From: Mixta gaviniae
GTDB taxonomy: Bacteria > Pseudomonadota > Gammaproteobacteria > Enterobacterales > Enterobacteriaceae
Reading direction: 5' to 3'
DNA length: 64,000 bases
Assembly (NCBI RefSeq): GCF_002953195.1
Contig: NZ_CP026377.1
Location: 1,612,001 to 1,676,000 of the forward strand
Made by a program: the position numbers and the translations under genes. The notes beneath the pieces were generated by a model, which was not told the origin of the DNA, made no database searches, and saw nothing but the letters and a program-made list of their open reading frames with translations. Below are positions 1 through 64,000 of the stretch, piece by piece. Positions within the stretch are counted from its first letter, which is position 1, and each line of letters opens with the position of its first letter.

Positions 1-57
1 ACAGGCGCTCAGCAGCAGGGCGGCCGGCAACAGCGCGGCAAACGCTTTGTTTTTCAT
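1..57 (-). CDS. ybjP: YbjP lipoprotein, 5' end only
   Basis: Only the first 19 codons lie in the window; the gene runs off the left edge. They encode a classic lipoprotein signal: a positively charged start (MKNK), a hydrophobic stretch and a lipobox LLSAC with the cysteine as the last residue seen. An AAGGAA ribosome binding site lies at 64-69, six bases before the ATG. The name rests on context: in E. coli the lipoprotein gene ybjP sits divergently next to ybjQ, as here. The body of the protein cannot be checked, so function is open. Confidence 0.7.
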   Translation of the reverse strand, partial: MKNKAFAALLPAALLLSAC

Positions 58-165
58 TTCATTTTCCTTATGGTTATCGGGCAAGGCTTTGTTTTAGCAT
101 AAAGTATAGCCGCGCTTTTTAGCCGCACGGGCTAAACTGTCGCTGAATCGGAAAAGGAGAAAAGC

Positions 166-486
166 ATGAAGTTAACCACAACCCCCACCCTGGAAGGCGA
201 AGCGATCACGGAATACTGCGGCGTGGTCACCGGCGAGGCGATCCTCGGCGCCAATATTTTCCGCGATTTTTTCGCCGGCATTCGCGATATTGTTGGCGGC
301 CGCTCCGGCGCCTATGAAAAAGAGCTGCGCAAGGCGCGTCAGCTGGCGTTTGAAGAGATGGAAGAGCAGGCGAAAGCGCTGGGTGCCAATGCGGTAGTCG
401 GCATCGATATCGATTATGAAACCGTCGGCAAGGACAGCAGCATGCTGATGGTCAGCGTCAGCGGCACGGCGGTGAAAACGCGGTGA
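166..486 (+). CDS. ybjQ: YbjQ, UPF0145 family protein
   Basis: A 106-residue protein nearly identical to E. coli YbjQ over its middle, with the family signature [19 protein letters not shown] at about residues 23-41 and the late block [11 protein letters not shown]. The family is small, cytosolic and forms homo-oligomers in solved structures; its biochemical role is unknown. The ATG follows a strong AAGGAG site with suitable spacing. Its stop codon overlaps the GTG start of amiD (GTGA at 483-486), so the two genes are probably translated as a coupled pair, the same pairing as in E. coli. Confidence 0.93.
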
Positions 487-1307
487 TCGCACGCGGTTGG
501 CTGTTGATGCTGGCGCTGCTGCTGGCGGGATGCGGTACTCCAGGTCTGGAGCAGCGTCAGGGATACAGCGTCGATACGCGGCACGCGGCGCCCGGTGCCC
601 GGCCGCGAGTGAAGAGCATCGTTATTCACTATACCGCTGAAACATTCTCCACTTCGCTGGCGACGCTGACCGATAAAGAGGTCAGCGTTCACTATCTTAT
701 TCCCGCTCGTCCGCCGCGGCACCGCGGCACGCCGCTGATCTGGCAGCTGGTGCCGGAAAAGCAGCTTGCCTGGCACGCCGGCGTCAGCTACTGGCGCGGC
801 GTTACCCGGCTAAATGACACCTCGGTCGGCATTGAGCTGGTTAACCCTGGCTACCGCAATACGCCGCAGGGACGGCGGTTTTATCCTTATCCGCCGGGCC
901 AGATCGCCGCGCTGCTGCCGTTGCTGCAGGATTTGACCCGGCGCTACGCCATTAAGCCGCAGAATATTGTCGGTCACAGCGATATCGCGCCGCAGCGCAA
1001 GCAGGATCCCGGCCCGCTGTTTCCCTGGGAACAGCTGGCGGCGCAGGGCATCGGCGCCTGGCCCGACGCTACGCGCGTCGCTGAACTGCTGGGCGGACGT
1101 AATCCGGCGACGCCGGTCGATGAGGCAGCGCTGCTTGGCCTGTTGAAACGCTATGGGTATGAGGTTGATGCGGCGTTGACGCCGGAGCAGCGGCAAAAGG
1201 TGATTGCCGCTTTTCAGATGCATTTTCGGCCCGCCGACTATCGCGGGCTGGCCGATGCGCAAACGCTGGCGATCGCGCAGGCGCTGGTGGAGAAGTATGG
1301 GCGCTAA
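483..1307 (+). CDS. amiD: N-acetylmuramoyl-L-alanine amidase AmiD
   Basis: A 274-residue outer membrane lipoprotein amidase that cleaves the bond between N-acetylmuramic acid and the stem peptide, including 1,6-anhydro substrates. It has a lipoprotein signal with lipobox LLAGC (Cys17), then an Amidase_2 domain. The expected zinc ligands are visible: the His in IVIHYTAE near residue 49, the His in VGHSDIAP, and the Asp in [12 protein letters not shown]-terminal peptidoglycan-binding-like domain follows from about residue 200. The start is GTG, overlapping the ybjQ stop. The 3' end lies only nine bases from the end of the convergent ltaE; E. coli ybjS and ybjT do not lie between them. Confidence 0.93.
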
Positions 1308-1316
1308 GGCGGCGCG

Positions 1317-2318
1317 TTACTGCGCCGCGAGAAACGCTCTCCATTGGTTGATCACCTGCGTGAGCGCCGCGCGGTCGACGTCCAGATGGGTGACCAGACG
1401 CGTTACCGGTGCTGCCGGGATCAGAATGTTGTGCGCCTGCATCCACGCCTTCAGCGGGGCCACCTGCTCCGCCGGCAGCTGCGCGAACACCATATTGGTG
1501 TGCTGAGTGACCGTCAGGCCCAGCGTGCCAAGCTGCTCCGCCAGCCAGCGGGCGTTGTCATGATCCTCCTGCAGACGCATCACGTTGTTTTCCAGCGCGT
1601 AAAGCCCCGCCGCCGCCAGAATGCCCGCCTGACGCATGCCGCCGCCGGTCATTTTACGCCAGCGTCGCGCGCGCTGAATGTAGGCTTCATCGCCGCACAG
1701 CAGCGATCCTACCGGCGCGCCCAGCCCTTTCGACAGGCAGATGGTTAGGGTATCGCAGTAGCGGGAGAGGGCGCTCAGCTCCAGCTCCAGCGCTACGGCG
1801 GCGTTAAAGATGCGCGCGCCGTCGATATGCAGCGCCAGCTGATGTTCACGCGTGAAGCGGTACGCCTCGGCCAGATAATCAACCGGCAGCACCTTGCCAC
1901 CGATGGTGTTCTCCAGGCTCAGCAGGCGCGTACGTGCGAAATGGATATCGTCAGGCTTGATACAGGCGGCGACCTTCGCCAGCGGCAGCGTGCCATCTTC
2001 CGCCGCCTCGATCGGCTGCGGCTGAATGCTGCCCAGCACCGCCGCGCCGCCTGCCTCATATTTGTAGTTATGCGCCTGCTGGCCGACGATATACTCCTCG
2101 CCGCGCTCACAGTGGGTGAGCAGGGCGACAAGGTTCGCCTGGGTGCCGGTGGGTAAAAAGAGCGCGGCCGCTTTGCCGCTCAGGCGAGCCGCCTCCGCTT
2201 CCAGCGCGTTGACGGTGGGATCGTCGCCATAGACATCATCGCCGGTGCGGGCGGAAACCATGGCCGACAGCATCGCCGGCGATGGGCGGGTTACCGTATC
2301 ACTGCGTAAATCAATCAA
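1317..2318 (-). CDS. ltaE: low-specificity L-threonine aldolase
   Basis: PLP-dependent lyase splitting L-threonine and L-allo-threonine into glycine and acetaldehyde. The start chosen is TTG at 2318, giving MIDLRSDTVTRP and 333 residues, the same length and N-terminus as E. coli LtaE. An upstream in-frame TTG at 2333 overlaps the ribosome binding site and is rejected. AGGAG at 2326-2330 sits seven bases before the chosen start. The PLP-binding lysine is in the motif ICLSKGLG near residue 197, and GTQANLVALL and HIDGARIFNA are typical of the fold-type I family. The gene lies downstream of poxB, but an intrinsic terminator abuts its ribosome binding site. Confidence 0.95.
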   Translation of the reverse strand: MIDLRSDTVTRPSPAMLSAMVSARTGDDVYGDDPTVNALEAEAARLSGKAAALFLPTGTQANLVALLTHCERGEEYIVGQQAHNYKYEAGGAAVLGSIQPQPIEAAEDGTLPLAKVAACIKPDDIHFARTRLLSLENTIGGKVLPVDYLAEAYRFTREHQLALHIDGARIFNAAVALELELSALSRYCDTLTICLSKGLGAPVGSLLCGDEAYIQRARRWRKMTGGGMRQAGILAAAGLYALENNVMRLQEDHDNARWLAEQLGTLGLTVTQHTNMVFAQLPAEQVAPLKAWMQAHNILIPAAPVTRLVTHLDVDRAALTQVINQWRAFLAAQ

Positions 2319-2331
2319 CGAGATGCTCCTC

Positions 2332-2357
2332 AAAAAAAACGGGCGCCCGGGCGCCCG
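2332..2357 (-). terminator. intrinsic terminator after poxB, abutting the ltaE RBS
   Basis: On the minus strand a seven-pair GC stem CGGGCGC/GCGCCCG with a CCGG loop is followed directly by eight T residues. The T run ends at 2332 and the ltaE ribosome binding site starts two bases later at 2330. Any transcript reaching ltaE from poxB must pass this hairpin. Confidence 0.8.
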
Positions 2358-2378
2358 CTTGCAGGGGGAAATGTCGTT

Positions 2379-4100
2379 TTACCGCAGCCAGTTGGTTTTT
2401 GCCAGCTCAACGACTTCGTCGCCGCGGCCGTTGATGATGGCGCGCAGCATATAGAGGCTAAAGCCTTTCGCCTGCTCCATTTTGATTTGCGGCGGCATCG
2501 CCAGCTCCTCTTTCGCGGTAATCACATCCAGCAATACCGGGCCGTCGTGGGCGAAGGCCTCTTCGATCGCGCCGTCGAGATCGGAGGCTTTTTCCACCCG
2601 AATGCCCTTCACGCCGCAGGCGGCGGCGATGGCGGCGAAGTCAGGGTTTTGCAGATCGGTACCGTCGGTCAGGTAGCCGCCCGCTTTCATCTCCATCGCC
2701 ACGAAGCCCAGCACGCTGTTGTTGAACACCACCAGCTTCACCGGCAGCTGCAGCTGCGCCACCGAAATAAAATCGCCCATCAGCATACTGAAGCCGCCGT
2801 CGCCGCACATCGCCACCACCTGACGCCGCTTATCCAATGCCTGCGCCCCCAGCGCCTGCGGCATCGCATTAGCCATCGAACCGTGGTTAAACGACCCCAG
2901 CAGGCGTCGCTTGCCGTTCATCTTCAGGTAACGCGCCGCCCAGACCGTCGGCGTGCCGACGTCGCAGGTGAAGATGGCGTCTTCACTGGCGAAATCGCTG
3001 AGCCGCTGCGCCAGATACTGCGGATGGATCGGCTGCTTATCATTCGGCTGCGCCAGATCGTCGAGACTCTTCCGCGCATCGGCATAGTGTTCCAGCGCGC
3101 CATCAAGGAAAGCGCGGTCGGTTTTGGTCTGCAGACGTGGCAGCAGGGCATTCAACGTCGATTTAACATCGCCCACCAGCGCCATATCGACGTGGCAGTG
3201 CGCGCCGATGCTGCCGGGATTGATATCGAGCTGAATAATTTTCGCACTGGCGGGATAGAAGGCGCGGTAGGGGAACTGGGTGCCGAGCAGCAGCAACGTA
3301 TCGGCGTTCATCATCGCGTGGTAGCCGGAAGAGAAGCCGATCAGCCCGGTCATCCCGACGCTATAGGGGTTATCGTATTCGATATGCTCTTTGCCACGCA
3401 GCGCATGCACCACCGGCGCTTTCAGCGTGGCAGCCAGTTCGACCACCTGCTGATGCGCACCCGCGCAGCCGCTGCCGCACATCAGAGTGATATTTCCCGC
3501 GTCGTTCAGCAGCGCCGCCAGCTTATCCAGCTCGCTTTCCGGCGGCTGCATCACCGGCAGCTGCGGCGGATACCAGGCGGAAGAGGCCTCTTCCGGCGCC
3601 GGCTTCAGCGCCACGTCGCCCGGCAGCACCACCACCGAGACGCCGCGATTCAGGATCGCCTTGCGCATGGCGATGCCCAGCACCTGCGGCAGCTGCTCCG
3701 GGTTGGAGACCAGCTCGCAATAGTGGCTGCATTCGCGGAACAGCTCCTGGGGATGGGTTTCCTGAAAGTAACCGCTGCCAATTTCACTGGAGGGAATATG
3801 GGCGGCGATCGCCAGCACCGGCACATGATTACGGTGGCAGTCGAACAGCCCGTTGATCAGATGGAGATTGCCCGGACCGCAGGATCCGGCGCAAACCGCC
3901 AGTTGGCCGCTGATTTGTGCCTCAGCACCGGCGGCGAAGGCGGCGACCTCCTCATGGCGCGTCGGCATCCATTCAATGGTGCCCATGCGGTTGAGGCTGT
4001 CGCTCAGCCCGTTAAGAGAATCCCCGGTGACTCCCCAGATACGCTTGACGCCCGCGCTTTCCAGCGTTTGCGCAATCAGCGCGGCAACGGTGTTTTTCAT
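2379..4100 (-). CDS. poxB: pyruvate dehydrogenase (ubiquinone) / pyruvate oxidase PoxB
   Basis: A 573-residue peripheral membrane flavoprotein that decarboxylates pyruvate to acetate and CO2 and passes electrons to ubiquinone, mostly in stationary phase. The ThDP-enzyme domain order is visible: an N-terminal pyrimidine-binding domain ([11 protein letters not shown] near residue 22, catalytic Glu in the [14 protein letters not shown] block), a central FAD domain, and a C-terminal pyrophosphate domain with [11 protein letters not shown] followed by [10 protein letters not shown]. The C-terminus LAKTNWLR corresponds to the lipid-activated membrane-binding tail known in E. coli. Length matches E. 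coli (572). The ATG follows CAGGAGCC. It lies 116 bases downstream of hcr. Confidence 0.97.
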
Positions 4101-4156
4101 AGTGGCTCCTGACTGTTGTGGACCATCATCCCGATGGCGAGACTCAGACGCTAAGA

Positions 4157-4163
4157 AGTCTAG
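4157..4163 (-). promoter_or_regulatory. candidate sigma-S type -10 element for poxB
   Basis: The minus strand reads CTAGACT, one base from the RpoS-type extended -10 CTATACT, 56 bases before the poxB start. No good -35 is present, as expected for an RpoS promoter, and poxB is RpoS-dependent in E. coli. This is a visual match only. Confidence 0.3.
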
Positions 4164-4216
4164 TCAACGGGAGATGAAACCGCGGGGCCACTGTGAAACC
4201 AGGTATTTCCGCGTCG

Positions 4217-5206
4217 TCAGGCCAGCTCGATATCGCCCGCTGGCTGGCAGCTGCAGGCCAGCACGTAGCCGGCGGCGATCTCTTCCGCCGTCAGGCCGAC
4301 GCTGCTGCTGGTCTGATAGTCGCCGCGCGCGACGCGGGTTTTACAGCAGCCGCAGACGCCGGCGCGGCAAACCGCTTCCACCGGCAGCTTATGCTGTTCC
4401 ATTGCCGCCAGCAGCGACCAGCCCGCCGGGAAGTCGCCGCCTTTCAGCGGCTGCGAAGCGCTGCTCAAATGGTAGCGTACGCCGCCGTCGGCCATCTCGC
4501 CGGGCGCACCGGCGGTAAACTGCTCGCGCAGCACCTTGTTGGCGCCCAGCTCGCGCACCGTCTGTTCCGCCAGATCCATATAGGGTTGCGGACCGCACAT
4601 CATCACTGTGCGGCGCGCCATATCGGGCACGCGCTGCGCCAGAATGTCAGGCGTCAGGCGTCCGGCGAGCATCGGCGCCGCTGGCTGCTGTTCGGCGATA
4701 ATCGTCAGCGTCAGCCAGCTGCTCAGCTGCTGCAGCTCGGCGGCGAAGATGACGTCGCGCGGGGAGCGCACGCTGTAGATCAGCTGCACGTCGGTTTCCG
4801 GACGGTTGCGATGCAGCCAGCGCGCCATCGACATCACCGGCGTGATGCCGCAGCCGGCGGCCAGCAGCAGATAGTGCGAGGCGGGATGCTGCTCGCAGCT
4901 GAAGCTGCCCTGCGGATCGGAGAGCCAGACGAAATCGCCCGGTTTTACCTGCTGCGTCAGCCAGCTGGAGCCTTTCCCCTGTTCGATATGGCGAATGGTC
5001 AGGGTGATAAAGCGGCTCTGACCCGGCGTGGATGAGAGGGTGTAAGCGCGCACCTCATCGCTGTTGCCGATGCGCACCAGCGCGAACTGGCCCGCCTGCC
5101 AGCGGTAAAAGTCATGGTCGATCAGCGCCAGCGTCCAGACATCTGGCGTTTCCTGAATAATGTGATGCACCTGCATACGCCAGGGGCAAAGCGTTGTGCT
5201 GTTCAT
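4217..5206 (-). CDS. hcr: NADH oxidoreductase Hcr
   Basis: A 329-residue reductase that supplies electrons from NADH to Hcp. An N-terminal FAD/NAD(P) ferredoxin-reductase module is seen (RAYTLSSTPGQS for FAD, LLLAAGCGITPVMSMARW for nucleotide binding, MCGPQPYMDLAEQ near the end of that module). A C-terminal plant-type [2Fe-2S] domain follows, with cysteines in CRAGVCGCCKTRV and the last in ACSCQP. The start CPWRMQVHHI block matches E. coli Hcr. It begins four bases after the end of hcp, so it is the second gene of an hcp-hcr operon; its ribosome binding site lies within the last codons of hcp. Confidence 0.96.
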   Translation of the reverse strand: MNSTTLCPWRMQVHHIIQETPDVWTLALIDHDFYRWQAGQFALVRIGNSDEVRAYTLSSTPGQSRFITLTIRHIEQGKGSSWLTQQVKPGDFVWLSDPQGSFSCEQHPASHYLLLAAGCGITPVMSMARWLHRNRPETDVQLIYSVRSPRDVIFAAELQQLSSWLTLTIIAEQQPAAPMLAGRLTPDILAQRVPDMARRTVMMCGPQPYMDLAEQTVRELGANKVLREQFTAGAPGEMADGGVRYHLSSASQPLKGGDFPAGWSLLAAMEQHKLPVEAVCRAGVCGCCKTRVARGDYQTSSSVGLTAEEIAAGYVLACSCQPAGDIELA

Positions 5207-5209
5207 GGC

Positions 5210-6859
5210 TTACTCCTCCGCGCCCAGAATGGCAGCGAGATCGTTTTCCGCAGTGGTGACCGGGATCAGACCGAACTCTTTTTCCAGAATGGCGATCAGG
5301 TTATCGGTGAGGAACGCCGGCGCGGTGGGACCGGTACGGATATTTTTCACGCCGAGCGCCAGCAGCGTCAGCAGCACCACAATCGCTTTTTGCTCAAACC
5401 AGGAGAGGATCAGCGACAGCGGCAGATCGTTAACGCCGCAGTTCAGTTTTTCCGCCAGCTTCACCGCCAGCACGATAGCGGAATAGCTGTCGTTGCACTG
5501 GCCGACATCGAGCAGACGCGGCAGCCCTTCCAGCGTGCCGAAATCGAGCTTATTGAAGCGATATTTGCCGCAGGCGAGCGTCAGGATCAGACAATCTTTC
5601 GGCACCGCCAGCGCCAGATCGGTGTAGTAGCTGCGTTTGTCGCGGCTACCGTCGCAGCCGCCCACCAGGAAGACGTGACGCAGTTTTTTCTCTACTGCCA
5701 GATCGATGATGGTGTCGCAGGCGTCGAGCAGCACACGGCGGCCGAAGCCGACGGTGATGCGATGCGGAATTTCATCCCAGGGGAAGCCCGCCATACTCTG
5801 CGCCTGGGCAATCACTGGCGAAAAGTCATCGCCGTCGAGATGGTTAACGCCCGGCCAGCCGACGATGCTGCGCGTCCAGATGCGCTGCTGATAGTCGCCG
5901 ACGGTGGGATCGATAATACAGTTGGACGTCATCACGATCGGGCCGGGGAAGCGGGCAAACTCGGTCTGCTGGTTTTGCCAGCCGCTGCCGTAGTTGCCGA
6001 CCAGATGCGGATATTTATTCAGGCCCGGATAGCTGTGGGCCGGCAGCATTTCGCCGTGGGTATAGACATTGATGCCGGTGCCGGCGGTTTGCTCCAGCAA
6101 CAGCTGTAGATCTTTCAGATCGTGCCCGGAGATCAGGATCGCCTTGCCGGCTACCGGACGCACATTGACCTCAACCGGCTGCGGATCGCCATAGGTGGTC
6201 GTCTGCGCCTCGTCCAGCATCGCCATAATGGTGAAGTTCATTTTGCCGATATGCATCGCTTCGGCCAGCAGTTCTTCAATGTTATCAGGTCGGGTGCCAA
6301 GCCACGCCATGATCTGATGATACTGCTTGTAGATATCGTTATCGTAGCGGCCGTGAACGTGCGCATGCTCCATATAAGCGGCGGCGCCTTTCAGGCCGTA
6401 GAGGCAAAGCAGACGCAGGCCGACGATATCTTCATGATCGTCGCCGGCGTTGAGCGCGAACGCCTGCGCCTGCTGCTGCAGGATCGCCGCGTCGTTGCTG
6501 GTTAGCGTCAGATCCGCCAGCGGATGTTCCGGCTGCGCCAGGCCGAGCAGCGCGCAGCGCGCTTTCAGGCTGTCGCGGTAGCTCTGCGCCTGAAAGGCGT
6601 AATCGATAATACGGTCGGTGTCGAAGTTGACGTTGGTCAGCGTCGAGAAGAAGCCGCGCGGCGCGAAGCTATCGATTTCATGATCGATCAGCCCCTGCGC
6701 GCGCGCATGTAACGCCCAGGCGGAGAGACTCTGCAGCACCGCAATCAGCAGATCCTGCAGATCGGAAGTTTGCGCGGTTTTGCCGCACATGCCCTGCGCC
6801 CAGGCGCAGCCGTTGCCGGCAGGCGTTCTTATTGTTTGCTCACATTGAATACAGAACAT
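5210..6859 (-). CDS. hcp: hybrid-cluster protein Hcp (hydroxylamine / NO reductase)
   Basis: A 549-residue hybrid-cluster protein. The family reduces hydroxylamine in vitro; in E. coli it acts as a high-affinity NO reductase and as a protein S-nitrosylase. The N-terminal cysteine group (C3, C6, C18, C25 with spacing CxxC-x11-CxxxxxxC) binds the first Fe-S cluster. The hybrid-cluster ligands are in conserved blocks including [20 protein letters not shown] and LACGKYRFN. Length matches E. coli (550). The start follows an NsrR-type operator at 6876-6898 and an FNR-like box at 6951-6964, consistent with anaerobic and NO-responsive control. hcr follows on the same transcript. Confidence 0.97.
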
Positions 6860-6875
6860 AGTACCATCTCGTTAT

Positions 6876-6898
6876 AAGTTGTATTTCATATGCAACTT
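6876..6898 (-). promoter_or_regulatory. NsrR operator of hcp-hcr
   Basis: Two 11-base half-sites, AAGTTGTATTT and (reverse strand) AAGTTGCATAT, separated by one base. This is the 11-1-11 layout of the NsrR motif, consensus near AANATGCATTT. It lies 17-39 bases before the hcp start, as expected for a repressor site over the promoter. A sister site precedes ytfE at 8235. Confidence 0.8.
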
Positions 6899-6950
6899 AT
6901 AAAGTTCGCCGGGTCGCTGGCAAGAAAAGTCTGAACTAACTGCCGTCAGT

Positions 6951-6964
6951 TTGATCTGGCGCAA
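6951..6964. promoter_or_regulatory. FNR-like box upstream of hcp
   Basis: TTGAT-CTGG-CGCAA matches the FNR consensus TTGAT-N4-ATCAA at eight of ten defined bases. Its centre is about 70 bases upstream of the NsrR operator centre. In E. coli the FNR activator site of hcp lies about the same distance upstream of the NsrR site, which supports the call. Confidence 0.5.
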
Positions 6965-7004
6965 AAGGGACAGCGACGGCGGCCCATTTTGGGCCGCGCG
7001 TCAG

Positions 7005-7904
7005 TCAGGAGGAGAAAAGGGCGATCAGCACCGGCGCCGCCAGGCTAAGGGCGAAGCCATGGACAATGGCGGCCGGCACCATTTCAATGCCGCCGGCGCG
7101 CTGCAGAACGGGCAGGGTAAAGTCCATTGAGGTGGCGCCGCACAGCCCCAGCGCGCTGGAGCGATGCTGACGGATCAGCGCCGGGATCAGCATAATTGCC
7201 AGCAGTTCGCGCAGCAGATCGTTAAAAAAGGCGGCGCTGCCGATCACCGGGCCGAAGCTTTCGGTCATCAGAATGCCGGAAAGCGAATACCAGCCGTAGC
7301 CGCTGGCCAGCGCGAGGCCGGTGGTTAATGGCAGCCCCAGCAGCAGCGCTGCCAGCATGCCGCCCACCAGGGCGCTGACGCAGACCACTACCGCCACTAT
7401 CATACCGCGTCGGTTCAGCACGATCTGGCGCAGCGTCATGCCGCTGCCGCGCAGCTGCAGGCCGACCAGAAACAGCAGCAGGAACAGGGCATATTCGCTC
7501 GCTTCGGTAGCGTGATGCAAAAACGTCCAGCCGCTCAGACCAAGCAGAAAGCCCAGCACCACGACGCCAAGCAGCTTCAGCGATTCCAGCGCCATATGCA
7601 GCCGCGAAGGCAGCGCTTCCTGATGATGCTGATGACGCCATGGACGCCGCTTCTCCAGCAGGCGCAGCGCGATCAGGTTACAGGCGAGAATGGCTATAAC
7701 GCTGACGCCGGCGATATGCAAAATCGCCAGCAGGTTAGCCGCCAGATTATCGAGAAACGCCAGGCTGATGCCCATAAAAAAGAGAATGATATAGACCATC
7801 CAGCTCAGCAGACGGTTAAGCAAACGCTGCAGGGCGGGGGATTTCAGCGGCAGCAGATACCCGATAACCAGAGGCAGAAGAATAACCAGTAAACCCGAAT
7901 ACAT
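7005..7904 (-). CDS. lysO: L-lysine exporter LysO (YbjE)
   Basis: A 299-residue inner membrane protein, the same length as E. coli LysO, which exports lysine and confers thialysine resistance. It is strongly hydrophobic with about eight to ten predicted membrane segments. The opening YSGLLVILLPLVIGYLLPL and the block LSWMVYIILFFMGISLAFLDNLA are diagnostic of the family, as is the later GYGWYSLSGILMTESFGPVIGS. In E. coli the gene is activated by ArgP. Here it lies between hcp and ytfE; aqpZ and ybjD, its E. coli neighbours, are not present. A weak GC hairpin without a clear T run follows its stop (about 6979-6997). Confidence 0.93.
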   Translation of the reverse strand: MYSGLLVILLPLVIGYLLPLKSPALQRLLNRLLSWMVYIILFFMGISLAFLDNLAANLLAILHIAGVSVIAILACNLIALRLLEKRRPWRHQHHQEALPSRLHMALESLKLLGVVVLGFLLGLSGWTFLHHATEASEYALFLLLFLVGLQLRGSGMTLRQIVLNRRGMIVAVVVCVSALVGGMLAALLLGLPLTTGLALASGYGWYSLSGILMTESFGPVIGSAAFFNDLLRELLAIMLIPALIRQHRSSALGLCGATSMDFTLPVLQRAGGIEMVPAAIVHGFALSLAAPVLIALFSS

Positions 7905-7947
7905 ATCCCTGTAAAATCCTTAAAAAAATTGATGGCCACCACGCTAG

Positions 7948-8127
7948 CTAAAAACGTCGGAGGGGTAAAGCGTGGCGTCTGAAATCTTCGCGCGTGACGC
8001 AGGTCGGCCAGCGCAGACGCGGCGCGTGCCAGATGATGCCGTTCCGCCGGTGACGCGGCGTTACAGCATCCGCCTCCTGCTGGAGACAGCTGCGGGTTGC
8101 GGCAATGACATCAATAACTTTAATCAT
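7948..8127 (-). CDS. hypothetical small protein upstream of lysO
   Basis: A possible 59-residue protein starting MIKVIDVIAATRSCLQQEAD and ending in an arginine- and histidine-rich tail (RRHALPLRRF). I do not recognise it. Codon use looks compatible with a real gene, but no good ribosome binding site precedes the ATG. A longer reading to 8184 is possible. The stop codon falls inside a hairpin (7939-7975), 43 bases before lysO on the same strand. It could be a leader peptide, a decayed gene fragment, or chance. Confidence 0.3.
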   Translation of the reverse strand: MIKVIDVIAATRSCLQQEADAVTPRHRRNGIIWHAPRLRWPTCVTREDFRRHALPLRRF

Positions 8128-8234
8128 TGAGCGCGCGCCATCGCTTTTATTACTGACGTAAGGGCCTGGCGGACCATGTTTCAATCTGAGCTGTGTAAGA
8201 GCGGCGCGGCAAAAAAGCGCTTGGCCTGCATTAT

Positions 8235-8257
8235 AAGATGTATTTAAAATGCAACTT
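8235..8257 (+). promoter_or_regulatory. NsrR operator of ytfE
   Basis: Half-sites AAGATGTATTT and (reverse strand) AAGTTGCATTT are separated by one base, again the 11-1-11 NsrR layout. The site ends 26 bases before the ytfE start. It differs from the hcp operator by only a few bases, which supports shared control by the NO-sensing repressor NsrR. Confidence 0.85.
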
Positions 8258-8283
8258 ATAACATCATCCCTGAGGTATACCCT

Positions 8284-8949
8284 ATGTCACTACGCACCAC
8301 GTCTCTGGGCGACATCGCCCTTACCGTGCCCGGCTCAACCGCGCTGTTCCATAAATACGATCTCGATTTCTGCTGCGGCGGTAAACGCACGCTGGGCGAG
8401 ATGGCCGAGCGGCGCGGGCTTGATATCGATCAGCTTGAACAGGAGCTGCAGCAGCTGCAGCTGCAGGAAAACAGTGATGAAAACTGGCGTGCCGTGCCGC
8501 TGGCGGCGCTGATTGCACATATTATCGCGCGCTACCACAATCAACATCGCCAGCAGTTGCCCGATCTGATTGCGATGGCGGAAAAGGTGGAGCGCGTTCA
8601 CGGCGCAAAGCCTGCCTGCCCGCGCGGCCTGGCAAAAGTAATTGACGAGGTTTACCAGCATCTCAGCAGCCATATGATGAAAGAGGAGCGGGTGCTGTTT
8701 CCGATGATTGAGCAGGGCTTCGGCTCCCACGCCGCCGATCCGATCGCGGTGATGGAGATGGAGCATAATGAGGCGGGTGAGCAGCTGGAAACCATCAAGG
8801 CGCTGACCCATAACCTGACGCCACCGGAAGGCGCCTGCACGACCTGGCGCGCGCTTTACACCGGTATCGATCGTTTTATCCAGGATCTGATGCAGCATAT
8901 TCATCTGGAAAATAATCTGCTGTTCCCGCGCGCGCTGCGCGGCGAGTAA
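8284..8949 (+). CDS. ytfE: iron-sulfur cluster repair di-iron protein YtfE (RIC)
   Basis: A 221-residue cytosolic di-iron protein that helps restore Fe-S clusters damaged by NO or oxidants. The N-terminal ScdA-type domain carries the DFCCGGKRTL motif (Cys30, Cys31). The hemerythrin-like C-terminal domain has the expected iron ligands in IARYHNQHRQQ, SSHMMKEERVLFP, EMEHNEAGEQ and MQHIHLENNLLFPR. Length matches E. coli (220). The start follows TGAGG with eight-base spacing. In E. coli ytfE is at a distant locus; here it is 1.4 kb from hcp, and both have NsrR sites, so this block looks like a local NO-defence cluster. Confidence 0.95.
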   Translation: MSLRTTSLGDIALTVPGSTALFHKYDLDFCCGGKRTLGEMAERRGLDIDQLEQELQQLQLQENSDENWRAVPLAALIAHIIARYHNQHRQQLPDLIAMAEKVERVHGAKPACPRGLAKVIDEVYQHLSSHMMKEERVLFPMIEQGFGSHAADPIAVMEMEHNEAGEQLETIKALTHNLTPPEGACTTWRALYTGIDRFIQDLMQHIHLENNLLFPRALRGE

Positions 8950-9011
8950 GCATATCGGGCGGCAGCGGCGCTGGAGTTGGCCTGCGGCATCGGCGCTTGC
9001 CGCCGCCGGCC

Positions 9012-9063
9012 TCAGGCGCTGCCCACGGCCTGCCGCCGGCACGCCTGACTTGCTCTTCTTTTT
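9012..9063 (+). terminator. probable terminator of ytfE
   Basis: TCAGGCG at 9012-9018 pairs with CGCCTGA at 9042-9048, with further GC pairing inside. A T-rich run (CTTCTTTTT) follows to 9063. The loop is large, so the call is moderate. Confidence 0.5.
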
Positions 9064-9093
9064 GTCGCCGCGCATTTCGGCCGAGTCTGCCGC

Positions 9094-9133
9094 AAAAAAA
9101 ACCGTGCGCGATCGGCCGCTTAAGCGCGCACGG
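9094..9133 (-). terminator. strong orphan intrinsic terminator
   Basis: On the minus strand CCGTGCGCG pairs with CGCGCACGG (nine pairs, 14-base loop) and is followed by eight T residues. The plus strand has no T run after the stem, so it works only leftward. The nearest leftward gene, cspD, already has its own terminator at 9324-9355. Confidence 0.75.
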
Positions 9134-9323
9134 CACAAAGGGTTTAGCGCGCCCTATCGCAACCGCTATGCTTGGCTTCGCGCCCGGCTCGGGAACCAGG
9201 CGCCTTGCCTGCAGAGTTAACCGTTGATGCTGTTCGGCGCGTTTGCCGCAGGAGAACAGCGCGGGGCCGGGTTGAAAACAGTCGCGTTACCCCCATCCTT
9301 AAAACGTAACCATCGTGTGTAAT

Positions 9324-9355
9324 AAAAATGCCAGCATCCGTGGCTGGCATTTTTT
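9324..9355 (-). terminator. cspD terminator (symmetrical)
   Basis: AAAAATGCCAGC and GCTGGCATTTTT form a 12-pair stem with a seven-base loop, with T runs on both strands. It lies 32 bases after the cspD stop. Confidence 0.85.
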
Positions 9356-9387
9356 AGTCGGGTTGTACAGAATGTGTCAGCACAGGT

Positions 9388-9615
9388 TCAGGCACGGAGG
9401 CCTTCGGCCGCTTCCAGCGGAACGATAAGGCTGGCGTGATTGCCTTTCGGGCCTTCATGGACAGCAAACTGAACGGGTTGCCCGGCTTTGAGCGTCCTGT
9501 ATCCCTCCATCTGGATTGAGGAATAGTGGGCAAAGATATCATCGCCGCCGCCGATCGGGCAGATAAAGCCGAATCCTTTGGCGTTGTTGAACCATTTAAC
9601 TGTACCCTTCTCCAT
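9388..9615 (-). CDS. cspD: cold shock-like protein CspD
   Basis: A 75-residue single cold-shock domain protein; E. coli CspD (74 residues) binds single-stranded DNA, inhibits replication and is made in stationary phase or starvation rather than cold. The start MEKGTVKWFNNAKGFGFI matches the family; an upstream in-frame start at 9639 would add eight unrelated residues and is rejected. The RNP1 motif KGFGFI and RNP2-like DDIFAH are intact. It is divergent from clpS, the conserved E. coli arrangement; CspD is a Lon substrate in E. coli. Confidence 0.96.
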   Translation of the reverse strand: MEKGTVKWFNNAKGFGFICPIGGGDDIFAHYSSIQMEGYRTLKAGQPVQFAVHEGPKGNHASLIVPLEAAEGLRA

Positions 9616-9937
9616 ACTTCTGGTTCCCTCGCAAGACATTTTTTTACTGTGTAGGTGAGGTAGCGAAGCGATTGCGTTGTTTAAAACGCAATCAGCCTGA
9701 GCTTGTAGAATGTAGAGAAACGAGGGGAAGCGTCAAGCCATCGGCGGGTTCAGGCGTTGATCAAATCGCCAAACTTTGAGGCAGTTAACGCTATTTTCAA
9801 ATTTGTGATAGCGGTCGCGCCTTACGGCGAACAGATATTTTTTCACCCGCGCGAAGCCCTACGGCGCGCGTGTTACACTGATGATATGGCATGCGGCTTT
9901 TCGTGCCAGCGCGCAACACAGATTACGACGGAACACT
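9616..9937. other. cspD-clpS divergent promoter region
   Basis: 322 bases with no gene. The part nearest cspD has a perfect inverted repeat (9670-9693). The clpS side is AT-rich to about 9820. I see no clear consensus promoter hexamers, and no tRNA or repeat. Confidence 0.6.
9670..9693 (-). promoter_or_regulatory. inverted repeat in the cspD leader or promoter
   Basis: GATTGCGTT and AACGCAATC form a perfect nine-base inverted repeat around a GTTTAA spacer, 55-78 bases upstream of the cspD start. It could be a protein-binding palindrome or an mRNA leader hairpin. No regulator is assigned. Confidence 0.45.
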
Positions 9938-10258
9938 ATGGGAAACACTAACGACTGGCTTAACTTTGAACATCTTGCAGAAGAGAAACTGCGCGAAGGC
10001 CTCAAGCCGCCTTCGATGTATAAAGTTATACTCAACAATGACGATTACACACCTATGGAATTTGTTATTGACGTTCTGCAAAAGTTCTTTTCTTATGATA
10101 TTGAGCGTGCAACGCAACTGATGCTCAAGGTGCATTATCAGGGTAAGGCGATTTGCGGCGTGTTTACTGCCGAGGTGGCAGAAACCAAAGTCGCGCAGGT
10201 GAATCGCTATGCTAAAGAGCATGAGCATCCGTTGCTGTGTACGCTGGAAAAAGCCTGA
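9938..10258 (+). CDS. clpS: ATP-dependent Clp protease adaptor ClpS
   Basis: A 106-residue adaptor that binds N-degron substrates and hands them to ClpAP. The start [16 protein letters not shown] matches E. coli ClpS in sequence and length; the longer frame from 9881 is rejected. The substrate pocket region [19 protein letters not shown] and the ClpA-binding [19 protein letters not shown] are conserved, as is the C-terminus [11 protein letters not shown]. clpA starts 57 bases after the stop, giving the usual clpS-clpA order. Confidence 0.97.
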
Positions 10259-10314
10259 CCGGCGTCGTGCCATTCCGGCATGAACTGTAGGGCGATAATT
10301 GGGGGAGGTGCCTA

Positions 10315-12591
10315 ATGCTCAATCAAGAACTGGAACTCAGTTTAAACATGGCTTTCGCCAGAGCGCGTGAGCACCGTCATGAATTTATGACCGTCGAGCA
10401 TCTGTTGCTGGCACTGCTCAGCAACCCGTCGGCCAGAGAGGCACTGGAAGCCTGTACGGTGGATATTGTGGCTCTGCGTCAGGAGCTCGAAGCCTTCATC
10501 GAACAAACCACGCCGGTGCTGCCCGCGACGGAAGAAGAGCGCGATACGCAACCGACGCTCAGCTTCCAGCGTGTCTTGCAGCGTGCGGTTTTCCACGTTC
10601 AGTCCTCCGGCCGTAGTGAAGTCTCCGGCGCGAATGTGCTGGTGGCCATTTTCAGCGAGCAAGAGTCTCAGGCGGCCTATCTGCTGCGCAAGCACGAAGT
10701 CAGCCGTCTCGACGTGGTGAACTTTATCTCCCACGGCACGCGTAAAGATGAGCCGGGCCAGTCGCAGGGTCCGGAAAATCAGATCAACGAAGAGCAGGCA
10801 GGCGGGGAGGAGCGTATGGAAAACTTCACCACCAATCTTAACCAGCTTGCTCGCGTTGGCGGTATCGATCCGCTGATCGGCCGCGACAAAGAGCTGGAGC
10901 GTACGGTTCAGGTACTCTGCCGCCGTCGTAAAAATAACCCGCTGCTGGTGGGTGAGTCGGGCGTCGGTAAAACCGCGATTGCCGAAGGTCTTGCCTGGCG
11001 TATTGTGCAGGGCGATGTACCGGAAGTGATGAAAGATTGCACTATCTATTCGCTTGATATCGGTTCGCTGCTGGCTGGCACCAAATACCGCGGCGATTTT
11101 GAGAAACGCTTTAAAGCATTGCTGAAACAGCTGGAGCAGGATGAAAGCAGCATCCTGTTTATCGATGAGATCCATACTATCATCGGCGCCGGCGCCGCGT
11201 CCGGCGGCCAGGTTGATGCCGCTAACCTGATCAAACCGCTGCTGTCGAGCGGACGAATTCGCGTGATGGGTTCCACGACCTATCAGGAATTCAGCAACAT
11301 TTTTGAGAAAGATCGCGCGCTGGCGCGTCGTTTCCAGAAAATCGACATCACTGAGCCGAGTGTTGACGAAACGGTACAGATCCTGAACGGGCTGAAGCCG
11401 AAGTACGAAGCGCATCACGATGTGCGCTATACCGCAAAAGCGGTGCGTGCGGCAGTAGAGCTGGCGGTGAAATATATCAACGACCGTCATCTGCCCGATA
11501 AGGCGATTGACGTGATTGATGAAGCGGGCGCACGCAGTCGGCTGATGCCGGTCAGCAAGCGTAAAAAGACCGTCAACGTCGCGGATATCGAATCGGTTGT
11601 GGCGCGTATCGCCCGTATTCCGGAGAAAAGCGTCTCCGCGACCGATCGTGATACGCTGAAAAATCTCGGCGAGCGGCTGAAAATGCTGGTGTTCGGGCAG
11701 GATAACGCTATCGAGGCGTTGACTGAGGCGATCAAAATGAGCCGCGCCGGGCTGGGCCACGATCGTAAACCGGTCGGGTCATTCCTGTTCGCCGGGCCGA
11801 CCGGGGTCGGTAAAACCGAAGTGACAGTTCAGCTGGCGAAAGCGCTGGGCATTGAGCTGCTGCGTTTTGATATGTCCGAGTATATGGAACGTCATACCGT
11901 CAGCCGCCTGATCGGCGCGCCTCCGGGCTATGTCGGTTTCGACCAGGGCGGCCTGCTGACCGATGCGGTAATCAAGCATCCGCACGCGGTGGTGTTGCTG
12001 GATGAGATTGAAAAGGCGCATCCCGACGTCTTTAACCTGCTGCTGCAGGTGATGGATAACGGCATGCTGACCGACAACAACGGACGCAAGGCAGATTTCC
12101 GCAACGTGGTACTGGTGATGACCACCAACGCCGGCGTGCGTGAAACCGAGCGTAAATCGATCGGCCTTATCCACCAGGATAACAGCACCGATGCGATGGA
12201 AGAGATCAAGAAGATCTTTACACCGGAGTTCCGTAACCGTCTCGACAATATCATCTGGTTCGATCACCTCTCCGCGGAGGTTATTCATCAGGTGGTGGAT
12301 AAGTTTATCGTGGAACTGCAGGCGCAGCTGGATGCGAAGGGCGTTTCGCTGGAAGTGAGCGACGAAGCGCGTGAATGGCTGGCGGTGAAAGGTTACGACA
12401 AAGCGATGGGCGCTCGTCCGATGGCGCGTACCGTGCAGGAAAACCTGAAAAAACCGTTGGCGAACGAGCTGCTGTTTGGCTCGCTGGTGGAAGGGGGATC
12501 GGTTTCGGTGGCGCTCGATAAAGAGAAAAACCAGCTGACCTACCATTTCGTCAGCGCCGAGAAGCGCAAAACCGAAGGCACCGTGCATTAA
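10315..12591 (+). CDS. clpA: ATP-dependent Clp protease ATP-binding subunit ClpA
   Basis: A 758-residue AAA+ unfoldase, the same length as E. coli ClpA; it unfolds substrates and feeds them to ClpP. An N-terminal Clp repeat domain (binds ClpS) is followed by AAA module 1 (Walker A GESGVGKT at residue 213, Walker [10 protein letters not shown]) and AAA module 2 (Walker A GPTGVGKT at residue 494, Walker [16 protein letters not shown], arginine finger region FRNRLDN). The ClpP-docking loop of the IGL type appears as IGLIHQD near residue 617. The ATG follows GGGGGAGGT. Two near-identical terminators follow. Confidence 0.98.
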
Positions 12592-12614
12592 GCCCGGCGC
12601 CGGGGCAGCAAAAC

Positions 12615-12642
12615 AAAAGGCCGGATCGCTCCGGCCTTTTTT
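12615..12642 (+). terminator. clpA terminator
   Basis: AAAAGGCCGG and CCGGCCTTTT form a perfect stem with an ATCGCT loop and a T run. It lies 24 bases after the clpA stop. Confidence 0.85.
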
Positions 12643-12675
12643 CCGTTGGTGATAACGGTAAACGTCAGAAATGCG

Positions 12676-12702
12676 AAAGGCCGGAAAATCCGGCCTTTTT
12701 TT
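12676..12702 (-). terminator. infA terminator
   Basis: AAAGGCCGG and CCGGCCTTT form a stem with an AAAAT loop. It has T runs on both sides but is placed to serve leftward infA transcripts. Its stem is almost the same as that of the clpA terminator 60 bases away. The E. coli tRNA gene serW, which sits between clpA and infA, is absent. Confidence 0.75.
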
Positions 12703-12743
12703 ATCAGTCAGGCGTTAATATCGGCATTAACGCAGCACTTCTC

Positions 12744-13022
<279 letters not shown>

Positions 13023-13043
13023 TTATGTAAAGAATAGTTGGCT

Positions 13044-13049
13044 ATTATA
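13044..13049 (-). promoter_or_regulatory. infA proximal promoter, extended -10
   Basis: The minus strand reads TTGGTATAATAG: a perfect TATAAT with an upstream TG. The -35 is poor. The implied leader is about 75 bases. Confidence 0.65.
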
Positions 13050-13253
13050 CCAACGCCCGCATGCACCTGTAGCGCAGCACACAGGCATAACCTTCGTCGT
13101 CTGATGACAGTGACGCTAGCGAGGGGGAACAGCGGCTAAGAATCTGTTAACCGGCCATAACCAGAAATAACAGTTCTAGAGATGCATGGTGATTCCCAGC
13201 CTGGTAATTCCGATGCGCTGACGCGATAAACGGACGACATACCAAACTTTCCT

Positions 13254-13259
13254 ATTATA
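13254..13259 (-). promoter_or_regulatory. infA distal promoter, extended -10
   Basis: The minus strand reads GTGGTATAATAGG, just after the aat stop. It again has a perfect TATAAT with TG and no clear -35. It would give a leader of about 285 bases. Confidence 0.55.
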
Positions 13260-13269
13260 CCACTATTCA

Positions 13270-13992
13270 TCACGGTTGCGTGTAAAACATGTTTCCGTCG
13301 GCAAAAAGCGTCCCGCTCTGCCAGCACGCCTCGCTAACCGGAGCCTGCGCCAGCCGGCTCAGCGCCAGCAAATAGTCGATGCGCGGGATCTCGCGCGCGC
13401 CGAGTGACGCGGTATGCGGGTTCAGCACCTGGCAGTCGATAAGCTGGCCGCCATGCTGCTTAAAGTGCTGACAGAAGACCAGCAGCGCGGTTTTCGACGC
13501 GTTCTCGCGACGGCTGAACATCGACTCGCCGCAGAAAATCTGCCCCAACGCCAGGCCATACATGCCGCCGACCAGTTCTTCGTCGAACCAGACTTCGACC
13601 GAGTGGGCATGCCCCAGATCGTACAGACGTCCCCAGGCGCGTTTAACCTCCGGGGTGATCCAGGTGCCTTCATCGCGTGCGCTGGCGCAGCCTTCAATCA
13701 CCTCGGCAAAGGCGCGGTTCATGGTAACGGCGTAGGGCGAGCGGCGATGGAAGCGCTTCATGCTGCGGCTGAAGTGAAAGCCATCCGGCAGCAGCACGGC
13801 GCGCGGATCGGGCGACCACCATAAGATCGGGTCGCCCGGCGAAAACCAGGGGAAAATGCCGCGGTGATAGGCGTTAAGCAGGCGCGCCGGGCTTAAATCG
13901 CCGCCCATCGCCAGCAGGCCGTTGGGTTCACGCAGCGCCATTTCCGGCGGCGGAAAATTAAGCGATTCGCGTGAGAGCTGAATCAGTCGCAT
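13270..13992 (-). CDS. aat: leucyl/phenylalanyl-tRNA-protein transferase
   Basis: A 240-residue cytosolic enzyme that adds Leu or Phe from tRNA to proteins with N-terminal Lys or Arg, making N-degrons for ClpS-ClpAP, whose genes lie just beyond infA. Family blocks are clear: [75 protein letters not shown] and [14 protein letters not shown]. The last 15 residues differ from E. coli and make it slightly longer (234 there). It starts 33 bases after the cydC stop, so it may be read with cydDC. Confidence 0.96.
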
Positions 13993-14025
13993 TTCTGGTA
14001 TGTCCCGCAGTGTCGAGAGCTATGA

Positions 14026-15759
14026 CTATAGCGTAAACCGCTGCTGAAAATGCCAGTAGCGGCCGCGTTTTGACATCAATGCCTGATGGCTTCCCTGCTC
14101 AATGATCTCGCCGTCATCCATGACGTAAATCCGGTCGACGTCACTCAGGCCCTGCAGACGGTGGGTCACCATTATCACCGTTTTGTTCGCGGTGACGCGC
14201 GCCAGCAGCGCCAGGATATGTTTTTCCGTTTCAGCATCCAACCCTTCCGTTGGTTCGTCAAGCAGCATCAGCGGGCTATTGTGCAGCAGCGCGCGCGCAA
14301 TCGCCAGACGCCGCAGCTCGCCGCCGGAAAGTTGACGGCCGCCTTCGCCGAGCCAGGCGTTCAGACCCTGCTCGCCGCTCAGCAGTTTTTCCAGCCCGAC
14401 CTGCGCCAGCACCGCGCGCAGCGCATCGTCGCTGCTGTCGGGCGCGGCCAGCAGCAGGTTATCGCGCAGCGTCTGGTTAAACAGATGCACCCGCTGACTG
14501 ACGACGCTAATTTCCGCACGCAGCGCAGGCTCGCTCCATTCGCTCAGCGGCTGCTGCCCAAGATGGATCTCGCCTGCCTGCGGATCCCAGGCGCGTGTCA
14601 GCAGCTGTAACAGCGTGGTTTTACCGCAGCCGGTAGGGCCCAGTAGCGCGACGGTTTCGCCCGGCTGAACCCGCAGCGACAGGTGACGCAGCGCCGGCGT
14701 CACGGCGTTGGGATAGGAGAAGCTGACATCGATAACCGCCAGCGCGCCGCGCGCCGCCGAAGAAACGGGCTGCTTTTCAGAAAAGCGCACGCCAGATGGC
14801 TGGCCGATAATCTGCTGGATACGGCTGGCGGAGGCGAAAACCTGGCCAAGATGCAGAAACGCCGCGCCTACCGGCGCCAGCGCTTCGAAGGCCGCCAGCG
14901 CGCAGAAAACGAACAGCGCGATCAACGCGCCCGGCGGCGACCACTGGCCGACGCCTTCCGCGCTGAGCCAGAGCAGCAGCGTCACCGTTGCGCCGCTGAT
15001 CAGCAGCAGTAGCGCCTGCGACAGGCCCGTCAGGCTCGCCTGACGACGCTGCGCCCGCTGCCAGCGCGCTTCGGTTTCGTCCAGTCGCGCGCGGCTCGCC
15101 TCGAGGCCGCCGTAGAGCGCCAGTTCCGCCTGCGCCTGCAGCCAGCCGGTCAGCTGTAGCCGGTAGCGCGCGCGCTGCGCGGTAATGGTCTCGCCAGCCG
15201 GACGGCCGATACGGTAAAACAGCGGTGGCAGCAACAGCAATGTCAGCAGCATGATGCCGCCCAACGTCAGTGCCAGCGCGCGGTCCAGCCAGCTCAGGCC
15301 GACCGTTACCACGATAATCACCATCAACGCGCCGACAAAAGGCGAAATGATGCGCAGATAGAGATGATCGAGCGTATCAACATCGGCGACAAAACGGTTA
15401 AGCAGGTCGCCCTGGCGAAAGCGCGCCAGGCCCGCCGGCGACAGTGGGAGCAGACGGCTGAAAGTGAATACGCGCAGATGTTGCAACACGCGGAAGGTGC
15501 CGTCATGGCTGACCAGCCGCTCAAAATAGCGCGCAACGGTGCGTATGATAGCCGCGCCGCGCACGCCCGCCGCAGGCAGCATGTAATTAAAGCTGTAGAG
15601 CCCGGCGGCGCCCGCCAGCGACGAAGCGGCGAGGAACCAGCCGGAGAGGGTCAGCAGTCCGACGCTGGCCAGCAGCGTCACAATAGCCAGCACGATGCCA
15701 AGCGCCAGCCGCCAGAAATGACGGCGATAGAGCCGCAGAAAAGGTCGCAGAGTGGTCAT
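14026..15759 (-). CDS. cydC: heterodimeric ABC exporter subunit CydC
   Basis: A 577-residue half-transporter (E. coli 573) that with CydD exports glutathione and cysteine to the periplasm and is needed for assembly of cytochrome bd oxidase. About six membrane segments occupy residues 1-310, with the conserved block LTLSGWFLAASSLAG and SFNYMLPAAGVRG. The nucleotide-binding domain has Walker [13 protein letters not shown], signature LSGGELRRLAIARAL and Walker B LMLLDEPTEGLD. Its ATG overlaps the cydD stop as ATGA (15756-15759), so the two subunits are translationally coupled. Confidence 0.97.
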   Translation of the reverse strand: MTTLRPFLRLYRRHFWRLALGIVLAIVTLLASVGLLTLSGWFLAASSLAGAAGLYSFNYMLPAAGVRGAAIIRTVARYFERLVSHDGTFRVLQHLRVFTFSRLLPLSPAGLARFRQGDLLNRFVADVDTLDHLYLRIISPFVGALMVIIVVTVGLSWLDRALALTLGGIMLLTLLLLPPLFYRIGRPAGETITAQRARYRLQLTGWLQAQAELALYGGLEASRARLDETEARWQRAQRRQASLTGLSQALLLLISGATVTLLLWLSAEGVGQWSPPGALIALFVFCALAAFEALAPVGAAFLHLGQVFASASRIQQIIGQPSGVRFSEKQPVSSAARGALAVIDVSFSYPNAVTPALRHLSLRVQPGETVALLGPTGCGKTTLLQLLTRAWDPQAGEIHLGQQPLSEWSEPALRAEISVVSQRVHLFNQTLRDNLLLAAPDSSDDALRAVLAQVGLEKLLSGEQGLNAWLGEGGRQLSGGELRRLAIARALLHNSPLMLLDEPTEGLDAETEKHILALLARVTANKTVIMVTHRLQGLSDVDRIYVMDDGEIIEQGSHQALMSKRGRYWHFQQRFTL

Positions 15760-17528
15760 GATGACTGTTCCTCCTGACGGTGGCTCAGCAGGGCGGTAAA
15801 GGCACCCTGCTGTTGGGTTAGCTGTTGCCAGCTGCCGCGCTGAACAAGCTGGCCGTCGCGCATCACCCAGATTTCATCCCACTGCGCCAGCTCATTAAGC
15901 TGATGGGTCACCATCAGCGTGGTTTGCTGATGCGATGCGGCGCGCAGCGCCTGCATCACATGCTGTTCGCTGCGCGCGTCCAGACTGGCACCCGGCTCAT
16001 CCAGCAACAGCAGACAGCACGGCTTCAGCAGCGCGCGCGCCACCGCAATACGCTGCGCCTGGCCGACAGAAAGGCCCGCGCTCTGGTCGCCGATGGCGCT
16101 GTCCAGCCCCTGCGGCAGCCGCGCAATAAACTCTGCTACCCCCGCCAGCGTCAGGACCGCCTCCAGCTGCGCCGTGGAAACCTGCTGACCGTTAAGCAGG
16201 TTATCGCGCACCGTGGCGCCTGGCAGATGTGGGTTTTGCCCTACCCAGGCGACAGCCTGATGCCAGCTGCGTCGCTGTAGCTCGCGCAGCTCATAACCGT
16301 TGACGCGCAGCGAGCCCTGGTAGGGCAGAAAACCCAACAGCACGTTTATCAGCGAGCTTTTGCCGGCGCCGCTCTGGCCGACCAGTGCGACCCGACGACC
16401 CGGCGGCAGCGTGAAATTGAGCGGCCCGGCCAGCACCGCGCCGTCCGGTGCCGTAATCACCAATTCTGCAGCTTCGATATGAAGTGGCCGATCGGTCGCT
16501 AAGATCTGCGCGCCTTGCGCCGGCGCCGGCTCCGGATGAGAAGTGAGAAAATGATGCAGCGCGTCAGCCGCACCCACCGCCTGCGCTTTCGCGTGATAAA
16601 AAGCGCCGAGGTCGCGCAGCGGTTGAAAAAACTCCGGCGCCAGAATCAACGCGAGAAAACCGGCAAACAGCGTCACCGGCTGGCCGTAGTGGCCGAAATC
16701 AAGCTCGCCCAGATAAGAGAAGCCGAAATAGACGGCGACAATGGCGATAGAGAGGGAGGCAAAAAACTCCAGCACCGCCGAGGAGAGAAACGCCAGCCGC
16801 AGCACTTCCATGGTGCGCTGCCGGAAATCTTCCGAGGCGGTGGCGATGGCGCGCGTTTCTGCTGCGCCGCGATGAAACAGCCGTAGCGTATCCAGCCCGC
16901 GCAGCCGGTCAAGGAAATCGCCGCTCAGCCGCGCCAGCGCCTGGAAATTACGTCGGTTCGCGTCGGCGGCGCCCATGCCGACCAGCGCCATAAACAGCGG
17001 GATCAACGGCGCCGTCGCCAGCAGAATCAGTCCGGCGGCCCAGTTGACCGGGAAAATCGCCACTAAAATCAGCGCGGGGATCAGAACAGCAAGGCTCATC
17101 TGCGGCAGATAGCGGGCGTAATAGTCCTGCATCTCCTCCAGCTGTTCCAGCAGTAGCGTCGCCCAGCTGCCGGCAGGTTTACCCTGAATCCAGGCGGGGC
17201 CGAGCTGCTGCAGCCGATCGAGCGCCTGCTTGCGCAGCGCACGGCGTATCTGCTCGCCTGCCCGATAGCCAGCCTGTTCGCGCAGCCAGCTGAGCAGCGC
17301 GCGCAGAGCAAAGCAGAGTAACAGCAGCAGCATTGCGGACAGAGACTGCTCGCGCGGCTGGTGGGCGCTGATTAGCTGATGCATCAGCGTCGCCAGCAGC
17401 CAGGCCTGGGCGATAATCAGCAGAGCGCTGGCTAAGCCGAGCAGGGTAGAGAGGGTAGTCCAGGGGCGTGCGTGAACGCGCTGCTGACGCAGCCAGCGGG
17501 TAAGTTGGTGTTGACGTTTCTTTTCCAT
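15756..17528 (-). CDS. cydD: heterodimeric ABC exporter subunit CydD
   Basis: A 590-residue partner of CydC (E. coli 588). The start MEKKRQHQLTRWLRQQ at 17528 lines up with E. coli; another ATG five codons upstream (17543) is possible, and the frame extends to 17615 with unrelated residues. Six membrane segments are followed by a nucleotide-binding domain with Walker A GQSGAGKSSLIN, a signature LSVGQAQRIAVARAL (V in place of the second G of LSGGQ, also so in E. coli) and Walker B LLLLDEPGASLD. It lies downstream of trxB beyond a terminator, so it probably has its own promoter in 17529-17616. Confidence 0.96.
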   Translation of the reverse strand: MEKKRQHQLTRWLRQQRVHARPWTTLSTLLGLASALLIIAQAWLLATLMHQLISAHQPREQSLSAMLLLLLCFALRALLSWLREQAGYRAGEQIRRALRKQALDRLQQLGPAWIQGKPAGSWATLLLEQLEEMQDYYARYLPQMSLAVLIPALILVAIFPVNWAAGLILLATAPLIPLFMALVGMGAADANRRNFQALARLSGDFLDRLRGLDTLRLFHRGAAETRAIATASEDFRQRTMEVLRLAFLSSAVLEFFASLSIAIVAVYFGFSYLGELDFGHYGQPVTLFAGFLALILAPEFFQPLRDLGAFYHAKAQAVGAADALHHFLTSHPEPAPAQGAQILATDRPLHIEAAELVITAPDGAVLAGPLNFTLPPGRRVALVGQSGAGKSSLINVLLGFLPYQGSLRVNGYELRELQRRSWHQAVAWVGQNPHLPGATVRDNLLNGQQVSTAQLEAVLTLAGVAEFIARLPQGLDSAIGDQSAGLSVGQAQRIAVARALLKPCCLLLLDEPGASLDARSEQHVMQALRAASHQQTTLMVTHQLNELAQWDEIWVMRDGQLVQRGSWQQLTQQQGAFTALLSHRQEEQSS

Positions 17529-17616
17529 CCGGGGCCGTTTCATCTGAAAAACAGGCTGGCCGATATCGCCAGGGAATATGCCTGCAGAGGCGCTGGCAAT
17601 GTAGCATGGCGGCAAG

Positions 17617-17645
17617 AAAAAAGGCGACTGTTCAACGGTCGCCTT
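17617..17645 (-). terminator. trxB terminator
   Basis: AAGGCGAC and GTCGCCTT form an eight-pair stem around a nine-base loop. On the minus strand it continues into TTTTTTC. It lies 29 bases after the trxB stop. Confidence 0.75.
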
Positions 17646-17673
17646 GGGTAAATAAGATCAGCTAATTAACAAG

Positions 17674-19165
<1,492 letters not shown>

Positions 19166-19660
19166 ATGGTAGACAATAAAAAACGCCCCGGTAAAGACCT
19201 CGACAGAATCGACAGAAATATCCTGAACGAGCTGCAGAAGGATGGTCGCATCTCTAACGTTGAACTTTCCAAACGCGTTGGGTTATCACCCACGCCGTGC
19301 CTTGAACGCGTACGCCGCCTGGAGCGCCAGGGGTTTATTCTCGGCTATACCGCGTTGCTCAATCCGCACTATCTTGACGCCTCGCTGCTGGTTTTCGTTG
19401 AGATTACTCTGAATCGCGGCGCCCCCGACGTGTTTGAACAATTTAACGCCGCCGTGCAAAAACTTGAGGAAACTCAAGAATGTCACCTGGTTTCCGGTGA
19501 TTTCGATTACCTGCTGAAAACCCGCGTGCCGGATATGTCCGCCTATCGTAAACTGCTGGGTGAAACCCTGCTGCGCCTGCCGGGCGTTAACGATACGCGC
19601 ACCTATGTGGTGATGGAAGAGGTGAAGCAGAGCAATCGTCTGGTGATCAAAACGCGGTAA
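19166..19660 (+). CDS. lrp: leucine-responsive regulatory protein Lrp
   Basis: A 164-residue global regulator, same length as E. coli and nearly identical. It binds DNA as octamers and hexadecamers and responds to leucine. The N-terminal AsnC-type helix-turn-helix covers about residues 12-60 (DRIDRNILNELQKDGRISNVELSKRVGLSPTPC region), and the C-terminal RAM domain binds effector (residues 75-155, including HLVSGDFDYLL). The ribosome binding region GAGAGACAATAATA is weak. It is autoregulated in E. coli; it also controls serC-aroA there, genes that lie in this window. Confidence 0.98.
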   Translation: MVDNKKRPGKDLDRIDRNILNELQKDGRISNVELSKRVGLSPTPCLERVRRLERQGFILGYTALLNPHYLDASLLVFVEITLNRGAPDVFEQFNAAVQKLEETQECHLVSGDFDYLLKTRVPDMSAYRKLLGETLLRLPGVNDTRTYVVMEEVKQSNRLVIKTR

Positions 19661-19718
19661 CACAGGGCAGGTGCAAAACCTGGTGGTATTCGGTACACTC
19701 CTGTGAATTCATACAGGC

Positions 19719-19745
19719 ACAGCGTCGGCTAGCCCGGCGCTGTTT
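19719..19745 (+). terminator. lrp terminator
   Basis: ACAGCGTCGG pairs with CCGGCGCTGT (one G-T pair) around a CTAGC loop, followed by TTTCCTT. The T run is short. Confidence 0.55.
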
Positions 19746-19778
19746 CCTTCATAGTTTACAGGTACCTGGAGAGTTCTC

Positions 19779-22700
19779 TTGAGCCAGGAATATACAGAAG
19801 ATAAAGAAGTGTCTCTTAAGCCGCTTAGTAGTGGTCGCCGTCTGCTCGAAGCGTTGCTGATTCTCGTCGCGCTCTTTGCTGTCTATTTGATGGTGGCGCT
19901 GGTTAGTTTCAATCCTTCCGATCCCAGCTGGTCGCAGACCGCCTGGCACGAACCCATCCATAACCTGGGCGGCAACGTCGGCGCCTGGCTGGCCGATACG
20001 TTACTGTTCATTTTTGGCGTGATGGCCTATGCCATTCCGCCGGTGATTCTGGGGTTGTGCTGGATTACTTTCCGTCAGCGCGATCGCCAGGACTATATCG
20101 ACTATTTCGCTGTCGGCCTGCGCCTGATCGGCGTGCTGGCGCTGGTGGTGACCACCTGCGGCCTCGCGGCGCTGAATGCGGATGATATCTGGTACTTCGC
20201 CTCGGGCGGGGTTATCGGCAGCCTGGTCAGCAGCGCGATGACGCCTTACCTTAACGGCGCCAGCGGAACGCTGGCGCTGCTCTGCGTCTGGGCCGCCGGT
20301 CTGACGCTCTATACCGGCTGGTCATGGCTGACGATCGCTGAAAAAATCGGCGCGGTGGTGATGGGTGTACTGACCTTCGCCAGCAATCGCTCGCGTCAGG
20401 ACGAAGCCTGGTATGATGAGGAAGAAGAGGCGCCTGCGCCGGTCATCAAACGCGTCGTACAGCTTGAAGAAGAAGATGACGTGCTGTTGGCGCCGCCGCG
20501 TAAGCTTTCTGCCGCTGACGACCTCGACGAGGCGGATGATCCGCTGTTCGCCCGCGCCGAAGAGGACGGAGCGGCCAGCGAGACGATGGCGCCTGTTGCG
20601 CCGTCGTCGGCCACCGTGACGCAATCCGCCGCTCAGGCGGGCGGTGCCGCGTCTGTCGTTCAGGCGAGTGCTGCCGCGTCCGCTGTTCAGGTGAGTGCAG
20701 CCGCTTCTACTGCTCCGGCGCTGTCTCAAACCGCCGCCCCGCAGCCAGGCACTGCTCAGCCGCAGCACAGCGCCGCTGCTGGCACGCCTGCTACATTGGG
20801 AGCTGCCGTTGCGTCCCAGCCGCAGGCGAATAACGGCGTTCAGCCGGAAAGCGAGGGCACCGAGCCACCGCGTTACCGGTTTGAAATGCCGCAGCATACT
20901 GCCGCCTTTACGCCGCATATTGATGACGATGACGGCCCGCAAATGGGGAATTGGCAGGATGCGGCAACGTCGGCCACGGGCCAGAACGTCGCCGCCGCAG
21001 CAGCAGGCGCCGCGTCTTCCGCGATGGCCGCCTCCTTTATGCCTGCCAGCGCGCCCGAAGAGAGCAACCCGCAGATTAAGCAGGGCATCGGCCCTGAGCT
21101 GCCGCGTCCGAAGCCGGTTAAACTGCCTACGCGCCGCGAACTGGCTTCCTACGGTATCAAATTACCTTCTCAGCGCCTGGCGGAAGAGAAAGCCCGCCAG
21201 GAGGCGCAGCAGCAGGTCGTGCCGCAGCAGGATGAAGAACAGGCCGCCGGGCAGGAAGAGGCCCAGCTGCATGATGCCTTTATGGCGCAGCAAAAAGCGC
21301 GCTACGGCGAAGCGTTTGTCAGTGAAGATGATGAGGGCGCAGCGGAGCAGGCCGCGCTGGCGCAGCAGTTTGCTCAGCAACAGCAGCAACGTTATGCGCA
21401 ACCGCAGCCGTCTCAGGCCATACCGTCTCAAGTGACGCCGTCTCAACAGGCTGCGCCGGAGCCGCAGGAACGCGCTCCCGCGCCGTTTGCACCAGCGCCT
21501 GACGCCGGCTATCAGCCGCCGCAGAGCGAGGCGACACCGCCGCGTGAAGCCATGGGCTTTACCCTCGATCCCGCGACCGCTTTCGACTTTTCGCCGATGG
21601 AAGATCTGGTGGATGACGGCCCAAGCGAGCCGCTGTTTACCATTGCCGCAACGCCTGAACCGGAGCTGCCGGCGGTTGAGCCGCAGTGGCAGCAGCCAGC
21701 TGAGCCTGCCGAGCCGCATTATCACCGTGAGCCTGACGTTGTCGTACCGGCGCCGCAGACATCCGCTCCGGCTTCTCCGGTAGCCGCCGCGCCGTCTGCC
21801 TGGCAAAGTGCGCCACAGGCGCCCTTCACGTCGGCAGCGCAGCCGAACGCGACAGCACCGCACGCTTCTTCAGCGCCGCAGGCATCATTCGCGCCGGCAG
21901 CGCAGCCAAACGCGACAGCACCGCACGCTTCTTCAGCGCCGCAGGCATCATTCGCGCCGGCAGCGCAGCCGGAGGAGCCGGAAACGGAGGCGCCAGCTTC
22001 ACTGAGCGATAGCCTGATCCATCCGTTCCTGATGCGTCATGAGCAGCCGCTGCATAAGCCAACGACGCCGCTACCGACGCTTGACCTGCTGACCTCGCCG
22101 CCAGCCGAAGAAGAGCCGGTGGATATGTTTGCGCTGGAGCAAACTGCCCGTCTGGTGGAAGCGCGCCTGGGCGACTATCGCGTCAAGGCGGAAGTGGTTG
22201 GCATCTCCCCGGGCCCGGTTATCACGCGTTTCGAGCTGGATCTGGCGCCGGGCGTCAAAGCCGCGCGTATCTCCAACCTGTCACGCGACCTGGCGCGTTC
22301 GCTGTCGGCGGTCGCGGTGCGCGTAGTGGAAGTGATCCCCGCAAGCCTTACGTTGGCCTGGAATTGCCGAACAAACGCCGTCAGACTGTTTATCTGCGCG
22401 AAGTGCTGGACTGCGCCAGCTTCCGTGATAATCCTTCTCCGCTGTCGGTGGTGCTGGGTAAAGATATCGCCGGTCAGCCGGTGGTGGCCGATCTGGCGAA
22501 AATGCCACACCTGTTGGTAGCGGGTACGACCGGCTCCGGTAAATCGGTCGGCGTCAACGCCATGATCCTCAGCATGCTCTATAAAGCCACCCCTGAAGAG
22601 GTGCGCTTTATTATGATCGACCCGAAAATGCTGGAGCTGTCAGTTTATGAGGGCATCCCTCATCTGCTGACGGAAGTGGTCACCGATATGAAAGATGCGG

Positions 22701-23545
22701 CGAACGCGCTGCGCTGGAGTGTCGGCGAAATGGAGCGCCGCTATAAGTTGATGTCCGCCCTCGGCGTGCGTAACCTGGCGGGCTACAACGAGAAGATCGA
22801 ACTGGCGGAAGCGATGGGCCGGCCGATCCCTGATCCGTTCTGGAAGCCGGGCGACAGCATGGATACCCTGCCGCCGACGCTGGAAAAACTGCCTTATATC
22901 GTGGTGATGGTGGATGAGTTCGCCGATCTGATGATGGCGGTCGGTAAGAAGGTAGAGGAGCTGATCGCGCGTCTGGCGCAGAAAGCGCGTGCGGCGGGTA
23001 TTCACCTGGTGCTGGCGACACAGCGTCCATCGGTGGATGTGATTACCGGTCTGATTAAGGCCAACATCCCGACGCGTATTGCCTTTACCGTATCGAGCAA
23101 AATCGACTCGCGCACCATTCTCGATCAGGGCGGCGCCGAATCGTTGCTGGGCATGGGCGATATGCTCTATATGCCGCCGAACTCCTCGATTCCGGTGCGC
23201 GTTCACGGCGCCTTTGTGCGTGACCAGGAAGTCCACGCCGTGGTACAGGACTGGAAAGCGCGCGGACGCCCGCAATATATCGACAGCATCACCGCTGGCG
23301 ACGAGGGCGAAGGCGGCAGCCTGGGGCTGGAAGGCGACGAGGAGCTGGATCCGCTGTTCGATCAGGCAGTCTCGTTCGTGGTGGAAAAACGCCGCGCCTC
23401 GATTTCGGGCGTGCAGCGACAGTTCCGCATCGGCTACAACCGCGCCGCGCGCATTATCGAGCAGATGGAAGTGCAGGGCATCGTTTCCCCGCCGGGTCAT
23501 AACGGCAACCGCGAAGTGCTGGCGCCGCCGCCGCACGAAATGTAA
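19779..23545 (+). pseudogene. ftsK: DNA translocase FtsK, frameshifted as sequenced
   Basis: FtsK is the septal DNA pump that clears the chromosome and activates XerCD at dif. The start is TTG, as in E. coli. About four membrane segments (residues 22-180) are followed by a long Pro/Ala/Gln linker and the motor. The frame breaks near 22341: after VRVVEVIP the expected [15 protein letters not shown] reads on only in the -1 register. Relative to the expected GGC codon, one G is missing after CCCC at 22337-22340. The first frame runs on to 22520, just short of Walker A (GTTGSGKS from 22523), so the product would lack the ATPase and gamma domains. Restoring one base gives about 1255 residues ending in an intact gamma domain ([19 protein letters not shown]). 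A sequencing error, a true mutation, or recoding are possible. The linker has a 63-base tandem repeat. Confidence 0.93.
21833..21958 (+). repeat. 63-base tandem repeat in the ftsK linker
   Basis: Two near-perfect 63-base copies (21833-21895 and 21896-21958) and the first bases of a third. Each encodes 21 residues, AAQPNATAPH then ASSAPQASFAP. The copies differ at a single base (AGCCGAAC versus AGCCAAAC). The repeat keeps frame and lies in the disordered linker between membrane and motor domains. Confidence 0.9.
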
Positions 23546-23574
23546 TAAAACGGCCTTTGCGCTGTCAGAGAGTA

Positions 23575-23607
23575 AACGGGCCGGATTTACCGGCCCGTTG
23601 TTTATTT
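23575..23607 (+). terminator. ftsK terminator
   Basis: AACGGGCCGG and CCGGCCCGTT form a ten-pair stem with an ATTTA loop, followed by GTTTATTT. It lies 30 bases after the ftsK stop. Confidence 0.8.
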
Positions 23608-23738
23608 AAGCACCAGACAGCGCCAGCTGCGGCGCTTTCAGCATATTCTCCTGTCGGGAAGCGTGTTGTCAGTCTAATGTGTAATAAGGCCGCCGCTTAG
23701 TTGCGGGATAAAACGACTTAAAAAAGGAATCGGTAGTC

Positions 23739-24350
23739 ATGAAAAAATTAGTACTTGCTTGCGGTTTACTTTCAGCACTGACTTCAGCCGGCGCGCTGGC
23801 CGATGCCTCCAGTGAATTACAGCAGCGCCTGGATAAGGTGAGCAGCTTCCATGCCAGCTTCAGCCAAAAGGTGACCGACGGCAGCGGCTCCAACGTGCAG
23901 GAAGGCGAGGGCGAGCTGTGGGTTAAACGTCCCAACCTGTTTAACTGGCATATGACCGCGCCGGACGAGAGCGTGATCGTGTCGGACGGCAAAACCCTGT
24001 GGTTCTATAATCCTTTCGTTGAGCAGGTTAGCGCCACCTGGCTGAACAGCGCCACCAGCAACACGCCCTTTATGCTGATTGCGCGTAACCAGCGCAGCGA
24101 CTGGCAGCAATATAACGTTAAACAGCAGGGCGATACCTTTGAGCTGACTCCGAAGACCAGCGCCGGTAATCTGAAACAGTTTATGATTAACGTCTCCGGC
24201 AACGGCACCATTAATCAGTTCAGCGCCGTTGAGCAGGATGGCCAGCGCAGCAGCTATTCGCTGAAAAGCCAGAACAACGGCCCGGTCAGCGCCGACAAAT
24301 TTACCTTTACGCCACCAAAAGGGGTGACGGTAGACGACCAACGTCAGTGA
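23739..24350 (+). CDS. lolA: outer membrane lipoprotein carrier LolA
   Basis: A 203-residue periplasmic chaperone, same length as E. coli, that takes lipoproteins from LolCDE and delivers them to LolB. A signal peptide [21 protein letters not shown] is cut before DAS (residue 22). The mature part has the conserved blocks [33 protein letters not shown] and [11 protein letters not shown] and ends [20 protein letters not shown] precedes the ATG. rarA begins eight bases after the stop, so the two are one operon. Confidence 0.98.
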
Positions 24351-24357
24351 GGTGGAG

Positions 24358-25701
24358 TTGAGTAATCTCTCGCTTGATTTTTCGACAGAGCAGTTTCAGC
24401 CCCTGGCCGCGCGGATGCGGCCAACCCGGCTGGAACACTATATCGGGCAACAGCATCTGCTGGCGCCCGGCAAACCCTTAACGCGTGCCATCGAAGCGGG
24501 CCATCTGCATTCGATGATCCTCTGGGGGCCGCCCGGTACCGGGAAAACCACGCTGGCCGAACTGATTGGCCGCTACGGCAACGCCGATGTCGAGCGCATC
24601 TCCGCAGTGACCTCCGGCATCAAAGAGATCCGCGAAGCTATCGAGCGCGCGCGTCAGAATCGTCAGGCGGGGCGCCGTACCATCCTGTTTGTCGACGAGG
24701 TGCATCGCTTCAACAAAAGCCAGCAGGATGCTTTCCTGCCGCACATTGAAGACGGCACTATCACCTTTATCGGCGCCACCACCGAGAACCCCTCTTTTGA
24801 ACTGAACTCCGCGCTGTTGTCGCGGGCGCGCGTTTATTTGCTGAAATCGCTGACCACGGAAGAGATCGAGACAGTGCTGGAGCAGGCGCTGACCGATAGC
24901 GAGCGGGGTCTGGGCAAGGAAGATATCGATTTGCCGCCAGCCACCCGACGCATGATCGCCGAGCTGGTCAATGGCGATGCGCGCCGCGCGTTGAATACGC
25001 TGGAGATGATGGCGGATATGGCGGAAAGCGATGCGCAGGGCAAGCGCACGCTGACGCCGCAGCTGTTGAATGAGGTTTCCGGCGAGCGTGCCGCGCGCTT
25101 TGATAACAAAGGCGACCGCTATTACGATCTGATCTCTGCGCTGCATAAATCGGTGCGCGGCTCCGCGCCGGACGCAGCGCTCTACTGGTACGCGCGTATT
25201 ATCACCGCCGGCGGCGATCCGCTCTATGTGGCGCGCCGCCTGTTAGCGATCGCTTCTGAGGATGTCGGCAACGCCGATCCGCGCGCGATGCAGGTGGCGA
25301 TAGCCGCGTGGGACTGCTTTACCCGTGTCGGTCCGGCAGAAGGCGAACGCGCCATTGCGCAGGCGATTGTCTATCTCGCCTGCGCGCCGAAAAGCAACGC
25401 GGTGTATACCGCCTTTAAGGCGGCACTGCGCGACGCGCGCGAGAAGCCCGACTTTGATGTGCCGGAGCATCTGCGTAACGCGCCGACGCGCCTGATGAAA
25501 GAGATGGGGCTTGGCAAAGCGTATCGCTACGCGCACGATGAACCCAACGCCTATGCCGCCGGCGAGGACTATTTTCCGCCGGAAATGGCGCAGACGCGCT
25601 ACTATCAGCCCACCAGCCGCGGGCTGGAGGGAAAAATTGGCGAAAAGCTCGCCTGGCTGTCGGAGCAGGATCAAAATAGCCCGACAAAACGCTACCGCTA
25701 A
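24358..25701 (+). CDS. rarA: replication-associated recombination protein RarA (MgsA)
   Basis: A 447-residue AAA+ protein, the same length as E. coli RarA; it acts at stalled replication forks and interacts with SSB. The start chosen is TTG at 24358, giving MSNLSLDF as in E. coli, with GAGG at 24349-24352 five bases upstream; the GTG two codons earlier overlaps that site and is less likely. Walker A GPPGTGKT is at residues 57-64, Walker [12 protein letters not shown] follows, then sensor 1 [11 protein letters not shown]. The C-terminal tetramerisation domain is typical. It follows lolA closely, with serS 100 bases downstream. Confidence 0.96.
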
Positions 25702-25747
25702 TTCAGACGTTGCGGTAAGGTTAGCGCAATAGCCAGGTGGACCCTGA

Positions 25748-27094
<1,347 letters not shown>

Positions 27095-27113
27095 ACACGC
27101 GCTCGCTGCTATT

Positions 27114-27140
27114 AAGCCCGCCCTGATGGCGGGCTTTTTT
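27114..27140 (+). terminator. serS terminator
   Basis: AAGCCCGCC and GGCGGGCTT form a nine-pair stem with a five-base loop and run into six T residues. Confidence 0.9.
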
Positions 27141-27511
27141 ACAGGTGCGAAAGAAACAGGCTGGCTCCTGGGCAGAAATAAGCCAGCTCTTTAAAGGGCA
27201 GCATTTGACCCATTAATAACCGGACGGCACCCTTGCCGACGGTACGTTATTCTCCGTGACGATGCGCGATAAGAATAAAGAACAAAAAAATAAATATATC
27301 GACTTATACCGGCTCTTTTTTAGTCAATGCATTGAATTAAAAGATTATTTCACAGCGAGACGGGCCAAATGTATCGCCGCTGCGCTGTTATAGATAAAAG
27401 AATTAAATCGCCCTAAAGCAAATTGTGCCACCACGAAATTGCGCGCATTGACATTAAAAACAGGAGTGGCAATATTCGCGCACTTTCTCTCGCTTCCCTG
27501 TGATTTTACCG
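27141..27511. other. gene-free AT-rich interval between serS and ycaD
   Basis: 371 bases without a gene. E. coli has the dmsABC operon and several yca genes between serS and ycaD. A TTGACA at about 27450 with a weak AATATT about 17 bases on is a possible ycaD promoter. I see no remnant of dms coding sequence and no tRNA. Confidence 0.5.
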
Positions 27512-28663
27512 ATGTCCACCTGGTCTCGTCCTGTTGTGCTGCTGCTCTGCGGCCTGCTGCTGTTAACGGTATCTATTGCCGTGCTTAATACGTTGGTGCC
27601 CCTGTGGCTGACTCATGACAGTCTGCCAACCTGGCAGGTAGGCATGGTTAGCTCATCCTATTACACCGGTAACCTCATCGGTACGCTACTGGCCGGCTGG
27701 CTGATTAAGCATTACGGTTTTAACCGCAGCTATTATCTCGCATCGCTGGTGTTTGCCGTCTCGACAGCGGCGCTGGGGATGAATGAAGGGTTCTGGAGCT
27801 GGACGCTGTGGCGTCTGGCGGCGGGCATCGGCTGCGCCTGGATTTGGGTAGTCGTGGAGAGCGCTTTGCTCTGTAGCGGGACGTTGCGTAATCGCGGCCA
27901 GCTGCTGGCGGCCTATATGATTGTCTATTACCTGGGCACCGTGGCCGGACAGCTGATGGTCAGCAAGATGCCTACGGGCCTGCTGCATGTTCTGCCGTGG
28001 GTTACGGCGGTGATCGTGACTGGCGTGTTGCCGGTTATCTTTATGAAGATCACGCCGGCAGCCAGTGAAGATGACGGCGCGCCGGGCCGTATCTGGCCGA
28101 TGCTGCGTCGCCGCAGCTCAAGGCTGGGCATCAACGGCTGCATTATTTCCGGTATTGTGCTGGGATCGCTGTACGGCCTGATGCCGCTCTATCTTTCTCA
28201 TCAGGGCATCAGCGACGCCAACGTAGGCTACTGGATGGCGCTGCTGGTCAGCGCCGGCATCGTCGGTCAGTGGCCGGTAGGACGCCTGGCAGACCGTTAT
28301 GGCCGTCTGCTGGTGCTGCGCGTACAGGTGTTTATCGTTATTCTCGGCGCTATCGCCATGCTGGGCAACGCGGCGATGGTGCCGGCGCTGTTTATCCTGG
28401 GTGCCGCCGGCTTTACGCTCTATCCGGTAGCGATGTCGTGGGCCTGCGAGACGGTTAAGCATCATGAACTGGTGCCGATGAATCAGGCGCTGCTGCTGAG
28501 CTATACCATCGGCAGCCTGGTAGGGCCGAGCATGACGGCAATGCTGATGCAGAACTATTCTGACCAGCTGCTGTTTGTGATGATCGCGGCAGTGGCGCTG
28601 GTCTATTTAGTGATGCTGCTGCGCAAAGCGGATCATCATGTTACGCCGGTGGCGCAGGCTTAA
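27512..28663 (+). CDS. ycaD: MFS transporter YcaD
   Basis: A 383-residue inner membrane protein (E. coli YcaD 382) of the major facilitator superfamily with about 12 hydrophobic segments. The loop 2-3 region ([16 protein letters not shown]) and the repeated loop 8-9 motif [14 protein letters not shown] are typical MFS signatures. The start [11 protein letters not shown] matches E. coli; a GTG four codons upstream is the alternative. Substrate is unknown. It is separated from serS by a gene-free interval and from the convergent pflA by a two-way terminator. Confidence 0.93.
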
Positions 28664-28684
28664 TGCCGTTTAAGCAGTAAACAT

Positions 28685-28714
28685 AAAAAAGGGCGACGCA
28701 GGTCGCCCTTTTTT
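28685..28714. terminator. two-way terminator between ycaD and pflA
   Basis: AAAAAAGGGCGAC and GTCGCCCTTTTTT form a 13-pair stem with a four-base loop and T runs on both strands. It serves both convergent genes. Confidence 0.9.
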
Positions 28715-28727
28715 GTGGAGTGGTCAC

Positions 28728-29468
28728 TTAATAGGTGACCTTGTGGCCGTAGCCTTCCAGGATATGCTTGATGCGATCCATGGTCTCCGCTTTGGGCGGC
28801 TTAACGCCGTCCAGCTTGTACTCTTCGCCCATCGCAATCCATTTGTGCTTACCCAGCTCATGGTAGGGCAGCAGCTCGATTTTCTCGACGTTCTTCATAT
28901 CACGGGTAAACTCGCCAAGGCGATGCGCTGAATCATCGTCGTCGGTGTAGCCCGGTACAATGACGTAACGTATCCAGGTGCGAATGCCTTTTTTGGCGAT
29001 GTAACGCGCGAAATCCAGAGTGCGATGGTTGGAAACGCCGACCAGGATCTGATGCACGTCATCGTTAATCTGTTTCAGATCGAGCATCACCAGATCGGTC
29101 ACCTCCAGCAGTTCGTCAATCACCGGATCGTAGCGGCGCACGAAGCCGTTGGTATCCAGACAGGTATGGATCCCTTCCGCTTTGCACGCCCGGAACCAGT
29201 CGCGCACGAAAGCGGCCTGCAGGATAGCCTCGCCGCCGGAGGCGGTGACGCCGCCGCCTGACGCATTCATAAAGTGGCGATAGGAGAGAACATCCTTCAT
29301 GAGTTCTTCAACCGTGATTTCCTTGCCTCCATGCGTATCCCAGGTATCGCGGTTATGACAGTAAAGGCAGCGCATCAGGCAGCCCTGGAAAAAGGTGATA
29401 AAGCGGATACCGGGACCATCAACGGTGCCACAGGATTCAAATGAGTGAATACGGCCGATAGTAGACAT
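28728..29468 (-). CDS. pflA: pyruvate formate-lyase 1-activating enzyme
   Basis: A 246-residue radical SAM enzyme, same length as E. coli PflA; it installs the glycyl radical on PflB under anaerobiosis. The CxxxCxxC cluster motif is C30-LMR-C34-LY-C37 in [22 protein letters not shown] is the SAM-contact GGE motif region. The start [14 protein letters not shown] follows GGAG with good spacing; the extended frame to 29579 is rejected. It lies downstream of pflB beyond a terminator. Confidence 0.98.
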
Positions 29469-29595
29469 TGCGATGAGTTCTCCAAAGTGAACCTGCCTGG
29501 CAGGTGACGCAGTCTTTACGGGCTGCTGCGTTAAGTTGAGTCTGTTTTGCCAGATGACCCGCATCGGGATCTCTGGCAAACCAGGCTTGCTGGTA

Positions 29596-29620
29596 AAAAG
29601 GCTCCCGCAGGAGCCTTTTA
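29596..29620 (-). terminator. pflB terminator
   Basis: On the minus strand AAAAGGCTCC pairs with GGAGCCTTTT around a four-base loop and runs into T residues. It lies 14 bases after the pflB stop. pflA then needs its own promoter or read-through. Confidence 0.8.
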
Positions 29621-29633
29621 TTAGCGGAGGGAA

Positions 29634-31922
29634 TTACAGTGACTGCGTGAAAGTACGCGTAATCACATCCTGCTGCTGCTCTTTGGTCAGCGAGTTAAAG
29701 CGCACCGCGTAGCCTGAAACGCGAATGGTCAGCTGCGGATATTTCTCCGGGTGATCCATCGCATCCATCAGCATTTCACGGTTCATGACGTTGACGTTCA
29801 GATGCTGCCCGCCTTCAATCGCCGTTTCCGCTTCGTGATGGAAGTAACCGTCCATCAGGCCGGCGAGGTTGGCTTTACGTACCTCGTCATCCTTACCGAG
29901 CGCGTTCGGTACGATAGAGAAGGTATAGGAGATACCATCTTTCGCGTAAGCGAACGGCAGTTTAGCAACGGAGGTCAGCGAGGCGACGGCGCCTTTCTGA
30001 TCGCGGCCATGCATCGGGTTGGCGCCCGGTCCGAAAGGTGCGCCTGCGCGACGGCCGTCCGGGGTGTTGCCGGTTTTCTTACCATAAACCACGTTAGAGG
30101 TAATGGTCAGTACGGACTGTGTCGGCACGGCGTTGCGATAAGTTGTCAGTTTCTGAATTTTCTTCATGAAACGTTCTACCAGGTCGCAGGCCAGGTCATC
30201 TACGCGCGGGTCGTTATTGCCGAACTGCGGGTATTCGCCTTCGATTTCGAAATCCACCGCCAGACCGTCTTCATCGCGAATCGGTTTAACTTTGGCATAT
30301 TTAATCGCTGACAGGGAATCCGCCGCAACGGACAGACCGGCGATGCCGCAGGCCATGGTGCGGTAAACGTCACGATCATGCAGCGCCATTAACGCAGCTT
30401 CATAGCTGTATTTGTCGTGCATGTAGTGGATGATGTTCAGCGCCGTGACATACTGTTTCGCCAGCCAGTCCATAAAGTGGTCGAGGCGCGCCATAACGGT
30501 GTCGAATTCCAGCACGTCGTCGGTGATCGGCGAATCTTTCGGGCCGACCTGCATTTTCATTTTTTCGTCAACGCCGCCGTTGATTGCATAGAGCAGAGTT
30601 TTGGCGAGGTTGGCGCGCGCGCCGAAGAACTGCATCTGTTTGCCGACGATCATCGGGCTGACGCAGCAGGCGATGGCGTAGTCGTCGTTATCGAAGTCCG
30701 GGCGCATCAAATCATCGTTTTCATACTGTACCGATGAGGTGTCGATAGAGACTTTCGCCGCGTATTTTTTGAAATTGATCGGCAGCTGTTCTGACCACAG
30801 AATGGTCATGTTCGGTTCCGGAGACGGCCCCATGGTGTACAGGGTGTTCAGGAAACGGAAGGTGGTTTTGGTCACCAGGGTACGGCCATCTACGCCCATG
30901 CCCGCCAGAGATTCCGTCGCCCAAATCGGGTCGCCGGAGAAGAGTTCATCATACTCTGGTGTACGCAGGAAGCGCACCATACGCAGTTTCATTACCAGGT
31001 GATCGATCAGCTCCTGGGCTTGCTCTTCAGTCAGCTTGCCTGCCTGCATATCACGTTCGATATAGACATCAAGGAAGGTAGAGACACGACCGAAGGACAT
31101 CGCTGCGCCGTTCTGTGACTTCACGGCGGCCAGATAGCCGAAGTAGGTCCACTGTACTGCTTCCTGCGCATTGGTCGCCGGACGGGAGATATCGCAGCCA
31201 TATTTTGCCGCCATCTCTTTCAGCTGCGCCAGAGCGCGATGCTGTTCCGCAATCTCTTCACGCAGGCGGATAGTCGCCTCCAGATTAACGCCGTTTTCCA
31301 GATCGCTCTGCAGCGAGGCGAACTGCGCGAATTTGTCCTGCATCAGGTAATCGATGCCGTACAGCGCGACGCGACGGTAATCACCGATGATACGGCCGCG
31401 GCCGTAGGCGTCAGGCAGGCCGGTCAGCACGCCTGATTTACGGCAGCGCAGGATATCCGGGGTATAGACGTCGAAAACGCCCTGGTTGTGGGTTTTACGG
31501 TATTCGGTGAAGATTTTTTTCAGCTGCGGATCAAGTTCGCGGTTGTAGGCTTTGCAGGAGCCCTCCACCATTTTGATACCACCGAAGGGGATCAGCGCGC
31601 GTTTCAGCGGCGCGTCAGTCTGCAAGCCGACAATTTTTTCCAGGTTCTGGTCGATGTAGCCTGCATCGTGAGAGGTGATAGTGGCCGCGACATCAGTATC
31701 AAAATCAACCGGCGCGTGGGTGCGGTTTTCGATTTTGATGCCTTCCAGCACTTTGTTCCACAGTTGCGTGGTCGCGTCGGTCGCGCCAGCCAGGAAGGAT
31801 TCATCACCTTCATAAGGCGTGTAGTTTTTCTGAATGAAATCGCGAACGTTAACTGATTTCTGCCATTCGCCTGCGGTGAAACCTTCCCAGGCAGCAGCCA
31901 GTTTTTCATTGAGCTCGGTCAT
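29634..31922 (-). CDS. pflB: formate C-acetyltransferase (pyruvate formate-lyase)
   Basis: A 762-residue glycyl radical enzyme (E. coli 760) that converts pyruvate and CoA to formate and acetyl-CoA without oxygen. The catalytic cysteine pair is C419-C420 in [12 protein letters not shown], and the radical glycine is Gly737 in RVSGYAVRF. Two extra residues ([12 protein letters not shown] against HHEASIEGGQ in E. coli) lie in the C-terminal part. AAGGTAGGT precedes the ATG. It follows focA on the same strand after a strong intercistronic hairpin. Codon choice is biased, as in highly expressed genes. Confidence 0.98.
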
Positions 31923-31956
31923 AATATACCTACCTTCTGATAAAAGTTCTTTTTTT

Positions 31957-31986
31957 GCCCCGGCAGGGCGCCTTGCCTGCCGGGGC
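31957..31986 (-). other. strong hairpin between focA and pflB
   Basis: GCCCCGGCAGG and CCTGCCGGGGC form a perfect 11-pair stem with an eight-base loop. On the focA-pflB transcript it is followed by seven A residues, not T, so it is not a leftward terminator. It may be a processing or stability element at the 5' end of the pflB message. Rightward it would look like a terminator only if read through from pflB antisense, which is not expected. Confidence 0.7.
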
Positions 31987-32007
31987 GAATACGTTGCGTC
32001 GGGGCGG

Positions 32008-32865
32008 CTAGTGAGCGGCGTGGCCGCGCAGATAAATAACCCAGTACGTTAATCCCACCAGCAGGCCGCCGCCGATGATGTTGCCGAGGGTCACCGGAAT
32101 CAGGTTGTCGATAACGAAGTGGCTCAGCGTCAGGTTTGGAAACTGAGCGGCCGTCGCGCCGGTGGCCTGCCAAAACTCGGGCGAGGCGAAGTCGCGAATG
32201 ACAATACCCATCGGGATCATGAACATATTGGCGATGCTGTGTTCAAAGCCGCAGGCGACGAACATTGCGACCGGTAAAATCATGGCGATCATTTTGTCCG
32301 TCAGGCTGCGGCCGGAATAGCTCATCCAGATAGCCAGGCAGACCATCAAATTAGCCAGCGTACCCAGGCAAACCGCCTCCAGAAAAGAGTGATGCATCTT
32401 ATGGTCGGCGGTCTGCAGGACATTCAGGCCCCATGCGCCGTTAGCGGCGAGGTGTTCGCCGGAAAACCAGATAAGGGCGACGAAAAACAGTGCGCCAAAC
32501 AGGTTGCCGATATAAACGTTCAGCCAGTTTTTGCCCAGCTGCCCCCAGCTAATGCGGCCGCTGGCTTTAGCGACAACAATCAGAACGGTCGAGGTGAAAA
32601 GATCGGCACCACAAACGACCACCAGTATTAATCCCAGCGAGAAACAGAGCCCGCCTACCAGCTTGGCTAAACCGTACGGGACATCGGCGGTGCCGGTAGT
32701 GGCGGTAATATAAAAAACGAAGGCGATAGAGATAAAGACGCCTGCGTTTATCGCCAGAAAAAACGTGGTGAGTGGATGTTTTGTGGCTTTATAGACACCC
32801 GCTTCTTCGGCTACTTTCGCCATGGCCGGCGGCAATAATAAATTGAAAGGATTGTCAGTATTCAC
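32008..32865 (-). CDS. focA: formate channel FocA
   Basis: A 285-residue pentameric formate/nitrite channel, same length as E. coli FocA, which releases formate made by PflB and takes it back at low pH. Six membrane segments are expected. Family signatures include the omega loop region [37 protein letters not shown], and [17 protein letters not shown] with the pore histidine. The start is GTG with GGGAG upstream, as in E. coli. It is first in the focA-pflB operon. Confidence 0.97.
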
Positions 32866-32926
32866 ACTAACGTACTCCCATAAAAAATTGTCGTAGAGAT
32901 ACTAACAAAGGAGTATTTAGTGAAAA

Positions 32927-32940
32927 TTGATATAGATCAT
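32927..32940. promoter_or_regulatory. FNR-type box upstream of focA
   Basis: TTGAT-ATAG-ATCAT matches TTGAT-N4-ATCAA at nine of ten defined bases. It lies 62-75 bases upstream of the focA start. Confidence 0.7.
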
Positions 32941-33137
32941 ATTGGACGAGCGGCTTGTCCTATTAAACACTATAAAAAACAGGGTTATTAAGAGTAATTA
33001 TTTGATTTTTATATATAAAATATATTTTAATTTATATGATAAAAATTGAAGGTAGCATTTAATGCACAACTTAATAGACGGGGAAAAGGCGGCTAAACGC
33101 GAGGTTGTAAATTAAAAGAAATTATAATGTAGCAAAT

Positions 33138-33152
33138 GTTAATTAATGTCCT
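33138..33152. promoter_or_regulatory. possible ArcA-P site
   Basis: GTTAATTAATGTCCT resembles the ArcA core GTTAATTAAATGTTA, with one base missing in the centre. E. coli focA-pflB is ArcA-activated. Only a visual match. Confidence 0.3.
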
Positions 33153-33164
33153 GAATAAATATAT

Positions 33165-33192
33165 AAGTCAGCTACCATAAAGTAGCTGACTT
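33165..33192 (-). terminator. ycaO terminator
   Basis: AAGTCAGCTAC and GTAGCTGACTT form an 11-pair stem with a six-base loop. On the minus strand it is followed by ATATATTT, a weak T tract. It lies 22 bases after the ycaO stop. Confidence 0.65.
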
Positions 33193-33214
33193 AAAAATGC
33201 GGCTAAAGGCTCAC

Positions 33215-34972
33215 TTATTTCCAGTAGTTGCGCTTAGCGCGCTGCAGCTTTTCGTAAGCGGCCAGCAGAGCCTGATGCGCAGGGAAGGCCTGCAATTCAT
33301 TATCTACCGGCTGCAGACCGTAGAAGGGCGCTTCGCCGCTTAAGGCTGACGAGGCGGCTTCAACGGCGTCGGCGCCGTACATGCGGACGAAAGCGGAGTA
33401 GTACTGCTGAGGATCGCGTTCTTCTTCCTGCGTCAGCAGCAGCAGCGTCTGCAAACAGCGATAGTAATTGGCGCGCTCGGCGCTAAAGACTGAGCTATTG
33501 AACTCCATCGTCCACTCGGTCCAGATCAGCGCCTGCTCCAGATCGCCGCCCGCCAGGGCCAGCATCGCTTTCAGTTCGCCGATGCGTAAGGTGTACCAGC
33601 CGTTATCCTTGCCGGTCGCCAGGCCCAGCAGCTCGCGTACGCGCGTGAAGTCATCATGGCCTTCTTCATCCAGCTGCTCAATCAGCGCCAGATAATCCGC
33701 TTTATCCCACTGGCTGTCGGGCAGCGCCAGCAGCGTGTCACGCAGATCGGCACCCATGTTGTTATTCGCCAGCAGCAGATCTTCGGCAGGATAAATATCG
33801 GACATACCCGGCACGATAATGCGGCAGGCGTATACCTCCAGATGCTCGTAATCGGCGATGTAAACCTCTTTGCCTTCCGCCTCGAAAATCGCCATCAGCG
33901 TGGCGAACTCCTCTTCCGTGCTGCCAGCAAAACGCCAGTCGACAAAGGGGTAATCGGCCTGATCTTTAAACAGATCCCAGGAGATCGCACCGCTGGAATC
34001 GATAAAGTGCGTTTCCAGGTTCGCATGCTCGGCCACTTCTTCATCGTCGAAGGTTGGCGGCGTGAAGACGTCTAAATCTTTCAGGCCGCGGCCCTGCAGC
34101 AGTTCAGTAACGGTGCGCTCCAGCGCCACGCCGAAATCTGGATGGGCGCCGAACGAGGCGAAGCAGGTGCCGTTCGCCGGGTTGAACAGCACCACGCAGA
34201 TTACCGGGTATTTGCCGCCCAGCGAGGCGTCGAAGGCGAAAATCGGGAACCCTTCCGCCTCAAGGCGCGCAATGGCTTCCACCACGCCCGGATAGCGATC
34301 CAGCACCGTCTGCGGAATGGCCGGCAGGCTGATGGCTTCAGCAATAATGCGGTTTTTTACGTAGCGTTCAAAAACTTCAGACAGCCCCTGCACACGCGCT
34401 TCATTAGGCGTATTGCCGGCGGACATGCCGTTAGAGACGTAGAGGTTGCCGATAATATTCATCGGGATATAAACGGTCTGTGCATCGGACTGACGGGTAA
34501 ACGGCAGGGCGCAAATGCCGCGCGCCGCATTGCCGGACTGCAGATCGATCAGGCCGCTGGCGCTCAGCTCGTTTTCCGGATCGTAGAAGGCGCGCAGGCC
34601 CGCATCCAGCATCCCTTCCGGCAGGCTGTCATCTTCCGGCAGCGGAAACCATTTCTCGTTGGGATAGTGAACGAAATCGCCGTTGGCGATCGTCTCGCCC
34701 AGCCAGAAATCAGCGAAGAAGTAGTTGGTTGAAAGGCGTTCAAAATATTCGCCCAACGCAGAGGCTAACGCAGCTTTCTTGCTGGCGCCTTTACCGTTAG
34801 TAAAACAAAGCGGGCAATCGCGGTCGCGAATATGCACCGACCAGACGTGAGGCACCGGGTTCAGCCAGGACGCTTCTTCAATATTAAAGCCGAGATCCTG
34901 CAGTTTCTGCTGAAAGCGAGCAATGGAATCTTCCAGCGCGGCATCTTTGCCTGGAATAAAGGTTTGAGTCAT
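33215..34972 (-). CDS. ycaO: YcaO, ribosomal protein S12 methylthiotransferase accessory factor
   Basis: A 585-residue YcaO-family protein (E. coli 586). E. coli YcaO binds ATP and potentiates RimO-dependent methylthiolation of S12 Asp88; other family members activate amide backbones in peptide natural products. Here no partner genes of such a pathway are near, so the housekeeping role is favoured. The YcaO ATP-binding domain covers about residues 50-420 (SKKAALASALGEYFERLSTNYF and GNTPNEARVQGLSEVFERYVKN carry the ATP/Mg glutamates). A C-terminal TPR-like helical region follows. In E. coli ycaP follows; it is absent here. Confidence 0.95.
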   Translation of the reverse strand: MTQTFIPGKDAALEDSIARFQQKLQDLGFNIEEASWLNPVPHVWSVHIRDRDCPLCFTNGKGASKKAALASALGEYFERLSTNYFFADFWLGETIANGDFVHYPNEKWFPLPEDDSLPEGMLDAGLRAFYDPENELSASGLIDLQSGNAARGICALPFTRQSDAQTVYIPMNIIGNLYVSNGMSAGNTPNEARVQGLSEVFERYVKNRIIAEAISLPAIPQTVLDRYPGVVEAIARLEAEGFPIFAFDASLGGKYPVICVVLFNPANGTCFASFGAHPDFGVALERTVTELLQGRGLKDLDVFTPPTFDDEEVAEHANLETHFIDSSGAISWDLFKDQADYPFVDWRFAGSTEEEFATLMAIFEAEGKEVYIADYEHLEVYACRIIVPGMSDIYPAEDLLLANNNMGADLRDTLLALPDSQWDKADYLALIEQLDEEGHDDFTRVRELLGLATGKDNGWYTLRIGELKAMLALAGGDLEQALIWTEWTMEFNSSVFSAERANYYRCLQTLLLLTQEEERDPQQYYSAFVRMYGADAVEAASSALSGEAPFYGLQPVDNELQAFPAHQALLAAYEKLQRAKRNYWK

Positions 34973-35280
34973 GTTGCCTACTATTGGTTGGTTGAGCGTA
35001 AAGCGCGCAATGATACGGATTTTCCCTTCAGGACGCTATTGAAGGAGTCAGATTTCGTGGCCTCTGGGGCGGCAAAATACTCGTTTTTTTCTGTTTCAAT
35101 AATTCTTCGATGCGCGAAACCTCACAAAATATCGCACCGCTTTACTTTCACCGTACAAGCTGTTGCGACAGGGCTGGGGAAAATGTGATCTCGCCCAGAG
35201 AAATGTTTGCAGCATACTGATGGCAGTGATAAAACCGATAGCCTATTCATAATCAACAGATCTGACAGTGGTGACGGGAA
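34973..35280. promoter_or_regulatory. ycaO-serC divergent promoter region
   Basis: 308 bases with no gene. A half CRP-like TGTGATCT occurs near 35185, and AT-rich stretches near 35080-35130 could bind Lrp, which activates serC-aroA in E. coli. I cannot place promoter hexamers with confidence. Confidence 0.35.
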
Positions 35281-36366
35281 ATGACGCAGGTTTATAATTT
35301 CAGCTCCGGTCCGGCAATGTTGCCGGTAGAAGTGCTTCGTCGTGCAGAGCAAGAGCTTTGCAACTGGAATGGACTTGGCACTTCCGTGATGGAGATCAGC
35401 CATCGCAGCAAGGAATTTATTCAGGTTGCAGAGGAAGCAGAAAAAGATTTACGCGATCTGCTGAAAATTCCCGACAACTATAAAGTTTTGTTCTGTCATG
35501 GTGGCGCGCGCGCGCAGTTTGCGGCGGTGCCGATGAATCTGTTGGGGGCGGCGAAAACCGCGGACTATATCGATGGCGGCTACTGGGCGCACAGCGCCAT
35601 TCAGGAAGCGAAGAAATACTGCGCGCCGAATAGCATCGACGTGAAAGTCGAGCGGGACGGCAAGCGCGCGCTACTGCCGATGCGCGAGTGGACGCTCAGC
35701 GATAATGCCGCCTACGTGCATTATTGCCCGAATGAAACCATTGACGGCCTGGCCATCGATGAGCAACCCGATTTTGGCGATAAAGTCGTGGTCGCCGATT
35801 TCTCCTCCACCATTCTTTCCCGCCCGATCGATATCAGCCGCTACGGCGTCATCTACGCCGGCGCGCAGAAAAATATCGGCCCGGCAGGGCTGACGCTCGT
35901 CATTGTCCGCGAAGATCTGCTGGGCCACGCGCAGCAGGCGCTGCCTTCAGTGCTGGATTATAAAACGCTGGCCGATAACGATTCGATGTTCAATACGCCG
36001 CCTACTTTCGCCTGGTATCTTTCCGGCCTGGTGTTCAAATGGCTGAAAGAGCGCGGCGGCGTGAGTGAAATCGATAAAATTAATCAGGCGAAAGCGGATT
36101 TGCTGTATGGCACCATCGACCGCAGCGATTTTTACCGCAACGAGGTCGCCGTCGCGAACCGTTCGCGCATGAATGTGCCTTTCCAGCTGGCTGACGCCGC
36201 TCTCGACGCGCTGTTCCTGGAAGAGTCGCTCGCCGCCGGCCTGCATGCGCTGAAAGGGCACCGCGTGGTTGGCGGAATGCGTGCCTCCATCTATAACGCG
36301 ATGCCGCTTGAAGGCGTTAAAGCGCTGACGGATTTCATGACTGATTTTGAACGTCGTCACGGCTGA
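35281..36366 (+). CDS. serC: phosphoserine aminotransferase
   Basis: A 361-residue PLP enzyme (E. coli 362) making phosphoserine for serine synthesis and 4-phosphohydroxy-threonine for pyridoxal phosphate. The start [18 protein letters not shown] is diagnostic. The PLP lysine is in [13 protein letters not shown] near residue 198. Blocks [17 protein letters not shown] and [14 protein letters not shown] are conserved. It is the first gene of serC-aroA; a hairpin separates them. Confidence 0.98.
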
Positions 36367-36391
36367 GTAAAAGCGCTTAACGCTGTTATTG

Positions 36392-36425
36392 GGAACCTCG
36401 CCCTGATGCGAGGTTCCGTTGTTCT
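36392..36425 (+). terminator. attenuator-like hairpin between serC and aroA
   Basis: GGAACCTCGC and GCGAGGTTCC form a ten-pair stem with a CCTGAT loop, followed by GTTGTTCT. The T content is modest, suggesting partial termination within the operon rather than a full stop. Confidence 0.5.
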
Positions 36426-36449
36426 GGTTTTACGGAGAGAAGTTTTCAC

Positions 36450-37736
36450 ATGCAGGAATCCCTGACACTACAACCCATCGCTCGCGTTGACGGCACGGTT
36501 AACTTGCCCGGCTCGAAAAGCGTTTCTAACCGTGCTTTGCTTCTCGCGGCGCTGGCTCAGGGAACGACGCGGCTGACCAATCTGTTGGACAGCGATGACG
36601 TTAAACATATGCTTAATGCGCTTAGCGCGTTGGGGATTGATTACCGGCTCTCGTCAGATCGTACCGTTTGCGAAGTGGTCGGCAACAGCGGCCCATTAAA
36701 AGCCGAAGGTGCGCTGGAGTTGTTTCTCGGCAACGCCGGCACCGCCATGCGCCCTCTGGCGGCCGCGCTCTGCCTGGCGGACAACGATATTGTACTGACC
36801 GGCGAACCGCGCATGAAAGAGCGCCCGATCGGCCACCTGGTTGACGCTCTGCGCCAGGGCGGGGCGCGCATCGATTATCTGGAGCAGGCCGACTACCCGC
36901 CGTTACGCGTGCGCGGCGGTTTCGCGGGCGGCGAAGTGAGCGTCGACGGCAGCGTTTCAAGCCAGTTTTTAACCGCGCTGCTGATGGCTGCGCCGCTGGC
37001 GCCGCAGGATACTGATATCGTGATTAAAGGCGAGCTGGTGTCCAAACCTTATATCGATATCACCCTGCATTTGATGCAGCGGTTCGGCGTAGCGGTAGAG
37101 AATCATAACTATCAACGCTTCACTATCCGTGGTCAGCAAAGTTATGTTTCACCGGGCGACTATCTGGTGGAGGGCGATGCCTCTTCCGCCTCCTATTTTC
37201 TTGCCGCTGCGGCGATCAAGGGCGGTACGGTGCGCGTAACGGGCGTCGGCCGCAACAGCGTACAGGGCGATATCCGCTTCGCTGACGTTCTGGAGAATAT
37301 GGGGGCGAAAATCGTGTGGGGCGACGATTACATCGCCTGTACGCGCGATCGGCTGCAGGCGGTGGATATGGATATGAACCATATCCCCGATGCGGCTATG
37401 ACCATCGCCACCGCCGCGCTATTTGCCGAAGGTACGACGGTGCTGCGCAATATCTACAACTGGCGGGTCAAAGAGACCGATCGTCTCTCCGCGATGGCGA
37501 CCGAACTGCGTAAAGTGGGCGCAGAGGTGGAAGAGGGCGAAGACTTTATCCGCATTACGCCGCCAGCAACGCTGCGCTCGGCTCATATCGGCACCTACAA
37601 CGATCACCGCATGGCGATGTGTTTTTCGCTGGTGGCGCTGTCGGATACGGCGATCACTATTCTTGATCCGAAATGCACCGCCAAAACCTTCCCTGACTAC
37701 TTCGAACGTCTGGCCGCCATCAGTACGCCTGCCTGA
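36450..37736 (+). CDS. aroA: 3-phosphoshikimate 1-carboxyvinyltransferase (EPSP synthase)
   Basis: A 428-residue class I EPSP synthase (E. coli 427), sixth step of the shikimate pathway. [20 protein letters not shown] (residues 20-39) and [20 protein letters not shown] near residue 92 are the class I signatures with Gly96 and Pro101 region unchanged. [17 protein letters not shown] near residue 340 carries the phosphate-binding residues. AGAGAAG lies upstream. E. coli ycaL, between aroA and cmk, is absent. Confidence 0.98.
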
Positions 37737-37874
37737 TAACGGTGCCGTCCTTCTCTGCCTGAGGAGTGACGGCACACACGTTTCGCCGTTTTTTCTCGGC
37801 AAAGGATCTTCTTAAAAAGAAGAATATTTAATGCCTGTCTATGCTTAAAGATAACGTTCGGGATGATTGCAGCG

Positions 37875-37880
37875 TATAAT
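37875..37880 (+). promoter_or_regulatory. candidate cmk promoter, -10 element
   Basis: A perfect TATAAT in GCGTATAATGCG, 65 bases before the cmk ATG. The -35 is poor. A weak hairpin after aroA (GTGCCGTC with GACGGCAC, 37742-37774) precedes it. Confidence 0.5.
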
Positions 37881-37944
37881 GCGCCGCGACCTGTGAGTAA
37901 GCGCAGGTCGCCACAAGAACGACCAGCAGCAACAGGAGAATAAA

Positions 37945-38628
37945 ATGACGGCAACAGCCCCGGTAATTACCATTGATGGACCAAGCGGCGCCGGCAAAGG
38001 CACGCTGTGTAAGGCTATGGCCGAAGCGCTGCAGTGGCACCTGCTTGATTCCGGCGCCATTTATCGCGTGCTTGCGCTGGCGGCGTTACACCATCAGGTA
38101 GATATCGAATCAGAAGAGGCGCTGGTGCCTATCGCCGCGCATTTGGATGTGCGCTTTGTTTCCACCGATGGAGAGATGGCGGTCATTCTTGAAGGCGAAG
38201 ACGTTACCGGCGAGATTCGCACTCAGGATGTCAGCAATACGGCATCGAAAGTTGCCGCGTTCCCACGCGTGCGTGAAGCATTGCTGCGTCGTCAGCGCGC
38301 ATTTCGCGATGCGCCAGGCCTGATTGCCGACGGCAGAGATATGGGAACCGTGGTTTTTCCGGACGCCCCGGTAAAGATTTTTCTCGACGCCAGCTCCGAA
38401 GAGCGGGCGCATCGCCGCATGCTACAGTTGCAGGAAAAGGGCTTTAGTGTTAACTTTGAACGCCTTTTAGCCGAGATAAAGGAGCGCGACGAGCGCGACC
38501 GTAACCGAGCTATTGCGCCGCTGGTACCAGCGGAAGATGCTTTAGTGCTGGATTCGACCAGCATGAGCATCGAACAGGTCATCGACACCGCGCTGAGCTA
38601 TGCCCGCGATAAGCTGGCATTAGCCTGA
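37945..38628 (+). CDS. cmk: cytidylate kinase
   Basis: A 227-residue NMP kinase, same length as E. coli, phosphorylating CMP and dCMP. The P-loop GPSGAGKGT is at residues 12-20. The long CMP-binding insert typical of the bacterial type 1 enzyme is present, with [14 protein letters not shown] and ERDERDRNR (LID region) clear. The ATG follows AGGAGA. It is upstream of rpsA, the conserved pairing. Confidence 0.98.
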
Positions 38629-38653
38629 GCCGGCGGCAGAACAGATGCGATAA

Positions 38654-38745
38654 CCTGATGCCATGGACGGTCATCAGGCATGTTAAACAACCCCATCCGG
38701 CAGGAAGTCAGGTGGACGTTAAATTTACCTATCTAAAGATTAAAT
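38654..38745 (+). promoter_or_regulatory. rpsA translation initiation region without a Shine-Dalgarno site
   Basis: No purine-rich site lies within 15 bases of the rpsA ATG. CCTGATG (38654) and CATCAGG (38672-38678) form a hairpin whose loop carries GGA. A second GGA lies in GCAGGAAG. This fits the E. coli rpsA leader, where folded hairpins with GGA loops replace the Shine-Dalgarno site and allow autogenous control by S1. Confidence 0.6.
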
Positions 38746-40419
38746 ATGACTGAATCTTTTGCTCAACTATTTGAAGAGTCCCTGAAAGAAATCGAAACCC
38801 GCCCGGGTTCCATCGTTCGTGGTGTTGTTGTTGCTATCGACAAAGATATCGTACTGGTTGACGCCGGTCTGAAATCTGAGTCCGCCATTCCGGCTGAGCA
38901 GTTCAAGAACGCCCAGGGCGAAATTGAAATCCAGGTTGGTGACGAAGTTGACGTTGCTCTGGATGCAGTAGAAGACGGCTTCGGTGAAACCCTGCTGTCT
39001 CGTGAGAAAGCGAAGCGTCACGAAGCATGGCTGATGCTGGAAAAAGCTTACGAAGAAGCTGCAACTGTAACTGGCGTGATCAACGGCAAAGTCAAGGGCG
39101 GCTTCACTGTTGAGCTGAACGGTATTCGTGCGTTCCTGCCAGGTTCACTGGTTGACGTGCGTCCGGTGCGCGATACGCTGCACCTGGAAGGCAAAGAGCT
39201 TGAGTTCAAAGTAATCAAGCTGGATCAGAAGCGCAACAACGTTGTTGTTTCTCGTCGTGCCGTTATCGAATCCGAAAACAGCGCAGAACGCGATCAGCTG
39301 CTGGAAAACCTGCAGGAAGGCATGGAAGTCAAAGGTATCGTTAAGAACCTCACTGACTACGGCGCATTCGTCGATCTGGGCGGCGTTGACGGCCTGCTGC
39401 ACATCACCGACATGGCATGGAAACGCGTTAAGCATCCGAGCGAAATCGTCAACGTGGGCGACGAAATCACTGTTAAAGTGCTGAAGTTCGACCGCGAGCG
39501 TACCCGTGTATCTCTGGGCCTGAAACAGCTGGGCGAAGATCCGTGGGTAGCTATCGCTAAACGTTATCCGGAAGGCACCCGCCTGACCGGTCGCGTAACC
39601 AACCTGACTGACTACGGCTGCTTCGTGGAAATCGAAGAAGGCGTTGAAGGTCTGGTACACGTGTCTGAAATGGACTGGACCAACAAAAACATCCACCCGT
39701 CTAAAGTTGTTAACGTTGGCGACGTGGTAGAAGTGATGGTTCTGGATATCGACGAAGAACGTCGTCGTATCTCCCTGGGCCTGAAACAGTGCAAAGCTAA
39801 CCCGTGGCAGCAGTTCGCGGAAACCCATAACAAGGGCGACCGTGTTGAAGGTAAAATCAAGTCAATCACTGACTTCGGTATCTTCATCGGCCTGGAAGGC
39901 GGCATCGACGGTCTGGTTCACCTGTCTGACATCTCCTGGAACGCAACTGGTGAAGAAGCGGTCCGCGAGTATAAGAAAGGTGACGAAATCGCGGCAGTGG
40001 TTCTGCAGGTTGACGCAGAGCGCGAGCGTATCTCCCTGGGCGTTAAGCAGCTGGCAGAAGACCCGTTCAACAACTACATCTCTCTGAACAAGAAAGGTGC
40101 GATTGTGACTGGTAAAGTGACTGCAGTTGACGCTAAAGGTGCTACAGTTGAATTAGCAGACGGCGTTGAAGGCTACCTGCGCGCTTCTGAAGCTTCACGC
40201 GACCGCATTGAAGACGCTACTCAGGTACTGAACGTTGGCGACGAAGTTGAAGCCAAATTCACCGGCGTTGACCGCAAAAACCGCGTTGTAAGCCTGTCTG
40301 TACGTGCTAAAGACGAAGCTGACGAGAAAGACGCTATCGCTTCTGTTAACAACAAACAGGAAGAAAGCAACTTCTCTAACGCTATGGCTGAAGCATTCAA
40401 AGCGGCTAAAGGCGAGTAA
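38746..40419 (+). CDS. rpsA: 30S ribosomal protein S1
   Basis: A 557-residue protein, same length as E. coli S1, which helps the 30S subunit bind and unfold mRNA. Six S1/OB repeats are visible: repeats 1-2 bind the ribosome, repeats 3-6 bind RNA (for example [59 protein letters not shown]). Codon use is strongly biased to optimal codons with much GTT, GAA and CGT, unlike neighbouring genes, as expected for a very highly expressed gene. It is followed by ihfB. Confidence 0.99.
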
Positions 40420-40505
40420 TCGTCTTATGGTTCCGGGCTGCCTCTGGCGCCCGGTGCCATGAGCAGGCTGTCAGACCATTCCAACAGGGATTAACCGGAG
40501 GACTA

Positions 40506-40790
40506 ATGACCAAGTCAGAACTTATCGAAAGACTTGCGGCCCAGCAAACTCATATCCCGGCGAAAGCCGTAGAGGATGCGGTAAAAGAGATGCTTGAGCA
40601 TATGGCCACAACGTTGGCTCAGGGCGAACGCATCGAAATCCGGGGGTTCGGCAGCTTCTCTTTGCATTATCGTGCGCCGCGCGTGGGTCGCAATCCGAAA
40701 ACCGGTGATAAGGTGGAACTGGAAGGTAAATACGTTCCGCACTTTAAACCGGGTAAAGAGTTGCGCGATCGGGCGAACATTTACGGTTAA
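40506..40790 (+). CDS. ihfB: integration host factor subunit beta
   Basis: A 94-residue DNA-bending protein, same length as E. coli; with IhfA it makes the heterodimer that bends DNA sharply. The HU/IHF fold signature [25 protein letters not shown] (split over residues 46-70) includes the beta arm with the intercalating proline in RNPKTG. GGAGGA lies upstream of the ATG. It follows rpsA by 86 bases and is closed by a strong terminator. Confidence 0.98.
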
Positions 40791-40807
40791 GCAAAAGACG
40801 ACGACTG

Positions 40808-40837
40808 AAAAACGACACTTTGGTGTCGTTTTTTTTT
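40808..40837 (+). terminator. ihfB terminator
   Basis: AAAAACGACAC and GTGTCGTTTTT form an 11-pair stem with a TTTG loop and nine T residues in total. Confidence 0.9.
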
Positions 40838-40967
40838 GCCTGTTATTCAGGAAATGTGTGCTGTCTCGCAGGTCTTGCCGCTTCTCCGGTAATTGAGAGG
40901 CAATCTTTGCCGCCCCGCTTCAGACTCGTAACCGCGCCGCCTGCGCAGGGCGTCGCATCCGGGCATA

Positions 40968-40992
40968 CTCATCCGGGATTCATAAGGATGAG
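40968..40992 (+). promoter_or_regulatory. hairpin covering the comEC ribosome binding site
   Basis: CTCATCC pairs with GGATGAG around an 11-base loop. The likely ribosome binding site AAGGA (40984-40988) lies partly in the right arm, three to eight bases before the ATG at 40996. The stem could lower translation initiation. Confidence 0.5.
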
Positions 40993-40995
40993 ACG

Positions 40996-43242
40996 ATGCC
41001 CTATACCTTGCCCACACTGGCTTTTATGGCCGCCATCGCCGCGCTGCCCTTACTGTTTCTGCCTCATCTGCCGGGACTGTCGATCCTGATCCCGCTGCTG
41101 GGCGGGGCGCTGGCGCTGATGGCGCTACCGGTGCGAAGCGTACGTTTTATCGGCCTCTATGGCATCTTTTTCGTCTGGGCAGCGCTGGCGGCGCAGCAGG
41201 CGTTGACTCCCGTCGCCGCGCTCAGCCAGACAAGGATAAAGGTGCAGGCGGAAATCCAACAGGTGATGCAGGAAAAGGAACGGCTGCTCGTCAGGATCCG
41301 GGAGCATGATGCCCGGCGACGCTTTCCTCCACTTTACGCCAGCATTGCCATGGGCAAGCTGCGCCAGCCCTGGTGTGCCGGTCAGCGCTGGGAGATGACG
41401 CTGCGCTTAAGGCCGGTGCATGCCCGGCTTAATGAAGGCGGGTTTGATGCGCAGCGCTTCGCCCTGGCCGGCAGCATGCCGCTGCAGGGCACGCTGCTGG
41501 CGGCCACGCCGGTTAAGGCCGACTGCGGCTGGCGGCACCGCCTGATGTCTCATGCCCAGGCACAGTATCAGCATCTTCCCTGGCGCAGCGTAATGACCGC
41601 GTTGCTCTTTGGCGACAGGCAGGCGCTTAGCGCCGGGACGCGCAGCCTTCTGCGCGATACCGGCATCGCACATTTGATGGCGATTTCCGGCATGCATATC
41701 AGCCTCGCCGCCTCGCTGGGCTGGCTGGCGGCGCGCCTGCTGCAGTTTTTTCTGCCCGCATGGCGCATAAGCTATTCGCTGCCGTTGCTGTTTAGCCTGG
41801 GAGTGGCCGCCGGATATTGCTGGCTGTCAGGAAGCAATCCGCCCGCCATCAGGGCGATGATTGCGCTCTCCGCCTGGGCGCTGACCCGACTGCAGCACAT
41901 TAACTGCAGTAGCTGGCAAATCTGGCTGATTTGCGTCGGCAGTATTCTGTTTTTCGACCCGATAACCATCCTCTCTGAGAGCTTCTGGCTCTCGATTATC
42001 GCCGTCGCCATACTGCTGTTCTGGTATCAGTGGTTTCCGTTGCCTGCGCGCTGGCGCTATCGCAAACGCTGGATGCTGCTGCAGCTGGCGCACCTGCAGG
42101 CGGGTATGATATTGCTGCTTGTGCCTCTCCAGGTGTTTATCTTTCATGGCGTCAGCCTGACGTCGTTGCCAGCGAACATGCTGGCAATCCCGGTAGTGAC
42201 ATTTATTACCGTGCCGGCACTGCTGTTCGCGTTGATGATGCCGACCACATGGCTGGCATTTCCGCTCTGGTGGCTGGCGGATCGTTCTCTGGCGCTGCTG
42301 TTTTATCTGCTCGCGCTGCTGCCACAAGGGTGGCTGCCGCTTGGCAAAGCGGCAGTGACCAGCAGCCTGATCGTATGGCTGTTGTTCATCGCTTATCGCC
42401 TGGGCTGGTGGCGACGTACACCGTTGGCGCTGCTGGTTGCCTGCTGCTTGCCTTCGCTGTGGCAGCTGAGCCGTAACGAACCGGCGTGGCGGCTGGATAT
42501 GCTGGATATCGGTCATGGTCTGGCGCTGGTGATTTCGCGCAACGGGCACGCGCTGATCTACGACACCGGAAACCGCTGGCCCGGCGGCAGCGCCGCGCGG
42601 CAAACCGTGCTGCCCTGGCTGGAGTGGCAAGGGCTGACGGTGGATGAGGTGGTGGTCAGCCATGCGCATCTGGATCATATCGGCGGCCTGGAGGATATCG
42701 CGCGCGCCTGGCCGAACGCCAGACTGCGCAGCGCGCTCACGCTGCCAGGGCATCACCCCTGTATTCGCGGCACCGAATGGCAATGGCAGGGGTTGGCGTT
42801 TACCGTGCTGTGGCCGCCCGCGATCGGCGCCAACGGCGGTAATAACGATTCCTGCGTGCTGCGTATTGATGACGGGCGGCGAAAGGTTCTGCTTACCGGC
42901 GATCTGGAGGCAGAGGCGGAGAGAAAACTTATGCGGCTCGATCGCGCCGCGCTCAAGGCGGAGATTATCCAGGTGCCGCATCACGGCAGTAAGACCTCCT
43001 CCAGTGCGCCATTTCTGCGCAACGTTGGCGGCAGCGTAGCGTTAGCCTCGGTGGCGCGTTATAACGCCTGGCGGCTGCCCTCCGCGCAGGTGATTGAGCG
43101 CTACCGGCACAGCGGCTATCAGTGGCGTGATACCGCCCGTTCAGGGCAGCTTAGCGTGGCGTTTTATCCTGACGGATGGCAAGTCAAGGGGTTAAGAGAA
43201 CAAATATTGCCCCGCTGGTATCATCAGTGGTTTGGCGTATAG
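40996..43242 (+). CDS. ycaI: ComEC/Rec2 family DNA internalization-related protein (YcaI)
   Basis: A 748-residue polytopic membrane protein (E. coli YcaI 754) of the ComEC/Rec2 family, the inner membrane channel for single-stranded DNA in competent bacteria. A soluble OB-like N-terminal part is followed by the competence domain (about residues 200-480, LMAISGMHISLAA) and a metallo-beta-lactamase-like C-terminal domain with HxHxDH as H556, H558, D560, H561 in SHAHLDHIGG. It looks intact. Whether this organism takes up DNA for transformation or nutrition is not known from this window. Confidence 0.93.
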   Translation: MPYTLPTLAFMAAIAALPLLFLPHLPGLSILIPLLGGALALMALPVRSVRFIGLYGIFFVWAALAAQQALTPVAALSQTRIKVQAEIQQVMQEKERLLVRIREHDARRRFPPLYASIAMGKLRQPWCAGQRWEMTLRLRPVHARLNEGGFDAQRFALAGSMPLQGTLLAATPVKADCGWRHRLMSHAQAQYQHLPWRSVMTALLFGDRQALSAGTRSLLRDTGIAHLMAISGMHISLAASLGWLAARLLQFFLPAWRISYSLPLLFSLGVAAGYCWLSGSNPPAIRAMIALSAWALTRLQHINCSSWQIWLICVGSILFFDPITILSESFWLSIIAVAILLFWYQWFPLPARWRYRKRWMLLQLAHLQAGMILLLVPLQVFIFHGVSLTSLPANMLAIPVVTFITVPALLFALMMPTTWLAFPLWWLADRSLALLFYLLALLPQGWLPLGKAAVTSSLIVWLLFIAYRLGWWRRTPLALLVACCLPSLWQLSRNEPAWRLDMLDIGHGLALVISRNGHALIYDTGNRWPGGSAARQTVLPWLEWQGLTVDEVVVSHAHLDHIGGLEDIARAWPNARLRSALTLPGHHPCIRGTEWQWQGLAFTVLWPPAIGANGGNNDSCVLRIDDGRRKVLLTGDLEAEAERKLMRLDRAALKAEIIQVPHHGSKTSSSAPFLRNVGGSVALASVARYNAWRLPSAQVIERYRHSGYQWRDTARSGQLSVAFYPDGWQVKGLREQILPRWYHQWFGV

Positions 43243-43292
43243 GGTGAATCCAGGTAAAATAAGCGGCTATTTCAAACAATGCTGGTTAAATA

Positions 43293-45041
43293 ATGCATCA
43301 AGATAAAGATCTCTCAACATGGCAGACCTTTCGTCGCCTTTGGCCGATGATCGCACCGCATAAAGCGGGATTGATTGTGGCAGCCGTAGCGCTGATCATC
43401 AACGCGGCAGGCGACACCCTTATGCTGTCATTGCTGAAACCTTTACTGGATGAGGGGTTTGGGAAGGCTGATAAATCGGTATTAATATGGATGCCGCTGG
43501 CCGTGATTGGCCTGATGCTGGTGCGCGGTGTGACCAGTTACGCATCAAGCTACTGTATTTCGTGGGTCTCCGGCAACGTAGTGATGAATATGCGCCGCCG
43601 GCTGTTCAACCATATGATGGGGATGCCGGTCTCCTTCTTCGATCAGCAGTCCACCGGGACGCTGCTATCGCGCATTACCTATGATTCGGAGCAGGTCGCC
43701 TCTTCTTCTTCCAGCGCGCTGGTCACCGTCGTACGTGAAGGGGCATCGATTATCGGCCTGTTCATTATGATGTTTTACTACAGCTGGCAGCTCTCCATTA
43801 TCCTGATCGTTCTGGCGCCGGTCGTTTCTATGGCCATCCGCACCGTCTCTAAACGTTTCCGCAGCATCAGTAAAAATATGCAGAATACGATGGGGCAGGT
43901 GACCACCAGCGCGGAGCAGATGCTGAAAGGGCACAAAGAGGTGCTGATTTTCGGCGGTCAGGACGTTGAAGCGCAGCGTTTCAACAAAGTCAGCAACCGT
44001 ATGCGCCATCAGGGAATGAAGCTGGTCTCCGCCTCGTCTATCTCTGATCCCATTATTCAGCTGATTGCCTCGCTGGCGCTCGCTTTCGTACTGTATGCCG
44101 CCAGCTTCCCAAGCGTAATGGACACCCTGACCGCCGGCACCATCACCGTGGTCTTCTCCTCGATGATCGCGTTAATGCGCCCGCTGAAATCCCTGACTAA
44201 CGTCAACGCGCAGTTCCAGCGCGGCATGGCCGCCTGCCAGACACTGTTCTCGATTCTCGACAGCGAGCAGGAAGTGGATAACGGCACGCGTACTATTGAA
44301 CGCGCCAAAGGCGATATTGAGTTTCGCAACGTGACCTTTACCTATCCGGGACGCGATATTCCGGCGCTGCGCGATATCAATCTTTCCATTCCGGCCGGTA
44401 AAACCGTGGCGCTGGTCGGGCGCTCAGGCTCCGGCAAATCGACCATCGCCAGCCTGCTGACGCGTTTTTACGATATTCAGCAAGGCGAAATTTTGATCGA
44501 TGGTCACGACCTGCGTGAATATACCCTGCGTTCATTGCGCAATCAGGTTGCGCTGGTTTCGCAGAACGTGCATCTGTTTAACGACACTATCGCTAACAAC
44601 ATCGCCTATGCACGCAACGACGTCTATGACCGCGCGCAGATTGAAAAAGCCGCTGAAATGGCCCATGCGATGGATTTCATTCGCAAGATGGAAAACGGCC
44701 TGGATACGGTGATCGGCGAAAACGGCGTGCTGCTGTCAGGTGGCCAGCGTCAGCGTATCGCTATCGCCCGCGCGCTGCTGCGCGATAGCCCGATTTTGAT
44801 TCTTGATGAGGCGACCTCGGCGCTGGATACCGAATCGGAGCGCGCGATTCAGTCAGCGCTGGATGAACTGCAGAAAAACCGTACCTCGCTGGTGATTGCG
44901 CATCGCCTGTCAACCATCGAAAAAGCGGATGAAATCGTGGTAGTGGAAGATGGTCGCATTATCGAGCGCGGCACGCACGATGAACTGATCGGCCAGCGGG
45001 GCGCTTACGCTCAGCTGCATAAAATGCAGTTTGGGCAATGA
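43293..45041 (+). CDS. msbA: lipid A export ATP-binding/permease MsbA
   Basis: A 582-residue ABC half-transporter, same length as E. coli, flipping lipid A-core across the inner membrane as a homodimer. Six membrane segments lie in residues 1-325. The nucleotide-binding domain has Walker [10 protein letters not shown] near residue 376, signature [16 protein letters not shown] and Walker [13 protein letters not shown]. The region before the ATG is AT-rich with a poor ribosome binding site. The stop overlaps lpxK as ATGA (45038-45041). Confidence 0.98.
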
Positions 45042-46015
45042 TTGAGCGCATCTGGAGCGGACGTTCGCCGCTCTATCTGCTACTGCTGCCGCTCAGCCTG
45101 CTGTATGGGGCGATCACCGCCCTGATCCGGCTCAGCTACCGTCTCGGCCTGCGTAAGGCCTGGCGGTCGCCGGTGCCGGTGGTAGTGGTGGGAAACCTGA
45201 CGGCGGGCGGCAACGGCAAAACGCCGGTGGTTATCTGGCTGGTGGAACAGCTGCAGCGGCAGGGGCTGCGCGTTGGCGTCGTTTCGCGCGGCTACGGCGG
45301 CAAAGCGGATCGTTATCCTTTACTGCTTACGCCGGAGACCACAACCGGGCAGGCGGGCGACGAGCCGGTACTGATCGCGCAGCGTACCGGTGCGCCGGTG
45401 GCGGTATCGCCGGTGCGCAGCGAAGCGGTGAAAGCGCTGCTTGCCGCTCACCGGCTCGATCTGATTATCACCGACGATGGCCTGCAGCATTACGCGCTGG
45501 CGCGCGATATCGAAATCGTGGTGGTGGATGGCGAACGACGCTTCGGCAACGGCTGGTGGCTGCCGGCAGGGCCAATGCGGGAACGTGCCGGACGCCTGCG
45601 TCAGGTTGACGCGGTGATTGTGAACGGCGGGGAAGCCGGGAAAGGGGAGATCGCCATGCGCCTGCAGCCGGGCGCGGCGATAAACCTGAAAACCGGCGTC
45701 AGCGCGCCGCTCTCCTCGCTCGCATCCGTTGTGGCGATGGCGGGCATCGGGCATCCGCCGCGCTTTTTCGCCACGCTGCGTCAACATGCTGTGCCGGTGG
45801 CGCGTGCCGTGCCTTTCGCCGATCATCAGGCCTATCGCGAAGCCGATCTGCTGGCGCTGACGCCGGAGCATGAAGCGTTACTGATGACGGAAAAGGATGC
45901 GGTGAAGTGCCGCGCCTTCGCGCATGACAACTGGTGGTATTTGCCGGTGGATGCGCATCTCTCCGCCGCCGCCGAACCGCTACTGCAAAAAATCGCCGCG
46001 CTTGGCCGCAACTGA
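45038..46015 (+). CDS. lpxK: tetraacyldisaccharide 4'-kinase
   Basis: A 325-residue membrane-associated kinase that adds the 4'-phosphate to make lipid IVA. One N-terminal hydrophobic segment is followed by the P-loop [11 protein letters not shown] ending near residue 62, then VVSRGYGGK and the catalytic region [14 protein letters not shown]. Length is near E. coli (328). It is translationally coupled to msbA through a four-base overlap, linking lipid A synthesis and export. Confidence 0.97.
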
Positions 46016-46073
46016 GGTAAAAATTCGGCGATTAATGATTACACTGGTGCTATCCGACTGAAAGGAGCCGCCG

Positions 46074-47285
46074 ATGGCACCCGTTTCTCTTTCCCGTCAG
46101 ACCGCCCGCAATCTGCATCTTGCGGCGCAGGGTCTGCTGAATCCTCCTGAGCGTAAAGCGCGTTACGATGATCTGCTCGACGCCATCCGGCGGATGTCGT
46201 TGCTGCAGATCGATACCATTCATGTTGTGGCGCGCAGCCCTTATCTGGTGCTGTTCAGCCGGCTGGGAGCCTATCCCGAAAGCTGGCTGGAACAGGCGCT
46301 GGCTTCCGGCAGCCTGTTTGAATACTGGGCGCACGAGGCCTGCTTTATCCCCGCTGAAGATTATTCGCTGCTGCGCCACCGCATGCTGCAGCCGGAGAAA
46401 ATGGGCTGGAAGTACAATGCGGCGTGGATGGCGCAGCATGCCGATGAGATCGCCGATCTACTGCGGCATATCGCGACTAACGGGCCGGTACGCTCCGCCG
46501 ATTTCGCGACCGCGCCCGGCCATCAACCCGGCTGGTGGTCATGGAAGCCGCATAAACGCCATCTTGAAAACCTGTTTACCGCCGGCGAGCTGATGGTCAG
46601 CGGCCGGCATAATTTTCAGCGTATCTACGATTTGCGCCAGCGGGTCATGCCGGCGTGGGATGATGCGCGACATATGCTCAGCGAAGAGGCAGCGCGCGAG
46701 CGGATGCTGCGTAACAGCGCCGCCAGCCTGGGGCTGTTTCGGGCGGAGTGGCTGCCCGATTACTACCGTCTGAAACGCGTCGCGCTAAAAGAGACGGTAG
46801 CGCGCTGGCAGGAAGAGGGCTTTATCGTGCCGGTCACGGTAGAAAAAATGGGCGCCATGTGGCTGCACCGCGACAGCGCCGCCCGGCTGGAAGCGCCGCT
46901 GAACGCCAGCCATACGACCGTGCTGTCGCCGTTCGATCCGGTGGTCTGGGATCGGCGTCGGGCCCAGGCGCTCTTCGATTTCAACTACCGTCTGGAGTGC
47001 TATACGCCCGCGCCGAAACGCCAGTATGGCTATTTCACGCTGCCGCTCCTGCATCGCGGCGCGCTCAAGGCGAGGCTGGATGCGAAAATGCTGCGCCGCG
47101 AGCGCTGCCTGCACATCAAAAACCTGTGGCTGGAGGAGAATGTCAGGATCGGCGCGGGATTCGTCAGGGATTTACAGCGCGCGCTGGATCGCTTTGCCCG
47201 CTGGCAGGGGGCGGAGCAGGTGGTGCTGGAGCAGGCGCCGGAGGCGCTGCGTCAGGCGCTGGGGGCGAGCCGGATGCTGACGTAA
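46074..47285 (+). CDS. ycaQ: interstrand crosslink DNA glycosylase YcaQ
   Basis: A 403-residue winged-helix protein of the HTH_42/AlkZ-like family (E. coli YcaQ 410), which unhooks DNA interstrand crosslinks and removes N7-alkyl bases. The catalytic QxD motif is present as Gln45-Ile-Asp47 in LLQIDTIHVV. Further family blocks are YWAHEACFIP and VLSPFDPVVWDRRRAQALFDF. GAAAGGAG precedes the ATG. It starts 58 bases after lpxK, and ycaR follows 75 bases later. Confidence 0.95.
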   Translation: MAPVSLSRQTARNLHLAAQGLLNPPERKARYDDLLDAIRRMSLLQIDTIHVVARSPYLVLFSRLGAYPESWLEQALASGSLFEYWAHEACFIPAEDYSLLRHRMLQPEKMGWKYNAAWMAQHADEIADLLRHIATNGPVRSADFATAPGHQPGWWSWKPHKRHLENLFTAGELMVSGRHNFQRIYDLRQRVMPAWDDARHMLSEEAARERMLRNSAASLGLFRAEWLPDYYRLKRVALKETVARWQEEGFIVPVTVEKMGAMWLHRDSAARLEAPLNASHTTVLSPFDPVVWDRRRAQALFDFNYRLECYTPAPKRQYGYFTLPLLHRGALKARLDAKMLRRERCLHIKNLWLEENVRIGAGFVRDLQRALDRFARWQGAEQVVLEQAPEALRQALGASRMLT

Positions 47286-47360
47286 GCGTGAGATTATCGC
47301 CGCATTCCGCGGCTGTGTTATGCTTGCCCTACTGAGGCTTCGGGCCATTACGGAGGAAAC

Positions 47361-47543
47361 ATGGATCACCGTTTACTTGAAATCGTCGCTTGTCCGGTCT
47401 GTAACGGCAAGCTCTACTACAACAAAGAGCAGCAGGAGCTGATTTGTAAACCAGACGGCCTGGCTTATCCGGTACGTGAGGGTATTCCGGTGCTGCTGGA
47501 AAATGAAGCCCGCACCCTGTCCGCGGACGAGATACATCCATGA
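47361..47543 (+). CDS. ycaR: YcaR, Trm112-like small protein
   Basis: A 60-residue protein of the Trm112/UPF0434 family, same length as E. coli Yca[19 protein letters not shown] carries the single CxxC; the second zinc-ligand pair of eukaryotic Trm112 is not complete here, as in E. coli. Its function in bacteria is not established. GGAGGA precedes the ATG. Its stop overlaps the kdsB start as ATGA (47540-47543), implying coupled translation. Confidence 0.96.
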
Positions 47544-48289
47544 GTTTTGTCGCCATCATTCCGGCCCGCTTCGCCTCGACGCGTCTGCCGGGCAAGCCGC
47601 TGGTGGATATTCATGGCAAACCGATGGTCGTGCATGTGATGGAGCGGGCGATCCAGTCGGGCGCCGATCGCGTGATCGTCGCGACCGATCATCCCGACGT
47701 GGCGGCGGCGGTAACGGCGGCCGGCGGCGAAGTCTGTCTGACGCGCCCCGATCATCAGTCCGGCACCGAGCGGCTGGCGGAAGTGATCGAGCAGTGCCGG
47801 TTCGCGGATGACGCCATTATCGTTAACGTGCAGGGTGATGAGCCGCTGATCCCGCCGGAAATTATCCGTCAGGTCGCCGATAATCTGGCGGGCGCGGCAG
47901 CCGGCATGGCGACGCTGGCGGTGCCGATCGACAGCGCGGAAGAGGCGTTTAACCCCAACGCGGTGAAGGTGGTGCGTGATGCGCAGGGCTATGCGCTCTA
48001 CTTTTCCCGCGCCACCATTCCCTGGGATCGCGAACGCTTCGCCCACTCGCGCGACGCCATCGGTGACAGTCTGCTGCGTCATATCGGCATCTACGCTTAC
48101 CGCGCAGGCTTTATCCGCCGCTATGTCAGCTGGGAGCCAAGCCAGCTGGAGCAGATCGAACTGCTGGAGCAGCTGCGTGTCCTCTGGTACGGCGAAAAAA
48201 TCCACGTCGACGTGGCGCGCACGCTGCCTGCGGCGGGCGTCGACACCGCGGAAGATCTGGCGCGCGTACGCGCGGTGCTGGCCGGCTAA
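47540..48289 (+). CDS. kdsB: 3-deoxy-manno-octulosonate cytidylyltransferase
   Basis: A 249-residue enzyme (E. coli 248) that makes CMP-Kdo for the LPS inner core. The nucleotide-binding start [22 protein letters not shown] is diagnostic; [15 protein letters not shown] carries the metal-binding aspartate, and [11 protein letters not shown] follows. It works with MsbA and LpxK just upstream in supplying LPS. A symmetrical terminator follows. Confidence 0.98.
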
Positions 48290-48338
48290 GTCAGCAGTCC
48301 GTCTGACTACGGCGGCGTGGTTCAGACGCCGTTAATAC

Positions 48339-48373
48339 AGAGGGAGAGGCGACGGCCTCTCCCTCTTGTTTTT
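48339..48373. terminator. terminator between kdsB and elyC
   Basis: AGAGGGAGAGGC and GCCTCTCCCTCT form a 12-pair stem with a four-base loop, followed by TGTTTTT rightward. It is placed to end kdsB and, less clearly, the convergent elyC. Confidence 0.8.
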
Positions 48374-48389
48374 CAGGGCTTCAACGCTG

Positions 48390-49190
48390 CTACGGCGCCG
48401 GTTTCCCGTCGGCCCCGCTACCTGCCGCCTGTTTACCGTTTATCCTTTGCCAGAGACTGCCCAACCCTTCATAGACGGCGCGTTCGCTATGGCTAAGCCA
48501 CAGCGGCGAAGGCAGCGCCTTTTCCCACCCGTTGAGCGGCGAAGCGATCGCCATCTGATTTGCCGGCGCCGCCAGAGGCGACAACCCCTGATGATGGAAA
48601 AAAGCCATCGCGCGTGGCATATGGTTGGCGGAGGTGACCAGCAGGAACGGACGCTCTCCGACCCGCTGTTTTACCGCCCGCGCCTCATCGTCGGTGTCGC
48701 GCGGCTGATCAAGCAGAATGATATCCGCCTGCGGCACGCCGAGCGATGCGGCGACCGTCGCCGCCACCTGCGCATTGCTCACCGGATTGCGCTGCGCCGC
48801 GCCGCCGGTAAAAATCATTTTCGCTCCCGGATGCATGCGCCACTGACGTACCCCTTCGGTGACGCGCGGCAGGCTGTTGCCGATCAGGTTCGAGCTGGGC
48901 GCCCAGGCGGGATTCCAGGTATAGCCGCCGCCCAGCACCACAATATAGTCAATATTGTCTGCCTGATTGCGGGTAGGATAGCGATTCTCCAGTGGACGCA
49001 GCAGGCCGTCGGCAATCGGCTGCAGGCTCAGCGCCAATAACAGGGCCCATCCCACAGAAATGATAATTTTTCCGCTTTTTTGCCAGCGGCTGAACCAAAG
49101 CAGCAAAAGCCCGACGGCCATCGTCAAAAGCAGGAGCGGCAAAGGCAGCAGCAGCCCGCCAGCGATTTTTTTTAGGGTAAAAAACAGCAT
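48390..49190 (-). CDS. elyC: envelope biogenesis factor ElyC
   Basis: A 266-residue inner membrane protein (E. coli ElyC/YcbC 259). Two hydrophobic segments near residues 8-32 and 40-58 are followed by a DUF218 domain with VDYIVVLGGGYTWNP-like IDYIVVLGGGYTW, MIFTGG and LLVTSANHMPRAMAFF. In E. coli loss of ElyC impairs peptidoglycan synthesis at low temperature. GGAAT lies before the ATG. It is convergent with kdsB and divergent from cmoM. ycbJ, next to it in E. coli, is absent. The C-terminal tail (AAGSGADGKPAP) is variable. Confidence 0.93.
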   Translation of the reverse strand: MLFFTLKKIAGGLLLPLPLLLLTMAVGLLLLWFSRWQKSGKIIISVGWALLLALSLQPIADGLLRPLENRYPTRNQADNIDYIVVLGGGYTWNPAWAPSSNLIGNSLPRVTEGVRQWRMHPGAKMIFTGGAAQRNPVSNAQVAATVAASLGVPQADIILLDQPRDTDDEARAVKQRVGERPFLLVTSANHMPRAMAFFHHQGLSPLAAPANQMAIASPLNGWEKALPSPLWLSHSERAVYEGLGSLWQRINGKQAAGSGADGKPAP

Positions 49191-49312
49191 TACGGATTCC
49201 TTTTGTCCGAAAAAACATCATCCGAGAGCCAGAGTCTGCATCAAAGGTTCATTCTGCGCCGGGGTATGACAAAATAGGCGCCACTTAACGGCCATTCACC
49301 GGAGCTGCCGCA

Positions 49313-50098
49313 ATGCAGGATCGTAACTTTGACGATATTGCAGATAAATTCGCGCAAAACATTTACGGTACCACTAAAGGGCGTATTCGTCAGGCTATCC
49401 TGTGGCAGGAGCTGGACGCGCTATTAACGACGCTGCCGGCGCGTCCGCTGCATATTCTCGACGTCGGCGGCGGGCAGGGGCAAATTGCCTGCGGCCTCGC
49501 GGCGCGCGGGCATCAGGTGCTGCTGTGCGACATCTCCGGTGAAATGCTGCAGCGCGCCCGCGCCAATGCGGAGCAGCAGAACGTGATTGCCCACATGCAA
49601 TTCAAACAAATTAGCGCGCAGCAGGTGGCGCAACATTTGGATAAGCCGGTCGATCTGGTATTGTTTCACGCTGTGCTGGAATGGGTCGCCGAGCCTGAAG
49701 CGATCCTCGCCGCGCTCTACGACGCGCTGGCGCCGGGCGGGGTGCTGTCGCTGATGTTTTATAACCTGCACGGCCTGATCCTGCAGAACCTGGCGCACGG
49801 CAATTTCGGCTGGCTGGAAGCGGGCATGGTCAAGCGGAAAAAGAAAACGCTGTCGCCCGATTATCCGCGCGATCCCCAGCAGGTTTATCAGTGGCTGCAG
49901 GCGTGCGGCTTTATCATTGAGCGCCGCGCCGGCATTCGGGTATTTCATGATTATATGCACGACAAACAGTTAAGAATTGATGAATTTGATCGGGTGCTGG
50001 CGATGGAGACGCGCTATTGCCGACAGGAGCCCTTTATCAGCCTCGGGCGTTATATCCATGTCACCGCGCGGAAACCCGCCCAGAAGGACCAACTATGA
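49313..50098 (+). CDS. cmoM: tRNA 5-carboxymethoxyuridine methyltransferase CmoM
   Basis: A 261-residue class I SAM methyltransferase, same family and size as E. coli CmoM (formerly SmtA), which methylates cmo5U34 in some tRNAs. Motif [20 protein letters not shown] lies near residue 46, with [17 protein letters not shown] later. GGAG lies nine bases before the ATG. Its stop overlaps the mukF start as ATGA (50095-50098), so it leads the cmoM-mukFEB operon. Confidence 0.97.
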
Positions 50099-51417
50099 GT
50101 GATTTTTCCCAGACTGTCCCGGAGCTGGTCTCCTGGGCACGGAAGAATGATTTTTCCGTTTCGTTACCTACCGAACGTCTGGCCTTCCTGCTGGCTGTCG
50201 CCACGCTCAACAGCGAGCGCATGGACGGCGAAATGAGCGAAGGCGAACTGATTGACGCCTTTCGCCACGTCAGCAAAGCCTTTGAACAGACGCATGAAAC
50301 CGTTATGGTGCGCGCCAACAATGCGATCAACGATATGGTGCGCCAGCGTCTGCTTAACCGCTTTACCAGCGAACTGGCCGACGGCAACGCTATCTATCGT
50401 CTGACGCCGCTGGCCATCGGCATTACCGATTACTATATCCGCCAGCGCGAATTCTCTACGCTGCGCCTGTCGATGCAGCTTTCGGTGGTGGCGCAGGAGC
50501 TGAAGCGCGCGGCGGACGCGGCGGAAGAGGATGGCGACGAGTTCCACTGGCATCGCAATGTCTTCGCGCCGCTGAAATATTCCGTGGCGGAAATTTTCGA
50601 CAGCATCGATTTAACCCAGCGCCTGATGGATGAACAGCAACAGGCGGTAAAAAGCGATATCGCCGAGCTGCTGAATCAGGACTGGCGCGCGGCGATCTCC
50701 AGCTGCGAGCTGTTGCTCTCCGAAACGTCCGGCACGCTGCGCGAGCTGCAGGATACGCTGGAGGCCGCCGGCGACAAGCTGCAGGCCAACTTGCTGCGTA
50801 TTCAGGACGCGACGCTCGGCAGCCCCGATCTCGGCTTTGTCGATAAGCTGGTGTTCGATCTGCAAAACAAGCTGGATCGCATTATCAGCTGGGGCCAGCA
50901 GGCGATCGATCTCTGGATCGGCTATGACCGTCACGTCCATAAATTTATTCGTACCGCCATCGATATGGATAAAAACCGCGTCTTTGCGCAGCGGCTGCGC
51001 CAGTCGGTGCAGAACTACTTCGATCAGCCCTGGGCGCTGACCTACGCCAATGCGGATCGCCTCTTTGACATGCGTGACGAAGAGATGGCGCTGCGCGACG
51101 AAGAGGTCACCGGCGAGCTGCCGTCGGAGCTGGAATATGAAGAGTTCAATGAAATCCGCGAGCAGCTTGCAGCCATGATTGAAGAAGCGCTGCAGATTTA
51201 CAAAACCGAAAATAAACCGCTTAACCTCGGCGAGGTGATGCGGGACTATCTGGCGCAGTATCCACGCGCCCGTCATTTCGACGTGGCGCGCATCGTCGTC
51301 GACCAGGCGGTGCGTTTAGGCGTGGCGGAAGCTGATTTTTCCGGGTTGCCGGCGCAATGGCAGCCCATTAATGATTACGGAGCCAAGGTGCAGGCGCATG
51401 TCATCGACAAATATTGA
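50095..51417 (+). CDS. mukF: chromosome partition kleisin MukF
   Basis: A 440-residue kleisin of the MukBEF condensin, same length as E. coli. The N-terminal winged helix and dimerisation part ([18 protein letters not shown]) is followed by a helical middle and a C-terminal winged helix that binds the MukB head ([19 protein letters not shown]). The start at 50095 matches E. coli; the extended frame from 50017 lies inside cmoM and is rejected. It overlaps cmoM by four bases and mukE by 20. Confidence 0.98.
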
Positions 51418-52105
51418 ACAAGTGATGCCAGTTAAGCTGGCACAGGCGCTGGCGAATCCGATTTTTCCCGCGCTGGACAGCCAGCTGCGTGCGGGCCGAC
51501 ATATTGGTATTGAAGAGCTGGATAACCACGCCTTCCTGATGGATTACCAGGAATATCTGGAAGAGTTTTACGCGCGTTACAACGTAGAGCTGGTGCGCGC
51601 GCCGGAAGGCTTTTTCTATCTGCGTCCGCGCTCCACCACGCTGATCCCGCGTTCGGTGCTGTCGGAGCTGGATATGCTGGTGGGTAAAATTCTCTGCTAT
51701 CTCTATCTCAGCCCGGAGCGCCTGGCCAATGAAGGCATCTTTTCCCAGCAGGAGCTGTATGACGAGCTGCTGAGCCTGGCGGATGAACACAAGCTGCTGA
51801 AGCTGGTGAACCAGCGCTCCACCGGCTCCGACCTCGATCGGCAGAAGCTGCATGAAAAAGTGCGCGCTTCGCTAAGCCGCCTGCGCCGTCTCGGCATGGT
51901 GTGGTTTATGGGCAACGACAGCAGCAAGTTTCGCATTATGGAATCGGTATTTCGCTTTGGCGCGGATGTGCGCAGCGGCGATGACCCGCGCGAGGCGCAG
52001 CTGCGCATGATCCGCGTCGGCGAAGCCATGACGCTGGAAGAGAGCGCGGAAGAACAGGACGCCCTGGCGCGCCAGACAGAAACGGCGGAGGATGAAGAGG
52101 AATGA
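51398..52105 (+). CDS. mukE: chromosome partition protein MukE
   Basis: A 235-residue KITE protein (E. coli 234) that binds MukF in the MukBEF complex. Blocks [25 protein letters not shown] and [29 protein letters not shown] (here given in part) are near identical to E. coli. The start MSSTNIEQ is preceded by AAGGTG within mukF; a start nine codons upstream is rejected. The acidic C-terminus varies. The stop overlaps mukB as ATGA. Confidence 0.97.
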
Positions 52106-55100
52106 TTGAACGCGGTAAGTTTCGCTCGCTAACGCTGATTAACTGGAACGGTTTTTTTGCGCGCACTTTTGAGCTTGATAACCTGGTGACCACGCTTTCC
52201 GGCGGCAACGGCGCCGGCAAATCCACCACCATGGCGGCTTTTATTACAGCGATGATCCCCGATCTGACGCTGCTGCATTTCCGTAACACCACCGAAGCCG
52301 GCTCGACCAGCGGCTCGCGCGACAAAGGCCTGCACGGCAAGCTGCGTCCCGGCGTCTGCTATTCGGTTCTCGATGTGGTCAACTCGCGCCATCAACGCGT
52401 GATCGTTGGCGTACGGCTGCAGCAGGTAGCCGGACGCGATAAAAAAGTTGATATTCGTCCCTTCAGTATTCACGGCCTGCCGAGCGCGCAGCATCCTACC
52501 GAAGTGTTGACGGAGACGGTCGGTACGCGCCAGGCGCGCGTGCTGCCGCTGAATGAGCTGAAAGATCGCGTCGAGGCGATGGAAGGGGTGCAGTTTAAAC
52601 AGTACAACTCCATTATCGACTACCACAGCCTGATGTTCGAACTGGGTATCGTGGCGCGCCGTCTGCGTTCCGCCAGCGATCGCAGCAAATTCTACCGCCT
52701 GATCGAAGCCTCGCTTTACGGCGGCATCTCCAGCGCTATCACCCGCTCGTTGCGCGACTACCTGCTGCCGGAAAACAGCGGCGTGCGTAAAGCGTTCCAG
52801 GATATGGAAGCCGCGCTGCGTGAAAACCGCATGACGCTGGAGGCGATTCGCGTCACCCAGTCCGATCGCGATCTGTTCAAACATCTGATTTCCGAAGCCA
52901 CCAACTATGTCGCTTCGGACTACATGCGCCACGCTAACGAGCGCCGCATCCACCTGGACGGCGCGCTGGTGCTGCGCAACGATCTTTTCGCCAGCCGCAA
53001 GCAGCTGGCCGCCGAGCAGTATCGCCATGTCGAAATGGCGCGCGAGCTGGCTGAACACAGCGCCGCCGAAAGCGATCTCGAAACCGACTACCAGGCCGCC
53101 AGCGATCACCTTAACCTGGTACAGACGGCGGTGCGTCAGCAGGAGAAAATCGAGCGCTATGAAGCCGATCTTGATGAGTTGACCTACCGTCTGGAAGAGC
53201 AGAATGAAGTGGTGGCCGAAGCGCGCGAGGTGCAGGACGAAAGGGAAGCGCGCAGAGAAGCGGCCGAGCTGGAAGTCGATGAGCTGAAAAGCCAGCTGGC
53301 GGATTACCAGCAGGCGCTGGACGTGCAGCAAACGCGCGCGATTCAGTATCAGCAGGCGCTGGGTGCGCTGAAGCGCGCGCAGGAGATCTGCCGTCTGCCG
53401 GAGCTGAACATCGACAACGCCGAAGAGTGGCAGGAAACCTTCCAGGCACGCGAGCAGGAAGCGACGGAAACCCTGCTGCAGCTGGAGCAAAAAATGAGCG
53501 TGGCCGAGGCGGCGCACGGTCAGTTTGAACAGGCGTTCGAGCTGGTGTGCAAAATCGCCGGGCCAGTCAGCCGCAGCGAAGCCTGGCAAACCGGACGGGA
53601 ACTGCTGCGCGATGCTGCCAACCAGCGTCATCAGGCTGAACAGCTCGCTTCGCTGCGCATGCGTCTCTCCGAAATGGAACAGCGCCTGCGCGAGCAGTAT
53701 GAAGCGGAACGTCTGCTGAACGAGTTCTGCAAGCGTCAGGGCCAACAGTATGAGGCGCACGAGCTTGAAGCGCTGCAGCAGGAGCTGGAAGCGCGCATCG
53801 AGCAGCTGGGGCAGAGCGTCGCCGACGCGGGTGAACAGCGCATGATGATGCGCCAGGAGCTGGAGCAGGTGCGCGAGCGCATCAGCCAGCTGACCGCTCG
53901 CGCGCCGCACTGGCTGGCGGCGCAAGAGATCCTGACTCAGCTCAGCGAACAGACCGGACAGCCGCTGGAAAATAGCCAGCAGGTCACCGAATTCATGCAG
54001 CAGCTGCTGGAGCGCGAGCGCGAAACCACGGTTGAGCGCGACGAAGTGGCGGCGCGCAAACGTGAAACCGAACAGCAGATCGAACGCCTGAGCCAGCCTG
54101 GCGGCTCGGAAGATCCGCGCCTTAACGCGCTGGCCGAACGTTTCGGCGGCGTGCTGCTCTCTGAAATTTATGATGACGTCACCTTTGAAGACGCGCCTTA
54201 CTTCTCGGCGCTCTACGGTCCGTCGCGCCACGCTATCGTGGTGCCCGATCTATCGCTGGTGCGCGAGCAGCTGGACGGGCTGGAAGATTGCCCGGAAGAT
54301 CTCTACCTGATCGAGGGCGATCCGCAATCCTTCGACGACAGCGTGTTCAGCACCGAAGAGCTGGAAAGAGCGGTCGTGGTGAAAGTGGCGGAGCGCCAGT
54401 GGCGCTACTCCCGCTTCCCAAAAGTGCCGCTGTTCGGCCGCGCCGCGCGCGAGAAGCAGCTGGAGCTGCTGCATAACCAGCGCGAGCAGCTGGCGGAAAC
54501 TTACGCCACGCTTTCATTCGACGTGCAGAAAACCCAGCGTCTGCATCAATCCTTCAGCCGCTTTATCGGCAGCCATCTGGCGGTGGCGTTTGAAGAAGAT
54601 CCGGAAGCGCAAATTCGTCAGTTCAACGCGCGTCGCAGCGAAATCGAACGCGCGCTGAACGCCCATGAAAGCGAAAACCAGCAGCAGCGTCAGCAGTATG
54701 AGCAGGCGAAAGAGGGCGTGGCGCAGCTTAACCGCCTGCTGCCGCGCGTGAACCTGCTGCTTGACGAGACGCTGGCCGATCGCTGCGAAGAGCTGCGCGA
54801 GCTGTTAAGCGAGGCGCAGGAGGCGGCGCGCTTTATTCAGCAGCACGGCAATCACCTGTCGCGCCTTGAGCCATTGCTGAGTGTGCTGCAGAGCGATCCG
54901 CAGCAGCATGAGCAGCTGAAAGCGGATTATCAGCAGGCGCAGCAGGCGCAGCGCGAGGCGCGTCAACAGGCCTTCGCCATCACCGAAGTGGTGCAGCGTC
55001 GCGCCCATTTCGGCTACGCGGATTCGGCCGGTATGCTGACCGGCACCAGCGATCTCAACGAAAAACTGCGTCAGCGTCTGGAACATGCCGAGGCGGAGCG

Positions 55101-56580
55101 CGCGCGCGCGCGTGAGCAGCTGCGCGAACATCAGACGAAGCTGACCCAGTATTCGCAGGTGTTAGCCTCGCTGAAAAGCGCATACGACGCCAAGCGCGAC
55201 ATGCTCAAAGAGTTGCAGCAGGAGATGCTGGATATCGGCGTGCAGGCGGACGCCAGCGCCGAAGAGCGCGCGCGCATCCGTCGCGACGAGCTGCATAATG
55301 CGCTCAGCCATAACCGCTCGCGCCGCAATCAGCTGGAAAAACAGCTGACCTTCTGCGAAGCGGAAATGGATGGGCTGCAGAAAAAACTGCGTCGCCTGGA
55401 GCGCGATTACCATCTCAGCCGTGAACAGGTGGTCAGCGCCAAAGCGGGCTGGTGCGCGGTGATGCGAATGGTGAAAGATAACGGCGTCGAACGTCGTCTG
55501 CACCGACGTGAGCTGGCCTATCTCGGCGGCGATGAGCTGCGCTCGATGTCCGATAAAGCGCTGGGGGCGCTGCGTCTGGCGGTGGCCGATAATGAACATC
55601 TGCGTGACGTGCTGCGTCTTTCGGAAGATCCGAAGCGGCCGGAGCGCAAAATCCAGTTCTTTATCGCGGTTTACCAGCATCTGCGCGAGCGTATCCGCCA
55701 GGATATTATCCGTACCGACGATCCGGTAGAGGCGATTGAGCAGATGGAGATCGAGCTGAGCCGCCTGACCGAAGAGCTGACCGCGCGCGAAAAAATGCTG
55801 GCGATCAGCTCGCGCAGCGTCGCGAATATTATTCGCAAAACCATCCAGCGCGAGCAGAACCGTATCCGTCAACTGAACCAGGGGCTGCAAAGCGTCAGCT
55901 TCGGCCAGGTGCGCAGCGTGCGGCTGAATGTCAACGTGCGCGAAAGCCACGCCACGCTGCTGGATGTGCTGTCGGAACAGCATGAGCAGCATCAGGATCT
56001 GTTCAACAGCAATCGCCTGACCTTCTCGGAAGCGCTGGCGAAGCTGTGGCAGCGTCTGAATCCGCAGATTGATATGGGCCAGCGCACGGCGCAGACCATC
56101 GGCGAAGAGCTGCTGGATTACCGTAACTACCTGGAGATGGAAGTGGAGGTGAACCGCGGTTCGGACGGCTGGCTGCGTGCGGAGAGCGGGGCGCTCTCCA
56201 CCGGTGAGGCGATTGGTACCGGTATGTCGATTCTGGTCATGGTGGTGCAGAGCTGGGAAGAAGAGGCACGCCGCCTGCGCGGTAAAGACATTAGCCCTTG
56301 CCGCCTGCTGTTCCTTGATGAAGCGGCACGTCTTGACGCCAAATCTATCGCCACGCTGTTTGAGCTGTGTGAGCGGCTGGAGATGCAGCTGATTATCGCT
56401 GCGCCGGAAAACATCAGTCCGGAGAAAGGCACCACCTACAAACTGGTCCGTAAAGTCTTTAATAATACGGAGCATGTGCATGTGGTCGGGCTGCGCGGCT
56501 TCTCTGCCGATCCGGTGCCGGGCGCCGGTCTGTCGCAGGCGGAGCAGGGCCAGCGTGAGGATGAAAAAACGCAGGTTTGA
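52102..56580 (+). CDS. mukB: chromosome partition SMC-like ATPase MukB
   Basis: A 1492-residue SMC-type condensin (E. coli 1486). Walker A GGNGAGKS is at residues 34-41. Two long coiled coils (about residues 290-665 and 785-1115) flank a hinge near residue 670-780 ([18 protein letters not shown]) that also binds topoisomerase IV in E. coli. The C-terminal head has the signature region [15 protein letters not shown] and Walker [12 protein letters not shown]. It is last in cmoM-mukFEB and followed by a modest terminator. Confidence 0.98.
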
Positions 56581-56615
56581 TGTAGTAAAAATGTTGCGTC
56601 ACGTTTAATCTAACC

Positions 56616-56655
56616 AACGGCATTTGCTCTCTGAGACAAATGCCGTTGTTCGTTT
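56616..56655 (+). terminator. mukB terminator (modest)
   Basis: AACGGCATTTG and CAAATGCCGTT form an 11-pair stem with a ten-base loop, followed by GTTCGTTTAT. The T tract is interrupted. Confidence 0.55.
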
Positions 56656-56726
56656 ATATACCTATTATAATAATTAACAGTCTTGACGGTTTGTTCACCG
56701 TCGATAAAAACAGGCAGGGGGCAAGG

Positions 56727-58538
56727 ATGTTGCTGGCAAAGAGTAACGCAGTAAAAAGAACAGCGCTGGCCTGGGCGGTCGCCATTAGCCTGCTACCGAT
56801 GTTGACGGCTCAGGCGGCAATTATCACCGCCGTACCGGGCCATATCGCAGGCGGCGCGATGAGCGCTGCCGACGCGCAACAAAAAATGCTGGCCGCATTG
56901 CCGCAGGGCGTTAAGCCATTTTATACCGGCACGCTGGCCTCCATTTATGCTGCACGCCATATGCAGCCGATCTGGCAGGACAGAGAGGCGGTGCAGCAGT
57001 TTCAGCAGCAGCTGGCGGAAGTGGCGCTTTCCGGCGTGCAGCCGCAGTTTACCCAGTGGGTGCAGCAGTTAACGCATCCTGATATTAATGGCCTGGCGCG
57101 CGATGTGATCCTGTCGGACGCCATGCTCGGCTATCTGCAGTTTGTCTCCAGCGTGCCTAAACAGGGCGAAGAGTGGCTGTACAGCCGGGTGCCTTACAAA
57201 ATGGCGCTGCCGGCAATGTCGGTAACCAATCAGTGGCTTTCCGCCGCCGATGCCGGGCATCTGGCGACTTTCGTGCATTCGCTGGCGCCGCAGCATCCGC
57301 AATACGCTCGCATGCATAAAGCGCTGAAAACGCTGCTGGCGGACAATCATCCCTGGCCACAGCTTAAAGACAAGCAGACGCTGCGTCCCGGCCAGGTTAG
57401 CGATGACGTGCCGGCGCTGAGAGAAATTCTGCAGCGCACCGGTATGTTCGCGCGCAGCGATACGCCTGCTCCCAACGATGATGCAACGCCGGCTGACGCC
57501 CGCGCCGTAAGTCAGAGCAGCCAGTCGGCAGCCGTTAGCCCATCGGCGGTAAATGTGGCCGACCTGCCTGCCGCGACGCCGGAAAACCCCGGTAACGTTG
57601 CGGCGTCCTCGCCGGCGGCCAATGGTGATAACGTCTACAGCCCTGAGCTGATCGAAGCGGTAAAACGTTTTCAACGCTGGCAGGGGCTGGAGCCGGACGG
57701 CTCCGTCGGCCCGCGCACGCGTGAGTGGCTAAACGTCTCGCCGCAGCTGCGCGCCGCGCTGCTGGCGTTAAACATCCAGCGCCTGCGTCTGCTGCCGGAC
57801 GATATGCGCAACGGCATCATGGTGAATATTCCTAACTATTCGCTGGTTTACTATGCCGACGGCAATAAAATCCTCTCGTCGCGGGTGATTGTCGGACGTC
57901 CGGATCGTAAAACGCCGTTGATGCGCAGCGCGCTGAATAACGTGGTACTGAACCCGCCGTGGAATGTGCCGACGACGCTGGTGCGCCAGGATATTATTCC
58001 CAAGGTGAAGCGTGACCCCAGCTATCTTTATAAGCATGGCTATACGCTGCTATCGGGCTGGAGCAATGACGCGGAGGTGATCGACCCCAGCATGATTGAC
58101 TGGAGTATGGTGTCGGCATCCAACTTCCCGTATCGGCTGCGCCAGGCACCGGGCGCCACTAACTCGCTGGGCCGCTTTAAATTTAATATGCCCAGTTCAG
58201 ACGCCATCTATCTGCACGATACGCCGAATCATGGCCTGTTCCAGAAGGATATTCGCGCGCTAAGTTCAGGCTGCGTGCGGGTAAACAAAGCCTCGGAGCT
58301 GGCTAATCTACTGCTGCAGGACGCCGGCTGGAATGATGTGCGCATCTCCAGCAGTCTGAAGCAGGGTGATACGCGCTATGTGCCTATTCGTCATCGCATT
58401 CCGGTCAACCTGTTCTACCTCACCGCCTGGGTTACTGATGACGGCGAGACACAGTTCCGAACAGATATTTACAATTACGATACCACCGCTCAGTCGGGGA
58501 CGCGCATTCTGGCGCAGGCGGGCCAGCTGTTGCTTTAA
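56727..58538 (+). CDS. ldtD: L,D-transpeptidase LdtD (YcbB)
   Basis: A 603-residue periplasmic L,D-transpeptidase (E. coli 615) that makes meso-DAP to meso-DAP 3-3 crosslinks and, in E. coli, gives beta-lactam bypass under stress. An N-terminal signal-like segment (residues 8-30) is followed by a scaffold domain, a peptidoglycan-binding motif ([19 protein letters not shown]) and a YkuD domain with the catalytic Cys516 in [11 protein letters not shown] and the upstream [18 protein letters not shown] lies before the chosen ATG; the frame to 56640 is rejected. A 70-residue Ala/Ser/Pro-rich insert (about 245-305) is less conserved. Confidence 0.95.
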
Positions 58539-58561
58539 TGGTTGATTTTTTGTTCTTTTAT

Positions 58562-58605
58562 CCGGCCCGCCTGCCCGATCAGGCGGCCGGCTCTTCACTC
58601 CCTTT
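58562..58605 (+). terminator. ldtD terminator (probable)
   Basis: CCGGCCCGCCTG pairs with CAGGCGGCCGG with one bulged C and a CCCGAT loop. A C/T-rich tail ending in TTTT follows. Confidence 0.55.
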
Positions 58606-58724
58606 TCCGTTTATCTTCACATTCCTGCCATTCGGTAGCTTGACGTTAACAAAAGTGGCGGTTATGGTGCGGGCTTGTGTACTTTTTGCACGCTTCGCTT
58701 TCTTTTTGTAGGTAAACGCATTTT

Positions 58725-59273
58725 ATGGCTAATATTGATTCCCAACGTCGTAAGCTGCTGGTTCTTGGTGGTGCGGCAGCAGGGCTTGCGCTGCTTCCTG
58801 GCTCAGCTCTTGCCTCAGTTTCGACCTCTCGCCCCCGCATCCTGATGCTTAACAACCTTCATACTGGCGAAACGCTGAAAACCGAGTTTTTTAACGGTAA
58901 AAGTTACGATAAAGATGAACTGGCACGGTTAAACCATTTTTTCCGCGACTATCGGGCAAATAAAATTAAAAGTATCGACCCGAAATTGTTCGATCAACTT
59001 TATCGCCTGCAGGCAATGCTGGAGACACGTAAGCCGGTTCAGCTGATTTCCGGCTACCGCTCGCTCTCCACCAATAATATGCTGCGTGAAAAAGGCAGTG
59101 GCGTCGCCAAACACAGTTATCACACGCTGGGTCAGGCGATGGATTTCCATATTGAAGGGATATCTCTGAGCAATGTGCGCAAAGCGGCGCTGAAAATGCG
59201 CGCCGGTGGTGTAGGATATTACCCCAGCAGTAACTTTGTGCATATTGATACCGGGCCGGTAAGGCACTGGTAA
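58725..59273 (+). CDS. mepK: murein endopeptidase MepK (YcbK)
   Basis: A 182-residue periplasmic metallo-peptidase, same length as E. coli MepK, which cleaves meso-DAP to meso-DAP (3-3) crosslinks and aids cell elongation. It has a twin-arginine signal with RRKLL at residues 8-12 and a hydrophobic core to residue 30. The M15-type zinc ligands are visible as His133 and Asp140 in SYHTLGQAMD and His173 in FVHIDTGP. It lies next to ldtD, which makes the very crosslinks it cuts. Confidence 0.96.
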   Translation: MANIDSQRRKLLVLGGAAAGLALLPGSALASVSTSRPRILMLNNLHTGETLKTEFFNGKSYDKDELARLNHFFRDYRANKIKSIDPKLFDQLYRLQAMLETRKPVQLISGYRSLSTNNMLREKGSGVAKHSYHTLGQAMDFHIEGISLSNVRKAALKMRAGGVGYYPSSNFVHIDTGPVRHW

Positions 59274-59319
59274 GTGAGAGCTATTCCGCAGCCGGGCTGG
59301 CTGCGGATAATGGAGCATT

Positions 59320-59949
59320 ATGGATTATCACATTATTCCCGTAACGGCGTTCGCGCAGAACTGTTCATTAATCTGGTGTGGCAAAACGCGCGAGGCGGCG
59401 CTGGTCGATCCGGGCGGCGATGCGCAGCTGATCAAACAGCAGGTGGCGGCGCAGAATGTGACGGTTAAAGCGGTACTGCTGACGCACGGCCATCTTGACC
59501 ACGTTGGCGCGGCGGCAGAGCTGGCGGCGCACTACAAGGTATCGATAGTGGGGCCGCATAAACTGGACGCTTTCTGGCTGGATGCTTTGCCGGTGCAGAG
59601 CCAGATGTTTGGACTGGCGGAATGTGCCCCGTTAACGCCCGATCGCTGGCTGGAGGAGGGGGAGACGGTAGAGGTCGGAGAGACCACGCTGGAAGTCTTA
59701 CACTGCCCCGGCCATACCCCCGGGCACATCGTCTTTTTTGATCGCGCGGGCCGCTTGCTGATCTCCGGCGATGTGATTTTTAGCGGCGGCGTAGGGCGCA
59801 CCGATTTCCCACAGGGCGACCATCAGGCACTGATAAAGGCGATTAAAACTAAACTGCTGCCGCTTGGCGATGATATTACCTTTATTCCTGGCCACGGGCC
59901 GATATCAACGCTGGGGCGTGAACGCATCAGTAATCCTTTCTTAAACTGA
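59320..59949 (+). CDS. gloC: hydroxyacylglutathione hydrolase GloC (YcbL)
   Basis: A 209-residue metallo-beta-lactamase-fold hydrolase (E. coli GloC 215), a type II glyoxalase acting on S-lactoylglutathione. The metal motif THGHLDHVG gives His56, His58, Asp60 and His61; later ligands are in [18 protein letters not shown] and FIPGHGPIS. The protein stops at NPFLN, a few residues short of E. coli. GGAG precedes the ATG. A symmetrical terminator separates it from aspC. Confidence 0.95.
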
Positions 59950-59956
59950 CAGCGTC

Positions 59957-59985
59957 AAAAAAATGGGCCAGGCGGCCCATTTTTT
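59957..59985. terminator. two-way terminator between gloC and aspC
   Basis: AAAAAATGGGCC and GGCCCATTTTTT form a 12-pair stem with an AGGC loop and T runs on both strands. Confidence 0.9.
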
Positions 59986-60000
59986 ATTGCTGATAAAAAC

Positions 60001-61191
60001 TCAGAGTACTGCGACGATCGCTTCGCACAACGCCGCCATATTATCTGGCGTCATACCGGCCACGTTAACGCGCCCGGAATTAACCGCATACACGCCAAAC
60101 TCCTCACGCAGGCGAATCACCTGATCTTTATTCAGGCCGCTAAATGAAAACATGCCGTTCTGGCGAATAATAAAGCTGAAGTCGCGGTTCGCGCCTTTTT
60201 CTTGCAGCGTATTTACAAACAGCTGACGCATACGATGAATGCGCTGACGCATATCGGTCAGCTCCTGCTCCCAGATAGCGCGCAGCGTATCGTTGCCGAG
60301 AATGGTGGCAACGACGGCCGCGCCGTGAGCCGGCGGGTTAGAGTAGTTGGCGCGAATGGTGTACTTCACCTGGCTGAAAGCGGTATCGGCCACGCCATTA
60401 TCGGCAGCCACCAGCGTCAGGGCACCTACGCGCTCATTATAGAGACCGAAGTTTTTCGAGTAAGAACTGGCGGCGATCAGTTCGCTGTGGCTGGCCGCGA
60501 AGATACGCAGGCCTTCCGCATCCTCTTCCAGACCGCGCGCGAAGCCCTGATAGGCAAAGTCGAACAGCGGCAGCCAGCCGCTCGCTTTCGACAGCTCCGC
60601 CAGCTGTGCCCACTGCTCTGACGTTGGGTCGATACCGGTCGGGTTGTGGCAGCAGCCGTGGAACAGTACCACGTCGCCCGCTTTGGCGCCGCGCAGGCTG
60701 GCCAGCATGGCGTCGAAATCGAGCTGGTGGTTTTCAGCGTCATAATAGTGATATTCGCAGACCTCAAGGCCTGCCGCGCTGAACACATTTTTATGGTTGG
60801 GCCAGCTTGGGTTGCTGATCCAGATGCGTTTCGCTTCGGTTTGCGTCGCCAGGAAGTCAGCAGCGACACGCAGCGCGCCGGTGCCGCCTGGGGTTTGCGC
60901 GGTGCGGGCACGCTTTTCGCTAATGATCGCGCTATCCTGACCAAACAGCAGCGCCTGCGTACAGCGCGCGAAATCGGCCAGGCCATCAATGCTGAGATAA
61001 TTTTTAGTGGTTTCGTTTTCCAGCAGATACTGCTCGGCTTTTTTAACGCTGGTTAATACCGGCGTCTGGCCGGTTTCATCTTTATAAACGCCGATGCCAA
61101 GGTTTATTTTATTTGGGCGATCGTCAGCGCGGAAAAGATCGGCTAAGCCAAGAATAGGGTCGGCGGGTGCAGCACTAATATTTTCAAACAT
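60001..61191 (-). CDS. aspC: aspartate aminotransferase
   Basis: A 396-residue PLP enzyme, same length as E. coli AspC, interconverting aspartate and oxaloacetate with glutamate. The PLP lysine is in [15 protein letters not shown] near residue 246, and [11 protein letters not shown] carries the conserved Asn194 region. The substrate arginine near the C-terminus lies in [11 protein letters not shown]. It ends at the two-way terminator and is upstream-adjacent to ompF on the same strand, with the ompF terminator between them. Confidence 0.98.
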
Positions 61192-61312
61192 ATGAGAGGT
61201 CCGTAAGCTTCAAGAAAAGCGAATGAAGCCTCAGGTTAACGCCAGAATGTTTAAATGCCAACCGTTTGCGAGAAAAAGAGCGCGCGAAATATAACGTTGA
61301 AAATAAGGAAAC

Positions 61313-61339
61313 AAAAACGGGGCCAGAGGCCCCGTTTTT
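61313..61339 (-). terminator. ompF terminator
   Basis: AAAAACGGGGCC and GGCCCCGTTTTT form a 12-pair stem with a three-base AGA loop and T runs both ways. It lies 39 bases after the ompF stop. Confidence 0.9.
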
Positions 61340-61378
61340 CACGTTGATACAGAGTATACCCTCTGCATTAACACGCTC

Positions 61379-62563
61379 TTAGAACTGGTAAACCAGGCCC
61401 AGTGCTACGGTGTCGCCAGAGTTCACGCCCAGGCGGTTGTCGTCATCAATCTGGTTGATGATGTAGTCAACGTAGGTAGACATGTTTTTGTTGAAGTAGT
61501 AGGTGGCGCCCACTTCGAAATATTTAACCAGGTCAACGTCGCCGATGCCTTCAACATCTTTCGCTTTAGACTGCACGTAGGCGATAGACGGACGCAGACC
61601 GAAGTCGAACTGATACTGTGCAACCAGTTCGATGTTCTGTGCTTTGTTTACGAAGCCAGACGTGGATGCGTTTTCGTACGTCACGCCGTTAGTGGCAACA
61701 AAGGTACCAGCGCGAGAGTAGGAGAACGGCGTAGCGTTACGGGTTTCGCCATACATCGCCGCCAGGTAGAGGTTGTTGGCGTCATATTTGATGGCAGTTG
61801 CCCAGGACTCAGCGCGCTCACCTGCGCCTTCGCCGGTAGTATCGGTACGGTCGCCCAGGCCAGCCGCGTTGTCAGTGTAGGTAGTACGTGCGCCGGCAGA
61901 TTGTAAATTCGTACGGTCGCTGTTGCTGTAGCCTGCAGCGAAACCGACGCCAATTGGCGTTTCGTAGCTGGTAGACAGGCCCCAGCCGTCGCCGTTGGCG
62001 CGACGGGTGTCGGTACGTTCGTTTTTGCCCTGATACTGAACCGCGAAGTTCCAGCCATCCACCAGGCCAAAGAAGTTAGTGTTACGGTAGGTCAGCAGAC
62101 CGGTGCTGCGGCCGTTCATAAAGTTATCGGAGTAACCGGAATCACCGCCGAATTCAGGCAGCATATCGGTCCAGCCGATAGCGTCATACACGACGCCGTA
62201 GTTACGGCCGTAATCGATGGAGCCGAAGTCGCCGAATTTCAGACCGGCAAAGCCCAGACGGGTTTTGTTGCCGTTCTGCGCGTCGCTGCTGCCTTCAGAG
62301 TTGTTAGCCTGAACGTTATATTCCCACTGGCCGTAACCGGTCAGTTGATCATTGATCTGGGTTTCGCCTTTAAAGCCGAAACGAACATAGGTCTGGTCGC
62401 CGTCGCTGGCGTAACCGTCATCATCAGAGAAGTAATGCAGACCGACAGCTTTACCATACAGATCCAGCTTATTGCCGTTTTTATTATAGATTTCCGCTGC
62501 ATTTGCTGCTCCGGCAGCTAACAGAGCAGGAATAACCACTGCCAGAATGTTGCGCTTCATCAT
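61379..62563 (-). CDS. ompF: outer membrane porin OmpF
   Basis: A 394-residue trimeric general porin. A 22-residue signal peptide ends ANA before [16 protein letters not shown]. The constriction loop 3 motif [13 protein letters not shown] is present, and the protein ends with the barrel signal VALGLVYQF. The double start MMKRNILAV and the position between asnS and aspC point to OmpF rather than OmpC or PhoE. Surface loops are longer and differ from E. coli (362 residues), notably around residues 220-250 and 285-300. The leader is highly conserved with E. coli, including the MicF target region and an OmpR box. Confidence 0.95.
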
Positions 62564-62736
62564 TTTTTATTACCCTCATTGGAGTTATTTGGACACCTGC
62601 CACTGCCGTCAAGAATTCTTTACAAATGCCTGATCAGAGTTTGGTGTCTTCCTGTGTCTGCTGGCATCTTTCCATTCGCCGGCAGGTAATTCTACTCCGA
62701 AAATGCTACTAAACTCTAATAGTAGTTTCAATAGGA

Positions 62737-62760
62737 AAATATGTATTACAAAATGTAAAA
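62737..62760 (-). promoter_or_regulatory. OmpR-binding site of ompF (F1-like)
   Basis: The minus strand reads TTTTACATTTTG then TAATACATATTT, very close to the E. coli F1 box (TTTACTTTTGGTTACATATT). It lies about 175 bases before the ompF start. Further weaker AT-rich repeats upstream may be F2 and F3. Confidence 0.65.
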
Positions 62761-62810
62761 ACAGGGGAACTTTGTGAGATATCTCAAAATTTACAAAAAT
62801 AAAAAAAGGC

Positions 62811-62837
62811 TGACAGAGTCAGCCTTTGTATATATAT
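62811..62837 (-). terminator. asnS terminator
   Basis: On the minus strand AAAGGCTGAC pairs with GTCAGCCTTT around a three-base loop and runs into seven T residues. Confidence 0.85.
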
Positions 62838-62863
62838 GAATTTCTTATATTTAATGCCAGATT

Positions 62864-64000
62864 TTAGAAACTGGCGTTGCGCGGCGTACGTGGGAATGGG
62901 ATAACGTCCCTTACATTTTGTACGCCGGTGACATAAGCGATCAAACGTTCGAAACCTAAACCGAAGCCGGAATGGGGCACGGTGCCGTAACGGCGCAGAT
63001 CGCGATACCACCAGTAATCTTCTTTATTCAGGCCCATCTCATTGAGGCGCTGGTCCAGCACGTCCAGGCGCTCTTCACGCTGCGAGCCGCCGATGATTTC
63101 ACCGATACCCGGCGCCAGCACGTCCATCGCCGCCACGGTCTTCCCGTCTTCGTTAAGGCGCATATAAAAAGCCTTAATTTCTTTCGGATAATTTTTTACC
63201 ACCACCGGCGCTTTGAAATGTTTTTCCGCCAGATAGCGTTCGTGTTCGGAAGAGAGGTCGATACCCCATTCAACCGCATTCTCAAACGTCTGTCCGCTGG
63301 CCAGCAGGATATCGATGGCGTCGGTGTAATCCACGCGCGCGAAATCGGCGGTAACGAATTTTTCCAGGCGGCTGACCGCTTCTTTGTCTACGCGCTCGGC
63401 GAAGAAGGCCATGTCATCGGCGCGCTCATCCAGTACTGCCTTAAAGACATATTTCAGCATCGCTTCCGCCAGGTCAGCGGCGTCATCCAGCGAGGCGAAG
63501 GCGATTTCCGGCTCCAGCATCCAGAACTCTGCCAGATGGCGGCTGGTGTTAGAGTTTTCAGCGCGGAAAGTGGGGCCGAAAGTGTAGATTTTTGACAGCG
63601 CGCAGGCGTAGGTTTCGCCGTTCAGCTGGCCGGATACGGTCAGGAACGCTTCTTTGCCGAAGAAATCTTCATTGAAGTCGACTTTACCCTGTGCGTCGCG
63701 CGGCAGGTTTTCCATATCCAGCGTGGAGACGCGGAACATCTCGCCGGCACCTTCGGTATCGGAAGCGGTGATCAGCGGCGTGGAGACCCAGAAATAGCCA
63801 TTTTCATGGAAAAAGCGATGCAGCGCCTGCGCCAGCGTATGACGCACGCGCGCGACGGCGCCGATCAGGTTGGTGCGCGGACGCAGATGCGCCACTTCAC
63901 GCAGATATTCGATGCTGTGACGTTTCGCCGCCATCGGATAGGTGTCGGGATCTTCCACCCAGCCCACCACTTCTATTGCAGTCGCCTGAATCTCAAAACT
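62864..64000 (-). CDS. asnS: asparagine-tRNA ligase, C-terminal part
   Basis: The open frame runs past the right edge; the first in-window Met (63970) is internal, since the frame continues upstream as [20 protein letters not shown], matching E. coli AsnS. The visible 378 residues hold the class II catalytic core: motif 1 region [20 protein letters not shown] (written [13 protein letters not shown] here), motif 2 [21 protein letters not shown], and motif 3 [15 protein letters not shown]. It ends PRTPRNASF as in E. coli. The N-terminal anticodon-binding OB domain lies outside the window. Confidence 0.97.

Follow-up and report, generated by a model that had tools for sequence, protein, structure and literature searches.

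The ftsK gene of Mixta gaviniae is divided over two reading frames in the assembled genome, and comparison of sequences indicates with high confidence that a deletion of one base was left over in the assembly at the break, a type of defect that a consensus of long reads retains at short runs of G or C. A sequencing error is the most likely cause, since other genes and rRNA copies of the same genome also miss single letters. The analysed window is a stretch of 64,000 nucleotides taken from a genome (G000) that is represented by a single contig of 4,527,605 bases and for which we infer a long-read platform.

Frames and domains of ftsK as assembled

In the assembled sequence the ftsK region covers positions 19779–23545 of the forward strand, and the list of open reading frames (ORFs) spreads it over two frames. 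The first (19779–22520, forward strand, 913 aa) encodes the 4TM domain, the linker and most of the alpha domain, followed by about 59 out-of-frame residues up to the TAG stop codon at 22518–22520; according to the comparison with relatives, its in-frame stretch reaches residue 854. The second (22364–23545, forward strand, 393 aa) starts with TTG and contains the motor and the gamma domain without signs of decay. Pfam matches are divided in the same way, with FtsK_4TM and FtsK_alpha (profile positions 1–92 of 101) on the first ORF and FtsK_SpoIIIE, the motor, together with FtsK_gamma on the second. A preliminary description of this DNA, made from the letters alone, had placed the N-terminal division domain in frame and the motor out of frame, in agreement with these matches. 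It had also located the end of the product at 22520, directly before Walker A from 22523, and both positions were recovered in the ORFs: the stretch GTTGSGKS, which we take to be the Walker A motif of the motor, is read in the second ORF at 22523–22546 (forward strand).

When the two pieces are searched apart, all four domains known from the FtsK DNA translocase of Enterobacterales (Mixta, Pantoea, Escherichia) are found in their usual order. With the whole genome as target, the second ORF matched one place alone, the ftsK locus. Neighbouring genes encode an Lrp/AsnC-type regulator, LolA and a RarA-like ATPase, the last with model matches below the curated cut-offs. The FtsK encoded by G005, another genome of the genus, agrees at all of 972 residues with P0013, a protein assigned by its source to Mixta theicola, in accordance with a placement of the window in Mixta (Erwiniaceae).

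Continuity of ftsK in relatives

The site of the break comprises a run of C at 22337–22340 and the G that follows it (22337–22341, forward strand). The run is as previously described, and the claim that the gene is one base short there is upheld by the relatives: the stretch 22331–22363 has 33 letters in the window and 34 in each of the 45 relatives that aligned at the site (46 were given; L047 was without a match). A near-identical protein, P0001, is an FtsK of 1276 aa that runs uninterrupted across the break site. It stands for a cluster of five sequences and originates from an ENA contig of 503,518 bases; judging from sequence identity, it presumably belongs to the same species as the window. 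In contrast to the continuous gene at the site in all aligned relatives, and throughout in P0001, the gene assembled here occupies two frames.

BLASTP of the first ORF, out-of-frame tail included, gave 855 of 914 identical positions with P0001; the in-frame part differs by seven substitutions (hand count) and one gap of 21 residues. A 63-bp tandem repeat of 2.6 copies is found in the linker (21810–21971, forward strand), where P0001 is longer by one 21-residue unit, a difference in copy number that may reflect genuine variation or, once more, the assembly. The motor is nearly identical to that of P0001: over the second ORF 392 of 393 residues agree (BLASTP), and the sole mismatch is the TTG start read as M. 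The earlier statement that the downstream frame shows no decay is confirmed by this identity, which also rules out a gradual decay of ftsK.

A protein of about 913 aa was absent among the matches listed to the first ORF (the best 120 of 7991 scored), which were 1162 to 1276 aa long. Together with the lack of the break in all 45 aligned relatives, these lengths rule out a split FtsK as a trait of the family. For the second ORF the search had length limits that shut out full-length FtsK; the best matches listed were 93–94% identical, and no near-identical protein of 393 aa occurred among the 120 listed. A literature search revealed no title on a Mixta ftsK among the matches listed.

Missing bases in other genes and in rRNA copies

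To place the break in context, 720 kb of the genome of the window were compared with 400 kb of a one-contig relative (G001) and 642 kb of a relative of the same genus in a 70-contig draft (G004), the ORFs of each being run against the DNA of the others. Under a looser rule, nine splits were obtained in G000 with the ORFs of G001 and nine with those of G004, compared with 13 and 8 in G001 and 3 and 2 in G004. A large share of them consists of short N-terminal pieces, and those of G004, mostly of this type, all fail the stricter rule, which demands 45 aa or more and an identity of 75% or more in both flanks. With the stricter rule, nine distinct split sites remained in the 720 kb of G000, all net −1, and seven in the 400 kb of G001, six of them net −1, whereas the 642 kb of G004 contained none. 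One of the nine sites in G000 lies in an ORF that is not a gene and overlaps one for tRNA-Ser (tRNA artefact). The remaining eight loci encode an MlrA-type regulator, a DHA2 family efflux permease, a GGDEF protein, PotG, FtsK, an aliphatic sulfonate transporter ATPase, a muramoyltetrapeptide carboxypeptidase and RsxD. Names other than that of ftsK come from NCBIfam or Pfam matches on the intact relatives; for the MlrA-type regulator the NCBIfam score is under its cut-off and the MlrA Pfam domains are above theirs. A YceI family gene is also split in G000 by the looser rule and fails the stricter one through a short flank.

In matched counts, six of 443 ORFs of G004 were split in G000 and none of 447 ORFs of G000 in G004 (p=0.015); without the ORF overlapping the tRNA gene the counts are 5/443 against 0/447 (p=0.030). 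The ftsK gene is not among the six, because its variable linker is only 68.6% identical in G004, and it was counted from G001. It is the only site within the 64-kb window that passes the stricter rule. A run of at least four G or C lies within 12 bases of seven of the nine split sites, compared with 6.7% of the places in a random sample of 20,000 (binomial p=2e-7).

In a further comparison, 138 conserved ORFs of E. coli, 143 kb in total, were run against 1.52 Mb of G000, and five were flagged, for which gene names were taken from the annotation. Among them apaG is a clear split of a protein-coding gene (net −1) and two lie within rRNA; the two others, in front of rsmH and of thiG, look like artefacts of upstream extension and were set aside. 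Besides ftsK, suspected errors in G000 are located in apaG at about 0.90 Mb and in eight further split loci between 1.46 and 2.18 Mb, which are the YceI family gene and the seven other genes named above. Fourteen genes of essential type were found in one frame with a nearly full-length match in G000 (15 had been chosen; dnaE lies outside the DNA compared), and no protein gene seen to be split here is, to our knowledge, essential in E. coli. Such a sparing of essential-type genes would also be expected from tolerated real mutations, and with so few sites chance would give the same picture.

The rRNA genes of G000 disagree among themselves in length. Two of the seven 16S copies (L249–L255) have 1542 bases and five have 1541. 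Four of the short copies miss a base in a conserved run of six G, and the fifth misses it at an ATCCCC/G junction, which is the sequence context of the ftsK break. In the 23S genes, of which four copies between 4.24 and 4.51 Mb were examined, three have one G too few in a run of five or six, and in two of these three a base is also absent at a third, variable place. As only some copies are affected, and at conserved places of the rRNA, we consider real gaps hard to credit and a consensus error the ordinary cause. A conserved 201-base stretch of 16S served as a control and gave matches in 25 of 40 genomes. G000 (5/7), G001 (4/7) and G003 (3/7), all three of one genus, have short copies, and there are none among 93 copies in the remaining 22 genomes, including G002 and G006 of the same genus with seven copies each. 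The defect goes with particular assemblies and not with the genus; G000, G001 and G003 may have a sequencing method in common.

Origin of the frame break

These observations bear the marks of an artefact: an excess of breaks over G004, their position at homopolymer runs and gaps in rRNA copies of the same genome. Similar to the spurious pseudogenes that assembly indels create (PMC11017572; PMC12007338), single-base deletions at short runs fragment unrelated genes here. Assembly errors account for many putative bacterial pseudogenes (PMC11017572), errors of long reads are mainly short indels at homopolymers, most deletion errors following four to five equal bases (PMC12007338), and homopolymer-length errors usually remain in bacterial assemblies made from long reads only (PMC8812927). 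In contrast to PMC12007338, where runs of A/T are affected about twice as often as those of G/C, seven of the nine sites found here lie beside G/C runs. Long-read consensus would have dropped a single base at such a run, as it can at short runs of G or C, and ftsK is most likely ordinary and continuous in the living strain.

The preliminary description had left the choice between a sequencing error and a very recent mutation. Error is now strongly favoured by the split genes and the rRNA, and the mutation has become much the less likely of the two. In that case a one-base deletion would have arisen very recently in the sequenced strain, which would keep the membrane and division domain, lose the motor and survive, impaired in the resolution of dimers and in segregation of the terminus. 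The undecayed frame of the motor is what a recent event would leave behind, and a mutation specific to the strain is compatible with the intact P0001, because that protein comes from another strain. An E. coli strain without the FtsK motor is viable. According to PMC2585057, the N-terminal domain of E. coli FtsK holds the essential function, being required for division, and mutants in translocation form filaments and chains. However, deletions of one base next to G/C runs are found repeatedly in the assembly and in its rRNA copies, and none of the 45 relatives has the break, so that we regard a real mutation as improbable.

Even further from what the data suggest is a functional split, in which the second frame would yield the motor through frameshifting of the ribosome or from a start inside the gene at 22364. 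This frame is indeed open from its TTG to the normal end; nevertheless, with the break in none of the 45 relatives, a conserved recoding site is absent and programmed frameshifting is rejected. No Rfam match reached the gathering score in 21800–23000 (one stayed below it, E=0.56), and by eye no canonical slippery heptamer was seen. A functional split is given hardly any weight.

The headline of the preliminary description, taken as a claim that the living strain has a split ftsK, is probably untrue, since the split genes and the rRNA weigh strongly for error. If the break were real, which we consider quite unlikely, this Mixta strain would possess an FtsK cut down to its division domain, with a motor that is either silent or produced apart from it, beginning at a start inside the gene, and would offer a natural experiment in life without DNA pumping by FtsK. 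With a residual assembly error as the preferred reading, apparent losses of core genes in the assemblies of G000, G001 and G003 should not be taken as biology before checks at the level of reads. Unequal lengths among the rRNA copies of a single genome give a rapid warning of such errors, for which no reads are required. The ftsK break itself probably does not exist in the living strain.
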